This document shows, in pieces, positions 1 through 53,358 of a stretch of DNA of 53,358 bases. Source of the stretch: Alphaproteobacteria bacterium (GTDB taxonomy: Bacteria; Pseudomonadota; Alphaproteobacteria; JAJTHO01; CANGYM01). The stretch covers positions 1 through 53,358 of the forward strand of contig CANGYP010000003.1 of assembly GCA_947458235.1 (NCBI GenBank). The letters run 5' to 3'. Each line of letters begins with the position of its first letter. Positions within the stretch are counted from its first letter, which is position 1. Under the pieces are notes generated by a model. That model saw only the letters and a program-made list of their open reading frames with translations. It was not told the DNA's origin and made no database searches. A program made the position numbers and the translations under genes.

Positions 1-137
1 CCCCAGAAAACCTAGCAGCCATCAATGGCTTGGTCGTTCATATCCTCAATAAAACCTTCGGAAAATTCACCGAAGGCATCCAAATCTTCCAACGAAAAAC
101 CCACAAAGCCATCCAAACCTTAACGAAAGTTTATTGA
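1..137 (+). CDS. C-terminal end of an unidentified protein
   Basis: An open frame enters from the left edge (first full codon at base 3) and stops with TGA at 135-137. It gives 44 visible residues rich in Lys, Thr, Gln and hydrophobics, ending in LTKVY. The gene lies 88 bases upstream of coxC on the same strand. In many alphaproteobacteria this position is held by the Cox assembly factor ctaG, but these residues do not look like its C terminus. The spacing of basic and hydrophobic residues suggests an amphipathic helix, as in phasin-like proteins, but that is a guess. No function is assigned. Confidence 0.5.
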   Translation, partial: PENLAAINGLVVHILNKTFGKFTEGIQIFQRKTHKAIQTLTKVY

Positions 138-225
138 ATGACCCTGCACGATAATGTCTCCATCTTTACATCCTGTTTGTTTTATGAAACTAGTTTAGGG
201 AAACAAACGACAAAGAGGTTTTGTC

Positions 226-999
226 ATGGCACATCAAAAACACCCCTATCATTTGGTGGATCCCAGTCCTTGGCCATTACTGGCGTCGCTGGCGGCGGGG
301 GCTTTGGCTGTGGGGGCCTTGTTGTTTTTTAAGGGGATAACGTCCCTTGGCCTGTGGCTGGGCCTGTTGTGTGTATTGGTATGTATGTACGGTTGGTGGC
401 GCAGCGTTATAAAAGAGGCCAACACCCCTGGCATCCATAATCCTGTGGTGCAAACGGGTCTGCGGTACGGGGTGGTTTTGTTTATTGCCTCTGAGGTGAT
501 GTTTTTTGTGGCCTTTTTTTGGGCGTATTTCAATGCTCGCTTGTTTCCAGTGGGGGGTGTTTGGCCGCCCCAAGGCATTGTGCCGCTGGATCCCATGTCT
601 TTACCATTTTTGAACACCTTGATTCTGTTGCTTTCGGGGACCACGGTGACGTGGGCTCACCATGCGTTGCTGCATGGGGACCGTCAGGGCCTGCGTCAGG
701 GGTTGCTGTATACGGTTTTGTTGGGAACATTGTTTTTGGGCTTGCAGGCCTATGAATACAGTCACGCGTCTTTTGGGTTCCGCGAGGGGATTTATGCATC
801 GAATTTTTATATGGCCACGGGGTTTCACGGGTTCCACGTATTGATTGGAACATTATTTTTGCTGGTGTGTTATCTGCGGGCGCGTTCGGGCCAGTTTACG
901 GAAAAACAGCATGTGGGGTTCGAGGCCGCCGCGTGGTACTGGCACTTTGTGGACGTGGTCTGGCTGTTTCTGTTTGCGTCGGTATATTTGGGTGGCTAA
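226..999 (+). CDS. coxC: Cytochrome c oxidase subunit III
   Basis: Subunit III of the aa3-type haem-copper oxidase in the inner membrane, 257 residues, the normal length for bacterial CoxC. It starts [17 protein letters not shown], the family's N-terminal signature, has about seven membrane segments, and ends with the conserved [11 protein letters not shown] helix. An AGAGG ribosome site precedes the ATG. Subunit III stabilises the catalytic core and the proton-uptake path. The downstream order DUF983-SURF1 is the usual alphaproteobacterial cox layout; subunits I and II are not in the window. The identification is firm. Confidence 0.97.
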
Positions 1000-1351
1000 G
1001 GAAGCGGCGTCTTTTTTGCGTACGGTGTGCAGGGGAACGTGTCCCCGCTGTGGTGTGGGGGCTGTGTATGAGCGGTTTTTCTCGCTAAAGCCTGCCTGTC
1101 CCGCCTGTGATCTGGATTTGCGGGGGCATGATATGGGGGATGGGCCTGTGTATGTGATTTTGTCGGTGCTCTGTCTTTTGGTGCCGTTGGGGGCCTTGTT
1201 CGTGGAGTTTCGGTATCAGCCGCCCCTGTGGATTCACGGGATTGTGTGGCCTGTGGTGGTTTTGGGCCTGATCTTGGCCCTGCTTCGGCCCGTCAAATCG
1301 GCTTATTTGCATCAACAGTACTGTCATCGCTCTTTGAAAGAAAACGATTAA
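992..1351 (+). CDS. DUF983 family membrane protein
   Basis: Small membrane protein of about 119 residues, a usual DUF983 length. It has two CxxC pairs (CPRC and CPAC) near the N terminus, separated by about 20 residues, then two hydrophobic helices. The frame is open further upstream inside coxC, but a GTG at 992 overlapping the coxC stop by 8 bases gives a protein of family size; a GTG at 1025 is an alternative. DUF983 genes often sit between coxC and SURF1 in alphaproteobacteria, which hints at a part in oxidase maturation or metal handling. That role is inferred from context only. Confidence 0.8.
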
Positions 1352-1369
1352 ACTGAAAGGGATTCCGTC

Positions 1370-2092
1370 ATGCGCTGGGTCAAGCCCCTGTTGTTTTGGG
1401 CTGTTGTGCTTAGTATTCAGGGAACGCTGATGGGCTTAAGCCACTGGCAGTGGCAACGCTTGTCGTGGAAGGAAGACGCCATCTCCCTGAGAGACGCCAG
1501 ATGGTTTTCCTCCGTCATTCCACTAGAGCAAGCCCTTTCCCAAAGCCGTATGACCCCAGACTGGTTGAACGTCAGGGTGTGTGGCCAAGTTATACCCCAA
1601 ACGTATGCCAAGGTTTCTTATGTGGCGGGTCTGCCCAAGGCGGCATTTTCTCTGGTCGTGCCGATGAAGGCAGATTTAGGACTGTTGGGAAAGCGAAACG
1701 TTCTTTTGGATGTCGGATATATTTATTTTGATGAAGAAATGAAATCGATGCCCCACAAAGTACCAGAGAAAACCACAACAAAACAATGCTTTTCTGGCCA
1801 TATTCTGCCCGTGTCCCACGCGTGGGGCGGGGGGATGGGCGGGAAAGTGCAAGGGGACGTGTATTCTTATTTCGATATCGACACAATAGCACATCGTTGG
1901 GCGATGGAGCCTTTTATGCCGTGGGTGGTGCGGCTGGATCAGCCGGAGGTGTTGATGGAGGGGCCTATTAAGGCCTATCCCAACACCCCGCCAGAATTGC
2001 GGAATGCTCATTTGGGCTATGCATTGACGTGGATGGCTTTGGCGGTGATTTGGCCCGTGATGGTGTGGCTGCGTCTTAAAAAAAAGCGATAA
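1370..2092 (+). CDS. SURF1 family cytochrome oxidase assembly protein
   Basis: Inner-membrane assembly factor for cytochrome c oxidase, linked to haem a insertion into subunit I. The 240 residues show the family plan: an N-terminal membrane helix (about 8-25) followed by HWQWQRLSWK, which matches the LGxWQxxRxxWK family motif, a periplasmic domain, and a C-terminal membrane helix ending in a basic tail. The gene is 18 bases after DUF983 and is probably co-transcribed with coxC. It has normal length and no visible defects. Confidence 0.93.
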   Translation: MRWVKPLLFWAVVLSIQGTLMGLSHWQWQRLSWKEDAISLRDARWFSSVIPLEQALSQSRMTPDWLNVRVCGQVIPQTYAKVSYVAGLPKAAFSLVVPMKADLGLLGKRNVLLDVGYIYFDEEMKSMPHKVPEKTTTKQCFSGHILPVSHAWGGGMGGKVQGDVYSYFDIDTIAHRWAMEPFMPWVVRLDQPEVLMEGPIKAYPNTPPELRNAHLGYALTWMALAVIWPVMVWLRLKKKR

Positions 2093-2143
2093 ATACGGTG
2101 AAAATCCCTAAAAACAGGCTAAAAATACCTAAAAAAAGATTCA

Positions 2144-2182
2144 TTGACAAACGCCCCACAAAACGACACCTTAGGGACTAAA
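2144..2182 (+). promoter_or_regulatory. Possible promoter of tRNA-Ser
   Basis: A perfect TTGACA lies at 2144-2149, about 34 bases before the tRNA. The -10 region 17 bases further (about 2167-2172) is a poor match to TATAAT. The call rests on the -35 box and on position alone. Confidence 0.35.
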
Positions 2183-2275
2183 GGAGCGATGGGTGAGTGG
2201 CTGAAACCAACGGTTTGCTAAACCGTCGTACGGGCTTTACCCGTACCGAGGGTTCGAATCCCTCTCGCTCCGCCA
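2183..2275 (+). tRNA. tRNA-Ser (anticodon GCU)
   Basis: A 93-base class II tRNA with encoded CCA. The acceptor stem GGAGCGA pairs with TCGCTCC. The anticodon stem ACGGT/ACCGT encloses the loop TTGCTAA, giving anticodon GCT for AGC/AGU codons. There is a long variable arm (GTACGGG...CCCGTAC) and a GGTTCGAATCC T-arm. It sits between SURF1 and a small exported protein, interrupting the usual SURF1-ispH order. Confidence 0.96.
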
Positions 2276-2324
2276 TGATTCTCTCCGAATGCTTTTTGAG
2301 CCGTAGTTAAGTGTTAGGTGTCTA

Positions 2325-2669
2325 ATGAGATTTAAGCATCAATTTATATTGATATTTTTGGTCCTTGTTGTTGTAGGATCGGCAACAGCAAAAACTGAAA
2401 ATAAAGCTGAGGACACCCTTGACCCGCGTTGGGTTTTGGCTGTTGCAAAAAACACTGGGTCTTGTGGCATCATGCAGGAGATGATTTCCTTTCAGCAGAA
2501 AACAAAAATGCAAGGCGGAGATGATTTTGTGACGAGGTTTTTGCAAACGGAATCTGCCCGTCGGGGTATCGCCGTTAACCAGATGTTCGATGAATGCAAC
2601 GATTCGATTGCCAAATATGGAGACTTATGGCAATTTATGGACCCACAAGCCCAACAGACAAGGCCATAA
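2325..2669 (+). CDS. Small exported protein of unknown function
   Basis: A 114-residue protein with a clear signal peptide: basic MRFKHQ, a hydrophobic core FILIFLVLVVVG, and a likely cut after SATA. The mature part is about 90 residues, with two cysteines (in GSCGIMQEM and DECNDS) that could form a disulfide. It is predicted periplasmic or secreted. The gene begins 49 bases after tRNA-Ser and its base composition looks more A+T-rich than its neighbours, so it may be an insertion beside the tRNA. No family is recognised. Confidence 0.65.
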   Translation: MRFKHQFILIFLVLVVVGSATAKTENKAEDTLDPRWVLAVAKNTGSCGIMQEMISFQQKTKMQGGDDFVTRFLQTESARRGIAVNQMFDECNDSIAKYGDLWQFMDPQAQQTRP

Positions 2670-2722
2670 GGAGGCTTTTGGTTTTTGCAGGAAAGCGTTG
2701 TCTATTTTGAGTGTTCCTGAAT

Positions 2723-2732
2723 CCCCCCCCCC
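2723..2732. repeat. Poly-C tract (C10) upstream of ispH
   Basis: Ten cytosines lie between the small exported gene and ispH, about 52 bases before the chosen ispH start. The position would allow an effect on promoter or leader spacing if the tract changes length. Long C/G runs are common in this sequence, so it may have no role. Confidence 0.5.
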
Positions 2733-2784
2733 AACATTTTTGGGTTGCCAAAGAGCCCCGCTGCGCTATACCTGAGGGTGTGTT

Positions 2785-3756
2785 GTGTTTAAAAGGGACC
2801 TCATGCTGCCCAAACCATCGTTGACCGTGCTGATGGCCAGCCCGCGCGGGTTTTGTGCGGGGGTGGATCGGGCCATTTTGATCGTGGAGCGGGCGCTGGA
2901 AAAATACGGTCCCCCCGTGTATGTGCGTCACGAAATTGTCCATAATCGCCATGTGGTTCAGTCTCTCAGAGACAAAGGCGCTGTTTTTGTGGATGATTTG
3001 CAGGACATTCCCACGGATCGCCCCGTGGTGTTTTCCGCCCATGGCGTGTCAAAGGCCGTGGTGGGGGAGGCTGAGGACAAGGCGCTGTTTACGCTGGATG
3101 CCACCTGCCCCTTGGTGTCCAAAGTCCATCACGAGGTTCTGCGGTGGCATAGCAAGGGCCATCACATCATTTTTATCGGGCACCGCGGCCATCCTGAGGT
3201 TGAGGGCACCATGGGACAGGTGCCGTCGGGGGCCATGACTTTGGTGGAAACCGTGGCGGACGTGGCGGCGCTAAAAGTATTCCAAGATACTCCTGTGGCA
3301 TACGCGACGCAAACCACGTTATCAGTGGATGAGACCACGGCCATTGTGGCCGCGCTGAAGGCCCACTATCCCCACCTGCAGGGCCCGAAAAAAGAAGATA
3401 TTTGCTATGCCACCACCAATCGGCAAGAGGCCGTGAAGCGTCTGGCCCCCCTTTGTGATATATTTCTTGTGGTGGGCTCCCCCAACTCGTCCAATTCCCG
3501 CCAACTGGTGCAGGTGGCCATGGATTACGGCTGCCCCCGCGCGGTGTTGCTGGATGCGCCGGATCCTCTGTCTCGGCTACCTTTGGCGGGGGGTATGACC
3601 GTGGGTCTAACCGCAGGGGCCTCCGCCCCCGAATCGTTGGTTCAGGACATACTGAATGCCCTGCAGGATCATTTCTCTGTGGAAACAAAAGAAGAAAACG
3701 GTATGTCTGAAGGGGTCTCTTTTCGCCTGCCGGTCATACTTGAGGGGAATGACTAA
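2785..3756 (+). CDS. ispH: 4-hydroxy-3-methylbut-2-enyl diphosphate reductase
   Basis: Last enzyme of the MEP isoprenoid pathway; reduces HMBPP to IPP and DMAPP using a [4Fe-4S] cluster. The three cluster cysteines are visible at about 24 (PRGFCAGVDRA), 108 (DATCPLVSK) and 207 (EDICYATTNRQ). Histidine motifs EIVHNRHVV, SAHGVSK and GHRGHPEV and the SSNSRQL motif are also present. The 323-residue length is normal. The start is GTG at 2785 behind GAGGG; an ATG at 2803 behind AAGGGA would be equally good. It is followed 2 bases later by thrB, the usual alphaproteobacterial order. Confidence 0.97.
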   Translation: MFKRDLMLPKPSLTVLMASPRGFCAGVDRAILIVERALEKYGPPVYVRHEIVHNRHVVQSLRDKGAVFVDDLQDIPTDRPVVFSAHGVSKAVVGEAEDKALFTLDATCPLVSKVHHEVLRWHSKGHHIIFIGHRGHPEVEGTMGQVPSGAMTLVETVADVAALKVFQDTPVAYATQTTLSVDETTAIVAALKAHYPHLQGPKKEDICYATTNRQEAVKRLAPLCDIFLVVGSPNSSNSRQLVQVAMDYGCPRAVLLDAPDPLSRLPLAGGMTVGLTAGASAPESLVQDILNALQDHFSVETKEENGMSEGVSFRLPVILEGND

Positions 3757-3758
3757 GG

Positions 3759-4724
3759 ATGGCGGTATTTACAAGTCTTTCTAGGAATGACTTTGACTTG
3801 GTATCTCAAGTATGGCCAATAGGCATTATAGAGAAATACCAAGGAATGACCTCTGGCGTTGAGAACACAACCTACCGAGTTTGCTCTAGTATGTCTAAGT
3901 ATATCCTCACATTGATTGAAAAAAGGACGCGGGCAGACGATCTAAAGTATTTCTCAGAGCTCCAAAGGTATTTCTTTTTGCGGGGCATACCGTGTCCGAC
4001 GGTTGTTTTGACGGCGCATCAGGAAAACTATCAAAACATACTTGGTCTGCCCGCTGTTTTGACGACGTTTTTATCGGGGCAGGCGTTGGATAGCCCCAAC
4101 CAAGAAGCCTGCGCCCAGATGGGGGCTTTGCTGGGCAAGATGCATGGTGTTCAGGGGGATTTCCCGCTGCGCAAAGACAATCCTGTTTCTTTGGCCGCGC
4201 TGGGGGATATCTGGCAAAAATGCACGCAGGCGTCGGAATTTGTGCCAGAGACTTGGGCAGACCTGCACGAGGAATTGCTGTTACAGCAGGGGCGAGCGGC
4301 TCACCACCCTCTGCCCCAAGGTACCATCCATGCCGATGCCTTTCCAGACAATGTCTTTTTTGATGAAAAAGGGCAGATTTGCGGCATTATCGACTGGTAT
4401 TTCGCGTGTTATGATGCTCTGCTCTATGATGTGGCTTTGACCCTTGTAGGGTGGTGTTATGATGCAGCGGGTCAGTGGCGCCCAGAGTGGGCGGGGGCTT
4501 TTCTGCGGGCCTATTTGCGGGCGTTTCCTCTGGGGGCTTTTGAGGATACCGATTTGCGTTGGATGCTGCGCCGCGCCTGTGTACGGATTGCCATCACGCG
4601 CCTTTATGATGCCCTGTATCCCCGTGCGGACGGGCTGGTGGTGCCCAAAAGTCCTGTGGATTTTTTGCGGCATTTGCACCATCATCGTTTGGGCTTGCCG
4701 TTGTATCAGGGGTCTTTGTCATGA
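3759..4724 (+). CDS. thrB: Homoserine kinase (phosphotransferase-fold type)
   Basis: Phosphorylates homoserine to O-phosphohomoserine for threonine synthesis. It belongs to the aminoglycoside-phosphotransferase fold used by alphaproteobacteria, not the GHMP fold of enterics. Visible marks are GVENTTYRV (nucleotide loop), [11 protein letters not shown] (catalytic loop with Asp and Asn) and [11 protein letters not shown] (metal-binding Asp). The length of 321 residues is normal. It lies between ispH and rnhA and overlaps rnhA by 4 bases. thrC follows at 7372. The first 250 bases look more A+T-rich than the rest of the gene. Confidence 0.95.
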
Positions 4725-5164
4725 CGCCCCCCCAAGTGAGCCTTTACACGGACGGCGCCTGTTCTGGTAACCCTGGGCCTGGGGGCTGGGGTGCGTTGCT
4801 GACCATGGGCCCTCACGAAAAAGAACTCTCTGGGGCCGAAGCCCACACCACCAACAACCGCATGGAAATGATGGCGGCGATTCAAGGGCTTAGGGCTTTG
4901 AAAAATCCGTGTCAGGTGGATCTTTACACCGACAGCCAGTATCTTCGGGATGGGATCACCAAATGGATTGTGGGATGGAAAAAAAATGGTTGGAAAACAG
5001 CGGACAAAAAACCTGTGAAAAACGAGGATCTGTGGCGCCTGTTGGAGGATCTTGGGCGAATTCATGACATACGCTGGCACTGGGTAAGGGGTCACAATGG
5101 CCACCCCGAAAACGAACGCGTGGATCTGTTGGCCAGATCTGCCATTTTAACTTTAAAATCATGA
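4721..5164 (+). CDS. rnhA: Ribonuclease HI
   Basis: Degrades the RNA strand of RNA-DNA hybrids in the cytoplasm. The 147 residues carry the DEDD site: Asp in [13 protein letters not shown], Glu in [10 protein letters not shown], Asp in DLYTDSQYL and Asp in NERVDLLAR. The [12 protein letters not shown] segment with the catalytic-loop histidine is present. The start overlaps the thrB stop (ATGA), and the stop overlaps the next gene the same way, which points to translational coupling. Confidence 0.97.
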
Positions 5165-6381
5165 CGTTGCGCCATTGGATATACTTAGGAATACTCGGGT
5201 TCTCCAGTGGGTTGCCCTTTATGGTGACGGGCATGACTCTGTCGGCGCGCTTGACGGATGCGGGCCTTTCGTTGCAGACGCTGGGTCTGTTTGCTTTGGT
5301 CGGGATGCCCTACGCGCTGAAGGTTTTATGGGCCCCCTGCATTGAAAATGTCCCCTTGCCCTTTTTGGCGTCGCGGTTGGGACAACGGCGATCGTGGGCC
5401 GTTTTGGCCCAGATGGGGATTCTGTTGATGTATGCAGCCATGGCCTTTATCGGGCCTGAGTCCAACATTGTGATGTTTGCAACGCTTTGTTTTGGTTTGA
5501 CGTTTTTTTCGGCTACACAGGATGTGGCACTGGATGGTTACCGCATTGCGTGGCTGGAGACGCAACATCAGGCCTGGGGCGCCGGCATTTTTGTGAATTG
5601 TTATCGTCTGGCGTTGATGGTGTCGGGGGCTGGGGCCGTGATGACCTCGGACGTTGTGGGGTGGTTTTGGGTGATGCTGGGTTTGATGGTGTTTCAGGCT
5701 TTGGGTGTGGCGGCGATTCTGGCGCTGGGGCCCCAAGATGTTTCCCCCAATCCCCGCCAAGGCTCTTGGGTTTTTTGGGCCTTTTTGAGGCCTCTGCAGG
5801 GCCTGAAACGTCATCAACACTGGGCCGCTTTTTTGGCCATCGTGCTGACGTTTCGCCTGCCAGATGCGTACTTGGCGTCTATGAATTACCGTTTTTTGTA
5901 TGATACGGGGTTTTCTAAAACTCAGATTGCCAGTGTGGTGCAAATTTATGGTCTGTCGGCGGCGTTTGTGGGCGGTGCGTTGGGAGGGATGATGATGCAG
6001 CGATTGGGGCTTTATCGTGCTTTGGTGGTGGCGGCAGTGCTGCAAATGGTTTCTAACCTCAGTTACGCGTGGATTGATGGTCCGTTTTTGTCTCAGTTGA
6101 TGGTTGTGATGACTATAGAGGAATTGACTGGTGGCATAGCAACGGCCTCATTTCTGGGATTTTTGGCCCTATTGTGTCAAAAAGATGTGGCGGCCACGCA
6201 GTATGCGTTGCTGACGTCGTTGGTGGCGTTGACGCGGATGGTTGTGTCCTCAACCTCGGGGGTCGTGGCGGCCGCGTTGGGGTGGGATGCTTTTTTTGTG
6301 GCTTCGGCGCTGATGGGATTGGTGGGTTTGGGGCTGGTGGTGGCGGTGCGTCCTGTTTTTGCGCGCTTGATGGGGGATTGA
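5161..6381 (+). CDS. AmpG-like major facilitator permease
   Basis: Polytopic inner-membrane transporter of 406 residues with about 12 hydrophobic segments. The N terminus [19 protein letters not shown] and the following [15 protein letters not shown] match the AmpG/muropeptide permease family; [10 protein letters not shown]-like spacing is seen in [13 protein letters not shown]. AmpG imports anhydro-muropeptides for cell-wall recycling. That substrate is inferred from the family and could differ. It overlaps rnhA by 4 bases. Confidence 0.85.
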
Positions 6382-6412
6382 CCCCTGAGAAGGGGCGGGT
6401 TACAGTGGGGAC

Positions 6413-7066
6413 ATGAGTCAGATTTACCGCCTTCTTCCTCCCACCGTTACCAAAGCCGTTCTCTTCCTGCACGGCGTTGGGGCTAATGGTCAGGACTTGC
6501 TGGGGCTTTCGTCTTTTTTGCAGCCAGCTTTGCCGTCAACCGTGGCGTATGTTGCGCCAGATGGTTTTGATCTTTATGATATGTTGCCTGTGGGGATGGT
6601 GGCGGAAAGCTATCAATGGTTTTCCCTCAAAGACCGCTCACCCCCTGTGTTATCCGTGGAGGTTGACCGCGCCGCAGTGCGTTTTCAGGACCTGTTTGAG
6701 GAGATACGCGATAGCCTTGCTTTGGACTATAGAGATATTATTTTGGTGGGGTTTTCGCAGGGCACGATGCTGGCCATAACGGCGGCCCTTCAGTTGCCAT
6801 CGCCCGTTGCGGGTGTGGTGGGGTTTTCGGGGGCGTTTATGCCCCCATCTTTGGTGCGAAGTCATCCCCCTTTTTGTCTGATTCATGGAAAGCAGGACGA
6901 AGTCATACCTAGTTATGCCACCCAAAAGGCTGCTGAAGGTCTGAAGCAACGGGGATGCCGTGTGGACTATTTTATCGATGATTATTTGGGCCATTCCATC
7001 GATGAGAAAGGCATACAAAGGATGATAAAGTATGCCTCCCAGTGGTTTCAGCCCCTTTCGGCTTAA
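6413..7066 (+). CDS. Carboxylesterase/phospholipase family alpha/beta hydrolase
   Basis: Serine hydrolase of 217 residues in the YpfH/carboxylesterase 2 family. The catalytic triad can be read as Ser115 (GFSQG), Asp162 (GKQDEVIP) and His194 (YLGHSID). The oxyanion region FLHGVGANGQDLLG is at residues 18-31. There is no signal peptide, so it is cytoplasmic. It hydrolyses short acyl esters or lysophospholipids in family members; the true substrate is unknown. It starts 31 bases after the AmpG-like gene. Confidence 0.88.
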   Translation: MSQIYRLLPPTVTKAVLFLHGVGANGQDLLGLSSFLQPALPSTVAYVAPDGFDLYDMLPVGMVAESYQWFSLKDRSPPVLSVEVDRAAVRFQDLFEEIRDSLALDYRDIILVGFSQGTMLAITAALQLPSPVAGVVGFSGAFMPPSLVRSHPPFCLIHGKQDEVIPSYATQKAAEGLKQRGCRVDYFIDDYLGHSIDEKGIQRMIKYASQWFQPLSA

Positions 7067-7371
7067 AGGTTAATGATGCAAAGGGATGCTAAGTGTTTCA
7101 GGGGCGTTTTTTTTTCAAAAATCCCCTCAAAAACCATTGCATTTTCTTCACATTTGCTGTGTAATTTCTTTTGTTGCCCTTGCGCGAAAGGCTTGGCGAT
7201 TCCTAGAAAAAAATATTTATTGCCGTATTTGACTATTTTTTTTCTAAAAAACAAGAATTTTTCTTCCAAAATCATAGTTTTTTTTAAGGACTTTTTAGGG
7301 TCAAGTCGGGGGTTTTTGCGCGCCCTTAACGAGTCTCCACCATTCCAACATCGAAACAAAATGGAGTTATT
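7067..7371. other. A+T-rich intergenic region with an inverted repeat
   Basis: About 305 bases without a convincing gene. Frames on both strands encode only low-complexity Lys/Phe/Asn-rich peptides. It contains an imperfect A/T inverted repeat at 7204-7215 and 7234-7246 (TAGAAAAAAATA against TATTTTTTTTCTA, one extra T) with an 18-base gap, and further runs of T at about 7110 and 7280. It probably holds the end of the upstream transcript and the thrC promoter. A CTCC at about 7336 could pair with the GGAG before the thrC start. Confidence 0.55.
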
Positions 7372-8769
7372 ATGCGTTATGTAAGCACGCGCGGCCTTGC
7401 TCCCACGCTTTCTTTTTCTGAGGTGGTGTTTGCTGGCCTTGCCGAGGATGGTGGACTGTATGTCCCCGAAGACTATCCCGTTATGTCTTTGCAGGAATGG
7501 CATCGTTTGCGGGGCAAGCCTTATGCCGAGGTGGCCTTTGCTATCATGCGGCCCTTTATGCATCAGGCTTTCGATGATGCCACCTTGCGGGGGATGATTG
7601 AGCGAGCATATAGCGGATTTTCCCAGCCAGACAACATCACGCCGCTGATTCAGGTGGGGCCAGAAGATTGGATTTTGGAATTATTCCACGGTCCAACATT
7701 AGCTTTTAAAGATTATGCCATGCAGATGCTGGCCCAGATTTTTGAGGGGCTTTTGGCCCAGCAGCATCGTCCCTTGACCATTGTGGGTGCGACATCAGGG
7801 GATACGGGGTCTGCAGCGTTGCATGCATGCCGAGAGATTCAGGGGGCACAGGTCTTTATTTTGCATCCTCATGGGCGGGTGTCCGAGGTCCAACGAAAAC
7901 AAATGACCACCATCATCGCCCCCCATATCCGCAACATCGCCTTGCAGGGAACCTTTGATGATTGTCAGGCCATGGTCAAGCAGCTTTTTCAGGATTCAGA
8001 GGCCCGAAAAAACTGGGGGTTGACGGCGGTAAATTCCATAAATTGGGCCCGCATTTTGCCGCAGGTGGTGTATTATGCTTACGCCGCCTTGGCGCTAGGC
8101 GCCCCAGAGCGCAAGGTGTCCTTTACTGTGCCCACGGGCAATTTTGGCAATATGTTTGCTTGTTTTGTGGCCCAAAAGATGGGCCTGCCTTTGGGGCGCT
8201 GTGTGGTGGCCAGCAACAGAAACAACATTTTAACCCGCTTTTTTCAAACGGGTGTGATGCATGCGCGGGCAGTGGAGGCCTCCGTCAGCCCCAGTATGGA
8301 CATTCAAGTCTCCAGCAATTTTGAAAGGATGCTGTTTGAAATTCAATCCAGAAGCGCAACGATAGTTAAAAATCAAATGGATAGCTTTAAAAAAACGGGA
8401 GAATTCTCTGTGGATTCGGGGGCTTTGGCGGCGTTAAGGGAACATTATGATGCTTTTGACGCAACAGACGCTCAAACGGCCGATATGATTTTGATCATGG
8501 AACAAAAAACCGGATATCTGTGCGATCCACATACAGCCGTAGGGTGCGCGGCGGTGCGTCGTTGGCGCAAATTAGGCGGGGCTGGGGTTATGGTCGCTCT
8601 AGCGTGTGCCCATCCGTCAAAGTTTGACGCGGTCGTGCAGGGTGCTACGGGTAAACCTGTTGTTGTGCCAGAGCGTTTAAAGCAAACTCTGCTCGCCCCC
8701 GAAAAGGTTAACGTTTTGGCTAATGATTTTGGTGTCGTGCGGGATTTTATCGCCGCATCCCGTCGTTGA
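7372..8769 (+). CDS. thrC: Threonine synthase
   Basis: PLP enzyme that converts O-phosphohomoserine to threonine, the last step after thrB. The protein is 465 residues, the long type used in proteobacteria. The N terminus MRYVSTRG is typical. The PLP lysine is Lys113 in GPTLAFKDYAMQ, and the phosphate loop is GATSGDTGSAALHA. The PTGNFGNMFA segment follows at about 260. GGAG sits before the ATG. The gene is separated from thrB by rnhA, a permease and an esterase. Confidence 0.96.
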   Translation: MRYVSTRGLAPTLSFSEVVFAGLAEDGGLYVPEDYPVMSLQEWHRLRGKPYAEVAFAIMRPFMHQAFDDATLRGMIERAYSGFSQPDNITPLIQVGPEDWILELFHGPTLAFKDYAMQMLAQIFEGLLAQQHRPLTIVGATSGDTGSAALHACREIQGAQVFILHPHGRVSEVQRKQMTTIIAPHIRNIALQGTFDDCQAMVKQLFQDSEARKNWGLTAVNSINWARILPQVVYYAYAALALGAPERKVSFTVPTGNFGNMFACFVAQKMGLPLGRCVVASNRNNILTRFFQTGVMHARAVEASVSPSMDIQVSSNFERMLFEIQSRSATIVKNQMDSFKKTGEFSVDSGALAALREHYDAFDATDAQTADMILIMEQKTGYLCDPHTAVGCAAVRRWRKLGGAGVMVALACAHPSKFDAVVQGATGKPVVVPERLKQTLLAPEKVNVLANDFGVVRDFIAASRR

Positions 8770-8902
8770 TCATGGATCAGGGGCGTCTGGTTTTTAGGGG
8801 GTGTGTTGAACAATTTTGTCTGTTGGCCTCTTGCCAAGAGAGGGGGAATGGTCTAGAGGTACAGATCCTTATCGGAACTGTTCTTTTGGAGACGAAATAC
8901 CC

Positions 8903-9325
8903 ATGGCCACGCAACGGACCCTTTCTATTATCAAGCCTGACGCTACCCGCCGCAATTTAACGGGGGAAATCAATGCCCGTATCGAAAAATCGGGTCTGCG
9001 TATTGTGGCACAAAAACGAACGGTTTTAAGCCGTGCCCAAGTAGAGACCTTTTACGCTGCCCACAAAGATCGTGCGTTTTTCCCAGATTTGTGTGCGTTT
9101 ATGGCTTCAGGTCCTGTGGTGATTCAGGTTCTGGAGGGGGCAGAAGCTGTCAAAAAATACAGGGCCTTGATGGGGGCCACCAATCCCTCTCAAGCGGACC
9201 TTGGGACCCTAAGACGGGATTTTGCTGAGTCCATCGAGGCGAATTCTGTTCATGGTAGCGATTCCGAGGAGGCTGCTCATGAAGAAATTGCCTTTTTCTT
9301 TGCCAAAATGGACATTGTTGGCTAA
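8903..9325 (+). CDS. ndk: Nucleoside diphosphate kinase
   Basis: Balances NTP and dNTP pools by phosphate transfer through a histidine. The product is 140 residues. It starts [18 protein letters not shown], and the phospho-histidine is His117 in ANSVHGSDS. The frame is open to 8816, but the ATG at 8903 follows GGAG at a good distance and gives the exact family start. It lies between thrC and the lpt genes. Confidence 0.97.
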
Positions 9326-9383
9326 GGTTTTTCGGGCGACGTCGTTGCCTTGATGCTCCTCACCCCCAGTTTTGGAAGGGATT

Positions 9384-10466
9384 ATGACCCTTTACGTGCG
9401 CCTGTTTTCTAAGCGTCTGGTGTGGGTCTTTGGCGGGGTATTCTTGGCTTTGTTGGCGTTGGCGTGGATGGGCCGCATTGTTCAGTATATGGACATTTTG
9501 CAGCAGGCTTCCATTCCCTTATCTGTCTTTTTTTCGTGGGTAGCTTTGCTGTTGCCCTATGTGATGTATATGATTTTGCCCATGGTGGCAGCAGTGACCA
9601 CGTTTTTGGTCTATCATTATGGGCATCAGCATCATATTTTGACGATTTTGGCCAGTGTGGGGCTTTCGGCGGGTCCCCGTATGCGTCCTGCTTGGTATTT
9701 TGGGGCGATGTGTGGCGGTGTGGCTTTGATTATGTCGTTTATTGTCGTGCCAGCCAGTTATCATGGGTTTAAGGTGAAACAAAATGCCTTTCGTCAGCAA
9801 CAGCTCGTCAATTTGATTCAGCCCCATCAATTTTTTACGATGGACAAAAAAACTTTTTATGTCAATAATGTAGCAAAAGACGGGGGTCTGAAGGATGTTT
9901 TGATTTGGACCCATCAAGAGGCTAGCCAAACCTTCCTTTATGCCAGAGCTGGTCGTCTGGTTCAGGAAGAGGAGGGAGTTTTTTTGGTGCTAAAGCAGGG
10001 ATATCAGACGTTGTTGGATGATCGTGGGCAGGTCTCGCGATTGGATTTTGATCACTATCAGTTGCGGCTGGATCAACAAACCACTGAGGTTTACCAAAGA
10101 CGGAATATGTTGGAGTTTTCACCCATAGATCTACTGACATCGGATCGTTTTTCTAGCCCCCAGCAGGCTAAGCGTTGGGTAGGGGGGCATGTGCGGCTGT
10201 TATATCCCTTGCTGGCCGTGGTATTTGCGGTGTATCCAGCATTGGTTTTTTCAACGCTGCCTTTTTCCCGAACATCGGGCGTGATGCGTCCTTTGTTGCG
10301 GATTGTGCCCGTAGTGGTTGGGTTTTTTGGGGGGTTTTTGCTCCTTGGTCAAAGCGCTGAATCGTTTCCACCGCTGGTGTATGGGCTGTATGCGATGGTG
10401 ATGGTGGCCTTTATGCGGTTGGCTTGTCCTAGATTGACGTTCCCGCAGATCTTTAGGGGAGTATAG
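9384..10466 (+). CDS. lptF: LPS export ABC transporter permease LptF
   Basis: One of the two membrane subunits of the LptB2FG complex that pulls lipopolysaccharide out of the inner membrane. The 360 residues show three N-terminal helices, a periplasmic beta-jellyroll region (about 120-255) and three C-terminal helices. A TTG at 9372 is in frame, but the ATG at 9384 follows a GGAAGGG ribosome site and is preferred. It is followed 2 bases later by lptG. The ATPase lptB is not in the window. Confidence 0.93.
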   Translation: MTLYVRLFSKRLVWVFGGVFLALLALAWMGRIVQYMDILQQASIPLSVFFSWVALLLPYVMYMILPMVAAVTTFLVYHYGHQHHILTILASVGLSAGPRMRPAWYFGAMCGGVALIMSFIVVPASYHGFKVKQNAFRQQQLVNLIQPHQFFTMDKKTFYVNNVAKDGGLKDVLIWTHQEASQTFLYARAGRLVQEEEGVFLVLKQGYQTLLDDRGQVSRLDFDHYQLRLDQQTTEVYQRRNMLEFSPIDLLTSDRFSSPQQAKRWVGGHVRLLYPLLAVVFAVYPALVFSTLPFSRTSGVMRPLLRIVPVVVGFFGGFLLLGQSAESFPPLVYGLYAMVMVAFMRLACPRLTFPQIFRGV

Positions 10467-10468
10467 TC

Positions 10469-11527
10469 ATGATTTTGGATGATTATTTGTGGTTTCGGCT
10501 ATGGCAACGGTGGTTTTTGTTGTTGGGGATTATTGCGATCATTCTTTATTCCATTGATTTTTTGGCGCAAATTCGGGAATACGATCACTGGCCAGCTGTG
10601 GATGTGGCGCAAATGGTGGTCTATCGGTTGCCCGTGCTTTTGGATACAGCGTTACCGTATTTGGTGTTTTTGACAGTGTTTTTTACGTTTTCAGGCTTTC
10701 AGAACGCCAATATCTTTGATGTGATGCGGGCGTCGGGATACTCTTGGCGGCGTATTATGGGGGTTGCGGCTTTATTTGCTGGTGTTTTAGGGATTTTTCA
10801 CACGGTGGTGTTTGATGAGATCCGTTTGCGGGCTAATACGGTCCATCATGATTTGTTGTCTGATCATGGGGATGCTCCCGAAAATCCCTTTCAGGGAAAA
10901 GATTTTTGGCTCAGCTCATCGTCCCCATCAGAGACCATTGTTTTGCAGTCAACCACCGTGCGCGAGGGAGCTTTTCAAAATGTTTCTGTCGTTGTTTTAG
11001 GGCCAGATTATACCTTAAAAAACCAAATACGCGCAGACAAAGGGCGTATCAAAGGCAACACGCTGATTTTGGAACAAGGGGAATCGTGGGCGTTTGGCGT
11101 GAAAACCCCTCTTGGGTCACAGGGGTTGACCCTGCCGTGGTGGGGAAAATCTACGGAAGAGGTGTTAAGGCCTAGCCCGCCAGAAACAACTTTTTTATCA
11201 ACCGCTCAGCAGGTTCATGCCCGTTCACAGGTTAAACCCGAAGGTCTTCGGGTGTTGTGGCAGGGGGCCGTGCGTCCCTTGTATGCGGTGGCGCTGGCGG
11301 TTTTGGCCACGGTGACGTTGTTGAGCTGTCATCATCGCACCCGCTCCTTCCTGCCTTTTTTGGTGAGTGTGGTTTTTATGTTTGTGTTGCATCTGGCAGC
11401 GAACGTGACGGTTCATTGGGCGAATCAGGGATTGTTACCGTTTTGGTATGCCTTTTTGTGGGCGTCGGTTCTCTTGCTTTTCTGCTCTTTTTTGGTTTTA
11501 ATGCGTCGCACATATGGCGCGGTATGA
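10469..11527 (+). CDS. lptG: LPS export ABC transporter permease LptG
   Basis: Partner of LptF in LPS export. The 352 residues have the same plan: membrane helices at both ends and a periplasmic domain at about 125-260. The early segment DDYLWFRLWQRWFLLLGII and the region RVMRASGYSW-like (DVMRASGYSWRRIMG), the coupling helix for the ATPase, support the call. It overlaps lptD by 14 bases, so the two are probably translated together. Confidence 0.93.
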   Translation: MILDDYLWFRLWQRWFLLLGIIAIILYSIDFLAQIREYDHWPAVDVAQMVVYRLPVLLDTALPYLVFLTVFFTFSGFQNANIFDVMRASGYSWRRIMGVAALFAGVLGIFHTVVFDEIRLRANTVHHDLLSDHGDAPENPFQGKDFWLSSSSPSETIVLQSTTVREGAFQNVSVVVLGPDYTLKNQIRADKGRIKGNTLILEQGESWAFGVKTPLGSQGLTLPWWGKSTEEVLRPSPPETTFLSTAQQVHARSQVKPEGLRVLWQGAVRPLYAVALAVLATVTLLSCHHRTRSFLPFLVSVVFMFVLHLAANVTVHWANQGLLPFWYAFLWASVLLLFCSFLVLMRRTYGAV

Positions 11528-13643
11528 CTTTTTTTGGGGGCTGATGTTTCTCTGGCTGTTGGTGGTTCCAGCGGGGGCTGAGGCCATGAAGGTGAAAGAC
11601 GTGGACCTGAAAGCCGATGTGATCACGTTGGATTATGAGGGGCGAACAGTCCAAGGCGAAGGCAATGTTTTGCTGGAAAGTGAAAAGCATCGTCTGACTT
11701 CAGACGCCATTACCTATAATGAAAACACTGGGGAAATCACCGCCAGCGGTCATGTGGTGCTGTTTGATAAGACGCAAAACACCGCCCTGAAAACCGATCA
11801 TGTTGTGTTGGATGGTGAATTTCGCTCGGTCACCCTAGAAAAGGTGCGTTTGTTGTTTCAGGATCGCGGGACAATCACCGCCTCTTCGGGACAAAGGCGT
11901 TTGGGTAAAGAGCATGATTTGAAAGACGCGCATTTTACCCCCTGCAAAGTCTGTGAGGGCGAATCCCCGTTATGGTCTGTGGCTGCGGATGAGGTGCAGC
12001 ATGATACGGACTCCAAAGTGATTCGTTACCACAATGCCTATTTTCAAATTTTCGACGTGCCAGTTTTTTATTTGCCGTATTTTGAACAAGATGATCCCAC
12101 CGTTAAGCGCTCCAGCGGCTTTTTGCGGGGCTCTTTGGAGCAGCGTTCGGAAGAGGGTCTGTTGGTTCGCGCCCCGTATTATTACACGATGTCTCCCCAT
12201 CAAGACGTCACCCTCACCCCGATCTGGACCCAAAACGGGGGGGAGGTTTTGGGGCTAGAGCATCGTTATCTGGGTGAAACCTATGGCCTTACCTCCACAG
12301 GGTCGGTGGGCAGTGTGAATCGTGTGGAAAATAGTCAATTGCAAGATGATAAAAACGCTGCGGGGCACGTGGATGCCGCGCTGGATTGGCAGCCAGCCCC
12401 ATTTTGGCAAGTCAATGGGGATTTAGAGCGTGCCAGCCGCAAAGGGTATCTGCGCCAGTTTGATTTTGATCAGCGGGATATCCTCTCCAGTGGGGCGCGG
12501 ACGCTGTACCATGATGGGCCCACAACCTTTGTGACGGATGCCCGCACCTATCAAGATTTGCGTCCCGCAGAGGACAGCGACAGCGTGCCATGGGTGTTGC
12601 CTGATACCAGCCTGTCCCATGTTTGGGAATCCCCGTCGTGGGCGAAGGGTTCCCTGAGCAGCGGTGTTTCAGGGCGTGTTCTTGAGCGCAATCAGGGCAA
12701 CGATAATCAACGGGTTAGTGTTTTTAATGCTTGGCAACGACAATTTTTTGCCTCGGACGGCAGTGTTTTTGAAACATCCGCCCTGTTGCGGCAGGATCTG
12801 TATCATCGGGATGTGTTTTCAAAGGAACAGGAAGCCCTTGTGGCGTCGGATACCAAGGCCCGCTTTTTTCCCGCTCTTCAGGCTGGATACAAAAAACCTT
12901 TTTATAAATCCACGGATAATGGTTTTCACCAGTTGTCTCCAGTGGCACAGGTTGTGGTGATTCCCACCAACGTCAACAGTAACACCATCCAAAATGAGGA
13001 TACGCAGGCCTTTGAGCTGGATGCCGACAATTTGTTTTCTGTGAACCGGCCCACAGGGTATGACATCACCAGCGAAGGCAGTCGTGCCGATTATGGGGGA
13101 TCATATGCTTATCAGGGGGATAGCTATTTGGCGGATGTGTTTTTAGGTCAGAGTTTTCAAATAGATGCACCCACTACAGAAGAACTGTTGGCGGGCGGAG
13201 AGGGGGAAGATTTTTCGGACCCCGTAGCCCGTTGGCAGTTGGCTTTTCCGGGATTATTGTCCTTTGATCACAGCATTCGGGTGCATGAAAGTGATGGGCG
13301 CATTGCCCGAAGTTTGGCAAATCTTAGCACGGAATTTGGCGGATTCACCACAACCCTGACCCATTTTTTGCTGGATCGGGGCCAAAATGATCAGGAAACA
13401 TCTGAAAAACGCGAAGAAATTTCAGGAACCCTCAGTATTCCTTTAACTGAGGCATGGGCGTGGAGCAGCACCGCCATTCGGGACTTGCACGCGGATGAAA
13501 ATCGTCTGGCCCAAACGCAGGTGACCTATACCATGGATTGCGCCCGTTTTTCGCTGGAGTATCGCAAAGATTACACCAGTGACCCCAACGCCACGGCGGG
13601 CAATTCCATCATGTTTCGTGTTGATTTGATCGGGGCCCCGTGA
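11514..13643 (+). CDS. lptD: LPS-assembly outer-membrane protein LptD
   Basis: Outer-membrane beta-barrel that places LPS on the cell surface with LptE. The 709 residues begin with a signal peptide ending at GAEA. An OstA/LptA-like N-terminal domain follows (about 30-150, with repeated GEGNVLLESEKH and ITASGHVVLFD strands). The rest is a long barrel rich in aromatic strands. A CKVC pair at about 143-146 fits the disulfide region of alphaproteobacterial LptD. The stop is 7 bases from the stop of the convergent secretion operon. surA and pdxA, which often follow, are absent here. Confidence 0.93.
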   Translation: MARYDFFWGLMFLWLLVVPAGAEAMKVKDVDLKADVITLDYEGRTVQGEGNVLLESEKHRLTSDAITYNENTGEITASGHVVLFDKTQNTALKTDHVVLDGEFRSVTLEKVRLLFQDRGTITASSGQRRLGKEHDLKDAHFTPCKVCEGESPLWSVAADEVQHDTDSKVIRYHNAYFQIFDVPVFYLPYFEQDDPTVKRSSGFLRGSLEQRSEEGLLVRAPYYYTMSPHQDVTLTPIWTQNGGEVLGLEHRYLGETYGLTSTGSVGSVNRVENSQLQDDKNAAGHVDAALDWQPAPFWQVNGDLERASRKGYLRQFDFDQRDILSSGARTLYHDGPTTFVTDARTYQDLRPAEDSDSVPWVLPDTSLSHVWESPSWAKGSLSSGVSGRVLERNQGNDNQRVSVFNAWQRQFFASDGSVFETSALLRQDLYHRDVFSKEQEALVASDTKARFFPALQAGYKKPFYKSTDNGFHQLSPVAQVVVIPTNVNSNTIQNEDTQAFELDADNLFSVNRPTGYDITSEGSRADYGGSYAYQGDSYLADVFLGQSFQIDAPTTEELLAGGEGEDFSDPVARWQLAFPGLLSFDHSIRVHESDGRIARSLANLSTEFGGFTTTLTHFLLDRGQNDQETSEKREEISGTLSIPLTEAWAWSSTAIRDLHADENRLAQTQVTYTMDCARFSLEYRKDYTSDPNATAGNSIMFRVDLIGAP

Positions 13644-13650
13644 CGGAGCA

Positions 13651-15189
13651 TTAGCGGGGGGCAGGGGCCGTCTTGGGGCAAGTCCCCGCCAGTTCCGTTT
13701 GTTTTTCCTTGATTTTTGTGCTGATGGCGCAGCTAATGTTCAGGATTCTGGGATTCCATTGATAATCAGGGTTTTTGGTGTAGTACTCTAAAAATTGTTT
13801 CGCCTTGGCGGCGTAGGCCTTGGCGAAGCGGATTTCCCCCTCCAGAACGCGGGGGGTGTCGTGGGGATCATTGCCAGACAAAGGCATATAGGCGGCGGCT
13901 TTTTTTTGCAGATTGGTTTTGCGCTGGGCCAAAGAGAGCGGGGCAGGGGACAGGCCATCAAGGCCAGACTGATCCAGTGTCATGAAAAAAGTCGCCATAT
14001 CCTCGCGCTGGGCCTTAGCTTTGGCCACGGAGGGAGGCACCATGCGGTCATAGTCGGCTTTCATGGTTTGCAGATCTTTGGTGGCCTGCGCCACGGCGCG
14101 CCGCTGGCCATCAAGGGCGGACATAACAAAAGGGTTGTTTTTTAACGAAGGATTTTTTGCCAATGCCGCCTCGGCACGCGCCAAAGTCCTTTGTTGGCGG
14201 CGCAGGGCGTAATCTTGGCGTTGCATTTTGGCCTCAAACGCCATCCAGTTGCGGGTGGTGGTATCATACAGTTGGCTGTGTTGTTTGAACACGTTTTGCA
14301 CCAAAGCCACCCGATTTTCGGATTGTAACCATGCGGGGTTTTGAATCCCCGTTTGGCACCCCAGCAGATAAAAAAGGCCGCTGCTGTCAAAGGGCAGGGG
14401 GCGTTTCAGCAAAGTTTGTATCCCGCGGGAAAAGCGTTCGGAAAACACAGACGCATTGTTGGGGGTTTTGGTGGGAAAGCAAGCAGGGACCTGCGTTTGC
14501 AGGGTGTTTAGGGTTAATCCAGCATCACTCAGCTGGGTCAGGGTGTCTGTGACGCTAGAGGCTGTCATGGCCATCAAAGAGGTTAACGTGGCCCCCATGC
14601 GGGTCCGCAGAAGGCCAGCCTGTTCCGCGTCGCGCATACGGGCCAGCAGGTCATCCAAAAGTTGGGTCTCTAGGGCAAGGCCCCCGCCCTCTACGGGGGA
14701 TATTTTCAGGGGGCCTAGAAACTCTGGATTGGTTTGTAGGATTTTTTGCATGGCGGAGGCTGCCGAGAGGGGTTGGATCGCCGTCTCAGGGGCGGGCATA
14801 CCAGGCAGGGAAGGGGGGGGTAATGCGATTGGGGGGGTGCACCCCCGAATTTGCTGGTCATAGCGTTTTAAATCCCGAACAAATTTCTCATAGGCCTGAT
14901 CGGGTTTCAGGAAATAGGGTTGCAAAGTCTGAAACACCTGTTTGTGCTGTTCATTCAGGGCGATGATGGCCTCTTCATGGCGGATGGCGGCCTGAAAGGT
15001 GTTTTGAAACGTCAGGGATAGACTATCGCCCCGAATCAGGGTTTCTGTGGTTTTCCATTGGGTGGCGGCACTGGTGACTTGACGTGCCTGTGCCTGACTT
15101 TGCAAACACCGCAGGGTCCCCTGATCAAAGGGGGCAGCCCCCGCCGAGGGCCACGCAAACGCCAGAACAATCAAAATGAAAATCCCCAT
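13651..15189 (-). CDS. Exported protein of unknown function, type IV secretion operon
   Basis: A 512-residue protein with a signal peptide (MGIFILIVLAFAWPSAGA, probable cut before APFDQ). The mature part is mostly helical, with a Pro-rich linker at about 120-140 (PPIALPPPSLPGMPAPE) and a long Ala/Gln/Arg/Lys segment at about 310-400 that looks like coiled coil. Six cysteines are scattered. It is the last gene of the operon that begins with the VirB2-like genes, 33 bases after the 391-residue gene. Position after VirB4 suggests a VirB5/TrbJ-like periplasmic or pilus-associated part, but no family motif is recognised. A run of eight G on the plus strand (14813-14820) lies in the linker. Confidence 0.75.
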   Translation of the reverse strand: MGIFILIVLAFAWPSAGAAPFDQGTLRCLQSQAQARQVTSAATQWKTTETLIRGDSLSLTFQNTFQAAIRHEEAIIALNEQHKQVFQTLQPYFLKPDQAYEKFVRDLKRYDQQIRGCTPPIALPPPSLPGMPAPETAIQPLSAASAMQKILQTNPEFLGPLKISPVEGGGLALETQLLDDLLARMRDAEQAGLLRTRMGATLTSLMAMTASSVTDTLTQLSDAGLTLNTLQTQVPACFPTKTPNNASVFSERFSRGIQTLLKRPLPFDSSGLFYLLGCQTGIQNPAWLQSENRVALVQNVFKQHSQLYDTTTRNWMAFEAKMQRQDYALRRQQRTLARAEAALAKNPSLKNNPFVMSALDGQRRAVAQATKDLQTMKADYDRMVPPSVAKAKAQREDMATFFMTLDQSGLDGLSPAPLSLAQRKTNLQKKAAAYMPLSGNDPHDTPRVLEGEIRFAKAYAAKAKQFLEYYTKNPDYQWNPRILNISCAISTKIKEKQTELAGTCPKTAPAPR

Positions 15190-15222
15190 GCTCTACAGTC
15201 TTTCTTCGCGTCCCTGTTGCCG

Positions 15223-16398
15223 TCACTCTTGCCACACGTGGTAGTTGGGATTGTGGTAAAGGGCATGCAGCGAATCGCGCTGCAGTTTTAGGTTTTTCAG
15301 GTGGATTGTGTATTGTTCCAGCAGGCTGCGATCGGCCTCCAGCTTTTGGATCATGGCCAGACTGCGGATGATGCATCCAGAAATGGGCATATTCAGCGTT
15401 TGCAGCTTTGTGGAAAACGCGGCGCCTAGGCCAGATAAGCCACCGCCGATGAGGGGATCTTTAATGAATTGACTGGAAAATCCCGCCAATTCCCCAATAA
15501 TGGCGAGGGGGTTTTGGTTTTGAAAGACAGAAAGATCCTCCACACAGGGTTCATACAGGGTTTTGACGAGGTCTTCTGTAAACAGTTGCCGCATATGGTC
15601 ATGCACACGCCGCATCTCAGAAAAGGCATTCATGCTATAGGCCGCATGGTTGACGATGGCACTTTTGTAGGTTGCCTCCAGACATTGTTTTTGGGCCGCG
15701 AATGTTGTGTTATCACGCTGGTCTTTGTTCAAATCGATCATCTCTGCGATGGTTTTCTGGGCACACTGCATTATATATTGTGTGCGTTGGGCGTCGGTGA
15801 TTTTTTTTTCCGCTATGGCCAGATCCGCCAGTTTTTCACACTGCAAACAGCCAAAATCCGTGGGGGCGGGGTATATTTGGCGGGATTCCTCGATCAGGGC
15901 CCGCATTTTGGCATCGGGCATACCGATGGCATTTTTGATGCCTGTTAGTAAATAATACTGCTCACTGCGTTGTTTCAAAAGGTAATCGAGTTGGGCCGAT
16001 GTGGCTTTGAACTCATTAACCCGCTGGGTTTCATAAAATTGCCGACTGCCGGGCAGCATGGTCAGGTCTGTGACGCAAAACCCCGCTCCGCACCAAGTCG
16101 CATGACAGGGAATGTATCTAATGCAACCAAAACTTCCTGGGGAACATGGTTTACCAGGACATAAACAGCAACCATTAACATTAGGCGTAGGGTAACAAGC
16201 TGAATCCACGCATATATTCACCGGCATAATGGGTGGCGTGGGGATGGATGGCACATAGGCTGGCGGTGCCCCTAGCCCCAGCAGGTTGCTGCCTGCGTTG
16301 GCGGCGGTTGTGGCGGTTGAAACAATATCCGCCACGGGCACGGCCCCCGCCGTTGCCGACAGCCCTGTGATCAGCAAAAACAGGATCGCCCAGCGCAT
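15223..16398 (-). CDS. Exported cysteine-rich protein, type IV secretion operon
   Basis: A 391-residue protein with a signal peptide (MRWAILFLLITGLSATAGA). After a Pro-rich stretch comes a compact cysteine cluster: ten Cys at about 63, 68, 77, 78, 80, 85, 92, 98, 103 and 108. The remainder is helical and contains more cysteines (for example CLQCEK at about 185), with a Leu-rich coiled end. This suggests a disulfide-stabilised head on a helical stalk in the periplasm or on the surface. It starts 2 bases after the 588-residue gene stops, so it is co-transcribed. No family is recognised; a VirB5/TrbJ-like role is only a positional guess. Confidence 0.75.
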   Translation of the reverse strand: MRWAILFLLITGLSATAGAVPVADIVSTATTAANAGSNLLGLGAPPAYVPSIPTPPIMPVNICVDSACYPTPNVNGCCLCPGKPCSPGSFGCIRYIPCHATWCGAGFCVTDLTMLPGSRQFYETQRVNEFKATSAQLDYLLKQRSEQYYLLTGIKNAIGMPDAKMRALIEESRQIYPAPTDFGCLQCEKLADLAIAEKKITDAQRTQYIMQCAQKTIAEMIDLNKDQRDNTTFAAQKQCLEATYKSAIVNHAAYSMNAFSEMRRVHDHMRQLFTEDLVKTLYEPCVEDLSVFQNQNPLAIIGELAGFSSQFIKDPLIGGGLSGLGAAFSTKLQTLNMPISGCIIRSLAMIQKLEADRSLLEQYTIHLKNLKLQRDSLHALYHNPNYHVWQE

Positions 16399-16400
16399 GT

Positions 16401-18167
16401 TTATTCAAGATCTAGGGCTATCGTCTTAGGCCCAGATTCAAAAAAATCCCCCATGCTGGCACAGACATTTTGCAGAATGACCTGCTCTGCATTGACGTTG
16501 GCCATGACCAGATTGTACATGGACAGCCCGATCAGGACGTTGAGTTGGCTGGACACAGCACCATTCTCGCCAGCGCTGGACAAGGCAGCGGCCTGTAACG
16601 AGGCGATGGAGGGACACAATGTTTTTTTCCCATCTTTCCCACTCTTGGTCTTATACAAGGCTGTTTTGCATAGGTTTGAGTTGGTATTTGTTCCCAAAAA
16701 CAAGTCCTGCATCAGTTTTGCCGGTCCCTGTTGTTGCATGACGGCCATGGCGGCGCAGCGGGATTTTGACAGGCCTTGGAAATGACGGTTGACTTGATTT
16801 TCTATCTTGACACAGTTGGATGTGCTGGTCGCTATATTGCGGTTACAGTTTTTGAGGGATCGTAAAATCTCCTCCATCGCTTCGAGTTCGGACATTTTGG
16901 TCTTCGTTCTTGGCAAGGGCGCCGTATTGGGGGTGTCCATGGGTAGGATGCGGGGCGTGCCTGGGCCGCCAGGCTTCACGTCACCGGGGTTACCGCCATC
17001 TTCCCATGGCAAAGGTTTTTTTGGGTTGATGGCACTGATCTTATTCAATGTATCCACCAGTCCTGAGACTAAACCTACTTGTGCCATCCAACCGTTGATA
17101 GGACCAAGGAAGGTTGCGAGATTCGTCACAGCCTTTTGCCATTCCTTCACTTTATCTTCGTCTTTTTTTGGCATAATGAGTCCGCCTTGGATGAGAGATT
17201 CGGTGAGTTGGTTAGCTTGCAAAGCCTCGATCGTCTTTCTTATTGTGTCTGGATTCACGCCCCCACCAAATAAATCTATGATGCTGCCGATCAAGCCAAT
17301 CAGTGTGCCGAAGGCTTTGAGTTGTTCCATGATCTGCACAAATTGGGGGCCGAATGTGATACCAAAGGCTTCACCGAAGAGGTTCGCCATCTCCGTGAAC
17401 GTTGTGATACCAGAGGTCGTACAGGTAAAGATGTTTTTACAGGTTTGGAGTTTTTTGAATGATTCACTCGCGTTATCGATGTTTGTTTTCCATCTGTTAA
17501 TATCTTTCGTAAGTTGCGTAAGCTTGGCAAGGTAATCTGGTTTGTTGTCAAAATCCTTTAGTTTTGCTGTGCCCTTAAACGTAAATTGGTCTCCGTAAGG
17601 GTCGCGAGGGTCAAGATCAGGGATGGGTACGGGGGTTCCAAAATTAGGATTCGTTATAATATCAGGATCGGGGAGCGTGACATTGCCCCCACCCCCCCCC
17701 GGTTGTGGGATCACAGGGAGCGTGCCAATGTCCCCACCCCCCCCCCCCGGTGGGGGGGTCACAGGACGGGTCACAGGTTGGGTCGTTGTTGTAGATCCTG
17801 CCTCTTTTATGACATTATAGGCCATGGACAGTTCCCCCGTATAGGCCGCGTACAGGGAGCTGGAAAAGGCCAACAAAATTTTATCGCTGGTGACTGTTTC
17901 TTCGTCTTCGGGAATGTACTTAATAGCCGCCAGAATCTGATCCAGTTTGTCGTTGGTTTCGCCTTGGAGGCCGACAAGGAGCCCAAGCTGCACATTTATG
18001 GCGGTCAACAAGCCTATTTGTGTGCCCAAAAGCCCTTGGGCCACTGTATCCGACACCATCACCGTCGTGGGGGCCACGGCCGCCGAGGCCCCGTGCAGCG
18101 GCATCATCACCATCTGAATCGCGATGACAGAACACAGGATGCGTCGAAAAAGGGAAACCATAGCCAT
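16401..18167 (-). CDS. Large exported protein with Gly/Pro-rich linker, type IV secretion operon
   Basis: A 588-residue protein. The N terminus is a signal peptide (MAMVSLFRRILCSVIAIQMV, cut near GASA). A helical region at about 35-120 follows, then a linker at about 124-185 of Thr, Pro and Gly with two GGGGG blocks, and a mainly helical C-terminal region with a hydrophobic stretch at about 265-300. Cysteines near the C terminus are paired in spacing (NCNRN, SNCVK). The linker is encoded by two long poly-C tracts. The ATG at 18161 is an alternative start with better ribosome-site spacing. It follows VirB4 in the operon. Function unknown; a surface or pilus-tip role is possible. Confidence 0.75.
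   Translation of the reverse strand: MAMVSLFRRILCSVIAIQMVMMPLHGASAAVAPTTVMVSDTVAQGLLGTQIGLLTAINVQLGLLVGLQGETNDKLDQILAAIKYIPEDEETVTSDKILLAFSSSLYAAYTGELSMAYNVIKEAGSTTTTQPVTRPVTPPPGGGGGDIGTLPVIPQPGGGGGNVTLPDPDIITNPNFGTPVPIPDLDPRDPYGDQFTFKGTAKLKDFDNKPDYLAKLTQLTKDINRWKTNIDNASESFKKLQTCKNIFTCTTSGITTFTEMANLFGEAFGITFGPQFVQIMEQLKAFGTLIGLIGSIIDLFGGGVNPDTIRKTIEALQANQLTESLIQGGLIMPKKDEDKVKEWQKAVTNLATFLGPINGWMAQVGLVSGLVDTLNKISAINPKKPLPWEDGGNPGDVKPGGPGTPRILPMDTPNTAPLPRTKTKMSELEAMEEILRSLKNCNRNIATSTSNCVKIENQVNRHFQGLSKSRCAAMAVMQQQGPAKLMQDLFLGTNTNSNLCKTALYKTKSGKDGKKTLCPSIASLQAAALSSAGENGAVSSQLNVLIGLSMYNLVMANVNAEQVILQNVCASMGDFFESGPKTIALDLE
17692..17748 (-). repeat. Two poly-C tracts inside the 588-residue gene
   Basis: A C9 run at 17692-17700 and a C12 run at 17737-17748 (plus strand), each preceded by a shorter C run, encode the two glycine blocks of the linker. 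In the current lengths the frame is open. A change of one base in either would stop translation early, which is how phase-variable genes switch. This is a possibility, not shown. Confidence 0.75.
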
Positions 18168-18212
18168 ACGCCCCTAAAAAAATTAAAGAGTTTAGTTAAA
18201 ATTTACCATATT

Positions 18213-20663
18213 TTAAGAATCGCTGTCAAGGTAGATGTTCAGCCATTCGGATTGGTAATTTTGCATCAACCGCTCTGCCAAGGCGCGGGAGGGTTCATCG
18301 GAATAATAAATCCGCATCAACCGCCCCAGCGCGGACAGGTCCGTGTCCAGAATGATGGATTCCCCGCTGGCCCGTTTCATCAACACAGAGCGTTTCAGTT
18401 TCTTGGCGGCGGGCAGCTTGCCGCTGATGTACAGCCATTCTCGCTCGGTTAATCCCCAGTCCTGATATTCCCGCGCTTGGCCTTGGGGGTTGGGGAAGAA
18501 AAAGGTGGTTTGCGCCTGACCACGGATGGCCTCGCCGAGGCCGGCTTGGGTGATGGCCTCTGGCCGCTGGAACGCCGAAATGACGGCGCCGCGCCGTTTT
18601 CGATATTCCTGCAACATCTGCAAAAAATAATTCCGGAAAATGGGGTGCTTGACCACGGGTTCCGTTTCATCAATAAAAATCAGGGCAGGGGCCTTCAGTT
18701 CGGAAATCGTATCCTGAATACGGTGCATCAAATACAAAATCACGGCCCGCGCCAAATCATCATGTTCGTACAGGCGCGTAAAATCCAGCGCGACAATGCG
18801 GGATGTTTTTAAATCCAGCGTGTCTTGCTTGGCGTTAAAAATTTTTCCATAAACGGCAGGATCCACCCATTTGTGAAGGTTTTTCCGCAGCATACCGCCT
18901 TTGCTGTACACCGCATCATAAATGTTGGCCAGCGACCGCCGTTCATAGGGCAGGCCGGGGGTGTCATAGGCGGCCTCAATGGAAAACCCGATTTCCTCGA
19001 TGGCATCGGCATCCTGACAATCCGACAGCGCCTGAAGAAACGCCCTGAGAAAGGATCGGTTGGACGCATTATCCTTGAGCTGGAACGGATTCATGGACGA
19101 TTGAATGCCGGGGATGTTGGACCCCTCAAACGTAATATAACTGCCCGAGGCCGCGCAGGTGAACAGATACCCCCCCCCGTGACGGTCCACCATATAATAG
19201 CGTAAATCCTCGTGCCGCATGGCCATACCCGCCAGAAAGTTGATCAGCGTGGTTTTTCCGCCCCCTGTGGGGCCAATGCTGACGGCGTGGGCGACGGCGG
19301 CCTTTTCGGGTGAGATATGAAACTGAAAGGCGTAGGGCGTTCCAGAAATGGTCCGAAAGTTGGCAATAGGTCCCTTGCCCCAGTCCGAAGAGGTCAGCCC
19401 TGGAAAGGGGCGCTCAAACGTCAAATGCGTGGCGATGTTTTTGGAAAACAGTTTGTAGGGCCGCGGCCATAATTTGAAACTGGGGAATTGTAAAAACCAG
19501 CTGGCTTGCGCCACGGCCCCCTCGCGCACCACAGAGATCCCATAAGTGCTGGCGATGCGTTTGACTTCGGCTTCGGTGGCTTCCATTTCCTCCACCGTTT
19601 TGCCATAGCAAAACACCATCATCATGTATTGTGACAATACGTTGGTGCCGCCCGTGTTGCCCTCCACCGCATCCAGTGCCGTTTCAAATTGGGCGGCGGT
19701 GCCCGGACTGAATCGCTGGGCCAGAGACAATTTGTATTGGTGGGTGATGTGGATGGCGGCTTTGGTTTTGGTCCACGGTTCGATGACGTGGGACACAATA
19801 ATTTCTCCGTGAACGCTGTTTAGGGAATTGACATAGGCTTCGTAGGTAAAATCCCCCAGCGCCCGTAACCCGACACAGCAGCAATGCAGGGTTTTGTGGC
19901 CCGATCGGAACAGGATACCCCCATCATCCCCCCCAAATTCCACCTGATCCCCGCAAATGGCATCGGATGCCCCATCCCCCACCCCCCCCGGCACGGGCTG
20001 GGAAATCGGGCTGACAATACGGGAAAACACATACAGGGGGCGCATTTTCACATCGGGATGGCCTTGTGTCATGACCATGGGGCCATATTTGTGCAAAATG
20101 TTTTGGGTGATATCGATGACAGAGTTTAGCTTTTTCTGGGACGTTTGGTCTTTGTCAGGCAAAGAAAAAACCACAAACTGGCGGTTGCTATAGGCGCGGG
20201 CAAAGGTTCCGTTCCATCGTCTGGCAATTTCCCGCAACACAGGGTTGCTGTGGGTTGTGGGGGGTGCGACATCCACTCTTTCGCGGACGGTAAAGGCCCG
20301 AATGCTGACATGATAATCTTGCAGGGCATCGATCCAGTCCTTGCGTGCCAGCAACAGCATTTCACGGTCGTGATCGCTCATGAACGTATCATCAAAGCCC
20401 ATCATTTCCACGCATTGCACCAAGTCCCCGTTTTTACAGGCAATGGTTTTGCCATCGCTTAAGACCTTTTCAAAGGGCAGAACATCCGCCAGACGGTCTT
20501 CTCTGGGATAGGGCAGCAGGACGCGGGCCGTGGTGGGTATGGCGATGACGGCAAAGGCCACACCCGCCGCAATGACACCCAGCAGGGTTAGCAGCACAGA
20601 GACCACACTGAAATGTTCAGAAAACGCAGCCAAAACCTCGGGGGATAAAGACTCAGGGGACAT
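18213..20663 (-). CDS. VirB4/TrbE-family type IV secretion ATPase
   Basis: The motor ATPase found in all type IV secretion systems. The 816 residues have an N-terminal membrane segment (about 20-43), a CagE/TrbE/VirB4 N domain (DGKTIACKNGDLVQCVEMMG and the following MSDHDREMLLLARKDWIDAL), and the ATPase. Walker A is GPTGGGKT at 464-471 and Walker B is LIFIDE at 661-666; a RRGAVISAFQRPE sensor segment follows. It overlaps the VirB3-like gene by 11 bases. C9 and C8 runs occur within it (19170-19178, 19982-19989). It should power pilus assembly or substrate transfer. The exact family (vir, trb or other) is not settled. Confidence 0.93.
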   Translation of the reverse strand: MSPESLSPEVLAAFSEHFSVVSVLLTLLGVIAAGVAFAVIAIPTTARVLLPYPREDRLADVLPFEKVLSDGKTIACKNGDLVQCVEMMGFDDTFMSDHDREMLLLARKDWIDALQDYHVSIRAFTVRERVDVAPPTTHSNPVLREIARRWNGTFARAYSNRQFVVFSLPDKDQTSQKKLNSVIDITQNILHKYGPMVMTQGHPDVKMRPLYVFSRIVSPISQPVPGGVGDGASDAICGDQVEFGGDDGGILFRSGHKTLHCCCVGLRALGDFTYEAYVNSLNSVHGEIIVSHVIEPWTKTKAAIHITHQYKLSLAQRFSPGTAAQFETALDAVEGNTGGTNVLSQYMMMVFCYGKTVEEMEATEAEVKRIASTYGISVVREGAVAQASWFLQFPSFKLWPRPYKLFSKNIATHLTFERPFPGLTSSDWGKGPIANFRTISGTPYAFQFHISPEKAAVAHAVSIGPTGGGKTTLINFLAGMAMRHEDLRYYMVDRHGGGYLFTCAASGSYITFEGSNIPGIQSSMNPFQLKDNASNRSFLRAFLQALSDCQDADAIEEIGFSIEAAYDTPGLPYERRSLANIYDAVYSKGGMLRKNLHKWVDPAVYGKIFNAKQDTLDLKTSRIVALDFTRLYEHDDLARAVILYLMHRIQDTISELKAPALIFIDETEPVVKHPIFRNYFLQMLQEYRKRRGAVISAFQRPEAITQAGLGEAIRGQAQTTFFFPNPQGQAREYQDWGLTEREWLYISGKLPAAKKLKRSVLMKRASGESIILDTDLSALGRLMRIYYSDEPSRALAERLMQNYQSEWLNIYLDSDS

Positions 20664-20949
20664 ATTTGCGGATCCCGTGCTTTCCCTTAATCAAATTGCG
20701 TGTGGATCGTTTGCTATAGGCCCATGCGGGGACAAGGGTGGCCATATGGGGCTCCCGCGCCCCTTGGGCGGCCAAAACCATATGGAAAACAATCAGGGAA
20801 ATGATAACTAACAACGGGCTGATTTTAAATAACCCCCACGCATACACAATGCCCAAGGCATGCAAGCCCATGTTAATGATGGCAGGGATCATGGGGGCCC
20901 AAAACAGGGTGGGGGGACTGGCAACAGCACGCATGACTTTTTCTGGCAT
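20653..20949 (-). CDS. VirB3-like inner-membrane protein
   Basis: A 98-residue protein, normal for VirB3/TrbD. It starts MPEKVMRAVASPPTLFWAP, has two close hydrophobic helices (about 16-55), and then the REPHMATLVPAW segment, matching the REPR-type turn of VirB3 after the second helix. The frame is open to an ATG at 20991, but AGGAAGG before the ATG at 20949 decides the start. It lies directly before VirB4, as in nearly all type IV systems, and its product probably works with VirB4. Confidence 0.85.
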   Translation of the reverse strand: MPEKVMRAVASPPTLFWAPMIPAIINMGLHALGIVYAWGLFKISPLLVIISLIVFHMVLAAQGAREPHMATLVPAWAYSKRSTRNLIKGKHGIRKYVP

Positions 20950-20980
20950 GGGAGAACCTTCCTGACAATACCCCCAGAGT

Positions 20981-21550
20981 TTAGGGGCCATTGGTTAAAT
21001 AATTCACAATGGCACCAGCAGAGGTGATAATCGCCAACCCTGCCGTTAACGCAAACAACCACCGAAACGGAAATTTCCCAAACAGCCCCATAATCCCCAA
21101 GGCCGCTGCCGCAACCCCGCCCAAACCGAACAGGACATTGCGGGTATCTGTAAATAACACCTGTCCTGTGTCCCCAATGACCTTGGCTGTTTCCGCATAG
21201 GTTGTCACATTCTGGTTGGGTTGTACAACCTCTTTATAAAGCCATTCGCACATGGCGGGGACCAAGCTGGCGATGACCAGCGCGGCCATGACGGTAAACA
21301 GCCAGCCCCAAGGCATCTGTCCCCCATACATGGCCCGAATGCCAATGCCCAGCATGGCCAGCGTGCCTAGGGCATAGATGATGGGTTTGGAACTGTTGAT
21401 GATTTCGCTGCCTTTGATCACAGCCTCTGAAAATGGATTGTCGGGGCCGGCGTTAACGCTGCAGGCGGCCCCAGTGGTGGCCGCTGACGCCTGTCCCCCC
21501 AGTCCCATGAGCATCAAAACCATCGCAAAAAGGATCATCCGCGGGGCCAT
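20981..21550 (-). CDS. Double-length VirB2-like protein
   Basis: A 189-residue protein with a signal peptide (cut near QASAA) and two copies of a VirB2-type hairpin: helix, short basic loop, helix. Copy one is about 55-100 with GGQMPWGWLF, copy two about 138-185 with GKFPFRWLF. The usual VirB2 pilin has one such hairpin, so this looks like a tandem fusion. Its two mature cysteines may form a disulfide. It lies between another double protein and VirB3. It may be a minor pilin, a pilus base or a cap. That is inference. Confidence 0.82.
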   Translation of the reverse strand: MAPRMILFAMVLMLMGLGGQASAATTGAACSVNAGPDNPFSEAVIKGSEIINSSKPIIYALGTLAMLGIGIRAMYGGQMPWGWLFTVMAALVIASLVPAMCEWLYKEVVQPNQNVTTYAETAKVIGDTGQVLFTDTRNVLFGLGGVAAAALGIMGLFGKFPFRWLFALTAGLAIITSAGAIVNYLTNGP

Positions 21551-21562
21551 AGAGAGGGGTTC

Positions 21563-22216
21563 CTAGTTGGTTTTGGGTATGCTGTAATCGAGAGGTTGTA
21601 AAGTGCCACTGATGTTATCGTTGGGATTGGCAAAATTATCGCCCCCGACGTTATCGCCCCCCATAACCCCCACAACATCGGCCAGTTGCGCGGTAAAGGT
21701 AAAGCCCCCCAAAATGGCCATCATCCAGCCCCACCGAAAGCGGCCCGATAAAAACGATACGGCGGCCACGCCCATGGCCCCAAAGGCCCCCACGCCGTAC
21801 AAAACCTGCTTTAAACTGACGGCCACGGTGTCGCTGAATTTTTCTGTGGTTTGGAACAGCTCAACACCGTTGGATGTATAGCCGCTGTAGGCCCTGTATT
21901 GCTCGCGGACGGATCCATAAAATTCAGGCATGATGGACAAAAACGCCAAGGATCCGATATAGGCAAAAAAGTATCCCCACGGCCAGCGCCCCAACAGGGA
22001 CATGATAATCAGGCCAATGGCCCCCAAGCCCGCCAAACCAAACGCCACCCCGCCCATGTTATCGGCCATGCTGTTGGCGGAACCCTCTAATTTCGCGATG
22101 GGGGATTTTGCAATGGCGGCCGCTGTTTGGGTGAAAACAACCATCAGGCCCAAAACCAAAACCCCCCACCACAGCCCGCCGCCCAAACGTCGGAAAAAAC
22201 GGGGGGCGGGGGACAT
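21563..22216 (-). CDS. Double-length VirB2-like protein
   Basis: A 217-residue protein with two VirB2-type helical hairpins, about 56-98 (LLGRWPWGYFFAYIG) and 136-184 (SGRFRWGWMMAILGG), joined by a hydrophilic segment rich in Tyr. The N terminus is a basic signal peptide (FFRRLGG then a hydrophobic core to TAAA). The C-terminal 30 residues are Asn/Gly/Asp-rich and polar. It has a strong AGGAG ribosome site. With the 189-residue gene it makes a pair of duplicated-module pilin relatives, which is unusual. Confidence 0.82.
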   Translation of the reverse strand: MSPAPRFFRRLGGGLWWGVLVLGLMVVFTQTAAAIAKSPIAKLEGSANSMADNMGGVAFGLAGLGAIGLIIMSLLGRWPWGYFFAYIGSLAFLSIMPEFYGSVREQYRAYSGYTSNGVELFQTTEKFSDTVAVSLKQVLYGVGAFGAMGVAAVSFLSGRFRWGWMMAILGGFTFTAQLADVVGVMGGDNVGGDNFANPNDNISGTLQPLDYSIPKTN

Positions 22217-22250
22217 GGCGGGGGACTCCTGAATTGTTGATATAATGAAA

Positions 22251-22607
22251 TTAATCGCTGGTTTCTAGGCCACCAAGATTGGTTCCACCTCCAGCGAGGT
22301 TTTCAACAGCAAGGTTGTAAAGCCCAATCAGGGCCAATCCGCCGACCAGTCCAAAAAACCACCCCCATTGAAAGCGGCCAAAGAACGCCAAGGCACCCAA
22401 GGCTACGGCCCCTAAGCCGCCGATTCCATAGGAAATGGTGCGGCTGGCCTTGGTGGCGTCCCCGACGACACCTGACACCTCGGTGGTAATGTTTTGGCCC
22501 GTCAGCTGTCCATTCCCCCATGTGACTGAATTGTTAGCGAATGCTGGGGGGGAAAAAGCCATAAAGGCAACAAACATAAGACTGAAAAGGGTGAGTAAAT
22601 GTTTCAT
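22251..22607 (-). CDS. VirB2-like pilin (single module), paralogue 1
   Basis: A 118-residue protein: signal peptide MKHLLTLFSLMFVAFMAFS with cut near PAFA, a short variable region (25-42), then the two-helix pilin module with the loop FGRFQWGWFF, and a variable Gly-rich tail. Residues 43-101 are identical to the neighbouring paralogue at 22662-23012. VirB2 proteins form the pilus of type IV systems. The AGGAGAT ribosome site fits the start. It is probably the major pilin or one of two alternative ones. Confidence 0.88.
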   Translation of the reverse strand: MKHLLTLFSLMFVAFMAFSPPAFANNSVTWGNGQLTGQNITTEVSGVVGDATKASRTISYGIGGLGAVALGALAFFGRFQWGWFFGLVGGLALIGLYNLAVENLAGGGTNLGGLETSD

Positions 22608-22661
22608 AAGGGGATCTCCTAGTGATATTTGGATTTGTTAGATTCTCTCTATCCAAGATGG

Positions 22662-23012
22662 TTAAGGTGTACTGGTTTTGAGGTCGCTAAGGTTGCCTCC
22701 CCCTAGGTTGGTAACGGCCAAGTTGTAAAGCCCAATCAGGGCTAATCCGCCAACCAGTCCGAAAAACCATCCCCATTGAAAACGGCCAAAGAACGCAAGG
22801 GCCCCCAAGGCCACAGCCCCCAATCCCCCAATCCCATAGGAGATCGTGCGGCTGGCCTTGGTGGCGTCCCCGACGACACCTGACACCTCGTCTGTTATGG
22901 GACTGCCTTTGAGGTTCCCCGGAGCCCACTCCACTGGGCCAGCGGCGGCTGGGGGGGAAAAAGCCATAAAGGCAACAAACATAAGACTGAAAAGGGTGAA
23001 TAAAGATTTCAT
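22662..23012 (-). CDS. VirB2-like pilin (single module), paralogue 2
   Basis: A 116-residue protein with signal peptide MKSLFTLFSLMFVAFMAFS and the same 59-residue core as the paralogue at 22251-22607. The two differ in the mature N terminus (GPVEWAPGNLKGSPIT here, NNSVTWGNGQLTGQNIT there) and in the C-terminal tail. The frame is open to 23105, but the ATG at 23012 follows GGAGA and gives the matching signal peptide. Two pilins with the same core and different exposed ends suggest surface variation or two filament types. Confidence 0.88.
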   Translation of the reverse strand: MKSLFTLFSLMFVAFMAFSPPAAAGPVEWAPGNLKGSPITDEVSGVVGDATKASRTISYGIGGLGAVALGALAFFGRFQWGWFFGLVGGLALIGLYNLAVTNLGGGNLSDLKTSTP

Positions 23013-23064
23013 AAGGGTATCTCCGTTGATGTTGGTGTTCTGAGGGTGTTGGTTATGGTGTGCA

Positions 23065-23430
23065 TCAAAAGGGATCCCCCGTAAAAGCGGTGACGCCTGT
23101 GCCATAAAGGCCCACCAGCATCAATCCCCCCATCAATCCCCATAACCAGTTCCAATTAAAGCGGCCAAAAAACGCAAAGGCTGACAGGGCCACGACCCCA
23201 AGGCCGCCCAAGCCATAGCTGATTTGCCGCCCAGAAGATGCACTTTCATCCACAAAGGTTTCCATTTTTCCAATCACTTGATCGGGGGATTTAAAAGATC
23301 CTGTGGTGGTGGTGGGCCATCCCGCTGCATCGGCAGTTGTGGCGTGACCACACAGCAAAAGGCCAGCCAAAATCACAATCCCCAAAACACGACCACAAAG
23401 ATCGGAAAACGACAGAACGGCGTTTGTCAT
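23065..23430 (-). CDS. VirB2-like pilin (single module), first gene of the operon
   Basis: A 121-residue protein, more divergent than the two paralogues after it. It has a signal peptide (cut near TADAA), a Thr/Ser-rich N-terminal part and the pilin hairpin SYGLGGLGVVALSAF...FFGRFNWNWLWGL. It has a GAAGGAG ribosome site. It is the first gene after the dyad promoter at 23454-23485 and therefore probably the start of the ten-gene operon that runs to 13651. Confidence 0.85.
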   Translation of the reverse strand: MTNAVLSFSDLCGRVLGIVILAGLLLCGHATTADAAGWPTTTTGSFKSPDQVIGKMETFVDESASSGRQISYGLGGLGVVALSAFAFFGRFNWNWLWGLMGGLMLVGLYGTGVTAFTGDPF

Positions 23431-23453
23431 GGCACGGGACTCCTTCGGTGCAT

Positions 23454-23485
23454 TTTTTTATATTCAAAGTGTGACATTGGTCACA
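23454..23485 (-). promoter_or_regulatory. Promoter with a perfect TGTGA-N6-TCACA dyad, type IV secretion operon
   Basis: On the minus strand a perfect 16-base dyad (23485-23470) is followed 7 bases later by TATAAA. Its first half, GTGACC, would serve as a -35 box with a 16-base spacer. The dyad matches the consensus of CRP-type regulators. It covers the -35 region rather than the -41.5 or -61.5 site typical of activation, so repression is also possible. The same layout precedes the second secretion locus at 37409. Confidence 0.65.
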
Positions 23486-23618
23486 TTTTTTACCTTAAGA
23501 CATTTTTAACTATCTGTCAAAGCTTTTTTTAAATTATTTTGTATTTTATAGATGCCCCAGCGTGACGCGTGTGCTTGGGATTCAATGCCAAAACGAACGT
23601 CAGCGAGAACCGTTGGGT

Positions 23619-24719
23619 TTACAGCGATAGATCCCCACCAAAAACGGCCCGATGTTTGAAAGCATGGTCCAGCAGAACACACGCCACCATGGCCTCGGCC
23701 ACGGGGACGGCGCGAATGCCGACACAGGGGTCGTGGCGGCCCTTGGTCCGCATCATGACATTGTCACCCGTCATGGTCATACTGCGTCGTTCCGTCAAGA
23801 TAGAACTGGTGGGTTTGACGGCGATACGGGCGATAATGTCTTGGCCTGTGGAAAGACCGCCCAGAATGCCGCCTGCGTGATTGCTAAGAAAATGAACTTT
23901 GCCATCCTGCATCACCATTTCATCCGCCGCTAAGCGACCATCGGTGGCAACGCAGCCAAAGCCGTCCCCGATTTCCACGCCTTTGACGGCGTTAATACTC
24001 ATCAGGGCCTTGGCCAGATCGGCGTCCAGCTTGTCATACACGGGATCACCCAAACCAACAGGCACGCCCGACGCCCGAATTTCCACCAGTGCCCCCAAAG
24101 AGCTGCCGTCGCGGCGGGCCGTATCCACCACATCCTGCCACACTGGCACGATGTCAGGATCTGCGGCAAAAAAGGGATTGCCCTGAATCCATAGAGGGTC
24201 CCAGACTGCTTGTGGGGCTGCGGGCACCGTGCCGATTTGCACAACCGCGCCTTGCAAGGACAGGCGCTGGGGCCACAACACCCCCAAAACCTTTCGCGCT
24301 ACCGCCCCCGCCGCCACCCGCATGGCCGTTTCGCGGGCCGAGGAGCGTCCACCCCCCCGATAATCCCGGTGTCCGTACTTCATAAAATAGGTGTAATCGG
24401 CATGACCTGGGCGGAAACGGTCCTTAATATCCTCGTAATCCTTTGATTTTTGGTCTTGATTATGAATCAGCAGACCAATGGGCGTGCCCGTAGTCATACC
24501 CTGAAAGACACCCGAGAGAATTTCGACCTTATCCTCCTCTTGCCGCTGGGTAACGAAACGGGATGTTCCTGGGCGGCGAAAGTCCAAATAATACTGAATA
24601 TCGGATTCGGTGAGGGGAATTTTCGAAGGCACACCGTCCACAATACAGCCAATGGCGGGACCGTGGCTTTCGCCAAAGGTCGTGATTCTGAAAATGTCGC
24701 CAAAACTGTTTCCTGCCAT
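23619..24719 (-). CDS. aroC: Chorismate synthase
   Basis: Makes chorismate from EPSP, the last shikimate step, using reduced FMN. The 366 residues show [16 protein letters not shown] near the N terminus, [33 protein letters not shown] and [15 protein letters not shown], all family signatures. It begins 5 bases after fabI stops, so the two are likely one transcript. It feeds pabB at 43764 and aromatic amino acid synthesis. Confidence 0.97.
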
Positions 24720-24724
24720 GGCGT

Positions 24725-25546
24725 TCAGGCGTCATCGCCCTTGAAATACCGCTGGGCCACGTCAACGGCGCACATGCCGATGCTGTGATAGCCCGCGTCC
24801 ACATGGTGCACAATCCCCGTCACGCCATCACTGAGGGAACTCAGGAGATACAAAGCACTGCCCCCCACCTGTTCAATGGTGACGTTGCGGCGCAAGGGGG
24901 CGTTGTGTTCATTCCATTTTAAAATATACCGAAAATCCCCAATGCCAGAGGCCGCCAATGTGCGAATAGGCCCAGCAGATACCGCATTCACCCGCACGCC
25001 GCGGGGGCCCAGATCACAGGCCAGATAGCGCACGCTGGCCTCCAGCGCGGCCTTGGCAACGCCCATGACGTTGTAATGGGGCATCATTTTTTCCGCCCCG
25101 TAGTAGGTCAGGGTCAAGCAACTGGCTGATTCCCGCAATAACGGCACTAAATGCCGCACCATGGCCGTGAAGGAATAACAGGAAATGTCCATGGTTTGAC
25201 GAAAATTGTCCCGCGTCACGTCGTAATAGGGGCCCTTGAGTTCATTTTTGTCCGAATAGGCGATGGCATGGACAAAAAAATCAATCCCCTCTGGCCAGAC
25301 TTTGCCCAGATCGGCGGCCAATGTGGCCATGCTGTCTTCATTCCCCACATCACAGGAAAAGACCAAGGATGTGTTGAGACGCTCTGCCAAGGGCATCACC
25401 CGTTTTTTCAGGGCCTCCCCCTGATAACTCAGGGCAATGTCCGCACCCGCCTGATGCAGGGCAGAGGCAATGCCCCACGCGATGGATTTGTCGTTGGCCA
25501 CCCCCATAATCAGGCCTCGTTTCCCGTGCATCAATCCCTGTGTCAC
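24725..25546 (-). CDS. fabI: Enoyl-ACP reductase (NADH), FabI type
   Basis: Reduces enoyl-ACP in each round of fatty acid elongation, a short-chain dehydrogenase of 273 residues. It begins with GTG ([20 protein letters not shown]), preceded by GGAGA; the frame is open to 25612 but the GTG start matches the family. The FabI-type catalytic pair is Tyr and Lys in HYNVMGVAK, with a second Tyr in [11 protein letters not shown]. It is upstream of aroC, a common alphaproteobacterial pairing. Confidence 0.95.
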
Positions 25547-25615
25547 GTCTCTGTTCTCCGCACACTGTGTTCCCAAAAAAAGGTTTATACGACCAATTCC
25601 TGCGGTGGGCAATCC

Positions 25616-27238
25616 TTAATCGTCTGGATTTCGCTTGCCGTCCCCTGCGGCCTCTGCCGTGCCCACCAACGCGATGGAGGGCAGCCAACGATACAGGACG
25701 GAACGGGGAAAAATGTCAATGGACACCCGCGCATGGGTTCCCGGCTCCTGATGCCCCGCCGTCCCCCGCAGAGGTTTCAGATACACCGACGTTAACGATG
25801 GATCCTGCATAACCATCGGTGAGAGGCCATAACGTTCTGTGGCCGCCACGGGGCGGATATCCACCACGCGGGCGGGCATGTCCCCCGCACGGTCGCCCAG
25901 AGCGACGCCCGCTTTGTCCCCTACTTGGACACGGTTCGCAACAGAGGCGGGCAATCGGGCCTCGATCAACGAGGCTTCACCCGCATCCTCCTGCAAACGC
26001 ATCACGATGCTGCCCTGATTGACATAGGCTTGGTGGCTTTGGGCCGATACGATCCGACAATCACATGGGCTGGTCAGGGTTAAACCGTCAGTACGATCGT
26101 CCAGCAAGCGCCGCTGCCGTAACAGGATTTCGTATGCGGCCAGTTTTTCAGAGATTTCCTGATCCCAATCTTGTGGGGTCCGTCCCCCCGCCGTATCCAG
26201 AGACATGATGGCCATTTGCACGTCTGTTTTGGCTTGGTCCAAGGCGGCCTGTGCCTCATCCACGCCCGCTTGGGCCTTGGTCACGTCCACCTGAAGGTCA
26301 CCCCATTTGATCTGGCTCAGATAGCCTTTCTGGTGCAAGGGGGCCAAGCGCTTCTGACGGTCTTTGGTTTGGTCGTACTCAGCCTGCGCCGCCCGCAGCC
26401 TGTGTTCTTTCTGACGCCGTGTCTCTTGGGCCGCCTGCTGGCGAAAGGACACCCGTAGGCCCGCATCCTGTTTTTTGTCCTTCAGGCCCTCAATTTGTAT
26501 CCGCAAAAATGCCATGTCGTTTTGCAACCGCGCCTTGGCTTCTTCCAATTTTGGGGAGCTCAGGGCACCGATGATTTGGCCCTTATGCACACGGCCAGAA
26601 GGTTGTACCAATGTGTTCCAAACCAGCTGACCAGATTCAGGGGCTGTCACCATCCGCATAGGCACCGTGACGGCCGCAAAGGGTGCGGACGCATAAATCC
26701 GAAAAAACGTCTGCCACAAAGCCCAAACCGTCCCCACCAGCAGTAACACCACCAACGCGGCGAACAGGGCGTAACCCCGATGCTTACGACGTAAAAAGGC
26801 TTGTTGAAGCTGATCTTGGGGGGCGGGCGAGGGCGTAGGATGATCCGCTTGCTCTTGATCTGCCGTATGCGGGGCGTCCCTCTGATTGTCAGCGTGCAGC
26901 GGGGGTGGCGCAATCTGGGGGTGATGGGGATTCTGCCCGCCCAGCACGTCATCTAACCCGCTTTGTTGACGCATGTCCTGCCACACCAAAGTGCCGACAT
27001 AGTGATGATGACACCGCGAGACCCCCTCCACCGTGCCCCGCAGCGTGAGGGCATGGCCCTCATAAACAATATCCACCGCAACAGGGGTATCAATCACCAA
27101 AGGATAATCAAAGCGACCCACCAGACGATCTCTGGACAGATGATAAACCTCGGCTGAGAGGCGAGGCCAAGACCCTTGTCGGGCACCCTGCAAAGACTCC
27201 TGAGCGTCTAAGACTAAACTGGACTTTGGCATCATCAT
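25616..27238 (-). CDS. HlyD-family membrane fusion protein with N-terminal PilZ-like region
   Basis: A 540-residue protein: a cytoplasmic N-terminal domain of about 90 residues, a Pro/His/Gln-rich linker (100-150), one membrane helix (about 155-178), then a periplasmic adaptor with a lipoyl half-domain, a long coiled coil (about 225-400, rich in Gln, Ala and Arg) and the second lipoyl half (CDCRIVSAQSHQAYVNQGS). This is the layout of Alg44-type proteins, where a PilZ domain joins an HlyD-like adaptor. Here the N domain lacks a clear RxxxR motif, so c-di-GMP binding is uncertain. No polysaccharide synthase is adjacent. It may serve export of a polymer or protein. Confidence 0.8.
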   Translation of the reverse strand: MMMPKSSLVLDAQESLQGARQGSWPRLSAEVYHLSRDRLVGRFDYPLVIDTPVAVDIVYEGHALTLRGTVEGVSRCHHHYVGTLVWQDMRQQSGLDDVLGGQNPHHPQIAPPPLHADNQRDAPHTADQEQADHPTPSPAPQDQLQQAFLRRKHRGYALFAALVVLLLVGTVWALWQTFFRIYASAPFAAVTVPMRMVTAPESGQLVWNTLVQPSGRVHKGQIIGALSSPKLEEAKARLQNDMAFLRIQIEGLKDKKQDAGLRVSFRQQAAQETRRQKEHRLRAAQAEYDQTKDRQKRLAPLHQKGYLSQIKWGDLQVDVTKAQAGVDEAQAALDQAKTDVQMAIMSLDTAGGRTPQDWDQEISEKLAAYEILLRQRRLLDDRTDGLTLTSPCDCRIVSAQSHQAYVNQGSIVMRLQEDAGEASLIEARLPASVANRVQVGDKAGVALGDRAGDMPARVVDIRPVAATERYGLSPMVMQDPSLTSVYLKPLRGTAGHQEPGTHARVSIDIFPRSVLYRWLPSIALVGTAEAAGDGKRNPDD

Positions 27239-27411
27239 AAGACCACCATCCTATCATACAGCACAAACGCCAAGCTTCCCTAAAGGACTCTTTGGCCCTT
27301 AAGGAATACAATCGTAGGTTATATTGTCAAGATAAAATATACACATTGTAGGAGCAACTTGATCATGTCCTCCTTAGCTAATGAGACATGCCTGCTTTAA
27401 TCCTTTGATTT

Positions 27412-28239
27412 TTAAAAGAACTGAGGTTTAGAGATGACCGTATTGCAAAACACATCGGCTAGGGGCTGCTCTGTGCTTTGACGGCTGATCCGCCATCCTC
27501 GCTGCGCCGCAAGGGTATCGAGGGCATGCATATGCGCGGCATAACGGGTTTGATAGGATGGGCGCAAGGCCTGTGCATTCTCAACCAAACAATCCGCGCC
27601 CCCTGCCAAATCCCGAAACCGAATGGGTCCTTGATAGGGAAACGCGACCTCAACCGGATCATAAACCACAAACAGGTGCACATCATCGGTGGTTATGGTG
27701 GCAAACAGGGCAGCCAAGGTTTCCTGTGCGTATAAAAAATCCGAACACAAAACCATCATATCGGCGGGGGGTATGGGGCCTTGGGGAAAAACAACCTGTT
27801 TGTCCAGATCCCGCTCCAGAGGCACAATATCATGATAACGGTGATGGGAACCACCCTGAAGGCTGATGAGCCAATCCCCCTGCCGCGCCATGGCCCAGCC
27901 CCATGCCAAGGCCATCACGTCCGCCTGATGCTGCTTAGTGCGTTCTGCCGTGGTAAAGCCCATGGTGGGGCGGCGATCCACCCACAGGGTCAGGCTGCTG
28001 GGCACGGCATCTTCGTGCTGCTTGGTTAACGGCTGGCGATATCGGGCCGAGGCTCGCCACGCAATGCGGGCAGCATCATCTCCCGCCGTGTAGGGGCGAA
28101 ATTGCCAGAATTCCGTTCCCTGTCCCCGACGGTGGCGCGGGGCGGCCCCCTGCCAAGGGCGTGGTTGATGGCTGAGCGGCATAAACGGGGGGATCAAGAG
28201 ATCCGACAGGGCCAAAGCTTCGCCAACGCGGGTGATCAT
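27412..28239 (-). CDS. DUF58 family protein
   Basis: A 275-residue protein with the DUF58 signature at about 35-60: RRGQGTEFWQFRPYTAGDDAARIAWRASAR, of which the GxxxEFxxxRxYxxGDDxRxIDWxxxAR pattern is the family mark. The following TLWVDRRPTMGF strand resembles the start of a von Willebrand A fold but without a full MIDAS. DUF58 proteins often work with MoxR ATPases, but none is next to it. The start overlaps the end of the MlaF-like gene by 4 bases, so it is coupled to that operon. Confidence 0.88.
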   Translation of the reverse strand: MITRVGEALALSDLLIPPFMPLSHQPRPWQGAAPRHRRGQGTEFWQFRPYTAGDDAARIAWRASARYRQPLTKQHEDAVPSSLTLWVDRRPTMGFTTAERTKQHQADVMALAWGWAMARQGDWLISLQGGSHHRYHDIVPLERDLDKQVVFPQGPIPPADMMVLCSDFLYAQETLAALFATITTDDVHLFVVYDPVEVAFPYQGPIRFRDLAGGADCLVENAQALRPSYQTRYAAHMHALDTLAAQRGWRISRQSTEQPLADVFCNTVISKPQFF

Positions 28240-29012
28240 GGCTTTTCAGCAGTCATGGGGCCCGTAGTTTGCCCATGCACAAACTGTTGAACGTAGGGGT
28301 TGTCCGTCGTGTCCATGGCGGTGATATCGCCCTGCCAGATAACTTTGCCCTGATGCAACATGGCCACGCGGCTGGCGATATGGCGCACCGAGGTCATATC
28401 GTGGGTGATGGTGATGGCCGTGGCCCCAACCTTTTGCACGCACGAAACAATCAGATCGTTAATGACGTTGGACATAATGGGATCTAAACCCGTTGTGGGC
28501 TCGTCAAAAAAGATCACATCGGGATTGCCCGCAATGGCTCTGGCCAAGCCTACGCGTTTTTTCATGCCCCCTGAAAGTTCCGCAGGATAAGCCTCGGCCA
28601 GACGCTCGGGCAATCCCACATCCTGCAATTTTTCCAGTGCCAAGCGGCGGGCGGCCTTGCGGTCCATTTTTTGGCCATATAGCAGACCAAAGGCCACATT
28701 TTCCCAGATCGTCAGACTGTCAAAAAGGGCAGCCCCCTGAAACAGCATACTGAAACGCCGCAGTATGGCCTGTTGTTCGCTGCGGGGCAGATGGAACAAA
28801 TCCCGATCATCCACCAAAACTGACCCCCCGTCGGGATACAGCAGGGCGCAAATGGTTTTGATCAACACGGATTTTCCCGTGCCCGACCCCCCAATGATGA
28901 CCAAAGACTCCCGCGGGGCCACATCCAAATCAATGCCCGAGAGGACAACGTTCTTGCCAAAGGCCTTGGTTAATCCCCGAAGCGTCAGGCGCGGCGGCAT
29001 TTGGGAAGCCAT
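28236..29012 (-). CDS. ABC transporter ATPase, MlaF type
   Basis: ATPase of a phospholipid-trafficking ABC importer, 258 residues. Walker A is GGSGTGKS, the signature is LSGGMKKRVGLARAI and Walker B is VIFFDEPTTGLDP, the MlaF/Ttg2A wording. The frame reaches a TTG at 29027, but the ATG at 29012 behind TTTAGGA is preferred. It is 4 bases after the MlaE-like permease. An MlaD-type substrate-binding gene is not in the window. Confidence 0.92.
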   Translation of the reverse strand: MASQMPPRLTLRGLTKAFGKNVVLSGIDLDVAPRESLVIIGGSGTGKSVLIKTICALLYPDGGSVLVDDRDLFHLPRSEQQAILRRFSMLFQGAALFDSLTIWENVAFGLLYGQKMDRKAARRLALEKLQDVGLPERLAEAYPAELSGGMKKRVGLARAIAGNPDVIFFDEPTTGLDPIMSNVINDLIVSCVQKVGATAITITHDMTSVRHIASRVAMLHQGKVIWQGDITAMDTTDNPYVQQFVHGQTTGPMTAEKP

Positions 29013-29016
29013 TATC

Positions 29017-29784
29017 CTAAACTCCAAAAAACAGTGCTGTAATCACAAAGTTGGCCACCAGAATCAAAATGGACGCCGCCACAACGGCGTAGGTGGTGGC
29101 CGCCCCCACCCCCTGCGCCCCACCACGGGAATAATACCCGTGATAACACCCACAAATGGCAATGAGCAGGCCAAAGGTGGCGGCCTTCACCAGCCCCGAA
29201 AACACATCCATGAATTCCAGCGTTTCAAAGGTGCTTTTGAGATATGACCCCGCATTAAACCCCAACTGCGACACCCCAATCACAAAGCCGCCCATGATGC
29301 CGATAATATCGGCCACAATCACCAGCAGGGGCATCATCAGGGTCGCCGCCAACAACCGCGGGGCCACCAGATATTTCATAGGATGGGTAGAAAGCATCTG
29401 CAGGGCATCAATTTGCTCCGTCACCCTCATGGTGCCCAGCTCGGCAGCGATAGCCGCCCCCACGCGCCCCGCCACCATCAGGCCGGCCATGACGGGGCCC
29501 AGCTCCCGCGTGATGGACAACACCACAATGGCAGCAATGGTGGATTCTGAATTAAAGGACGAAAAGCCCGAATAGCTCTGCAAAGCCAGTACCATTCCCG
29601 AAAACGCCGCCGTTAAACCCACCACAGGGAGAGAATAAAACCCAATATCCAAAAACAAACGCCCCACAGTACGGGCATAAAACGGGGGCCGCACAATGTG
29701 GCTGAGCGCCACTAAGGCAAACAGGGCAAAATGACCCGCTTTTTGAAAAAACGAAAGAAGGGCCCGCCCGATGGATTGCAGCAT
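29017..29784 (-). CDS. ABC transporter permease, MlaE type
   Basis: Membrane subunit partner of the MlaF-like ATPase, 255 residues with five or six helices. Family features include FYSLPVVGLTAAFSGMVLALQ, then RELGPVMAGLMVAGRVGAAIAAELGTM and EQIDALQMLSTHPMKYLVAPR, which are the strongest MlaE marks. With MlaF it probably keeps lipid asymmetry of the outer membrane. It starts 23 bases after the symporter gene stops. Confidence 0.94.
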   Translation of the reverse strand: MLQSIGRALLSFFQKAGHFALFALVALSHIVRPPFYARTVGRLFLDIGFYSLPVVGLTAAFSGMVLALQSYSGFSSFNSESTIAAIVVLSITRELGPVMAGLMVAGRVGAAIAAELGTMRVTEQIDALQMLSTHPMKYLVAPRLLAATLMMPLLVIVADIIGIMGGFVIGVSQLGFNAGSYLKSTFETLEFMDVFSGLVKAATFGLLIAICGCYHGYYSRGGAQGVGAATTYAVVAASILILVANFVITALFFGV

Positions 29785-29807
29785 ACCTAGGGTTTGCCCT
29801 TCTTTGA

Positions 29808-31055
29808 TTAGGCGTTGTACGTGGTGTGATCCAAAGTGCCTTCGCTGGCATCCACAATTAACGTGATGGCCGCATCACCCGTGATGTTGATGGTTGTGCG
29901 CACCATATCCAGCAAACGGTCAATACCCAGTAGGATCCCAATACCCTCTAACGGCAGGCCCACAGAATTCAAAACCATCCCCATAAAAATGATGGACCCA
30001 CTGGGAATCCCCGCAGCCCCAATAGAGCCCAAGGTGCAGGTTAACATCAGAATCAAATAATCATGCAATTCCAAATGCACACCAAACACTTGCGCAAAAA
30101 AGACCGCACAAATACCCAAATAAATCGCCGTTCCATCCATGTTCATGGAGGCGCCAAGGGGCATCATGAATTTCACACTTTGCTCGGACACACCCAGTTT
30201 GGTTTCCACATTGTTCATGGCGGTGGCCAAAGTGGCCTTGCTGCTGCTGGTGGAAAAAGCCAAAAGCTGGGTTGAACCCATTTTTTTAAAAAACGGCATG
30301 GGGGAAACCCTGCCAAAAACAGCGATCAAAACCCCAAACACGAACATTTGCAGGGCACATGCGGCCAAAAAACATACGATAAGCCAGATGAGCGTGTGGA
30401 TGATATCCATGCCCTGCGTGCCCACCATCCATGCAATAAAGCCAAATACGGCAATGGGGGCCAAGCGAACGATCAATTCGATCATTTTAAAGGTGACGGT
30501 AGAAAATCCATTCAAAACATCACGAGCATGGTGTCCTTTGGGCCCCAGCATGTTAATGACAACACCCGTGAACACAGAGAAAAGAACAATTTGCAGATAA
30601 TGATCCTCAGTAAACATCCGAACAGCATTTGTGGGAACCAAGGACATAAAAAATGCGCCCAAGGTAGGAGCAGTCTGGGCATTCGGCCCAGCATCCCCAA
30701 AAATCGAAGGGTCAATGGAAATGCCGATGCCAGGATTAAAAATATTGGCCATGACAAGACCTAAAACCACCGCAAAAAAAGATGTACAGGAATAGGCCAC
30801 AACGCCCTTGAAGCCCACACGGGCAGCCCCCCCCGCCCCGCTTAAGCTGGTGATTCCTGACACCAAAGCCAGAAAAATCAACGGGGTCACGACCATTTTG
30901 ATTAAGTTGATAAAAATCTTTCCCAAAACCTTCATGGATTCGGCATACTCTTTGAAAAAAAGACCAGCCAAAACACCGAGAAAAAGTCCAGCCAAGACTT
31001 CTTTCCAGAGTGCGAAGCCAAAAATACCCCGATCAGATCCAGATGCAGCTGCCAT
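29808..31055 (-). CDS. Dicarboxylate/amino acid:cation symporter (DAACS family)
   Basis: Inner-membrane carrier of 415 residues that imports glutamate/aspartate or C4-dicarboxylates with sodium or protons. Family motifs are the serine-rich SSSKATLATAM, the ligand-binding PLGASMNMDGTAIYLG and the C-terminal DRLLDMVRTTINITGDA. A GTG at 31103 is in frame, but the ATG at 31055 with AAAGGACC before it gives the normal start. Substrate cannot be read from sequence alone. Confidence 0.93.
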   Translation of the reverse strand: MAAASGSDRGIFGFALWKEVLAGLFLGVLAGLFFKEYAESMKVLGKIFINLIKMVVTPLIFLALVSGITSLSGAGGAARVGFKGVVAYSCTSFFAVVLGLVMANIFNPGIGISIDPSIFGDAGPNAQTAPTLGAFFMSLVPTNAVRMFTEDHYLQIVLFSVFTGVVINMLGPKGHHARDVLNGFSTVTFKMIELIVRLAPIAVFGFIAWMVGTQGMDIIHTLIWLIVCFLAACALQMFVFGVLIAVFGRVSPMPFFKKMGSTQLLAFSTSSSKATLATAMNNVETKLGVSEQSVKFMMPLGASMNMDGTAIYLGICAVFFAQVFGVHLELHDYLILMLTCTLGSIGAAGIPSGSIIFMGMVLNSVGLPLEGIGILLGIDRLLDMVRTTINITGDAAITLIVDASEGTLDHTTYNA

Positions 31056-31185
31056 GATGTTGGTCCTTTGTTTTTTGGTTAAAAGGGGACAAAAACCATC
31101 CACCTATAATCGTTTTTCTGCCTTGGTGCAAGATGATTTGAAGTCTTTTTGTGGTCTCGTGCTTGAAGGCAGGTGCATAACTGTT

Positions 31186-33138
31186 CTACTGATCCGACCA
31201 CCCCATCCACTGTCCAGCAATGCGTACGGGGGGCAGAACGGCCAGCGGTGCGGGTTGTTGATAGACATCCAGCATGGTGGCGTAAAGGGGCCCTTCGGCT
31301 GGTATACCCATCAGGGCGGCGTTCATCAGGGATACATGGGCTTGTGACGAGCCAAGCCCGCCCATGACAAAGCGCAGGAATCCCGTCAACACATCCTCAA
31401 TTTTTGGGTAAACCACCACGGTGACAGCGCGACGATCTAGGCGGGCTTGTTTAGCCGCTTCGTGCACGGCTTCTTCCAAGCCGCCAACGCGGTCGATCAG
31501 GCCCAAAGACAGGGCATCCAGACCCGTGAAAAACTGGCCGCCGATGGCTTGGCTGGCCTGAGCGTCCGTTAATTTTCGGCCAGCCTTCACCAAGCCCCCA
31601 AAGGTGTCGTAGGCTTCTTTCAAATTGGCGGATACGAGGGCACTTTCTGCGGGATCAAAGAGGGTTTGAGAACTCCATATCAACGCGTGGGGCTGAACCA
31701 CCACACGATCCCATTTCACATCCAGTTTTTGCGAAAGGCTCGCCGTCACAAACTTACCCCCAAAGACCCCGATGGACCCCACCAGAGATGTTTCGGGCGC
31801 AACGATGGCGTTGGCATCCATGGACAGAAAATACCCGCCAGAGGCCGCCATATCCTTGATGCTGATGATCACAGGAATGCCTTGGGTCTTTGCGGACAAC
31901 ACCGCATCCCGCAACACATGAGAGGCCGTATAAGAGCCACCTGGGCTATCTACACGCAGGACAATCGCTTTGACATCATCCTCCACAGCCTCTTGGATCT
32001 GCTGGGCCAGCGTTAGGGCATACACACGGGAGCCTGAGCCGCCAAACGGAGCATCCTCTGGATCATACCCATCCATAATGGGCCCTTCAGCGTAAATCAG
32101 GGCGATGGATTCGGGGTCCTTGTTGTCTTTGAAAGGAGCAGATTTCCCTGCCTTGGTATCGGGGGCAATCACATCGTTCGTGACCTGAGGACGGCCCCCC
32201 TCATAGTCATGAACATCGATATAGGTGCCGTCTTGGGGGGATTCGGTTTCATGCTCCCCCCGCACAACCCACGTTTTGGATGTTTCAAGGAAGGATTCAA
32301 AAGATGACGTTTCATCCACTAAACCCAACGTTTTGGCCTCCGCCGCAGGAATCAGGGCTTTTGCAAAAAAACTGTCCATGGTGGCTTTATCCCAGCCCCG
32401 TGCCGCCATGATGCGGTCTGTCATGATGCCAGAAAGCGAGGTTAGATAAGCCTGCAAGGTCGCGCGGTGCTCGGGGGTATAACCATCCTCCATCACCGTG
32501 TTGGCACCCGTTTTGTTTTCGCTGAATCGGAAAAATTGGGGCTCGACCCCCAAATGATCTTTCAAAGCGGTTTTGACAAAGGGAGCCTCAGCCGCCAAAC
32601 CCGTCAAAGACACGGTACCACTGCCATGCATCACAAGGCGATCAAAGGCCGAAGCGGTCATGTATTGCACCAACCCTCTAGCCCCAAACTCAAAGGTGTC
32701 CAAATAGGCCGTTGTTTTTTTTCCTTGATCGCGAAAGGCCTTCACGGCCCCTAGCAGGGCGTCACGATCGGCCAGCGATAGATCCTCGTCCCGCAGATCC
32801 ACCACCAAACCCCGTATGCGTTTATCCTTGGCGGCATACTGAATCCGTGTCGTCAGGGTGTGGGCATCCATAAAGGATGGACCCAGAAAACGGGCCAGAC
32901 GCTCATCCACTTTACGTTGGGCGAGGGGTTCTGAAAAATCAACAAACAAAATACCGTTATCGGGAATGCTGGCCATCTGACGATGGTCTTTGCTTGTTTT
33001 TAAGGTCTCTTCCCATCCCTCTTCGGAAAGTTTACCCACCAAAAGAGACACCCCCACCAGCAACAGCAGAAAGGTCAGACCAAAAAACATCAAAACGCCC
33101 TTAGCCGCGCGTAACATCCATTTGAATAAAGTTTTCAT
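31186..33138 (-). CDS. sppA: Signal peptide peptidase SppA, long (67K) type
   Basis: Membrane-bound serine protease that removes leftover signal peptides, 650 residues with an N-terminal membrane anchor (about 14-35) and two tandem domains. The nucleophile Ser is in DMAASGGYFLS in the C-terminal domain, and the general-base Lys is in FSENKTGAN in the N-terminal domain, as in the E. coli enzyme. The stretch VLRVDSPGGSYTASH is another signature. It stands alone, with TerC upstream. Confidence 0.94.
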   Translation of the reverse strand: MKTLFKWMLRAAKGVLMFFGLTFLLLLVGVSLLVGKLSEEGWEETLKTSKDHRQMASIPDNGILFVDFSEPLAQRKVDERLARFLGPSFMDAHTLTTRIQYAAKDKRIRGLVVDLRDEDLSLADRDALLGAVKAFRDQGKKTTAYLDTFEFGARGLVQYMTASAFDRLVMHGSGTVSLTGLAAEAPFVKTALKDHLGVEPQFFRFSENKTGANTVMEDGYTPEHRATLQAYLTSLSGIMTDRIMAARGWDKATMDSFFAKALIPAAEAKTLGLVDETSSFESFLETSKTWVVRGEHETESPQDGTYIDVHDYEGGRPQVTNDVIAPDTKAGKSAPFKDNKDPESIALIYAEGPIMDGYDPEDAPFGGSGSRVYALTLAQQIQEAVEDDVKAIVLRVDSPGGSYTASHVLRDAVLSAKTQGIPVIISIKDMAASGGYFLSMDANAIVAPETSLVGSIGVFGGKFVTASLSQKLDVKWDRVVVQPHALIWSSQTLFDPAESALVSANLKEAYDTFGGLVKAGRKLTDAQASQAIGGQFFTGLDALSLGLIDRVGGLEEAVHEAAKQARLDRRAVTVVVYPKIEDVLTGFLRFVMGGLGSSQAHVSLMNAALMGIPAEGPLYATMLDVYQQPAPLAVLPPVRIAGQWMGWSDQ

Positions 33139-33211
33139 AGGGGATCTCCTTGACTGAACACACTAGACATGCCGTGCTGCATTTCGGCATCCGAGTTAAC
33201 GGGTTTTGACA

Positions 33212-34201
33212 TTAAGAAAGACTCCCTTTGCCCTGTTCCCCCCGACTCTTCCACAAAGAGTATACAATGCCCGAGGCCAGTAGCAGCACGGTCACGCTCA
33301 AACTGATCACGGCGGGAATTTTATCGATGCCCATGATATCGGCGGCTAGAACCTTGCCCCCGATGAAAATCAACACCACGGCCAAACTGTATTTCAGATA
33401 ATGGAACCGGTGAATAATAGCCGCCAAAGCAAAATACAATGCCCGCAGTCCCAAGATAGCAAAAATATTGCTGGTATACACAATGTAGGGATCTTTGGTA
33501 ATGGCGAAAATGGCAGGAATGCTGTCCACCGCAAAAATCACATCGGCAAACTCCACCAAAATCAAGGCCAGAAATAGGGGGGTCACAAAACGCTTTTTTT
33601 TCTTTGGGTTGTCGGGATCGGGCAGTCGAACAAAAAATTTATGACCATGTAAGGTATTGGTGACAGGCAAATGATTCCTAAGCCATTTCAAAAGAACATT
33701 ATCCGCCAAATCTGGATTTTTTTCTTTGGCGAACAGCATTTTAACCCCTGTCCCCACCAAAAAGACGGCGAAAATCAGCAACACCCATTCAAACCGCGCG
33801 ACCAAGGCAGCCCCCACAGCAATCATAATCCCCCGCAGGATGATGACACCCAAAATCCCCCACACCAAAACGCGATGTTGGTACTTTCGAGGTATGGAAA
33901 AAAAGCTGAAAATCATGGAAATGACGAAAATGTTATCCAATGCTAAGGTTTTTTCGATCAAAAACCCTGTCAGATACTCTTTGCCTGCTTGGGGGCCGAA
34001 TTCAAACCATACCCAACCGCCAAAGCAGAGGGCCAAAATAATATAAAAGGCGCTCAGGCCTAAACTTTCCCGAACGCCGATATCATGATCTTTTCTGTTT
34101 AAAAACCCCAAGTCAAACACCAAGAGGCCCAAAACAACCCCAAAAAAAAGACACCAGACCCAAATGGCCTTTCCCATCCAAAGGGCAGTTAAAAAATCCA
34201 T
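33212..34201 (-). CDS. TerC/Alx family membrane protein
   Basis: Nine-helix inner-membrane protein of 329 residues. Family marks are GFLIEKTLALDNIFVISMIF, EFADVIFAVDSIPAIFAIT and NIFAILGLRALYFALA, each with conserved Asp or Glu in helices. Members act in manganese export, metal metallation of exported proteins or tellurite resistance. Which role applies here is not clear. It is 15 bases downstream of nuoH, an unusual neighbour. Confidence 0.94.
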   Translation of the reverse strand: MDFLTALWMGKAIWVWCLFFGVVLGLLVFDLGFLNRKDHDIGVRESLGLSAFYIILALCFGGWVWFEFGPQAGKEYLTGFLIEKTLALDNIFVISMIFSFFSIPRKYQHRVLVWGILGVIILRGIMIAVGAALVARFEWVLLIFAVFLVGTGVKMLFAKEKNPDLADNVLLKWLRNHLPVTNTLHGHKFFVRLPDPDNPKKKKRFVTPLFLALILVEFADVIFAVDSIPAIFAITKDPYIVYTSNIFAILGLRALYFALAAIIHRFHYLKYSLAVVLIFIGGKVLAADIMGIDKIPAVISLSVTVLLLASGIVYSLWKSRGEQGKGSLS

Positions 34202-34216
34202 GAGCCCTATTCCTTA

Positions 34217-35224
34217 TTATACGTTTGACAAACGATACACCGCCGTCGCCACCACCATGATCAGGCTGAGGGGAAGAAAAACCTTCCACCCCAAGCGCAT
34301 CAACTGGTCATAGCGATAGCGGGGAAAGGTAGCACGTACCCAGATGAAACAAAATAGGATAAACACCACCTTCAGAACAAACCAGACAATGCCTGGAATG
34401 GCAGTGAACAAGGGGATATCCAGCGGCGGTAGCCATCCGCCCATAAACAAAATTGTGGTCATGCCTGCCATCAAAATCATGTTGGCATATTCGCCTAGAA
34501 AGAACAGGGCAAAGCTCATAGAGGAGTACTCCACAAAATACCCCGCCACCAGTTCCGATTCCCCCTCGGGCAGATCAAAAGGGGCGCGGTTGGTTTCGGC
34601 CAGCGTGGAAATAAAAAACACGATGAACATAGGAAACAGGGGAATCATGAACCAGCCATCTTTTTGGGCCAGAACAATCTCCGTCACATTCATGGACCCC
34701 ACCATCAGCAGGACCGTGACAATGACAAAGCCCATGGACACTTCGTAACTGACCATCTGCGCGGCGGAGCGCATGGCCCCCAAAAACGCATATTTTGAAT
34801 TGCTGGCCCACCCCGCCACAATAATCCCATACACACCCAGCGAAGAAATGGCAAACAGGTACAAAATCCCCACATTGATGTTGGCCAGAACCAAGGGTTT
34901 ACCGTCATCCGTCATCCCCACGGGCACCACGGCCCACGCCACCAAGGCCAAAACAAACGTCAGCATGGGGGCCCCGATGAACAGCCAGCGATTGGCGCCG
35001 CTGGGGAAAATGGTTTCTTTGGTGAACAATTTTAACCCATCGGCCAAGGGTTGCAGCAACCCAAACGGCCCCACCACATTGGGCCCCTTGCGCAATTGCA
35101 TGGCCCCGATGACTTTTCTTTCGAAATAGGTCAAATACGCCACCGCCACCAACAGCGGCACCGTAATGGCCAAGGCCCCAAGGACCATATAGAGAACATC
35201 CCAGAAAAGAGGATTCTCAAACAC
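34217..35224 (-). CDS. nuoH: NADH-quinone oxidoreductase subunit H
   Basis: Membrane subunit of complex I that forms the quinone pocket, 335 residues with eight helices. Signatures are [19 protein letters not shown], the loop [15 protein letters not shown]-like ([18 protein letters not shown]), [20 protein letters not shown] and [13 protein letters not shown]. The start codon overlaps the nuoG stop by one base. nuoI and the other nuo genes are not next to it. Confidence 0.97.
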
Positions 35225-37278
35225 TAAGCCACCGCTTTTTTGTCATCAGGATTCTGGCCCCCATACACAAACACACGGGCACATTCTGCCATGGTTTTCG
35301 ATGCCCGCGAAATGGGATCGGTCTGGTAAAAATTGCTAATGGGGTACACCAACGGGGCTTTGTCCAGCGTTTTGGGGCTTTGGGGAAAACGGGTCCAAGA
35401 CGGTGTCGGACACTGATCCCGAACCGCCAAAGCAGGATAGTGCTGCACCATGGCCAACCGAACCTCCTCCAACGTGCGATAGGTCAGCGAGACGCCAGAG
35501 ACATGATCTGCTAAGGCACGAAAAATTTTCCAGTCCTCTTTCGCTAAGTGGGGGGGGGTGACGGCAGGCAAAGCCTCTTGGATGCGCCCCTCGGTGTTGA
35601 CGTATAGGGCTTGCTTTTCTGTATAGGCCGCCCCAGGCAAAATCACGTCGGCATAATGGGCCGCTTTGTCGCCATGGTGGCCTTGATAAATCACAAAAGC
35701 CTTTTCCAAAACATCCGTGGGCACATCGTCCGCCCCGTACAGGTACAGCGTGGTCACGGCACCGCCGCGCACAGCATCAAACAGGGCCTGTTGCCCGCCC
35801 TGTGTCACAAAGCCCAAATCCAAGGCTGCCAGCGTCCCCACGTTGTGGTGCAAAACGTTAAACCCAACACAATCGGGCGTGATTATGCCCACGGATTCGG
35901 CCAGATCAGCAGCGTAGGCATAGATGGCCTCGCCGTCAGAACGTGCCAAAACCGATGCGCCCAGAATCAAGGCAGGACGCTGGGCTTTTTTCAGGATACC
36001 CGCAAAGGGAACCGCACCCTTGGCAAGGCCGCGCAAAACCTCCGCCGTATTGCCCAAATGGTCATAGGGATAGGTCAAATCCACAGCCTCCCCCACCAAA
36101 GCCACGGGCAGGGCGTTTTGCGTATAACGTTTACGAATGCGGGCGTTGATCAGGGGTGCTTCCCAACGGGGATTCGTGCCCACCAACAACAGGGCATCCA
36201 CCGATTCCAAGCCCGCAATGGTGGTGTTAAACATATAGCGAGAGCGATTATCGCGGGGAAACACGCCCCCGCCCGCGCCGTCATAACGCGTTACACCCGA
36301 GGCATCCAAAAGGGTTTTCAGCACAAACAGCGATTCCAGATCCGCCAAAGGTCCCCCTATGGCGGCCAATGTTTCGGGCTGGTGAAAGCGCTCGGCCACC
36401 GCGCACAGGGCTTGGTCCCAAGGGGCTTCCTTCAGATCCCCCTGATACCGGATATAGGGGCGATCCAGACGTTGGTACTTCAAGCCATCACAGGCGTGGC
36501 GCGCTTTGTCGCCGATCCATTCCTCGTTAATGTCCTCGTTCAGGCGGGGCAGGATGCGGACAACCTCCGCCCCACGCCCATCAATGCGGATGTTGCTGCC
36601 CACGGCGTCCAAAACGTCAATGGATTCGGTTTTTTCCAGTTCCCACGGGCGGGCATGAAAGGCGTAGGGCTTGCTGGTTAAGGCCCCCACGGGGCACAAA
36701 TCCACAATGTTGCCAGACAGTTCGCTGGCCACGGGGCGGCCCAGTGTGGTGATTTCCATAGATTCCCCGCGTCCCACGGCCCCCAAAGCGGGAACCCCCG
36801 CAATATCCTCAGCAAAACGCACGCAGCGGGTGCAGTGGATGCACCGCGTCATAACGGTCTTGATTAGGGGACCCATCTCTTTTTCAGGGACAGCCCGTTT
36901 CTCTTCGTGATAGCGGCTTTTGTCCATGCCGTAGGCCATGGCTTGGTCCTGCAAGTCGCATTCTCCGCCTTGATCACAGATGGGGCAATCTAGGGGGTGA
37001 TTGATCAATAAAAATTCCATGGCACCGCGACGGGCTTTTTGCACGCGGTCGTTGTGGGTGTGCACCACCATCCCGTCAGCCACGGGCATAGCGCATGAGG
37101 CAATGGGCTTGGGGGCCTTTTCCAGATCCACCAGACACATGCGACAGTTGCCAGCGATTTTTAAACGATCATGGTAACAAAAACGGGGAATTTCAACACC
37201 AGCCAGTTCGCACGCCTGAAGGACAGTGATCCCTGCAGGGGCCTCTAAGGTCTGACCATCAATTATCAGGGTGGGCAT
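35224..37278 (-). CDS. nuoG: NADH-quinone oxidoreductase subunit G
   Basis: Iron-sulfur subunit of complex I, 684 residues. The N-terminal cluster ligands are visible: [15 protein letters not shown] for the [2Fe-2S] cluster, [17 protein letters not shown] for the His-Cys3 site, and [10 protein letters not shown] plus CPVGAL for [4Fe-4S]. The large C-terminal molybdopterin-like domain is present. It is followed only by nuoH, so this is a small fragment of the nuo set. A G9 run on the plus strand at 35550-35558 is within the gene. Confidence 0.97.
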
Positions 37279-37408
37279 AGAAAAACCAGACGTTGTCTCT
37301 TCCTAAAGCCCTATGTAGTCCAAAGCCACACAAAGCGCAAGGCTCTTTCCACCAAGGTCTCTTTCCACCAAGAGCGCCCCATGACCTGAAGAGGGGCCTG
37401 AAAAAAGG

Positions 37409-37438
37409 TGTGACTTTTGCCACAAATTTTATTATAAT
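37409..37438 (+). promoter_or_regulatory. Promoter with TGTGA-N6-CCACA dyad, second secretion locus
   Basis: A near-perfect dyad (37409-37424; one mismatch in the second half) is followed 8 bases later by TATAAT at 37433-37438. GTGACT in the first half gives a -35 position with a 17-base spacer. The start codon is 20 bases after the -10 box, behind AGGGAG. The arrangement copies that of the promoter of the VirB2-VirB4 operon at 23454-23485. Confidence 0.65.
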
Positions 37439-37457
37439 CACCCTCTAGGGAGATTGC

Positions 37458-39626
37458 ATGACAGCACGATTCGGCTTTTTGCGGCGTGTGGCGGCCTTGG
37501 CGTTGTGCCTTGGCGCGATGGTGTTGATGGGCGGGCAGGGGGCGTGGGCTATGTCTTGCGTTCAGGCGGCTGAAATTGTGGATGCCCTGTATAGTACGGG
37601 GGCAGGTGCGGGTAGCAATGGGATTCCTGGGGATTACAAACCCCCGTGTCAGTTACCTGCTGGCAGGATTATTGCCATCCAAGCTACTGAAAGTGGTCCC
37701 TATGGAAATTCTGGAACAGAATCAGGAGGAGGTGCCAAAGGTTGTGGGCAGTTGATCGGGCATAAAAATCCCACTTACCCTATTGGATCCAAGACCTTGA
37801 GCTATGATCTCCTAGGCAACAATATACACAATCTCTTACGGGGCGCAGAATATCTTTGTTATTTGCAAGATTATTTAAGATTGTATGTAGATGAAGATCG
37901 CTGCGAACTCATAGCCGCTGCCTATAATGCTGGGGAAGGTGTCGTACAAGGTGGTATACGATTGAACAAATCTCGTGGAAAACCACTGACGTTGGAGAAC
38001 ATTTTGGAAGCAGGTGTGCCATTATTTCCTAGACTGTACCCTGTTCCTCAAAAAAAAATAAAAGAGGCTTTGGGCCATGCAGGATGCACCTGCGGGGGAG
38101 AATATAGAAAATATGTTGAATCTGGACGGTTTTGTCGCCCCAACGGCGGCGGCATCGGCGGCATCGGCAACGTGGCCACAGGGGTTTTGATTGTGGATCA
38201 AATCGCCGATGTGGGCACGGGTGTGATTCAGGCGTTGGCCAGTGTGGTGAAAACGGCTGTTGTGTTGTTTGACAAACATCTGGGACCTGCGTTGTTGAGT
38301 GTGGTGATGGTGATTTACAGCATCATGGCCCTGTGGGCGATTGCCAAGCTGCTGATGCCCTTTGGCCGTCCAGGGAATGCGGGCCAGACCATGAACGGTC
38401 TGTTGACCTTGACGGGTACGGTGGGGATTGTGGCGTTGATGTTGAACAATCTCAGTTTGCTGACGTCCATGGTGTTTTTTCCCATCATGAGCTTAATGAC
38501 AGAGCTGGGGGATCTGAGTGCCAGCAGTTGTCAAAGTGCCAGCACACTCTCCACCCCATGCACTGCGGCCAATGCCCAATCCCTGTCGGGGGATGTCGCC
38601 AAAGATGCCAAGCTGTTGGCCACCCGCATGACCTGTACCGTGGATCAGGCCATGCAGCCCCTGAAACAAATCCTGCGCATTTCCATGGCCAGCCTGAAAC
38701 GGCTGGAGGGGGATTTTCAGAGTCCAGAAGCGTCCTTTATCCAAAACATCACGGATAGACTCCCGGGTGCGAAGTTTTCTGTTCTGGGACTGGTGGGTGG
38801 AAAGATCGATGAAGCCAAAACACAGAGCACGCAGATTTTGGTATTGGCCAGTGCGGTCCCCTTGGCGGTGATGTCGGCGACGTCCATTTTGGGCATCGTG
38901 GCCACCACGGCGCAGGCCTTTTGGAAAATTGCCTTTGAATTTTTTAAACTGGCCCCTGCGGTGGCGGCCTTTGCCTTTCGTCCCACACGGGGTGTGTTTT
39001 CCACCAGTGTTAAGGGGTGGATCAGCCCCATCATGATCTTTGCGGTGATTTACAGCATATTGGGCCTATCGTCGGGCATTGTATGCAATCTGCCCTTGGG
39101 CAAAACGGCCGATGGGAAAGACTACACATTAGGTGAGAGTGGCGATGCGTATGTTGCGGGTATTCCTGATGCGCCTGTTATAGGGACGCTCCCTGATCTT
39201 TTTCAATGGAAGTCGGGCGAGGCCCTGTTCCCTGTTTTAACCAAAAGCGTTTGGATCACGTTGGCCTTTTTCACCATTTTTATTAACAGCTCGTTGCGGT
39301 TGGCTGCCAAGATGGATTGGGTGGGCGGCGGCGGTCTGGCCGATGGTCTGCAAAAATTGGTCAGCAATACCTTGGGCAATCTGGATCATTACAAAGCCCT
39401 GATGCAAAAAACCGTGGGCTTGGCCAGCGATGTGGCCCAAAATGCTTGGATGAAATCTGGGGATGAGAAAAAGAAGGACAAAGAAGATAAAAAAGATGAT
39501 GGTAAAGAGGGTGACAAGGACAGCAAGCCTGCGGACGGATCGTCCTCGGAAGGGGGCCAGAGCAACACCGACCAAAGCGGGGGTAGCCAATCGGCCCCAA
39601 GCCCGCAGGAAAGGACCCCCGTATGA
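37458..39626 (+). CDS. VirB6/TrbL-like membrane protein with N-terminal lytic transglycosylase domain
   Basis: A 722-residue protein. After a signal peptide (cut near AWAM) comes a soluble SLT-type domain: catalytic Glu78 in IQATESGPYG, GAKGCGQLIG at 92-101 and AAYNAGEG at 154-161. From about 240 there are several membrane helices in two groups (about 275-350 and 460-600), as in VirB6/TrbL channel proteins, and then a Lys/Asp/Glu/Ser-rich tail of about 60 residues. The domain order joins a VirB1-type peptidoglycan cutter to a VirB6-type channel. The SLT segment looks more A+T-rich than the rest. It overlaps the next gene by 4 bases. Confidence 0.85.
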   Translation: MTARFGFLRRVAALALCLGAMVLMGGQGAWAMSCVQAAEIVDALYSTGAGAGSNGIPGDYKPPCQLPAGRIIAIQATESGPYGNSGTESGGGAKGCGQLIGHKNPTYPIGSKTLSYDLLGNNIHNLLRGAEYLCYLQDYLRLYVDEDRCELIAAAYNAGEGVVQGGIRLNKSRGKPLTLENILEAGVPLFPRLYPVPQKKIKEALGHAGCTCGGEYRKYVESGRFCRPNGGGIGGIGNVATGVLIVDQIADVGTGVIQALASVVKTAVVLFDKHLGPALLSVVMVIYSIMALWAIAKLLMPFGRPGNAGQTMNGLLTLTGTVGIVALMLNNLSLLTSMVFFPIMSLMTELGDLSASSCQSASTLSTPCTAANAQSLSGDVAKDAKLLATRMTCTVDQAMQPLKQILRISMASLKRLEGDFQSPEASFIQNITDRLPGAKFSVLGLVGGKIDEAKTQSTQILVLASAVPLAVMSATSILGIVATTAQAFWKIAFEFFKLAPAVAAFAFRPTRGVFSTSVKGWISPIMIFAVIYSILGLSSGIVCNLPLGKTADGKDYTLGESGDAYVAGIPDAPVIGTLPDLFQWKSGEALFPVLTKSVWITLAFFTIFINSSLRLAAKMDWVGGGGLADGLQKLVSNTLGNLDHYKALMQKTVGLASDVAQNAWMKSGDEKKKDKEDKKDDGKEGDKDSKPADGSSSEGGQSNTDQSGGSQSAPSPQERTPV

Positions 39627-41203
39627 TCCGCATCATGATCCTGTTGATACTGCTGGGGGGGTGGGGGCAGGGGGCTTGGGCGGCAACGCTGGGGAAGTCT
39701 GATCCATTCACGCCGCCGCCAGCATCCACCCCAGCCCCTGATCCGTCGTCCGCGACCCCATCGGGAAGCTCGAATCCTCTGGATTTTGGAAAAATAAACG
39801 TTCCAAATGTGGGCACCATCGATGCGTTTGACCCTGGCGAAAAACGTCTGGCGGAAACGTGCCAGACTTACGAAAGTATGTTTGTTGTGCAGGGGGATAT
39901 TACCGCCAACAATCCAGCGGCCAGTTTGATCCAGAACTTTTTGCGGGCTTTTGCGGCCCTGCAACAGGCCTTTAATACCAAAATTGCGGATGCGGCGGTG
40001 GGGTTGGGGTTGATTTTGCTGGTGTTGTTTTCGTTGTTTTATGGGCTGCGGTTGGTGTTTCCCTTCACCCCTTACGGGCAGATTGCGGAGACCTATAACC
40101 AGATTTTCAATCTGTGGGGTGTGGCGGCCGTGGTGTTTTTGATTGTCATGAATCCGAATTTTATCCCCAACAACGTGGTGTACCCTGTGTTCAAAAGTTT
40201 GGTGAATGCCAATTTTACTTTGCTGCAGGTGTCCTCGACCTTGGCCAACGAGGCCACAGAGGGGGCGTCCAAAACCGACCCCAGTTGCCTAGGGAAATCA
40301 GGGGGCAACAACCCGTTGGAGCGCATCATTCGCGGCATCGTCGAACAAACCACCTACGCCCAAGGCGTCAGTATGAACAACCTGTGCATCAGTCTGAGCA
40401 TTATCGGCTTTGCCGATCCTGATGACGGCGACCGCTGTCTAGAAGCCAACAGGAAAAAAAGCACTATCGAGGCCTGTAAAGCTGAAAATGTGGCCAAAGG
40501 TTTATTGGAGGCGGCGTGGTGTGAGGCCGTGATAGAAGGACAATTCCTGGCTGGGGCTTTTATGGGGGCCCTGGATCTGATAGGGGGACTTTTAAATATG
40601 GCTTGGAAGGCACTTTCATCTGAGAATCCCTTTATGGTGCTCCTTAACGTCGTCATTAAAATGATTTTTGGATTTGGTTTGTTCATGATTGCATTGTATA
40701 AATACCTGATGATCGGGCTTTATATGCTAGAGGCCGCTATGCTGCCCTTTATCCTGTCCGCATTTTGGAGTTTGATTTTGATCGTTGGCATCATTCCTGC
40801 GGGGCGAGAGGTCATCAAAACCGCCTTCTTCGCCGTCTTGCAGGGCGGTGCCACCATCATTTTTCTGGGGGTTGGGCTGTCTGTGATTGCGGCGATGGAT
40901 ACTTATGTCTGGTATCAATTTACGAAGGATCCCAATATGGTCCAAACGACACTCGTCAGTTCCAAAAACTTTATGTACGCTTGGCCTTTATGGATGATTT
41001 TAATCACCAGCTTTGCGGGCATCAACGCCCTGAAGCAGGCACGGTCCATGGCGGAATCGGTCTTTAAAACGGGCCTTAGCTTACAAATCGCCGACAGCTT
41101 GTTTGGAACGTTTAAGCAGATGGTGTATTTTGCCATGGATGTTTTGGGGGATCTGGCCAGTGCTGGGGGCTTTAGCAAAATTCGCCGTGTGGTGCTGCGC
41201 TGA
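39623..41203 (+). CDS. VirB6/TrbL-like membrane protein
   Basis: A 526-residue protein with a signal-like N terminus (cut near AWAA), a Pro/Ser-rich region (about 25-60), and six to seven membrane helices at about 115-175 and 310-460. The middle region contains several cysteines in a soluble loop. It matches VirB6/TrbL in size and layout. Its start overlaps the stop of the SLT-VirB6 fusion, so they are translated together and probably sit in the same inner-membrane complex. Two VirB6-like genes in a row recall the expansion seen in Rickettsiales, but homology to those is not shown. Confidence 0.8.
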   Translation: MIRIMILLILLGGWGQGAWAATLGKSDPFTPPPASTPAPDPSSATPSGSSNPLDFGKINVPNVGTIDAFDPGEKRLAETCQTYESMFVVQGDITANNPAASLIQNFLRAFAALQQAFNTKIADAAVGLGLILLVLFSLFYGLRLVFPFTPYGQIAETYNQIFNLWGVAAVVFLIVMNPNFIPNNVVYPVFKSLVNANFTLLQVSSTLANEATEGASKTDPSCLGKSGGNNPLERIIRGIVEQTTYAQGVSMNNLCISLSIIGFADPDDGDRCLEANRKKSTIEACKAENVAKGLLEAAWCEAVIEGQFLAGAFMGALDLIGGLLNMAWKALSSENPFMVLLNVVIKMIFGFGLFMIALYKYLMIGLYMLEAAMLPFILSAFWSLILIVGIIPAGREVIKTAFFAVLQGGATIIFLGVGLSVIAAMDTYVWYQFTKDPNMVQTTLVSSKNFMYAWPLWMILITSFAGINALKQARSMAESVFKTGLSLQIADSLFGTFKQMVYFAMDVLGDLASAGGFSKIRRVVLR

Positions 41204-41496
41204 TGCATCTGATCTATTGTCCCTGTCCCCAGTATGACGTGGCTGCGGCCTTGGCCCGCGGCCTGTTGGAACAGCGTTTGGCCGTGTGCGTGAACATCAT
41301 CCCCGCCGTCACATCCCTGTTTGTGTGGGATGGTCAGATGGTGCAGGAAACCGAAGGGGTTATGGTGGTGAAAACCCTCACCCCCCAAGAGGCAGAGGCG
41401 TATTTGAGTGCCCATCATCCCTATGACGTGCCCGCCATTATGACCATCCCTGTGCAGGCCAATGCCGCCTTTAAGGCGTGGGCCGAGGGCATATGA
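41203..41496 (+). CDS. cutA: CutA-family divalent cation tolerance protein
   Basis: Small trimeric cytoplasmic protein of 97 residues linked to copper tolerance; the real role is still unclear in the family. Typical features are the N-terminal strand YCPCPQYDVAAALARGLLEQ, then RLAVCVNIIPAVTSLFVWDG and the C-terminal PYDVPAIMTIPV. It starts on the last base of the upstream VirB6-like stop and overlaps rsmA by 4 bases. Confidence 0.93.
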   Translation: MHLIYCPCPQYDVAAALARGLLEQRLAVCVNIIPAVTSLFVWDGQMVQETEGVMVVKTLTPQEAEAYLSAHHPYDVPAIMTIPVQANAAFKAWAEGI

Positions 41497-42335
41497 GTGT
41501 TGATACCTTGCCTCCTCTGCGGGATATTGTGGCCCAGCATGATCTGGTGGCGAAAAAACGGCATGGGCAAAATTTTTTGTTTGATTTTAACGTTTTAAAA
41601 AAAATCGTCCGCTTTTCGGGGGCCCCCCAGCATGACACCGTTGTGGAAATCGGCCCAGGACCTGGGGGCCTGACCCGCGCCCTGTTTTTAGAGGGCTATC
41701 AAACCGTCATCGTCATTGAAAAAGACCCCCAGTTTCTGGATGTGCTACGGGATATTCAGGCCGTGGCCCCCCTGCAGATTGTGATGCAGGATGCCTTGAC
41801 CGTGGATTTTGCCCAGTTGGGGCAGGGGCCCCGCCACATCGTGGCCAATTTGCCCTATAATATCAGCACACCCTTACTCACCCGTTTTTTGACGGCTCGC
41901 GCCGACATCGCCAGCATCACCGTTTTGTTGCAAAAGGAAGTCAGCGAACGTATGGCCGCCCCCCATGGCAGCAAGGTTTACGGCCGCCTGAGCATTCTAG
42001 CCCAAGCCCTGTGCGATGTGGCCCTTGGCCCCATTGTCTCGGGACAGGCCTTTGTTCCCCCGCCAAAGGTGACATCCCAAGTCATTCGTCTGATCCCCAA
42101 GCCCACCGCCGTCTGTGTGCAGACCTTGCAGCACGTCACGGCGGTGGCGTTTCAGGCGCGGCGAAAAATGATCCAAAGCACCTTGATGAAGGCCCTACCT
42201 CTGACGCCACAGGACTTAGAGGCCCTCAATCTCACCCCCAGCCACCGGCCAGAGCAAATTCCTGTCCCCACATTTGTGGCGTTGGCCCAACTTTTGCAAC
42301 CGCGTTTACATTTGGGCAATGTTTGTCTGCCATAA
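41493..42335 (+). CDS. rsmA: 16S rRNA (adenine1518-N6/adenine1519-N6)-dimethyltransferase
   Basis: Methylates two adenines near the 3' end of 16S rRNA during ribosome maturation (also called KsgA). The 280 residues include KKRHGQNFLFD, the SAM motif VVEIGPGPGGLTRAL and the catalytic NLPYNIS. A GTG at 41478 is in frame, but the ATG at 41493 overlaps the cutA stop as ATGA and is preferred. In many alphaproteobacteria this gene follows lptD-surA-pdxA; here it lies 28 kb from lptD. Confidence 0.95.
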   Translation: MSVDTLPPLRDIVAQHDLVAKKRHGQNFLFDFNVLKKIVRFSGAPQHDTVVEIGPGPGGLTRALFLEGYQTVIVIEKDPQFLDVLRDIQAVAPLQIVMQDALTVDFAQLGQGPRHIVANLPYNISTPLLTRFLTARADIASITVLLQKEVSERMAAPHGSKVYGRLSILAQALCDVALGPIVSGQAFVPPPKVTSQVIRLIPKPTAVCVQTLQHVTAVAFQARRKMIQSTLMKALPLTPQDLEALNLTPSHRPEQIPVPTFVALAQLLQPRLHLGNVCLP

Positions 42336-42369
42336 ATTTTTTAAGACGGTTTAAAAAAAGCATAACACG

Positions 42370-43767
42370 ATGACGAACCTTCGCAGTAGCTTACAAACGG
42401 GCCTACAGCAATCTTTGGTGATGACACCTAAGCTGCAACAGGCCATAAAATTGTTACAGTTATCCTCCGTGGAGGTTGCGGCGGAAATCGCGCCCTATCT
42501 TTTGGAAAATCCCCTGCTGGAAATGGATGATGGATTGCTGGAGGGGCCCAAAGCACCCGCTAGCGATGCCCCCCACGATCTGGACATCAGCGATCAAGAT
42601 TTTTGGGACCCTAGTTCGGATTTATCCTGCATCGATCTGCCCCGCGCAGACGCCGATCACGATCTGTTGCTCGAGCGGGGCGAGGAAGAAAGCCTGCGGT
42701 CCTATATCAGCCGTCATATCGGCCTGTTGTTCTCGCATCCTGCGGACATTATGATTGCTTTGCGGTTGCTGGATGGGTTGGATGCTTCGGGATACTTGGT
42801 GGATAGTGTGGCGGAGATTGCCCAGCAGCTGGGAACCCAGATCGAAGAGGTAGAAAGCGTTCTTCAGGTTTTACAAACGCTGGAACCAGCGGGCCTGTTT
42901 GCCAGAACGCTGGCGGAGTGTCTTAGTTTGCAACTGCGCGACCGTAACCGTCTGGACCCCCAAATGGAAACTTTGATCGACCATCTGGAGGATCTGGGGG
43001 GCCAACACTATGACAAACTCATGTCTTGGTGCCAAGTCACGCGGGACGAGCTGAAGGCCATGGTGACAGAAATCAAAAGTTTGAACCCCCGCCCGGGCAC
43101 CCGTTTCCTCAGCGAACGCGCCGAAACCATGATCCCCGATGTGCTGGTGAAAAAAGACGCTGCGGGCCTGTGGCAGGTGCATTTGAATCCAGTGGCCTTT
43201 CCCAAAATCACCTTTCAACAGGCCGTGTATGATAATTTGAAACATCGTTTGGAGCGGAAAGAAGACAAAGCCTATCTGACCCAAAGCCGCAGCAATGCGG
43301 ACTGGTTATTGCGGGCCCTGCAACAGCGGGCCGAATCCATTTGCAAAGTTGCATCAGAAATCGTGCGCCAGCAAGAGGCCTTTTTCAACCACGGCATCGT
43401 GTATTTGAAACCCATGGTGCTGCGGGATGTGGCGGAAAAAACAGGCCTGCACGAAAGCACCATCAGCCGCGTCACCACCCAAAAATTTATGGTCACCCCG
43501 CGGGGCACCTTTGAAATGAAATACTTTTTCGGGCAGGGGATTGCGAACGCCATCGGCACGACCTATAGCGCGAAATACATCAAAGAGCGCATCGCCCATC
43601 ATATCCGTCAGGAAACCCCGCAAACGGTCCTTTCCGATGACGCGCTGGTGGAGATCCTGAAACAGGAAGGCATCGACGCCGCCCGCCGCACCGTGGCCAA
43701 GTACCGCGAGGCCATGAACATTCCCTCCTCCGCTCAGCGTCGTCGGGGACTGAGGGCCGCGCTCTAG
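42370..43767 (+). CDS. rpoN: RNA polymerase sigma-54 factor
   Basis: Alternative sigma factor that recognises -24/-12 promoters and needs an enhancer-binding activator. The 465 residues have the Gln/Leu-rich region I (LQTGLQQSLVMTPKLQQAI), an acidic region II, the core-binding domain and the helix-turn-helix. The RpoN box ARRTVAKYRE is near the C terminus. It can be connected to the -24/-12 promoter of flgF at 50842-50857. The stop codon overlaps that of convergent pabB in a CTAG. Confidence 0.97.
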   Translation: MTNLRSSLQTGLQQSLVMTPKLQQAIKLLQLSSVEVAAEIAPYLLENPLLEMDDGLLEGPKAPASDAPHDLDISDQDFWDPSSDLSCIDLPRADADHDLLLERGEEESLRSYISRHIGLLFSHPADIMIALRLLDGLDASGYLVDSVAEIAQQLGTQIEEVESVLQVLQTLEPAGLFARTLAECLSLQLRDRNRLDPQMETLIDHLEDLGGQHYDKLMSWCQVTRDELKAMVTEIKSLNPRPGTRFLSERAETMIPDVLVKKDAAGLWQVHLNPVAFPKITFQQAVYDNLKHRLERKEDKAYLTQSRSNADWLLRALQQRAESICKVASEIVRQQEAFFNHGIVYLKPMVLRDVAEKTGLHESTISRVTTQKFMVTPRGTFEMKYFFGQGIANAIGTTYSAKYIKERIAHHIRQETPQTVLSDDALVEILKQEGIDAARRTVAKYREAMNIPSSAQRRRGLRAAL

Positions 43768-45098
43768 GGCATGGGTTTTAAAAAGCCCGTCTTGGCCAAA
43801 CTTTCCTGATATTCCATCATGGGGTCCGAATCCTCCACAATGCCGCACCCAGTATGAAGATACAGGCGGTTTTTTCCCCAGACCAAGGTGCGGATCAGCA
43901 CATTAAACTGCATCGCCCCTGTGGCACTGATATACCCCATAGACCCGCAGAAAGGCCCCCGCGCCATGGGTTCGATGCGCGTGATTTCATCAATGGCTTT
44001 GATTTTTGGGGCGCCGGTGACGGATCCGCTGGGAAACAGGGTTTTTAAAATGGTTTGGGGGGATGTGTCCTCGTAAACCTTGCCCTGTAGGGTGCTGGTC
44101 ATCTGGTGGACATAGGAATAGGATTCCACCGACCACAAATGGGGCACAGTGACACTGCCCGCGTAACATAGCTTGGCCATATCATGACGCATCAAATCCA
44201 CAATCATCAGGTTTTCGGCCCGATCTTTTGCACTGGTTTGCAGCTGGGTTTTTAATCGCTCATCATTCTGGGGGTCCTCTCTATCACGGGGCCGCGTGCC
44301 TTTCATGGGGCGCATGGTCAAATCATTTTGGGGGTTTAGGTGAAAAAACAGCTCTGGCGATAGGGACAACAACACCGCATCCCCCATATCCAAAAACCCG
44401 CCATAGGGGGCGGGGTGGTTCTGGTTTAATGCGTGATACAGGCGCGGCAGATCCTTCTGGGGATACGGTCCCTCGAACGCTTGGGCAATGTTCACCTGAT
44501 ACACGGTGCCAGCGGCAATGCTGGCGCGGGCGTCCTCTATCATGGCGGTGTAGGCCTCTGGGGATAGACATGGCCTTAAAACGGGCAGGGCAGGGCAGGG
44601 GGCTTGCAGGGCCTTTTCTTGGTCCGCAATCAAACGCCTGTAGGCTTTTTCTAGGGTCCAAAGGCGTCTTCGCGCCGTTGTTTCCCAAGCTTTATGGGTG
44701 GTTTCCGGAAATCCATTGGCCATGGCCACCGCTCGTTTCTCTTTATGATCCAGTGCCAGTACGGCGGGATAATATCCCATCCATGCGAAAGGGTAGGGGG
44801 CATAGGCGTCATGGGGTTTGACGGATTGCTGTTCCAGACCATGCAGCATCTCGTACCCCCAAAACCCCATCCAGCCCGTTTGAAAGGGGGGCAGGTCATC
44901 TTTGGCTTTTAAGGTGGGGCAGGGGGATCCCCTATCCCAAAGATCATCGGGGGATGGTAGGGTATCATGCCGAATCATCTTGTCAGGGGAAAACCCCAGA
45001 TAAGTATAGCGGGCTGTATCTTGCAGCACGCAAAGGCCACGGGACCAAGGGATGAGGGGGCCCAGATAGGGCAGACAAGACGTTACAACCGAAAACAC
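43764..45098 (-). CDS. pabB: Aminodeoxychorismate synthase component I
   Basis: Chorismate-using enzyme of folate synthesis, 444 residues. Motifs of the chorismate-binding fold are VNIAQAFEG, MKGTRPRDREDPQNDERL, LMIVDLMRHDMAKLCYAGSV and the C-terminal SGSVTGAPKIKAIDEI and GSMGYISATGAMQFNVLIRT. PabB is favoured over TrpE because the segment PMKGTRPR and overall length fit PabB. No pabA or pabC is adjacent. It uses the product of aroC. Confidence 0.9.
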   Translation of the reverse strand: MFSVVTSCLPYLGPLIPWSRGLCVLQDTARYTYLGFSPDKMIRHDTLPSPDDLWDRGSPCPTLKAKDDLPPFQTGWMGFWGYEMLHGLEQQSVKPHDAYAPYPFAWMGYYPAVLALDHKEKRAVAMANGFPETTHKAWETTARRRLWTLEKAYRRLIADQEKALQAPCPALPVLRPCLSPEAYTAMIEDARASIAAGTVYQVNIAQAFEGPYPQKDLPRLYHALNQNHPAPYGGFLDMGDAVLLSLSPELFFHLNPQNDLTMRPMKGTRPRDREDPQNDERLKTQLQTSAKDRAENLMIVDLMRHDMAKLCYAGSVTVPHLWSVESYSYVHQMTSTLQGKVYEDTSPQTILKTLFPSGSVTGAPKIKAIDEITRIEPMARGPFCGSMGYISATGAMQFNVLIRTLVWGKNRLYLHTGCGIVEDSDPMMEYQESLAKTGFLKPMP

Positions 45099-45148
45099 AG
45101 GGGCAAAACCAGCGCGTGGGATAAGACACAGGCCCCCATCATATCCGA

Positions 45149-45832
45149 CTATTCAGCAAAACGAATGACTTTTAAACCGCGTTGTTGGCGTTGATTCAGG
45201 ATTTCATAACGACGGGCCCGCTCCATAAGGGCCACGCGTTCGTAAACCTTCCGCACAGCGGGGGGGTACGAGGGAGCACCACGGGTCACAGGCGCCGACG
45301 CTGTAGGCTCGCCCCGCTGTTTACGCCAAGCGGTCAGAATACGCTTTTTATAGATCATCTGCCGCTCTGGTGTTGCGGAATGGTAATAGGCGATGGCCCG
45401 CGCCCACGTAGTGTGACGGGCCTTCAGCTCTTGCAGAAACTGCGCGGCGTAGGTGACGTTGGCCATGGGGTCAAAGCCTTCTTCTAAGGAAGAAAACGCC
45501 TTAGGGTGATGTTTTAGATTGATTTGCATGCACCCGATGTCAATGCTTTTTTTGCCCTGCTTGCGGAATTTTTCAACGGCGGCAACGGCTTCTTGCTTGC
45601 TGTCGTAATAATGGCCAGCCCCTTCAACGTTCAGGGTCCATGGCCAACCTTCTGTTTTTCCATTTAAATAACGGCCTGATTCTGTGACGGAGATAGCGTC
45701 TAGCAATTGATAGGGCATACCGTATTGCCGCTCAACCTGACGGATGGCATCATAACACACGCCAGCCCACGCCCCCCCCGCCCCCATAAGGCCAAACAGA
45801 CAAAGGCAAGCCACGATCCGAACAGGTTTCAT
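45149..45832 (-). CDS. Secreted lytic transglycosylase (SLT domain)
   Basis: A 227-residue peptidoglycan-cleaving enzyme with a signal peptide (MKPVRIVACLCLFGLMGAGG, cut after AWA). The SLT domain runs from about 25 to 170, with catalytic Glu51 in ISVTESGRYLN and IGCMQINLKHHPKAF at about 95-110. The basic C-terminal tail has a short Arg-rich helix. It could serve either the flagellum (rod penetration) or the type IV system (VirB1 role). It lies between pabB and the flagellar block, so context does not decide. Confidence 0.88.
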   Translation of the reverse strand: MKPVRIVACLCLFGLMGAGGAWAGVCYDAIRQVERQYGMPYQLLDAISVTESGRYLNGKTEGWPWTLNVEGAGHYYDSKQEAVAAVEKFRKQGKKSIDIGCMQINLKHHPKAFSSLEEGFDPMANVTYAAQFLQELKARHTTWARAIAYYHSATPERQMIYKKRILTAWRKQRGEPTASAPVTRGAPSYPPAVRKVYERVALMERARRYEILNQRQQRGLKVIRFAE

Positions 45833-45908
45833 GACAAAAGAATCATTAATTTCACAGTTGAGTTTACAGCCGTAACGATGAACAAAAAGTAAAAATGCGC
45901 AATAAAAT

Positions 45909-45922
45909 TGATGATATCATCA
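45909..45922. repeat. Perfect 14-base palindrome upstream of the lytic transglycosylase
   Basis: TGATGATATCATCA is a perfect palindrome 77 bases upstream of the minus-strand lytic transglycosylase start and 48 bases before tRNA-Ser. It could be an operator. No second copy was seen. Confidence 0.5.
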
Positions 45923-45969
45923 TTTGCTTTTCATGTCGATTGTGTTTATCACAGAGGCACACTTTTTTT

Positions 45970-46059
45970 GGATGGGTGGCAGAGTGGTCGAATGCGCCGG
46001 TCTCGAAAACCGGTATGGCGGCAACGCCATCGTGGGTTCAAATCCCACCCCATCCGCCA
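45970..46059 (+). tRNA. tRNA-Ser (anticodon CGA)
   Basis: A 90-base class II tRNA with encoded CCA. GGATGGG pairs with CCCATCC in the acceptor stem. The anticodon stem CCGGT/ACCGG encloses CTCGAAA, so the anticodon is CGA, reading UCG. The long variable arm and the GGGTTCAAATCCC T-arm are present. Confidence 0.96.
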
Positions 46060-46236
46060 TATAAAACAAGGCTTTATTGCTAAAATTTTTCAGCCAAAAA
46101 AGCCCCCTATTTTTCGCTCTGGCACACTGGCGGCACATTTTTTAAAAACAAGCCACAAGAAACCGCAGCAAAACAATGATTCAACCACAAAACGTTTTTT
46201 AACTTTTGGACGTTGCAGGATAACGGAAGATCCCCT

Positions 46237-46260
46237 CTGTCACCTGTCACCTGTCACCTG
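46237..46260. repeat. Heptamer tandem repeat at the cyclase stop codon
   Basis: Three tandem copies of CTGTCAC plus a partial fourth (CTG). The stop codon of the cyclase gene (TGA, minus strand, 46242-46240) lies inside the first copy. As 7 is not a multiple of 3, a change in copy number would change the C-terminal residues of the protein. Confidence 0.85.
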
Positions 46261-47568
46261 CTGCGGCCACACCCCATACAAAATATGATCCAGATCCTGA
46301 CAATCCTTTTTGTCGTGGTTGTTCAGGGCGGCGTAGGTGGCGCGGTCCATCAGGATGGGGCAGGCGTATTTTTTGGAAAACGCCTGTAATTTGACGGCAT
46401 AATTCACGCAGTTGCCGATGACGGTATAATCCATGCGGTCGTGAACCCCGATGTTGCCAGAAATGACCTCCCCCGTGGATAGGGTGATGCCCACCTGAAC
46501 GGGGTGCAAAAAGCGGCTTTGGTGCAGTTGCAGGCGTTCGTGAATCTGGCGGGCGGCGCGGTACGCCATGGTGGCATGTTCATGATTGGGAATGGGGGTG
46601 CCAAAAATCGCCAGCACGCCGTCCCCCATGTATTTATCGACGATGCCTTGGCAGGATCGAATGTCCTCCACAATCACTTCGTACACCATGTTCAGCAGGG
46701 ATACGGTCCGCGCCGCCCCCAAGCGCTGGGTGATGCCGGTAAAATCCCGAATGTCGGTGAACAGGACGGTGACTTGGCGCTCGGTCCCGCCCAAATCCAC
46801 GGTGGGGTTTTGCAGCATGCCCTCCAGCACCGTTTGGGGCATATAGCGGGACAGCATTTGCCGCTCCCGCAAATAATGCAGCGCATCCAGATATGATGCC
46901 AACAGCGACCCCATCAGGGTCAAACGCTGGACCTCAACCGTGCGAAAGGGCTGTTTGCGCGTCAGCACCATCATCAGGGGCGGGGCGGCTTCAACAGGTA
47001 TGGGGAAATACAATCGGGGACGGCCCCCGTCGGCAGGGGTATTGTCAATGCTGGACTGGTCATGCCACGGCACAGCCACCACCCGATCCACCCGCATGTC
47101 CCGAATGTTCGAGGCCACCACCGTCCCCATTTGGTTCACAATAAACGCATCCGTCCAATGGGCAATAAAATCAATGGCCTGCTCCAGCAGGTGATTGCGA
47201 TCCGAAATTTTGGAAAAGGTTTTGGCCGCATCCAGCAGGGTGTTCTGATCCCGATACATCTCCAGAACTTCGGATGACAGCTCGTACTGTAAGGTGGTGT
47301 GATGATCCAGCGCAGCCAAAACCGTTTGGCACAGATCCAAAACATCCTGCGGCACCGTTTGATCCGTTTGATACACCAAAGACAGGCTGCCCGAGGTCAG
47401 AAAATGGGTGGGGGTGGCGGGGTCTAGGGATTCATCCTGCTCCCACGTATAAACCACGGTATCCTGAAGCAAAATAGAAAGACTGGAGGCCATCAACGTG
47501 CGAATCAGAGACGCGAGCAGGCCCGAATCCTTTAACGTTCGCAGCAGTTTACGCCCTTTGGCGTGCAT
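46240..47568 (-). CDS. Class III adenylate/guanylate cyclase with GAF-like domain
   Basis: A 442-residue cytoplasmic protein. Residues about 113-235 look like a GAF sensor, followed by the catalytic domain at 265-415. Metal-binding Asp272 (LFTDIRDF) and Asp316 (MGDGVLAIFG) are present. Lys312 (DKYMGDG) and Thr382 (MDYTVIGNCVN) favour ATP over GTP. The transition-state site reads N389-YAV-K393, where the usual residue is Arg, so activity may be altered. The gene is 6 bases after a response regulator, suggesting a two-component cAMP output. The 3' end carries a heptamer repeat and a 33-bp repeat. Confidence 0.9.
   Translation of the reverse strand: MHAKGRKLLRTLKDSGLLASLIRTLMASSLSILLQDTVVYTWEQDESLDPATPTHFLTSGSLSLVYQTDQTVPQDVLDLCQTVLAALDHHTTLQYELSSEVLEMYRDQNTLLDAAKTFSKISDRNHLLEQAIDFIAHWTDAFIVNQMGTVVASNIRDMRVDRVVAVPWHDQSSIDNTPADGGRPRLYFPIPVEAAPPLMMVLTRKQPFRTVEVQRLTLMGSLLASYLDALHYLRERQMLSRYMPQTVLEGMLQNPTVDLGGTERQVTVLFTDIRDFTGITQRLGAARTVSLLNMVYEVIVEDIRSCQGIVDKYMGDGVLAIFGTPIPNHEHATMAYRAARQIHERLQLHQSRFLHPVQVGITLSTGEVISGNIGVHDRMDYTVIGNCVNYAVKLQAFSKKYACPILMDRATYAALNNHDKKDCQDLDHILYGVWPQQVTGDR
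46264..46296. repeat. 33-bp repeat, copy A (inside the cyclase 3' end)
   Basis: This 33-base segment at the end of the cyclase gene recurs at 52520-52552 with one mismatch and in the same orientation. Here it encodes [10 protein letters not shown] on the minus strand. At the second site it directly precedes a truncated rpsP. Confidence 0.85.
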
Positions 47569-47574
47569 AGGGCC

Positions 47575-47973
47575 TCACGATACCGTCACGGATAAAACAG
47601 AGGCCACTTTGCCCAACAAAGCATCCGGATCAAAGGGTTTGGTCACATAATCATCCGCCCCGACATCGTGACCATGGGCGCGATCGGCGCTTTGCCCCCG
47701 AGCCGTCAGCAAAATGATATACGGATTATAGTTTGCCGATAAATGTTTAATTTTTTGACACGCATCAAAGCCATCCATTTCGGGCATCATAACATCCATC
47801 ACGATGACGTCGGGATGCTGGCGGTCCGCCAGATCCACAGCCTGCACCCCGTTGGTGCCCATCAATAGGTCCACGTTATGCTCCTCCAGATCCTCCAGCG
47901 TTTGTTCCAGAAGGATGCGGATGTAGGCTTCGTCATCAACGATCAGGACTTTTTTGGTGCTCATAGGCATCAT
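47575..47973 (-). CDS. Single-domain response regulator
   Basis: A 132-residue CheY-like receiver. The acidic pocket is Asp13-Asp14, the phosphoacceptor is Asp60 in VIVMDVMMPEMDG, Thr90 is the switch residue and Lys112 is in YVTKPFDP. There is no output domain, so it acts by protein contact. The start is MMPM; the ATG at 47964 (MSTKKVLIVDD) is a likely alternative. It probably controls the cyclase encoded 6 bases downstream. The matching histidine kinase is not in the window. Confidence 0.93.
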   Translation of the reverse strand: MMPMSTKKVLIVDDEAYIRILLEQTLEDLEEHNVDLLMGTNGVQAVDLADRQHPDVIVMDVMMPEMDGFDACQKIKHLSANYNPYIILLTARGQSADRAHGHDVGADDYVTKPFDPDALLGKVASVLSVTVS

Positions 47974-47987
47974 GATAACAGAATCAA

Positions 47988-48022
47988 GCCGCTAAGTCCA
48001 GACTCTCAAAGCTCTTAGCGGC
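47988..48022. repeat. Inverted repeat between flgH and the response regulator
   Basis: GCCGCTAAG (47988-47996) and CTTAGCGGC (48014-48022) form a perfect 9-base stem with a 17-base loop, 20 bases after the flgH stop. No clear T-run follows, so it is either a weak terminator of the flgFGAH operon or a regulatory hairpin of the next gene. Confidence 0.6.
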
Positions 48023-48041
48023 CCAACCCCCACAGCCTCCC

Positions 48042-48785
48042 TTAAAAAGGCAGGATAATGTCCAGCATTTCCGATCCATAGCGGGCACCCTGAATGTCGC
48101 TGATGTGGCCACGGCCGCCGTAGGAAATGCGGGCCTCAGCAATTTGGTCATAGGAGATGGTGTTTTTGTTGGTGATATCTTCCTGCCGAATGATGCCGGC
48201 GATTTGCAGCTCGCGCACTTCGTAATTCACCCGCACCTCTTGCCGTCCCAGAATCACCAGGTTTCCGTTGGGCAGTTTTTGGGTCACTACGGCGGCGACT
48301 TTCAGGTTGATTTGTTCTTTGCGATCGATGGTGCCGTCGCTTTTGTTGCTTAACTCGCTGCTGGTGTCCACCAACTTTGTGGGATCCACCCCATCGGGCA
48401 AAATTTTCCCTAGATAATTTTCCAGTCCCAAAACGTTGGGGGCGGCCACGGAATCGCTGTTTTGGCGGGAGCGCTCCGATGTGTTGTCCAGTTTGGCGTC
48501 ATCATCAATGGTGACGGTGACGGTCAACAGGTCCCCCACATCATGGGCCCGCAAATCTTTAAAAAACGACTTGCTGCCTTGGCGCCACAGGGATCCTGTG
48601 GCCGCGGGTGCCTCCACCATGGGCGGCGGCACGGGAATGGATACTGGACGGTATCCGGCGGCTTGTATGGGGTTTTCAATGGCGGTCAGTTCTGGCGGCT
48701 CCCCCACGCGGGAAGCGCGATCCAAAAACGACGCGCATGCCCCCAACGATAAACACAGGCACGTTAACAACAGATGACGGATCAT
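48042..48785 (-). CDS. flgH: Flagellar L-ring protein
   Basis: Outer-membrane lipoprotein that forms the L-ring around the flagellar rod, 247 residues. The lipobox is LGAC (Cys16 or so), followed by the conserved SLWRQGSKSFFKDLRAHDVGDLLTV and the C-terminal strand ISYGGRGHISDIQGARYGSEMLDI family motif. Start and stop overlap flgA by 4 bases. Downstream is an inverted repeat. The P-ring gene flgI is not in the window. Confidence 0.96.
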   Translation of the reverse strand: MIRHLLLTCLCLSLGACASFLDRASRVGEPPELTAIENPIQAAGYRPVSIPVPPPMVEAPAATGSLWRQGSKSFFKDLRAHDVGDLLTVTVTIDDDAKLDNTSERSRQNSDSVAAPNVLGLENYLGKILPDGVDPTKLVDTSSELSNKSDGTIDRKEQINLKVAAVVTQKLPNGNLVILGRQEVRVNYEVRELQIAGIIRQEDITNKNTISYDQIAEARISYGGRGHISDIQGARYGSEMLDIILPF

Positions 48786-49255
48786 GGCACGGCTCCTTCG
48801 CTGGCCACCACGACCGTGGCCGATTGTTTGCCGCTGACCACAGCGGATATGACTTTTTTGCTGGTTAAATTCATCACGCGAATGACATCACCCATGGCCC
48901 CATCGTCCATGGCTTGGCCTTGGGCGGTTAGACGCATTTGGTTGGTTTCCACTGTCAGGGTAACCAGTTCCTTTTTGTACACAAGGATCGGGGCGGCGAT
49001 GGCATTTTTGCGAATGATGGTCCCTTCCTTCAGGGTGCGCTTGACCTCCATCCCCACCAGAGATTTCAGATCCACCACGGCGTTGCTGGACAGGTCCCGC
49101 GCGGGCACGGACAGGATCTGCAAGTCTGCCTCTGCAATCATCTCCCCTGTGGACAGAGTGCGGGCGGGGACGTAAACCTCTACCATGTCTTCCTCGGCCA
49201 TGGCCATGGGGGCCAAGGTTATCAGAAAAAACACAACGCTAAACAGATGTTTCAT
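48782..49255 (-). CDS. flgA: Flagellar P-ring assembly chaperone FlgA
   Basis: Periplasmic chaperone for FlgI, 157 residues with a signal peptide (cut after AMA). The SAF-type domain is visible in VYVPARTLSTGEMIAEADLQ and the C-terminal region NLTSKKVISAVVSGK resembles the family end NxxSgkvVxGxV. The gene lies between flgG and flgH, as in Caulobacter-type flagellar operons. Confidence 0.93.
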   Translation of the reverse strand: MKHLFSVVFFLITLAPMAMAEEDMVEVYVPARTLSTGEMIAEADLQILSVPARDLSSNAVVDLKSLVGMEVKRTLKEGTIIRKNAIAAPILVYKKELVTLTVETNQMRLTAQGQAMDDGAMGDVIRVMNLTSKKVISAVVSGKQSATVVVASEGAVP

Positions 49256-49260
49256 GGGAT

Positions 49261-50043
49261 TTAGGCCTGATTGCGGGTTTGCATCATTTCATCGGTGGTT
49301 TTAATCACCTTGGAATTCAATTCATAGGACCGCTGGGCCTTGATCAAATTGGTCAATTCTGTCACAGGATTAACGTTAGAGCTTTCCAAAAACCCCTGAT
49401 TAACCTTTCCAAACCCATCCGCCCGCGCCACATCCACCGTGGGGGCGCCAGAGGCTGGGGTTTCCAGAAAGTATCCATCCCCCGTGGCCTCTAATCCTGC
49501 GGCGTTGACAAATTTGGCTAATTCGATTTGGCCCACAACGGTGGGCGCGATTTGACCATCTTGCTTAACAGACACCTCGCCAGATTCATTAACGGTGATA
49601 TCAATGGCATCGTTGGGGATGCTGATGGTGGGCTCGATTTTGTATCCATCCTTGGTGACGATTTCCCCCGCATCGTTTAACTGCAAAGACCCAGACCGGC
49701 TATAGGCGATATCCCCATTTGGCAATGTCACCTGAAAATACCCATCCCCCGTAATGGCCAGATCCAAGGGATTGCCCGTTTGTTCCAGCGTCCCCTGCTC
49801 CAGAATCCGGTAAACCGCGCCAGTTTTCACCCCCAAACCGATTTGAATCCCTGTGGGGACCAACGTATCGGCATCGCTGGAGGTTGTGCCAACCCGTCGG
49901 AATTGTTCATACATCAAATCCTGAAATTCCGCACGCTGGCGTTTAAAGCCCGTGGTGGTCATGTTGGCGATGTTGTTGGAAATCACAGAAACGTTGGTTT
50001 CCTGGGCCGACATACCTGTGGCGGCGATGTTGAGAGCTTGCAT
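49261..50043 (-). CDS. flgG: Flagellar distal rod protein
   Basis: Rod component, 260 residues. The N-terminal helix LNIAATGMSAQETNVSVISN and the NNIANMTTTGFKRQRAEFQ motif are typical, as is the C-terminal ESSNVNPVTELTNLIKAQRS with its RSYELNSKVIKT end. It begins 17 bases after flgF. Confidence 0.97.
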   Translation of the reverse strand: MQALNIAATGMSAQETNVSVISNNIANMTTTGFKRQRAEFQDLMYEQFRRVGTTSSDADTLVPTGIQIGLGVKTGAVYRILEQGTLEQTGNPLDLAITGDGYFQVTLPNGDIAYSRSGSLQLNDAGEIVTKDGYKIEPTISIPNDAIDITVNESGEVSVKQDGQIAPTVVGQIELAKFVNAAGLEATGDGYFLETPASGAPTVDVARADGFGKVNQGFLESSNVNPVTELTNLIKAQRSYELNSKVIKTTDEMMQTRNQA

Positions 50044-50060
50044 GGTTATGTTCCTAAGGT

Positions 50061-50795
50061 TTAGTTGCGACCACTTAATTTCCGGATGGCATCACGGATA
50101 CGTTCGTCTTCGTTGCTGACAATGCGCTCGGCCCTTTCATAGCCCCGCGCAATGTCCACCATTTCGGTCAAGGCCACCACGGGATTGACGTTGGATCCCT
50201 CGATCATGCCTTGCATGACCTGAACATTCTCCCGCTTGCCGTTGGGTTGCACAGCGGCGGGGGCTTCGTAGAGGCCATCCTCTCTTTTTTTCAGCAGCAG
50301 TTCATTGTCAAATTGGGCCACCTGCAGTTGGCCCACGTTGGCGGCATCCGCCAAAATGGTCCCGTCGCTGGTGACAACCACCTGACGCGCCGTAGGGGGA
50401 ATGGACAAAGGTGCCCCCCCCTGTCCCAACACCGACAGGCCTTGCGTGTTCACCAGCTGGCCCGTAGTGTTAACGCGAAATCGTCCATCACGGGTATAGG
50501 TGACCTCCCCCGTGGTGGGATGTTTCACGGCAAAAAAGCCAGCCCCCTGCAGGGCAAAGTCATATGTATGACCCGTTTCTTCCATCGGTCCATTGTTCAC
50601 ATTCCGCACTGTCCGCGCATCTTGAACATAGGACACGCCTTGGCTGCGAAAATCTTTTTGCAGAACTTCCTGAAACAAGGGCTTTTCTTCGCGGTAGCCA
50701 TGGGTGGTCATGTTGGCCACATTGTTGGCCGTCATATCCATACGCCGCCGCATGGCATTCATATGGGACAGTGCAACATAAAGGGTTGAGTCCAT
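50061..50795 (-). CDS. flgF: Flagellar proximal rod protein
   Basis: Rod protein of 244 residues, first gene of the flgF-flgG-flgA-flgH operon. The start MDSTLYVALSHMNAMRRRMD with NNVANMTTHGYREEKPLFQ is typical, as is the end GSNVNPVVALTEMVDIARGYE. The frame is open 60 codons further upstream, but the ATG at 50795 with GAAAGG before it matches the family. The sigma-54 promoter at 50842-50857 would start the transcript near 50832. Confidence 0.96.
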   Translation of the reverse strand: MDSTLYVALSHMNAMRRRMDMTANNVANMTTHGYREEKPLFQEVLQKDFRSQGVSYVQDARTVRNVNNGPMEETGHTYDFALQGAGFFAVKHPTTGEVTYTRDGRFRVNTTGQLVNTQGLSVLGQGGAPLSIPPTARQVVVTSDGTILADAANVGQLQVAQFDNELLLKKREDGLYEAPAAVQPNGKRENVQVMQGMIEGSNVNPVVALTEMVDIARGYERAERIVSNEDERIRDAIRKLSGRN

Positions 50796-50841
50796 AAAAA
50801 AAACCTTTCGATGATGGTTTTGTTTTTTTTCTAGGGACTGT

Positions 50842-50857
50842 TGCAAAGGGTGTGCCA
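50842..50857 (-). promoter_or_regulatory. Sigma-54 (-24/-12) promoter of the flgF operon
   Basis: On the minus strand the sequence TGGCAC-ACCCT-TTGCA (50857 to 50842) is a full match to the sigma-54 consensus TGGCAC-N5-TTGCA. The start would be near 50832, 37 bases before the flgF ATG. rpoN is in the same window. In Caulobacter the flgF operon is also sigma-54 dependent. The enhancer site for an FlbD-like activator is not identified, although a GTGGGC/GCCCAC inverted repeat lies at 50949-50975. Confidence 0.85.
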
Positions 50858-51040
50858 AGATCTCGGGCTTGCTGTGTGCGCGTTGCCCGCTCCCAAAGAC
50901 TCGGCACAACCTCCCCAAGGCAGCCGTCTTCGCTTCGTGATCTTCGCTGTGGGCGCAGCCGCTTAGAAAGCCCACGCGGCATCTTGCGTTTCGGATGCTT
51001 TGGGGATAAAAAGATAGAATCTACCGAATTATGCTGTTTC

Positions 51041-51481
51041 ATGTCCAACTCTGCCTTTGACTTTGATTTCGAAGCCTTATGCCAAAAAAAGGGCCTGAAA
51101 ATGACGGACCAGCGCCGCATTGTTGCGCAGGTTTTGTTAGGGGCCCAAGGACATCCAGATGTTGAGGAGGTCTACGCCATGGCCTCTAAGCTGGATGCCA
51201 AGGTTAGTTTGGCAACGGTTTATCGGACCGTCAGAATTCTTGAAGATGCTGGGATCATCCAAAAACATTCCTTTGGTGACGGACGCGCCCGTTATGAGGC
51301 CGTTTCGGATGATCATCACGATCATCTGATTGATATTGATACACGCGAAGTGATTGAATTTTATAACCCCAAACTAGAGGCTTTGAAACAAGAAATCGCT
51401 GCCAAGTATGGATACACCCTAATAGACCATCGATTGGACTTGTATGGACGAAGAAAAAAACACACCGATCCTGAGTGCTAA
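51041..51481 (+). CDS. fur: Fur-family iron-responsive regulator
   Basis: DNA-binding metal sensor of 146 residues. The winged-helix part has KMTDQRRIVAQVLLGAQGHP and SLATVYRTVRILEDAGII; the metal site is DDHHDHLIDI followed by EVIEFYNP. The CxxC structural zinc motif is missing, which is normal in alphaproteobacterial Fur and Mur. The frame is open to 50852, but the ATG at 51041 gives the family start. It diverges from flgF and overlaps the next gene by 38 bases. Confidence 0.92.
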   Translation: MSNSAFDFDFEALCQKKGLKMTDQRRIVAQVLLGAQGHPDVEEVYAMASKLDAKVSLATVYRTVRILEDAGIIQKHSFGDGRARYEAVSDDHHDHLIDIDTREVIEFYNPKLEALKQEIAAKYGYTLIDHRLDLYGRRKKHTDPEC

Positions 51482-52322
51482 GGCCCCCTTTGTCACCACG
51501 CCCGCTCAGCCTCTGAGTCATCTATGCCTAGATGTTGGGGATATGCAGGTCCGTCTAGCCACCACACCAGAGGAAATCGAGGCCGCTCAACGCCTGCGCT
51601 ATCATGTCTTTTATGAAGAAATGAAAGCCAAAGCCGACCCTGGCACGCGTCGGATGAAACGGGATGCGGATTTGTTGGATGGGTTTTGTGATCATCTATT
51701 GGTCTGTGACATGCGGGCCCCATCTTTGGAACGTTCTGTGGTGGGGACCTATCGTCTGGTCACACGCGCCGCAGCTGAGCGTCATGGCCGCTTTTATACG
51801 GCATCTGAATATCATATTGAAAAATTACTGAAGCATCCTGGTGAGATTTTAGAGCTGGGACGATCCTGTGTCCATCAAGACTTTCGTAACGGTCGCACCA
51901 TGAACCTGCTGTGGCGGGGATTGGCAACCTATGTGTTTCTGGCAGAGATTGAACTGATGTTTGGCTGCGCCAGTTTGCACGGCACCGATGTGGATGCCTT
52001 GCGCTTGCCCTTATCCTATTTGCACCATTACCATTTAGCAGAAGAATCCCTGCGCACTCGCGCCCTAGAGGAACGCTATGTTCCCATGAACATCGTGCCT
52101 AAGGAAGACATTGATATCACAGAAGCCTTAAATGCTCTCCCCCCCCTCCTAAAAGGCTATCTGCGGGTGGGTTGTACTGTGGGGGATGGCGCTGTTATTG
52201 ATCACCCCTTTAACACCATCGATGTGTGTATTATCCAAAAAACAAACCTGATCACAGATAAATACCTGCGCCACTATCAACAAAATTACCAAAAATCCTG
52301 TGGAGAACTGCCTCTGGTGTAG
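51444..52322 (+). CDS. OlsB-like GNAT N-acyltransferase
   Basis: A 292-residue protein related to the L-ornithine N-alpha-acyltransferase that makes lyso-ornithine lipid. Signatures are AAQRLRYHVFYEEM, DHLLVCD, VVGTYRLV, ILELGRSCVHQDFRNG and LWRGLATYVF. The gene starts inside fur (38-base overlap, other frame), so the two may be translated together. Ornithine lipids replace phospholipids under phosphate limitation in many alphaproteobacteria. The substrate is inferred and no olsA-type gene is adjacent. Members of the same fold also include autoinducer synthases, but the OlsB pattern is closer. Confidence 0.82.
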   Translation: MDEEKNTPILSAKAPFVTTPAQPLSHLCLDVGDMQVRLATTPEEIEAAQRLRYHVFYEEMKAKADPGTRRMKRDADLLDGFCDHLLVCDMRAPSLERSVVGTYRLVTRAAAERHGRFYTASEYHIEKLLKHPGEILELGRSCVHQDFRNGRTMNLLWRGLATYVFLAEIELMFGCASLHGTDVDALRLPLSYLHHYHLAEESLRTRALEERYVPMNIVPKEDIDITEALNALPPLLKGYLRVGCTVGDGAVIDHPFNTIDVCIIQKTNLITDKYLRHYQQNYQKSCGELPLV

Positions 52323-52519
52323 GACGTGTCATCATCGATAATCGGATATGGTCGTTTATACCCATTCACAATCAAGGTCATACTAAAATGATCTAATCCC
52401 AGGAGACGAGGGCGTGTATGACTTTGGGTTTATCTTCATAAAAAATCTTTCCTCGCCGCCGTCCACATCCGATGCATCATTATGTGGGCAAAATTCTCGT
52501 GACGACACTCTCTATGTCC

Positions 52520-52552
52520 CGGCCACACCCCATACAAAATGTGATCCAGATC
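52520..52552. repeat. 33-bp repeat, copy B (joined to the rpsP fragment)
   Basis: Matches 46264-46296 at 32 of 33 positions in the same orientation. It ends where similarity to ribosomal protein S16 begins, so it marks a recombination junction. The rest of 52323-52519 holds no recognisable gene. Confidence 0.85.
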
Positions 52553-52793
52553 GCGGCAGCGCGTGGTGTTGAACACCGAACGCGCCGCCTACTGGCTGAA
52601 ATCCGGTGCCCAGCCCACGGACCGCGTTATAACGTTCCTTGCCAACGCTGGCCTGATGGACAAACCCGCCCCCCGCAACAACCCACAAAAGGCTCTGCCT
52701 GGTAAAAAAGCCCAGGAACGCGCCGAACAACGCGCTGAAAAAGCCGCCAAACGCGCCGAAGCCGCCGCAGGGGGATCCAACGCCGAGGCGTAA
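52553..52793 (+). pseudogene. rpsP: Truncated 30S ribosomal protein S16 gene
   Basis: The frame encodes the C-terminal part of S16: [20 protein letters not shown] followed by [12 protein letters not shown] and an Ala/Lys/Glu-rich tail ending in NAEA. The first half of the protein (the usual MATKIRLQRHG... start) is missing. An in-frame TGA at 52542 lies just before the remnant, inside the 33-bp repeat. A complete rpsP is presumably elsewhere, because the gene is essential. This is a duplicated or moved fragment. Confidence 0.8.
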
Positions 52794-52852
52794 ATTGTCT
52801 CTCTTTCATGCCCACAAAAACGACCCTAACGGGCCGAGCCTCCCCCTCTAAA

Positions 52853-52892
52853 ACCCATGTCATCGCCGCGAAAGCGGGGATGACACTTGGGT
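52853..52892. repeat. Hairpin repeat with GTCATC/GATGAC stem
   Basis: The inner stem GTCATC-G-CCGC, loop GAAA, GCGG-G-GATGAC (52859-52884) has one G-G mismatch and a GNRA-type loop. ACCCA at 52853 and TGGGT at 52888 extend it. Elements of this kind are dispersed in many alphaproteobacterial genomes. Confidence 0.8.
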
Positions 52893-52937
52893 AATAAATA
52901 TTTGCACCAGTCCTTTTTAATAGGACTTACGCACACA

Positions 52938-53017
52938 ATTGCGAGCCTCCGGAGGAGGTGTGGCAATCCAGTTTTTTTGCTGCTGGCATTTCTGGATTGC
53001 TTCGCTGCGCTCGCAAT
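52938..53017. repeat. Long interrupted palindromic repeat
   Basis: The left arm has ATTGCGAGC (52938-52946) and GCAATCCAG (52963-52971); the right arm has CTGGATTGC (52992-53000) and GCTCGCAAT (53009-53017). The arms pair over two 9-base blocks. The left arm contains the palindrome CCTCCGGAGG (52946-52955). The form is that of dispersed palindromic elements in alphaproteobacterial genomes. Confidence 0.8.
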
Positions 53018-53113
53018 GACAAAGGTTCTGCGGAAGCCAAATTATTTTATTGATTTTAAAATTAATAAACCATATAATGGTTGAAGTTTTTTTATGCAAA
53101 TAGCCCGATTCTT

Positions 53114-53230
53114 ATGAGTGATTCTGATAATATTTACGATACCATAAAAACGCTAATCCAGGATGAAAACACGACCGTAGAATATTTGACAACACAACAG
53201 TCGTTATTTTTAGGGCCTGTCATCATTTAG
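53114..53230 (+). pseudogene. Small reading frame cut by the IS element
   Basis: An ATG at 53114 opens a frame MSDSDNIYDTIKTLIQDENT and continues to about residue 33, where the presumed IS left end begins at 53213; it then stops at TAG within the IS. The composition is polar and helix-forming. It may be the start of a gene broken by the insertion. No strong ribosome site is visible, so the call is weak. Confidence 0.4.
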
Positions 53231-53358
53231 GTTCTTGACAATGGTGTAGGTTTAGGGGAGAACGTCATCTATCCAAAAATAACAATAAGATAGGATAGGT
53301 ATGCATCGTTATGCTCTTCGGGATGATCAATGGGAAAAGATCAAAGATATGCTTCCGG
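53213..53358 (+). mobile_element. Left end of an IS5-family insertion sequence (continues past the window)
   Basis: The presumed left end GGGCCTGTCATCATTTAGG lies at 53213-53231, 70 bases before a transposase start. This spacing fits IS5-family elements. The right end and the matching inverted repeat are outside the window, so the border is provisional. Confidence 0.55.
53301..53358 (+). CDS. IS5-family transposase, N-terminal fragment
   Basis: The visible residues MHRYALRDDQWEKIKDMLP match the usual N terminus of IS5-family transposases with a DUF4096 domain (pattern Y-x-L-x-D-x-x-W-x-x-I-x-x-x-L-P). The gene runs off the right edge, so completeness is unknown. Confidence 0.8.
   Translation, partial: MHRYALRDDQWEKIKDMLP

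Follow-up and report, generated by a model that had tools for sequence, protein, structure and literature searches.

Tandem-fused VirB2-type modules in the pilin gene array of a putative alphaproteobacterial type IV secretion system

Introduction

Textbook members of the VirB2/TrbC family carry one hairpin per protein, and descriptions of the conjugative pili solved so far present them as built from a single small pilin. What is to be made, then, of a pilin locus in which two of five genes encode two such hairpins in a single chain? The locus lies in a complete contig (C3) of 53,358 bp, referred to throughout as the window, from a 1.40-Mb draft genome of an alphaproteobacterium (94.7% complete). 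Five pilin genes run on its minus strand from 23430 to 20981 and encode, in order of transcription, proteins of 121, 116, 118, 217 and 189 aa. Together these contain seven helix-loop-helix modules of the VirB2/TrbC type (1+1+1+2+2), with VirB3 and VirB4 directly downstream.

A preliminary description of this DNA had set the array against type IV systems with, as usual, one VirB2. This is too simple, as arrays of VirB2 genes have been described from more than one group (PMC3556328, PMC2883598, PMC12102498). Anaplasma phagocytophilum has 8 to 15 virB2 copies (PMC3556328) and Bartonella birtlesii five trwL (PMC2883598). Both resemble the window in having several diverged VirB2 genes in tandem within a type IV secretion system (T4SS) locus; their copies are, however, described as separate single pilins, with no mention of tandem fusion in the text available. 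The Patescibacteria have 441 VirB2 arrays of 2 to 11 genes each (PMC12102498), and one patescibacterium has six VirB2 genes essential for survival (as reviewed in PMC12857230). These arrays, like that of the window, hold strongly diverged VirB2-like pilins in tandem near virB4, but they belong to another envelope type and T4SS class, and multi-module pilins are not mentioned in the portions seen (PMC12102498). Since many VirB2 copies per system are thus already known, seven modules alone are not new, nor is the copy number unusual. What appears to be new here is the fusion of VirB2 modules in tandem, of which a search of largely open-access literature returned no report.

Results

The array and its neighbours

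The array is flanked on one side by a gene read as chorismate synthase and on the other by VirB3-VirB4. Its three single-module pilins, all VirB2-type, are of 121 aa (23065..23430, minus strand; module at ~23080-23244, loop GRFNWNW), 116 aa (22662..23012, minus; ~22701-22865, GRFQWGW) and 118 aa (22251..22607, minus; ~22293-22457, also GRFQWGW). The 217-aa double (21563..22216, minus) has module A at ~21908-22069 (GRWPWGY) and module B at ~21659-21826 (GRFRWGW), separated by a linker of 26 residues. The 189-aa double (20981..21550, minus) has a linker of the same length between module A (~21236-21403, GQMPWGW) and module B (~20993-21157, GKFPFRW). The positions, sizes and order of the seven modules in five consecutive genes were as previously described, judged by the open reading frame list and an independent profile, and each of the seven loop motifs is literally present in the translations. 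All five genes have a Shine-Dalgarno-like stretch ahead of the start. For the 116-aa gene the start was taken as the ATG at 23012; an alternative in-frame start lies further 5' at 23105. The 116- and 118-aa pilins are 83% identical in pairwise comparison and are recent gene duplicates; the duplication is not present in a genome of the same genus (G001).

Downstream, on the same strand, lie a 98-aa VirB3-like protein (20653..20949), whose Pfam VirB3 match (3e-4) spans nearly the whole model just below cut-off and which is likely VirB3, and an 816-aa VirB4 ATPase (18213..20663; TIGR00929, 3.3e-100). Three genes 3' of VirB4 (13651..18167, minus) encode exported-looking proteins of 588, 391 and 512 aa that gave no confident Pfam or NCBIfam match and have orthologs in G001 in the same order. 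The 588-aa product (16401-18167) shows 39% identity and a dN/dS of 0.45 relative to its G001 counterpart, against much slower neighbours (VirB4 is 95% identical); such fast change might be that expected of a surface-exposed part.

Assignment of the modules to VirB2

To avoid circularity, the profile used for this question excluded the window's order and every genome with a three-module protein. It was built from 115 single-module pilins belonging to other lineages and was run on all 264 window open reading frames of at least 60 aa. The singles were recovered with domain E-values of 3.5e-17 (121 aa), 2.9e-15 (116 aa) and 9e-16 (118 aa), the 189-aa protein with 4.4e-11 (A) and 6.9e-18 (B), and the 217-aa protein with 1.2e-6 (A) and 5.4e-9 (B); the best non-pilin reached E=0.21. 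Shuffled versions of the two doubles (n=4,000) scored at most 9.7 bits, where the unshuffled modules scored 22.5 to 58.6 bits. Pfam TrbC/VIRB2 (PF04956) matched the 116-aa (5.9e-7) and 189-aa (5.4e-9) proteins above cut-off, the 121-, 118- and 217-aa proteins falling below it, and all 24 single pilins of a further alignment (A6) match TrbC. The profile searches therefore neither placed the doubles in an unrelated membrane family nor left the singles without a VirB2 match, and the membership of both in the VirB2/TrbC family, as originally proposed, is borne out. A whole-genome module search, which like our other statements on genome content is based on family searches and individual contigs, found the seven modules of the array and no others.

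Relative to G001, dN/dS was 0.12 (121 aa), 0.19 (116 aa), 0.18 (118 aa), 0.28 (217 aa) and 0.20 (189 aa) in the pilin genes, and 0.05 in VirB4; the five pilin genes are therefore maintained under purifying selection. An array arising by chance or artefact is ruled out by the independent profile, the shuffles, dN/dS and the orthologs, and an assembly accident is ruled out for the doubles because both recur in the same-genus genome.

Hydropathy indicates an N-terminal segment and two hydrophobic segments per module in the 189-aa protein; in the 217-aa protein, helix 2 of module A is under threshold. A predicted signal sequence at the N-terminus, followed by a pair of hydrophobic helices for each module, matches the plan of the VirB2/TrbC family (PF04956; A. 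tumefaciens VirB2, R388 TrwL), whose members also share with the window the two-helix hairpin, the short and usually positive hairpin loop and a gene position beside VirB3-VirB4. Each of the three singles has one hairpin. Unlike the textbook members, two of the five window proteins have two per chain, and the 217- and 189-aa proteins are therefore classed as a tandem variant of the family. A positive loop residue occurs in six of the seven modules, module A of the 189-aa protein being the exception. The most divergent modules are the two of the 217-aa protein, and the distance from the family profile is greater in the doubles than in the singles, except for module B of the 189-aa protein.

Hairpin geometry and structure prediction

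Over 233 modules in 224 proteins, the hairpin measured 55 positions 229 times and 56 positions four times; as hairpin ends were extrapolated to profile ends, this covers insertions within the hairpin only. The flanks vary freely, with N-terminal parts of up to 866 and C-terminal parts of up to 1,254 residues. Linkers between modules range from 18 to 42 residues overall and are of 25 or 26 in all five doubles. Length variation is thus confined to the termini and linkers, the parts expected to lie outside a pilus, a position that we infer.

AlphaFold2 models of the two doubles, built from six sequences, are of low confidence (mean pLDDT 57 and 48); both show no more than the order of the parts, a signal helix, the first hairpin, the linker and the second hairpin, in agreement with the hydropathy. 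The roles that the preliminary description suggested for fused pilins, as adaptors, a cap or a base of the filament, accordingly stay conjectural. A fold search of the PDB returned no significant match, the highest probability (0.23, E 8.2) being that of the A. tumefaciens T-pilus (8exh), and PDB sequence searches returned VirB2 of 8exh at E 5.4 only, amid chance matches. Conjugative pili of known structure have the loop that connects the two long helices turned to the lumen, away from both pilin termini; in the H-pilus those termini are linked to one another (PMC11722321). The C-to-N linkage of successive hairpins is therefore topologically compatible with a pilus.

Relatives and the history of the fusions

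The preliminary description had proposed a search of genomes for double-module genes next to VirB3-VirB4. Doubles do adjoin VirB3-VirB4, and both double and triple forms occur in other genomes. In G001, whose VirB3 is 92% identical to that of the window, two singles (136 and 116 aa) and two doubles (217 and 187 aa) precede VirB3-VirB4. In G002 (another family of the same order), two singles (134 and 113 aa) and one double (218 aa) precede VirB3-VirB4, with VirB8 and VirB9 further downstream. Both window doubles thus have counterparts in G001, and the 189-aa protein also in G002. A genome search of G003, of the same order, found no VirB2 modules.

Three-module proteins (327 and 304 aa) come from two families other than the window's. 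The 327-aa triple belongs to G152, a genome labelled Holosporaceae (L073) from another order, in which a 125-aa single, the triple, and 142- and 132-aa singles are followed by VirB3-VirB4. The 304-aa triple is encoded by one of six genes in a row in G135, outside the order. A 349-aa open frame in G135 was considered as a further double; it is actually two adjacent genes (189 and 154 aa). In the 2.0-Mb genome of G135, four loci (L060:3699-6626, L061:4235-4657, L062:5491-6388, L178:4503-5549) with 11 genes between them hold 13 VirB2 modules; one locus other than the six-gene row adjoins fabI- and aroC-like genes, as does the window array. Module totals differed between relatives (7, 6, 5, 0 and 13). 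A double-alignment search of 398 genomes phylum-wide, a small sample and a loose first look, gave no further two-module match. At L071:8188-11451, a VirB4 63% identical to that of the window has no VirB2 or VirB3 alongside.

A tree of 50 modules was built on 67 columns, and because of this short alignment many of its forks are unresolved. The first modules of the 189-, 187- and 218-aa proteins form one clade (96/81) and their second modules another (96/84). As A modules group with A and B with B, this double was in place before the two families diverged. The triple of G152 falls together with the neighbouring 125-aa single (99/97), and that of G135 is nested in a clade of its own genome's pilins (95/94). 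A single origin, with all fused modules held as one clade, was rejected (p-AU 0.0004), and this, together with the grouping of the triples with pilins of their own genomes, implies that tandem fusion arose more than once. Origins tested for the 217-aa double (copying of the 189-aa double, internal duplication, fusion of two singles) gave p-AU values of 0.3 to 0.6 or were weakly supported in the best tree, and no alternative was rejected.

Large VirB2-hairpin proteins

In alphaproteobacterial genomes from gut and rumen metagenomes, VirB3-VirB4 usually follow three VirB2-type genes, one small, one medium and one large, the product of the last carrying one VirB2 hairpin within up to 1,896 residues (for example L082:2858-8545, L095:2849-8539, L098:3407-8536, L109:3129-8534, L110:3417-8528 and L090:3988-8532). 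VirB2 exceeded 300 aa at 35 of the 65 named loci that have it, and in the large proteins tested Pfam matched almost nothing outside the hairpin. A 570-aa protein of G034 (L063:3972-5684) bears the hairpin near its C-terminus, after an RHS-repeat-like region (a weak Pfam match). At two gut loci (L012:12313-18990, L053:690-3327), a secretin (Pfam, 2.8e-15) and a type II/IV secretion ATPase (1.3e-71) adjoin VirB2-VirB3-VirB4, along with a protein read as TcpQ-like; this suggests a mixed T4SS and secretin system.

The secretion system of the window genome

Further components are spread over other contigs. VirB8-, VirB9-, VirB10- and VirB11-like genes are clustered on contig C41, where VirB9 and VirB10 are separated by a lipoprotein gene; VirB10 matches PF03743 (9.2e-35), and the identity of the VirB8-, VirB9- and VirB11-like genes is taken from a reading of their sequences and comparison with Pfam-tested homologs in G002. 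The VirB10-like protein (L021:3613-5316) begins in the manner of a lipoprotein (LGACG), and its TrbI domain is preceded by an additional domain about 100 residues long. VirD4 (PF02534, 2.6e-65) stands isolated on contig C1 amid housekeeping genes. The component set of a VirB/VirD4-type (MPF_T) system is accordingly represented by VirB3, VirB4, VirB8, VirB9, VirB10, VirB11 and VirD4. VirB6 gave no match to Pfam TrbL (PF04610), and multi-spanning candidates lie at window 37458-41203 on the plus strand, where a 722-aa protein with a lytic transglycosylase (SLT) domain and several hydrophobic segments is followed by a 526-aa protein rich in such segments; the two are possibly a VirB1-VirB6-like pair of this system. 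No relaxase match (PF03432) was found in this 94.7% complete genome. A plasmid origin was rejected: among 72,556 plasmids, tblastn with the 189-aa protein gave one partial match, to a TrbC/VirB2 gene, and with the 116-aa protein none. On gene content, we regard the whole as a dispersed chromosomal VirB/VirD4-type T4SS. The T4SS of Rickettsiales is similarly dispersed, its vir genes lying at separate sites of a small alphaproteobacterial chromosome (PMC2653234, PMC7648143); the component amplified and enlarged is VirB6 there (PMC2653234, PMC7648143) and VirB2 in the window and its relatives.

Discussion

The reading that we tentatively prefer, at a little short of an even chance, is that each tandem pilin takes up two adjacent subunit positions in a mixed pilus; incorporation, position and stoichiometry are what we infer here. 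The operon would supply the pilin set of the chromosomal system, with ordinary VirB2 pilins made from the three single genes, and tandem pilins, each of one signal peptide, two hairpins and a 26-residue linker, from the other two. In the inner membrane the short loop of each hairpin would be cytoplasmic, and the linker, it is proposed, therefore periplasmic. VirB4, with VirB3 and VirB6, would extract the pilins into a fibre with loops toward the lumen and linker outward, so that one chain could occupy two neighbouring subunit positions. Tandem pilins would most likely be minor subunits that tie neighbouring positions together covalently, perhaps in the initial or final layers of the pilus.

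Several observations count in favour of such tandem pilins. All seven modules are VirB2-type by the independent profile; they are co-directional with VirB3-VirB4, and VirB8-VirB11 and VirD4 are in the genome; the hairpin is fixed where termini and linkers are free; both doubles are kept in the genus and that of 189 aa in a second family as well; two- and three-module forms originated repeatedly; and C-to-N linkage is topologically possible. Against them count the low-confidence models, the want of a significant fold match, the missing positive loop residue in module A of the 189-aa protein and the divergence of the 217-aa modules. As AlphaFold2 gives a helix plan only, no structural data separate this reading from its rivals.

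The divergence of the doubles from the family profile, greater than in the singles save for module B of the 189-aa protein, would suit doubles that never polymerise, acting instead as four-helix inner-membrane proteins at the VirB3/VirB6 pilin-recruitment site or channel, with a pilus of singles alone. In each of the window, G001 and G002, the gene directly upstream of VirB3 encodes a double, and VirB2 has been proposed to bind VirB3 and VirB6 (PMC12624023). The three-module gene of G152, however, does not adjoin VirB3, and the fixed hairpin length and repeated independent fusion would fit any role without preferring this one, which we hold to be rather unlikely. Slightly more doubtful still is an array whose main use is to diversify the surface, a function put forward for Bartonella TrwL and Anaplasma VirB2, in which the doubles are tolerated by-products of tandem gene duplication with no role of their own. 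Amplified, variable VirB2 is already known (PMC3556328, PMC2883598), copy number is unequal among relatives (7, 6, 5, 0 and 13 modules), and the 116/118 duplicate is recent, being absent in G001; yet the 189/187/218 double is older than the divergence of two families, purifying selection acts on both doubles of the window (dN/dS 0.20 for the 189-aa and 0.28 for the 217-aa protein) and linker length is held at 25 or 26. We think it improbable, by comparison, that the doubles are cleaved within the linker, as precursors yielding two ordinary pilins in equal amounts from one gene: known VirB2-family pilins are indeed processed at both ends (PMC2653234, PMC11722321), but the linkers, KEVVQPNQNVTTYAETAKVIGDTGQV and EQYRAYSGYTSNGVELFQTTEKFSDT, show on inspection neither a signal-peptide-like segment nor an AxA site ahead of module B.

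Were tandem pilins to enter the pilus as preferred here, they would fix which subunits neighbour each other, would provide a handle on assembly order and on tip and base composition, and would bear on whether VirB4 is able to pull a substrate of four helices out of the membrane. The weight of the finding is raised by the recurrence of the fused form and by the single hairpins that gut relatives carry in very large proteins, and lowered by the hypothetical state of any function and by a copy number that is not in itself unusual. It may be, though we would put this at somewhat less than an even prospect, that in several alphaproteobacterial lineages VirB2 is modular (single, double or triple, and in the gut embedded in up to ~1,900 residues) and that T4SS pili are there mosaics of covalently linked neighbours and decorated minor pilins, not homopolymers. 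The independent reappearance of double and triple forms, and a fixed hairpin with variable termini, make the idea testable, and the fused array could show whether T4SS pili can be assembled from subunits that are permanently joined.

Follow-up and report, generated by a model that had tools for sequence, protein, structure and literature searches.

The gene at positions 37458-39626 of the window (the whole analysed stretch of DNA, 53,358 nt) raises the question of whether a wall-cutting enzyme can be a built-in part of the channel of a type IV secretion system (T4SS). The gene belongs to a freshwater alphaproteobacterium with a small genome (G000). An earlier note, made from the sequence alone, had read it as a lytic transglycosylase (SLT) domain fused in one gene to a polytopic VirB6/TrbL-like protein with a charged tail. 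The gene, its parts and its downstream neighbour are as follows:

37410-37438, plus strand: sigma-70-like promoter site GTGACT-17-TATAAT, 19 bases before the start codon of the fusion gene (consensus match)
37458-39626, plus strand: SLT-VirB6 fusion open reading frame (P0001), ATG start, 722 aa
37458-37550, plus strand: signal peptide, residues 1-31 (cleavage ..GQGAWA/MS), with a hydrophobic stretch at residues 5-23 and an AxA site
37638-37997, plus strand: A+T-rich segment, codons 61-180, GC3 0.358 (codon composition)
37665-37979, plus strand: SLT lytic transglycosylase domain, residues 70-174 (Pfam; motifs Glu78, GAKG at 92, AAYNAG at 154)
38208-39467, plus strand: VirB6-family core, residues 251-670, about six hydrophobic segments (profile-profile comparison, hydropathy, tree)
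39438-39623, plus strand: charged low-complexity C-terminal tail, residues 661-722 (direct sequence reading)
39623-41203, plus strand: second VirB6-family protein, 526 aa, its start overlapping the P0001 stop by 4 bases

The P0001 reading frame was scanned for a frameshift or an internal stop, and neither was found. The sequence AGGGAG stands 5' of its start codon. The sigma-70-like site is weak evidence only, since the number of such matches in the region is about that in shuffled sequences, and the signal peptide was assigned by eye, without a signal-peptide predictor. The genes after P0001 encode the second VirB6 protein, which has orthologues in two other genomes (G002_37c and G003_79b), CutA1 (named from Pfam CutA1) and RsmA. 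The gene cutA follows the second VirB6 gene in three of four genomes of the order (window 39623-41496; L008 1455-3349; L010 717-2332), and we have no explanation at hand for why a metal-tolerance gene should adjoin a gene of the T4SS. A further observation concerns the congener G001, in which a tRNA-Met gene and a tyrosine integrase gene are located upstream of nuoG (L035:4002-5433, contig C72), at the place taken in the window by the SLT-VirB6 gene. From this, an integration site near the SLT-VirB6 locus is possible.

The N-terminal part of P0001 is an SLT domain with a complete active site. Pfam SLT (PF01464) matched residues 70-174 with E 6.3e-5 and 23.0 bits (curated cut-off 21.3), and in a genome-scale six-frame search it scored 26.7 bits at P0001. 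The E-value refers to one protein searched against the entire library, which makes a chance match unlikely. The catalytic Glu78 (ES motif), GAKGCGQL at 92 and AAYNAG at 154 are all present, and therefore we consider the assignment of this divergent domain, whose score is close to the cut-off, to be convincing. The fold and the muralytic activity are inferred; an AlphaFold model of the segment alone, computed from a single sequence, had a pLDDT of 32.

The polytopic half of P0001 belongs to the VirB6 family, as shown by profile-profile comparison without a direct Pfam match. TrbL (PF04610) was not found in P0001, while homologues in the order do match it; we attribute this to the sensitivity limit of the Pfam model and do not regard it as a defining trait. 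The independent tests of the core are two hhalign runs. When the core and its congener homologue (76% identical to P0001 across the core) were compared with six further VirB6 proteins from the order, the result was 94% (E 1.2e-7), and addition of the G002 orthologue raised it to 99.6% (E 6.4e-24). The two-row core reached 25% against canonical TrbL proteins, and the 13-row VirB6 profile of the order reached 94% (E 1.2e-7) against canonical TrbL. Residues 251-670 matched the profile of the order with E 5e-109, a value which is not independent because P0001 itself is one of the rows. The core is thus tied to TrbL-matching proteins by the congener homologue, the G002 orthologue and the neighbouring VirB6 gene. 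According to hydropathy, six hydrophobic segments follow the signal peptide, which meets the VirB6/TrbL criterion of about five or more. An AlphaFold model of the core with four sequences had a pLDDT of 33, and a sequence search of solved structures with P0001, its SLT part and the VirB6 profile gave no useful match; a pentameric stalk is inferred. Up to this point the earlier note held in all three respects: the SLT domain with its motifs at the places it gave, the VirB6/TrbL-like remainder ending in a charged tail, and one intact gene without a joining frameshift.

Further T4SS and SLT genes in the window are:

18213-20663, minus strand: VirB4 ATPase of the T4SS (CagE_TrbE_VirB above cut-off; TIGR00929 E 3e-100, below the curated cut-off)
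20653-20991, minus strand: VirB3-like protein adjoining VirB4 (PF05101 E 3e-4, 21.5 bits, under the cut-off of 23.9)
20981-23430, minus strand: up to five tandem VirB2/TrbC pilin-like genes, two of the five above the Pfam cut-off
45149-45832, minus strand: separate 227-aa SLT protein, candidate VirB1 (PF01464 28.7 bits)

The pilin-like array sits directly upstream of the VirB3-VirB4 genes, and similar tandem arrays have been reported in Patescibacteria (PMC12102498). VirB8, VirB9, VirB10 and VirB11 are grouped on contig C41, and of the five VirB6 genes in this genome two are in the window and three on contig C32. In a tree of the VirB6 cores, those of the order fall into five orthologous groups, and G000, G001 and G002 are represented in every group. 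VirB2, B3, B4, B8-B11 and the multiple VirB6 genes are spread over separate chromosomal clusters, in agreement with the rickettsial-type (rvh) layout. We conclude, based on the VirB components, that G000 has a rickettsial-type chromosomal VirB system; VirB3 is just under its Pfam cut-off and VirD4 was not sought. The separate SLT protein matched NCBIfam VirB1 with E 0.0019 only, far below the cut-off, and P0001 fails the VirB1 criterion of a stand-alone soluble SLT protein since its SLT domain lies within a VirB6 reading frame.

Two other observations were made on these clusters. Three exported-looking proteins of 588, 391 and 512 aa are encoded after VirB4 (13651-18167, minus strand); no Pfam or NCBIfam family was found for them, and they are possible candidates for VirB5-like or lineage-specific T4SS parts. 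VirB10 (L120:3613-5316, contig C41) has a CFA65/HYDIN-like Ig domain at residues 82-177, before its TrbI domain, with a match (E 4e-5) just under the cut-off.

How could the SLT domain have come to lie in a VirB6 gene? The earlier note held that the SLT portion is more A+T-rich than the rest, and took this as a suggestion that it was added by recombination. The first statement was confirmed: GC3 along the gene falls to 0.358 in codons 61-180, against a mean of 0.609 (SD 0.067, minimum 0.425) in 490 overlapping 120-codon windows from the genes of the window, which are not 490 independent tests. Outside the segment, codons 1-60 (0.63) and the core from codon 223 on (0.65) resemble the neighbouring genes. 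The second statement was supported by this deviation and by G002, a member of another family of the order. Its genome holds an orthologue of the P0001 core (tree support 100/99), which carries a different, unrecognised Cys-rich N-terminal region without detectable hhalign similarity to the SLT part. Because the GC3 of the segment deviates, codons 1-60 and the core are native-like, and the N-terminal region in G002 is unrelated, a domain swap, in which an SLT cassette was inserted behind the existing signal peptide of a VirB6 gene, is likely. Whether the congener has the SLT domain is undecided, since the edge of its contig falls at about residue 217 of P0001.

We also considered the N-terminal region in G002 as a diverged SLT domain and rejected this for lack of hhalign similarity, though a single-sequence comparison is weak. 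At L009:8081-11985 (G002, contig C37) there are two VirB6 proteins with Cys-rich N-terminal regions of about 220-255 aa, which matched nothing in Pfam and NCBIfam; possibly they are further cassettes.

The place of the inferred insertion, between signal peptide and core, is also the place of a different wall enzyme in a paralogue. The largest VirB6 protein of G000 (1463 aa, L032:6032-10423, contig C32) carries a YkuD (L,D-transpeptidase) domain there, at residues 80-207 (E 3.8e-7, 31.2 bits, cut-off 23.4), with the SRGC motif and the upstream His. It additionally carries an M23 endopeptidase domain after the first hydrophobic block, at residues 664-765 (E 1.3e-9, 38.6 bits, cut-off 28.7). The YkuD domain is absent from the congener orthologue, which has a short linker at this place. 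In this VirB6 protein and its orthologues M23 occurs throughout the order (four genomes), and no copy lacks any of the H..D, H and HLH positions. Pfam matched it in the G002 orthologue (E 9.8e-27) and the G003 orthologue (E 2.5e-19); the G001 copy is too diverged for a Pfam M23 match, and there the H..D, H and HLH positions were found by alignment.

The C-terminal tail of this largest protein showed another domain. In G001 (L037:941-4522, contig C86) residues 951-1005 match the DnaJ J-domain with E 2.6e-14 and the HPD motif, and in G000 (L032:6032-10423) residues 1133-1160 match it under the cut-off (E 8e-4). It is possible that a J-domain on a secretion-channel protein recruits DnaK to unfold substrates.

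Outside the order, an M23 domain precedes the VirB6 core in six proteins from six genomes of three alphaproteobacterial families (f49, f21 and f33; L097, L105, L107, L110, L086 and L112). In all six M23 is above the Pfam cut-off and TrbL matches with E 0.003 or better. In ten M23 copies on VirB6 proteins all metal and catalytic positions are kept. Since the M23-VirB6 proteins of f21, f49 and f33 and the large VirB6 proteins of the order are in separate places of the tree, and M23 occupies differing positions in the proteins, several separate acquisitions are likely; the deep branches are long and poorly supported, so we give no count.

The SLT-VirB6 form itself is known from one metagenome-assembled genome (MAG) only. 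A search with the SLT part as query, covering 385 alphaproteobacterial genomes (G001-G003 among them), gave no other match at E 0.001 or better; the fusions seen on related VirB6 proteins are those with YkuD and M23. A Pfam scan of 100 other VirB6-like proteins detected SLT in none, M23 in nine and YkuD in one. This sample is bounded by the 385 genomes and by the reach of PF04610 and the VirB6 profile of the order; when 70 VirB6-like proteins were scanned together, 46 matched TrbL at E 0.001, and proteins other than VirB6 may be among the remainder. A search of genome contigs for P0001 gave the congener's contig as the sole match, and none was found in viral contigs or, for the whole protein, in plasmid and phage collections. 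The SLT part alone found only distant transglycosylases in these collections, the best (E 3e-4) on a Cupriavidus megaplasmid, where it is unannotated. Wall domains on extended VirB6 proteins outside the Alphaproteobacteria were sought in the eight longest of a phylum sample, and no motif was found; motifs alone were checked.

What might the fused domain do? Reviews of cryo-EM work describe VirB6 as a pentamer at the centre of the machine, and wall opening by VirB1 as an early assembly step (PMC12624023, PMC12857230). VirB6 of R388 is a pentamer. We propose that P0001 is an extended VirB6 stalk subunit of the chromosomal VirB-type system, and that its SLT domain has been set behind the signal peptide and in front of the membrane/stalk core. 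The core would anchor P0001 in the stalk, and the SLT domain would sit in the periplasm and open glycan strands where the stalk, the arches and the outer-membrane complex pass. It would thus do the job of VirB1 as a tethered and not a diffusible enzyme, and up to five cutters would be brought to the stalk. With the M23 domain of the largest VirB6 paralogue, peptides would be cut as well, and its YkuD domain would contribute L,D-transpeptidase activity in this species; several wall activities would thus be combined on the stalk.

A tethered wall cutter on the T4SS stalk is the reading that we hold most likely, with moderate confidence. The domain content, the active-site residues, the integrity of the reading frame and the relatives with other wall domains are shown. 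The periplasmic location, enzymatic activity, stalk incorporation and purpose of P0001 are all inferred, without data on activity, topology or assembly, and the placing of wall cutting on the channel, as the earlier note had it, is likewise still inferred. Two points speak against the tethered cutter. The same genome has the separate VirB1-like SLT gene (45149-45832), and because of it the fused domain is not needed to supply the activity. Further, the SLT form is known from this one MAG, and no such SLT was found in G001-G003, the congener contig being cut as described.

The main rival is a delivered weapon: the wall-enzyme domains of VirB6 would be released, or pushed through the T4SS, onto the wall of another bacterium in predation or competition, in a manner likened to phage tail tape-measure proteins with SLT or M23 domains. 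In its favour, the enzymes are diverse and exchangeable and their identity shifts between close relatives, as expected of weapons, and the P0001 SLT domain has weak matches in PHROGs to phage endolysin and lytic tail proteins (E 0.0012 and 0.41). However, the domains are covalently built into a membrane subunit, none of the genes beside P0001 was recognised as an immunity gene, and M23 is kept across the whole order, which points to a standing function. We consider the weapon unlikely. The second rival, also unlikely, is wall anchoring, in which the fused domains would hold the stalk by attaching to peptidoglycan, with catalysis lost or unimportant. The LytM and CHAP domains of PrgK seem to be regulatory and not active (PMC12857230), and the divergence of the G001 M23 domain would fit. 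Against this, Glu78 and the SLT motifs, the YkuD SRGC with its His and the metal and catalytic positions of the ten M23 copies are all kept.

An artefact, in which MAG assembly or gene prediction joined an SLT segment to a VirB6 gene, is very unlikely. The MAG is fragmented (97 contigs), the congener contig ends near the same junction and the GC3 of the segment deviates; but the reading frame is continuous over both junctions, and the native composition of codons 1-60 means that two in-frame chimeric joins would be required. Moreover, with YkuD at the corresponding place of a paralogue and M23 fused N-terminally in other families, an architecture of this kind is normal for the VirB6 family. 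That the polytopic half is an unrelated membrane protein can be all but dismissed: the missing Pfam TrbL match and the weak comparison with canonical TrbL would allow it, but the hhalign results with TrbL-matching members of the order, the tandem with another VirB6 gene and the clustering with VirB6 proteins in the tree contradict it.

Returning to the tethered cutter, the wider pattern is best read as follows: in rickettsial-type VirB systems, extended VirB6 proteins recurrently serve as a platform for enzymes that remodel the wall, by which wall opening would be tethered to the stalk; here, too, activity, topology and assembly are inferred. A bolder version, which we find slightly easier to doubt than to believe, is a general platform in which SLT, L,D-transpeptidase or M23 cassettes are exchangeable and have entered time and again at one slot, behind the signal peptide and ahead of the core. 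The T4SS stalk of these bacteria would then be a multi-enzyme wall-remodelling machine, which cuts glycan strands and peptides and maybe re-crosslinks the rim of the hole. The main value lies in the pattern, since different wall enzymes are found on VirB6 in at least four families; this SLT/L,D-transpeptidase/M23 pattern and the separate VirB1-like gene go beyond the earlier note. If the reading is true, it explains directly how the wall comes to be opened at the correct site, because the cutter is part of the stalk. The exchange of wall-enzyme domains on VirB6 between close relatives may also bear on the diversification of rickettsial-type secretion systems. We found no report of wall-enzyme domains on VirB6 in the open-licence PMC literature searched, which does not prove that there is none. 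According to a 2025 nomenclature review (PMC12857230), the contribution of the extra domains of extended VirB6 proteins is not yet known; here several of these domains are recognisable wall enzymes with complete active sites, which makes their role testable.

Among known systems, the closest likeness is to the extended VirB6 proteins of Rickettsiales (RvhB6a-e and the VirB6 paralogues of Anaplasma), which likewise number five in each genome, have large extra regions on the flanks of VirB6/TrbL and go with scattered VirB clusters (PMC2653234). In Rickettsia, however, the flanking regions were described as variable and worth exploring, whereas here several such regions contain recognisable wall enzymes. 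With VirB1 and VirB1-like specialised lytic transglycosylases P0001 shares the SLT family, an export signal and the association with a VirB system, but VirB1 is a separate soluble protein and the SLT domain of P0001 is covalently part of VirB6. The Gram-positive VirB1 proteins PrgK, TraG of pIP501 and Orf14 of Tn916 likewise bring several wall-active domains (SLT or muramidase, LytM, CHAP) near a T4SS (PMC12857230), but are not fused to the VirB6 translocon subunit. Finally, the N-terminal M23-VirB6 proteins of other Alphaproteobacteria resemble P0001 in having a wall enzyme ahead of the VirB6 core, and differ from it in that the enzyme is an M23 metallo-endopeptidase instead of SLT and that they belong to other VirB6 paralogue lineages.
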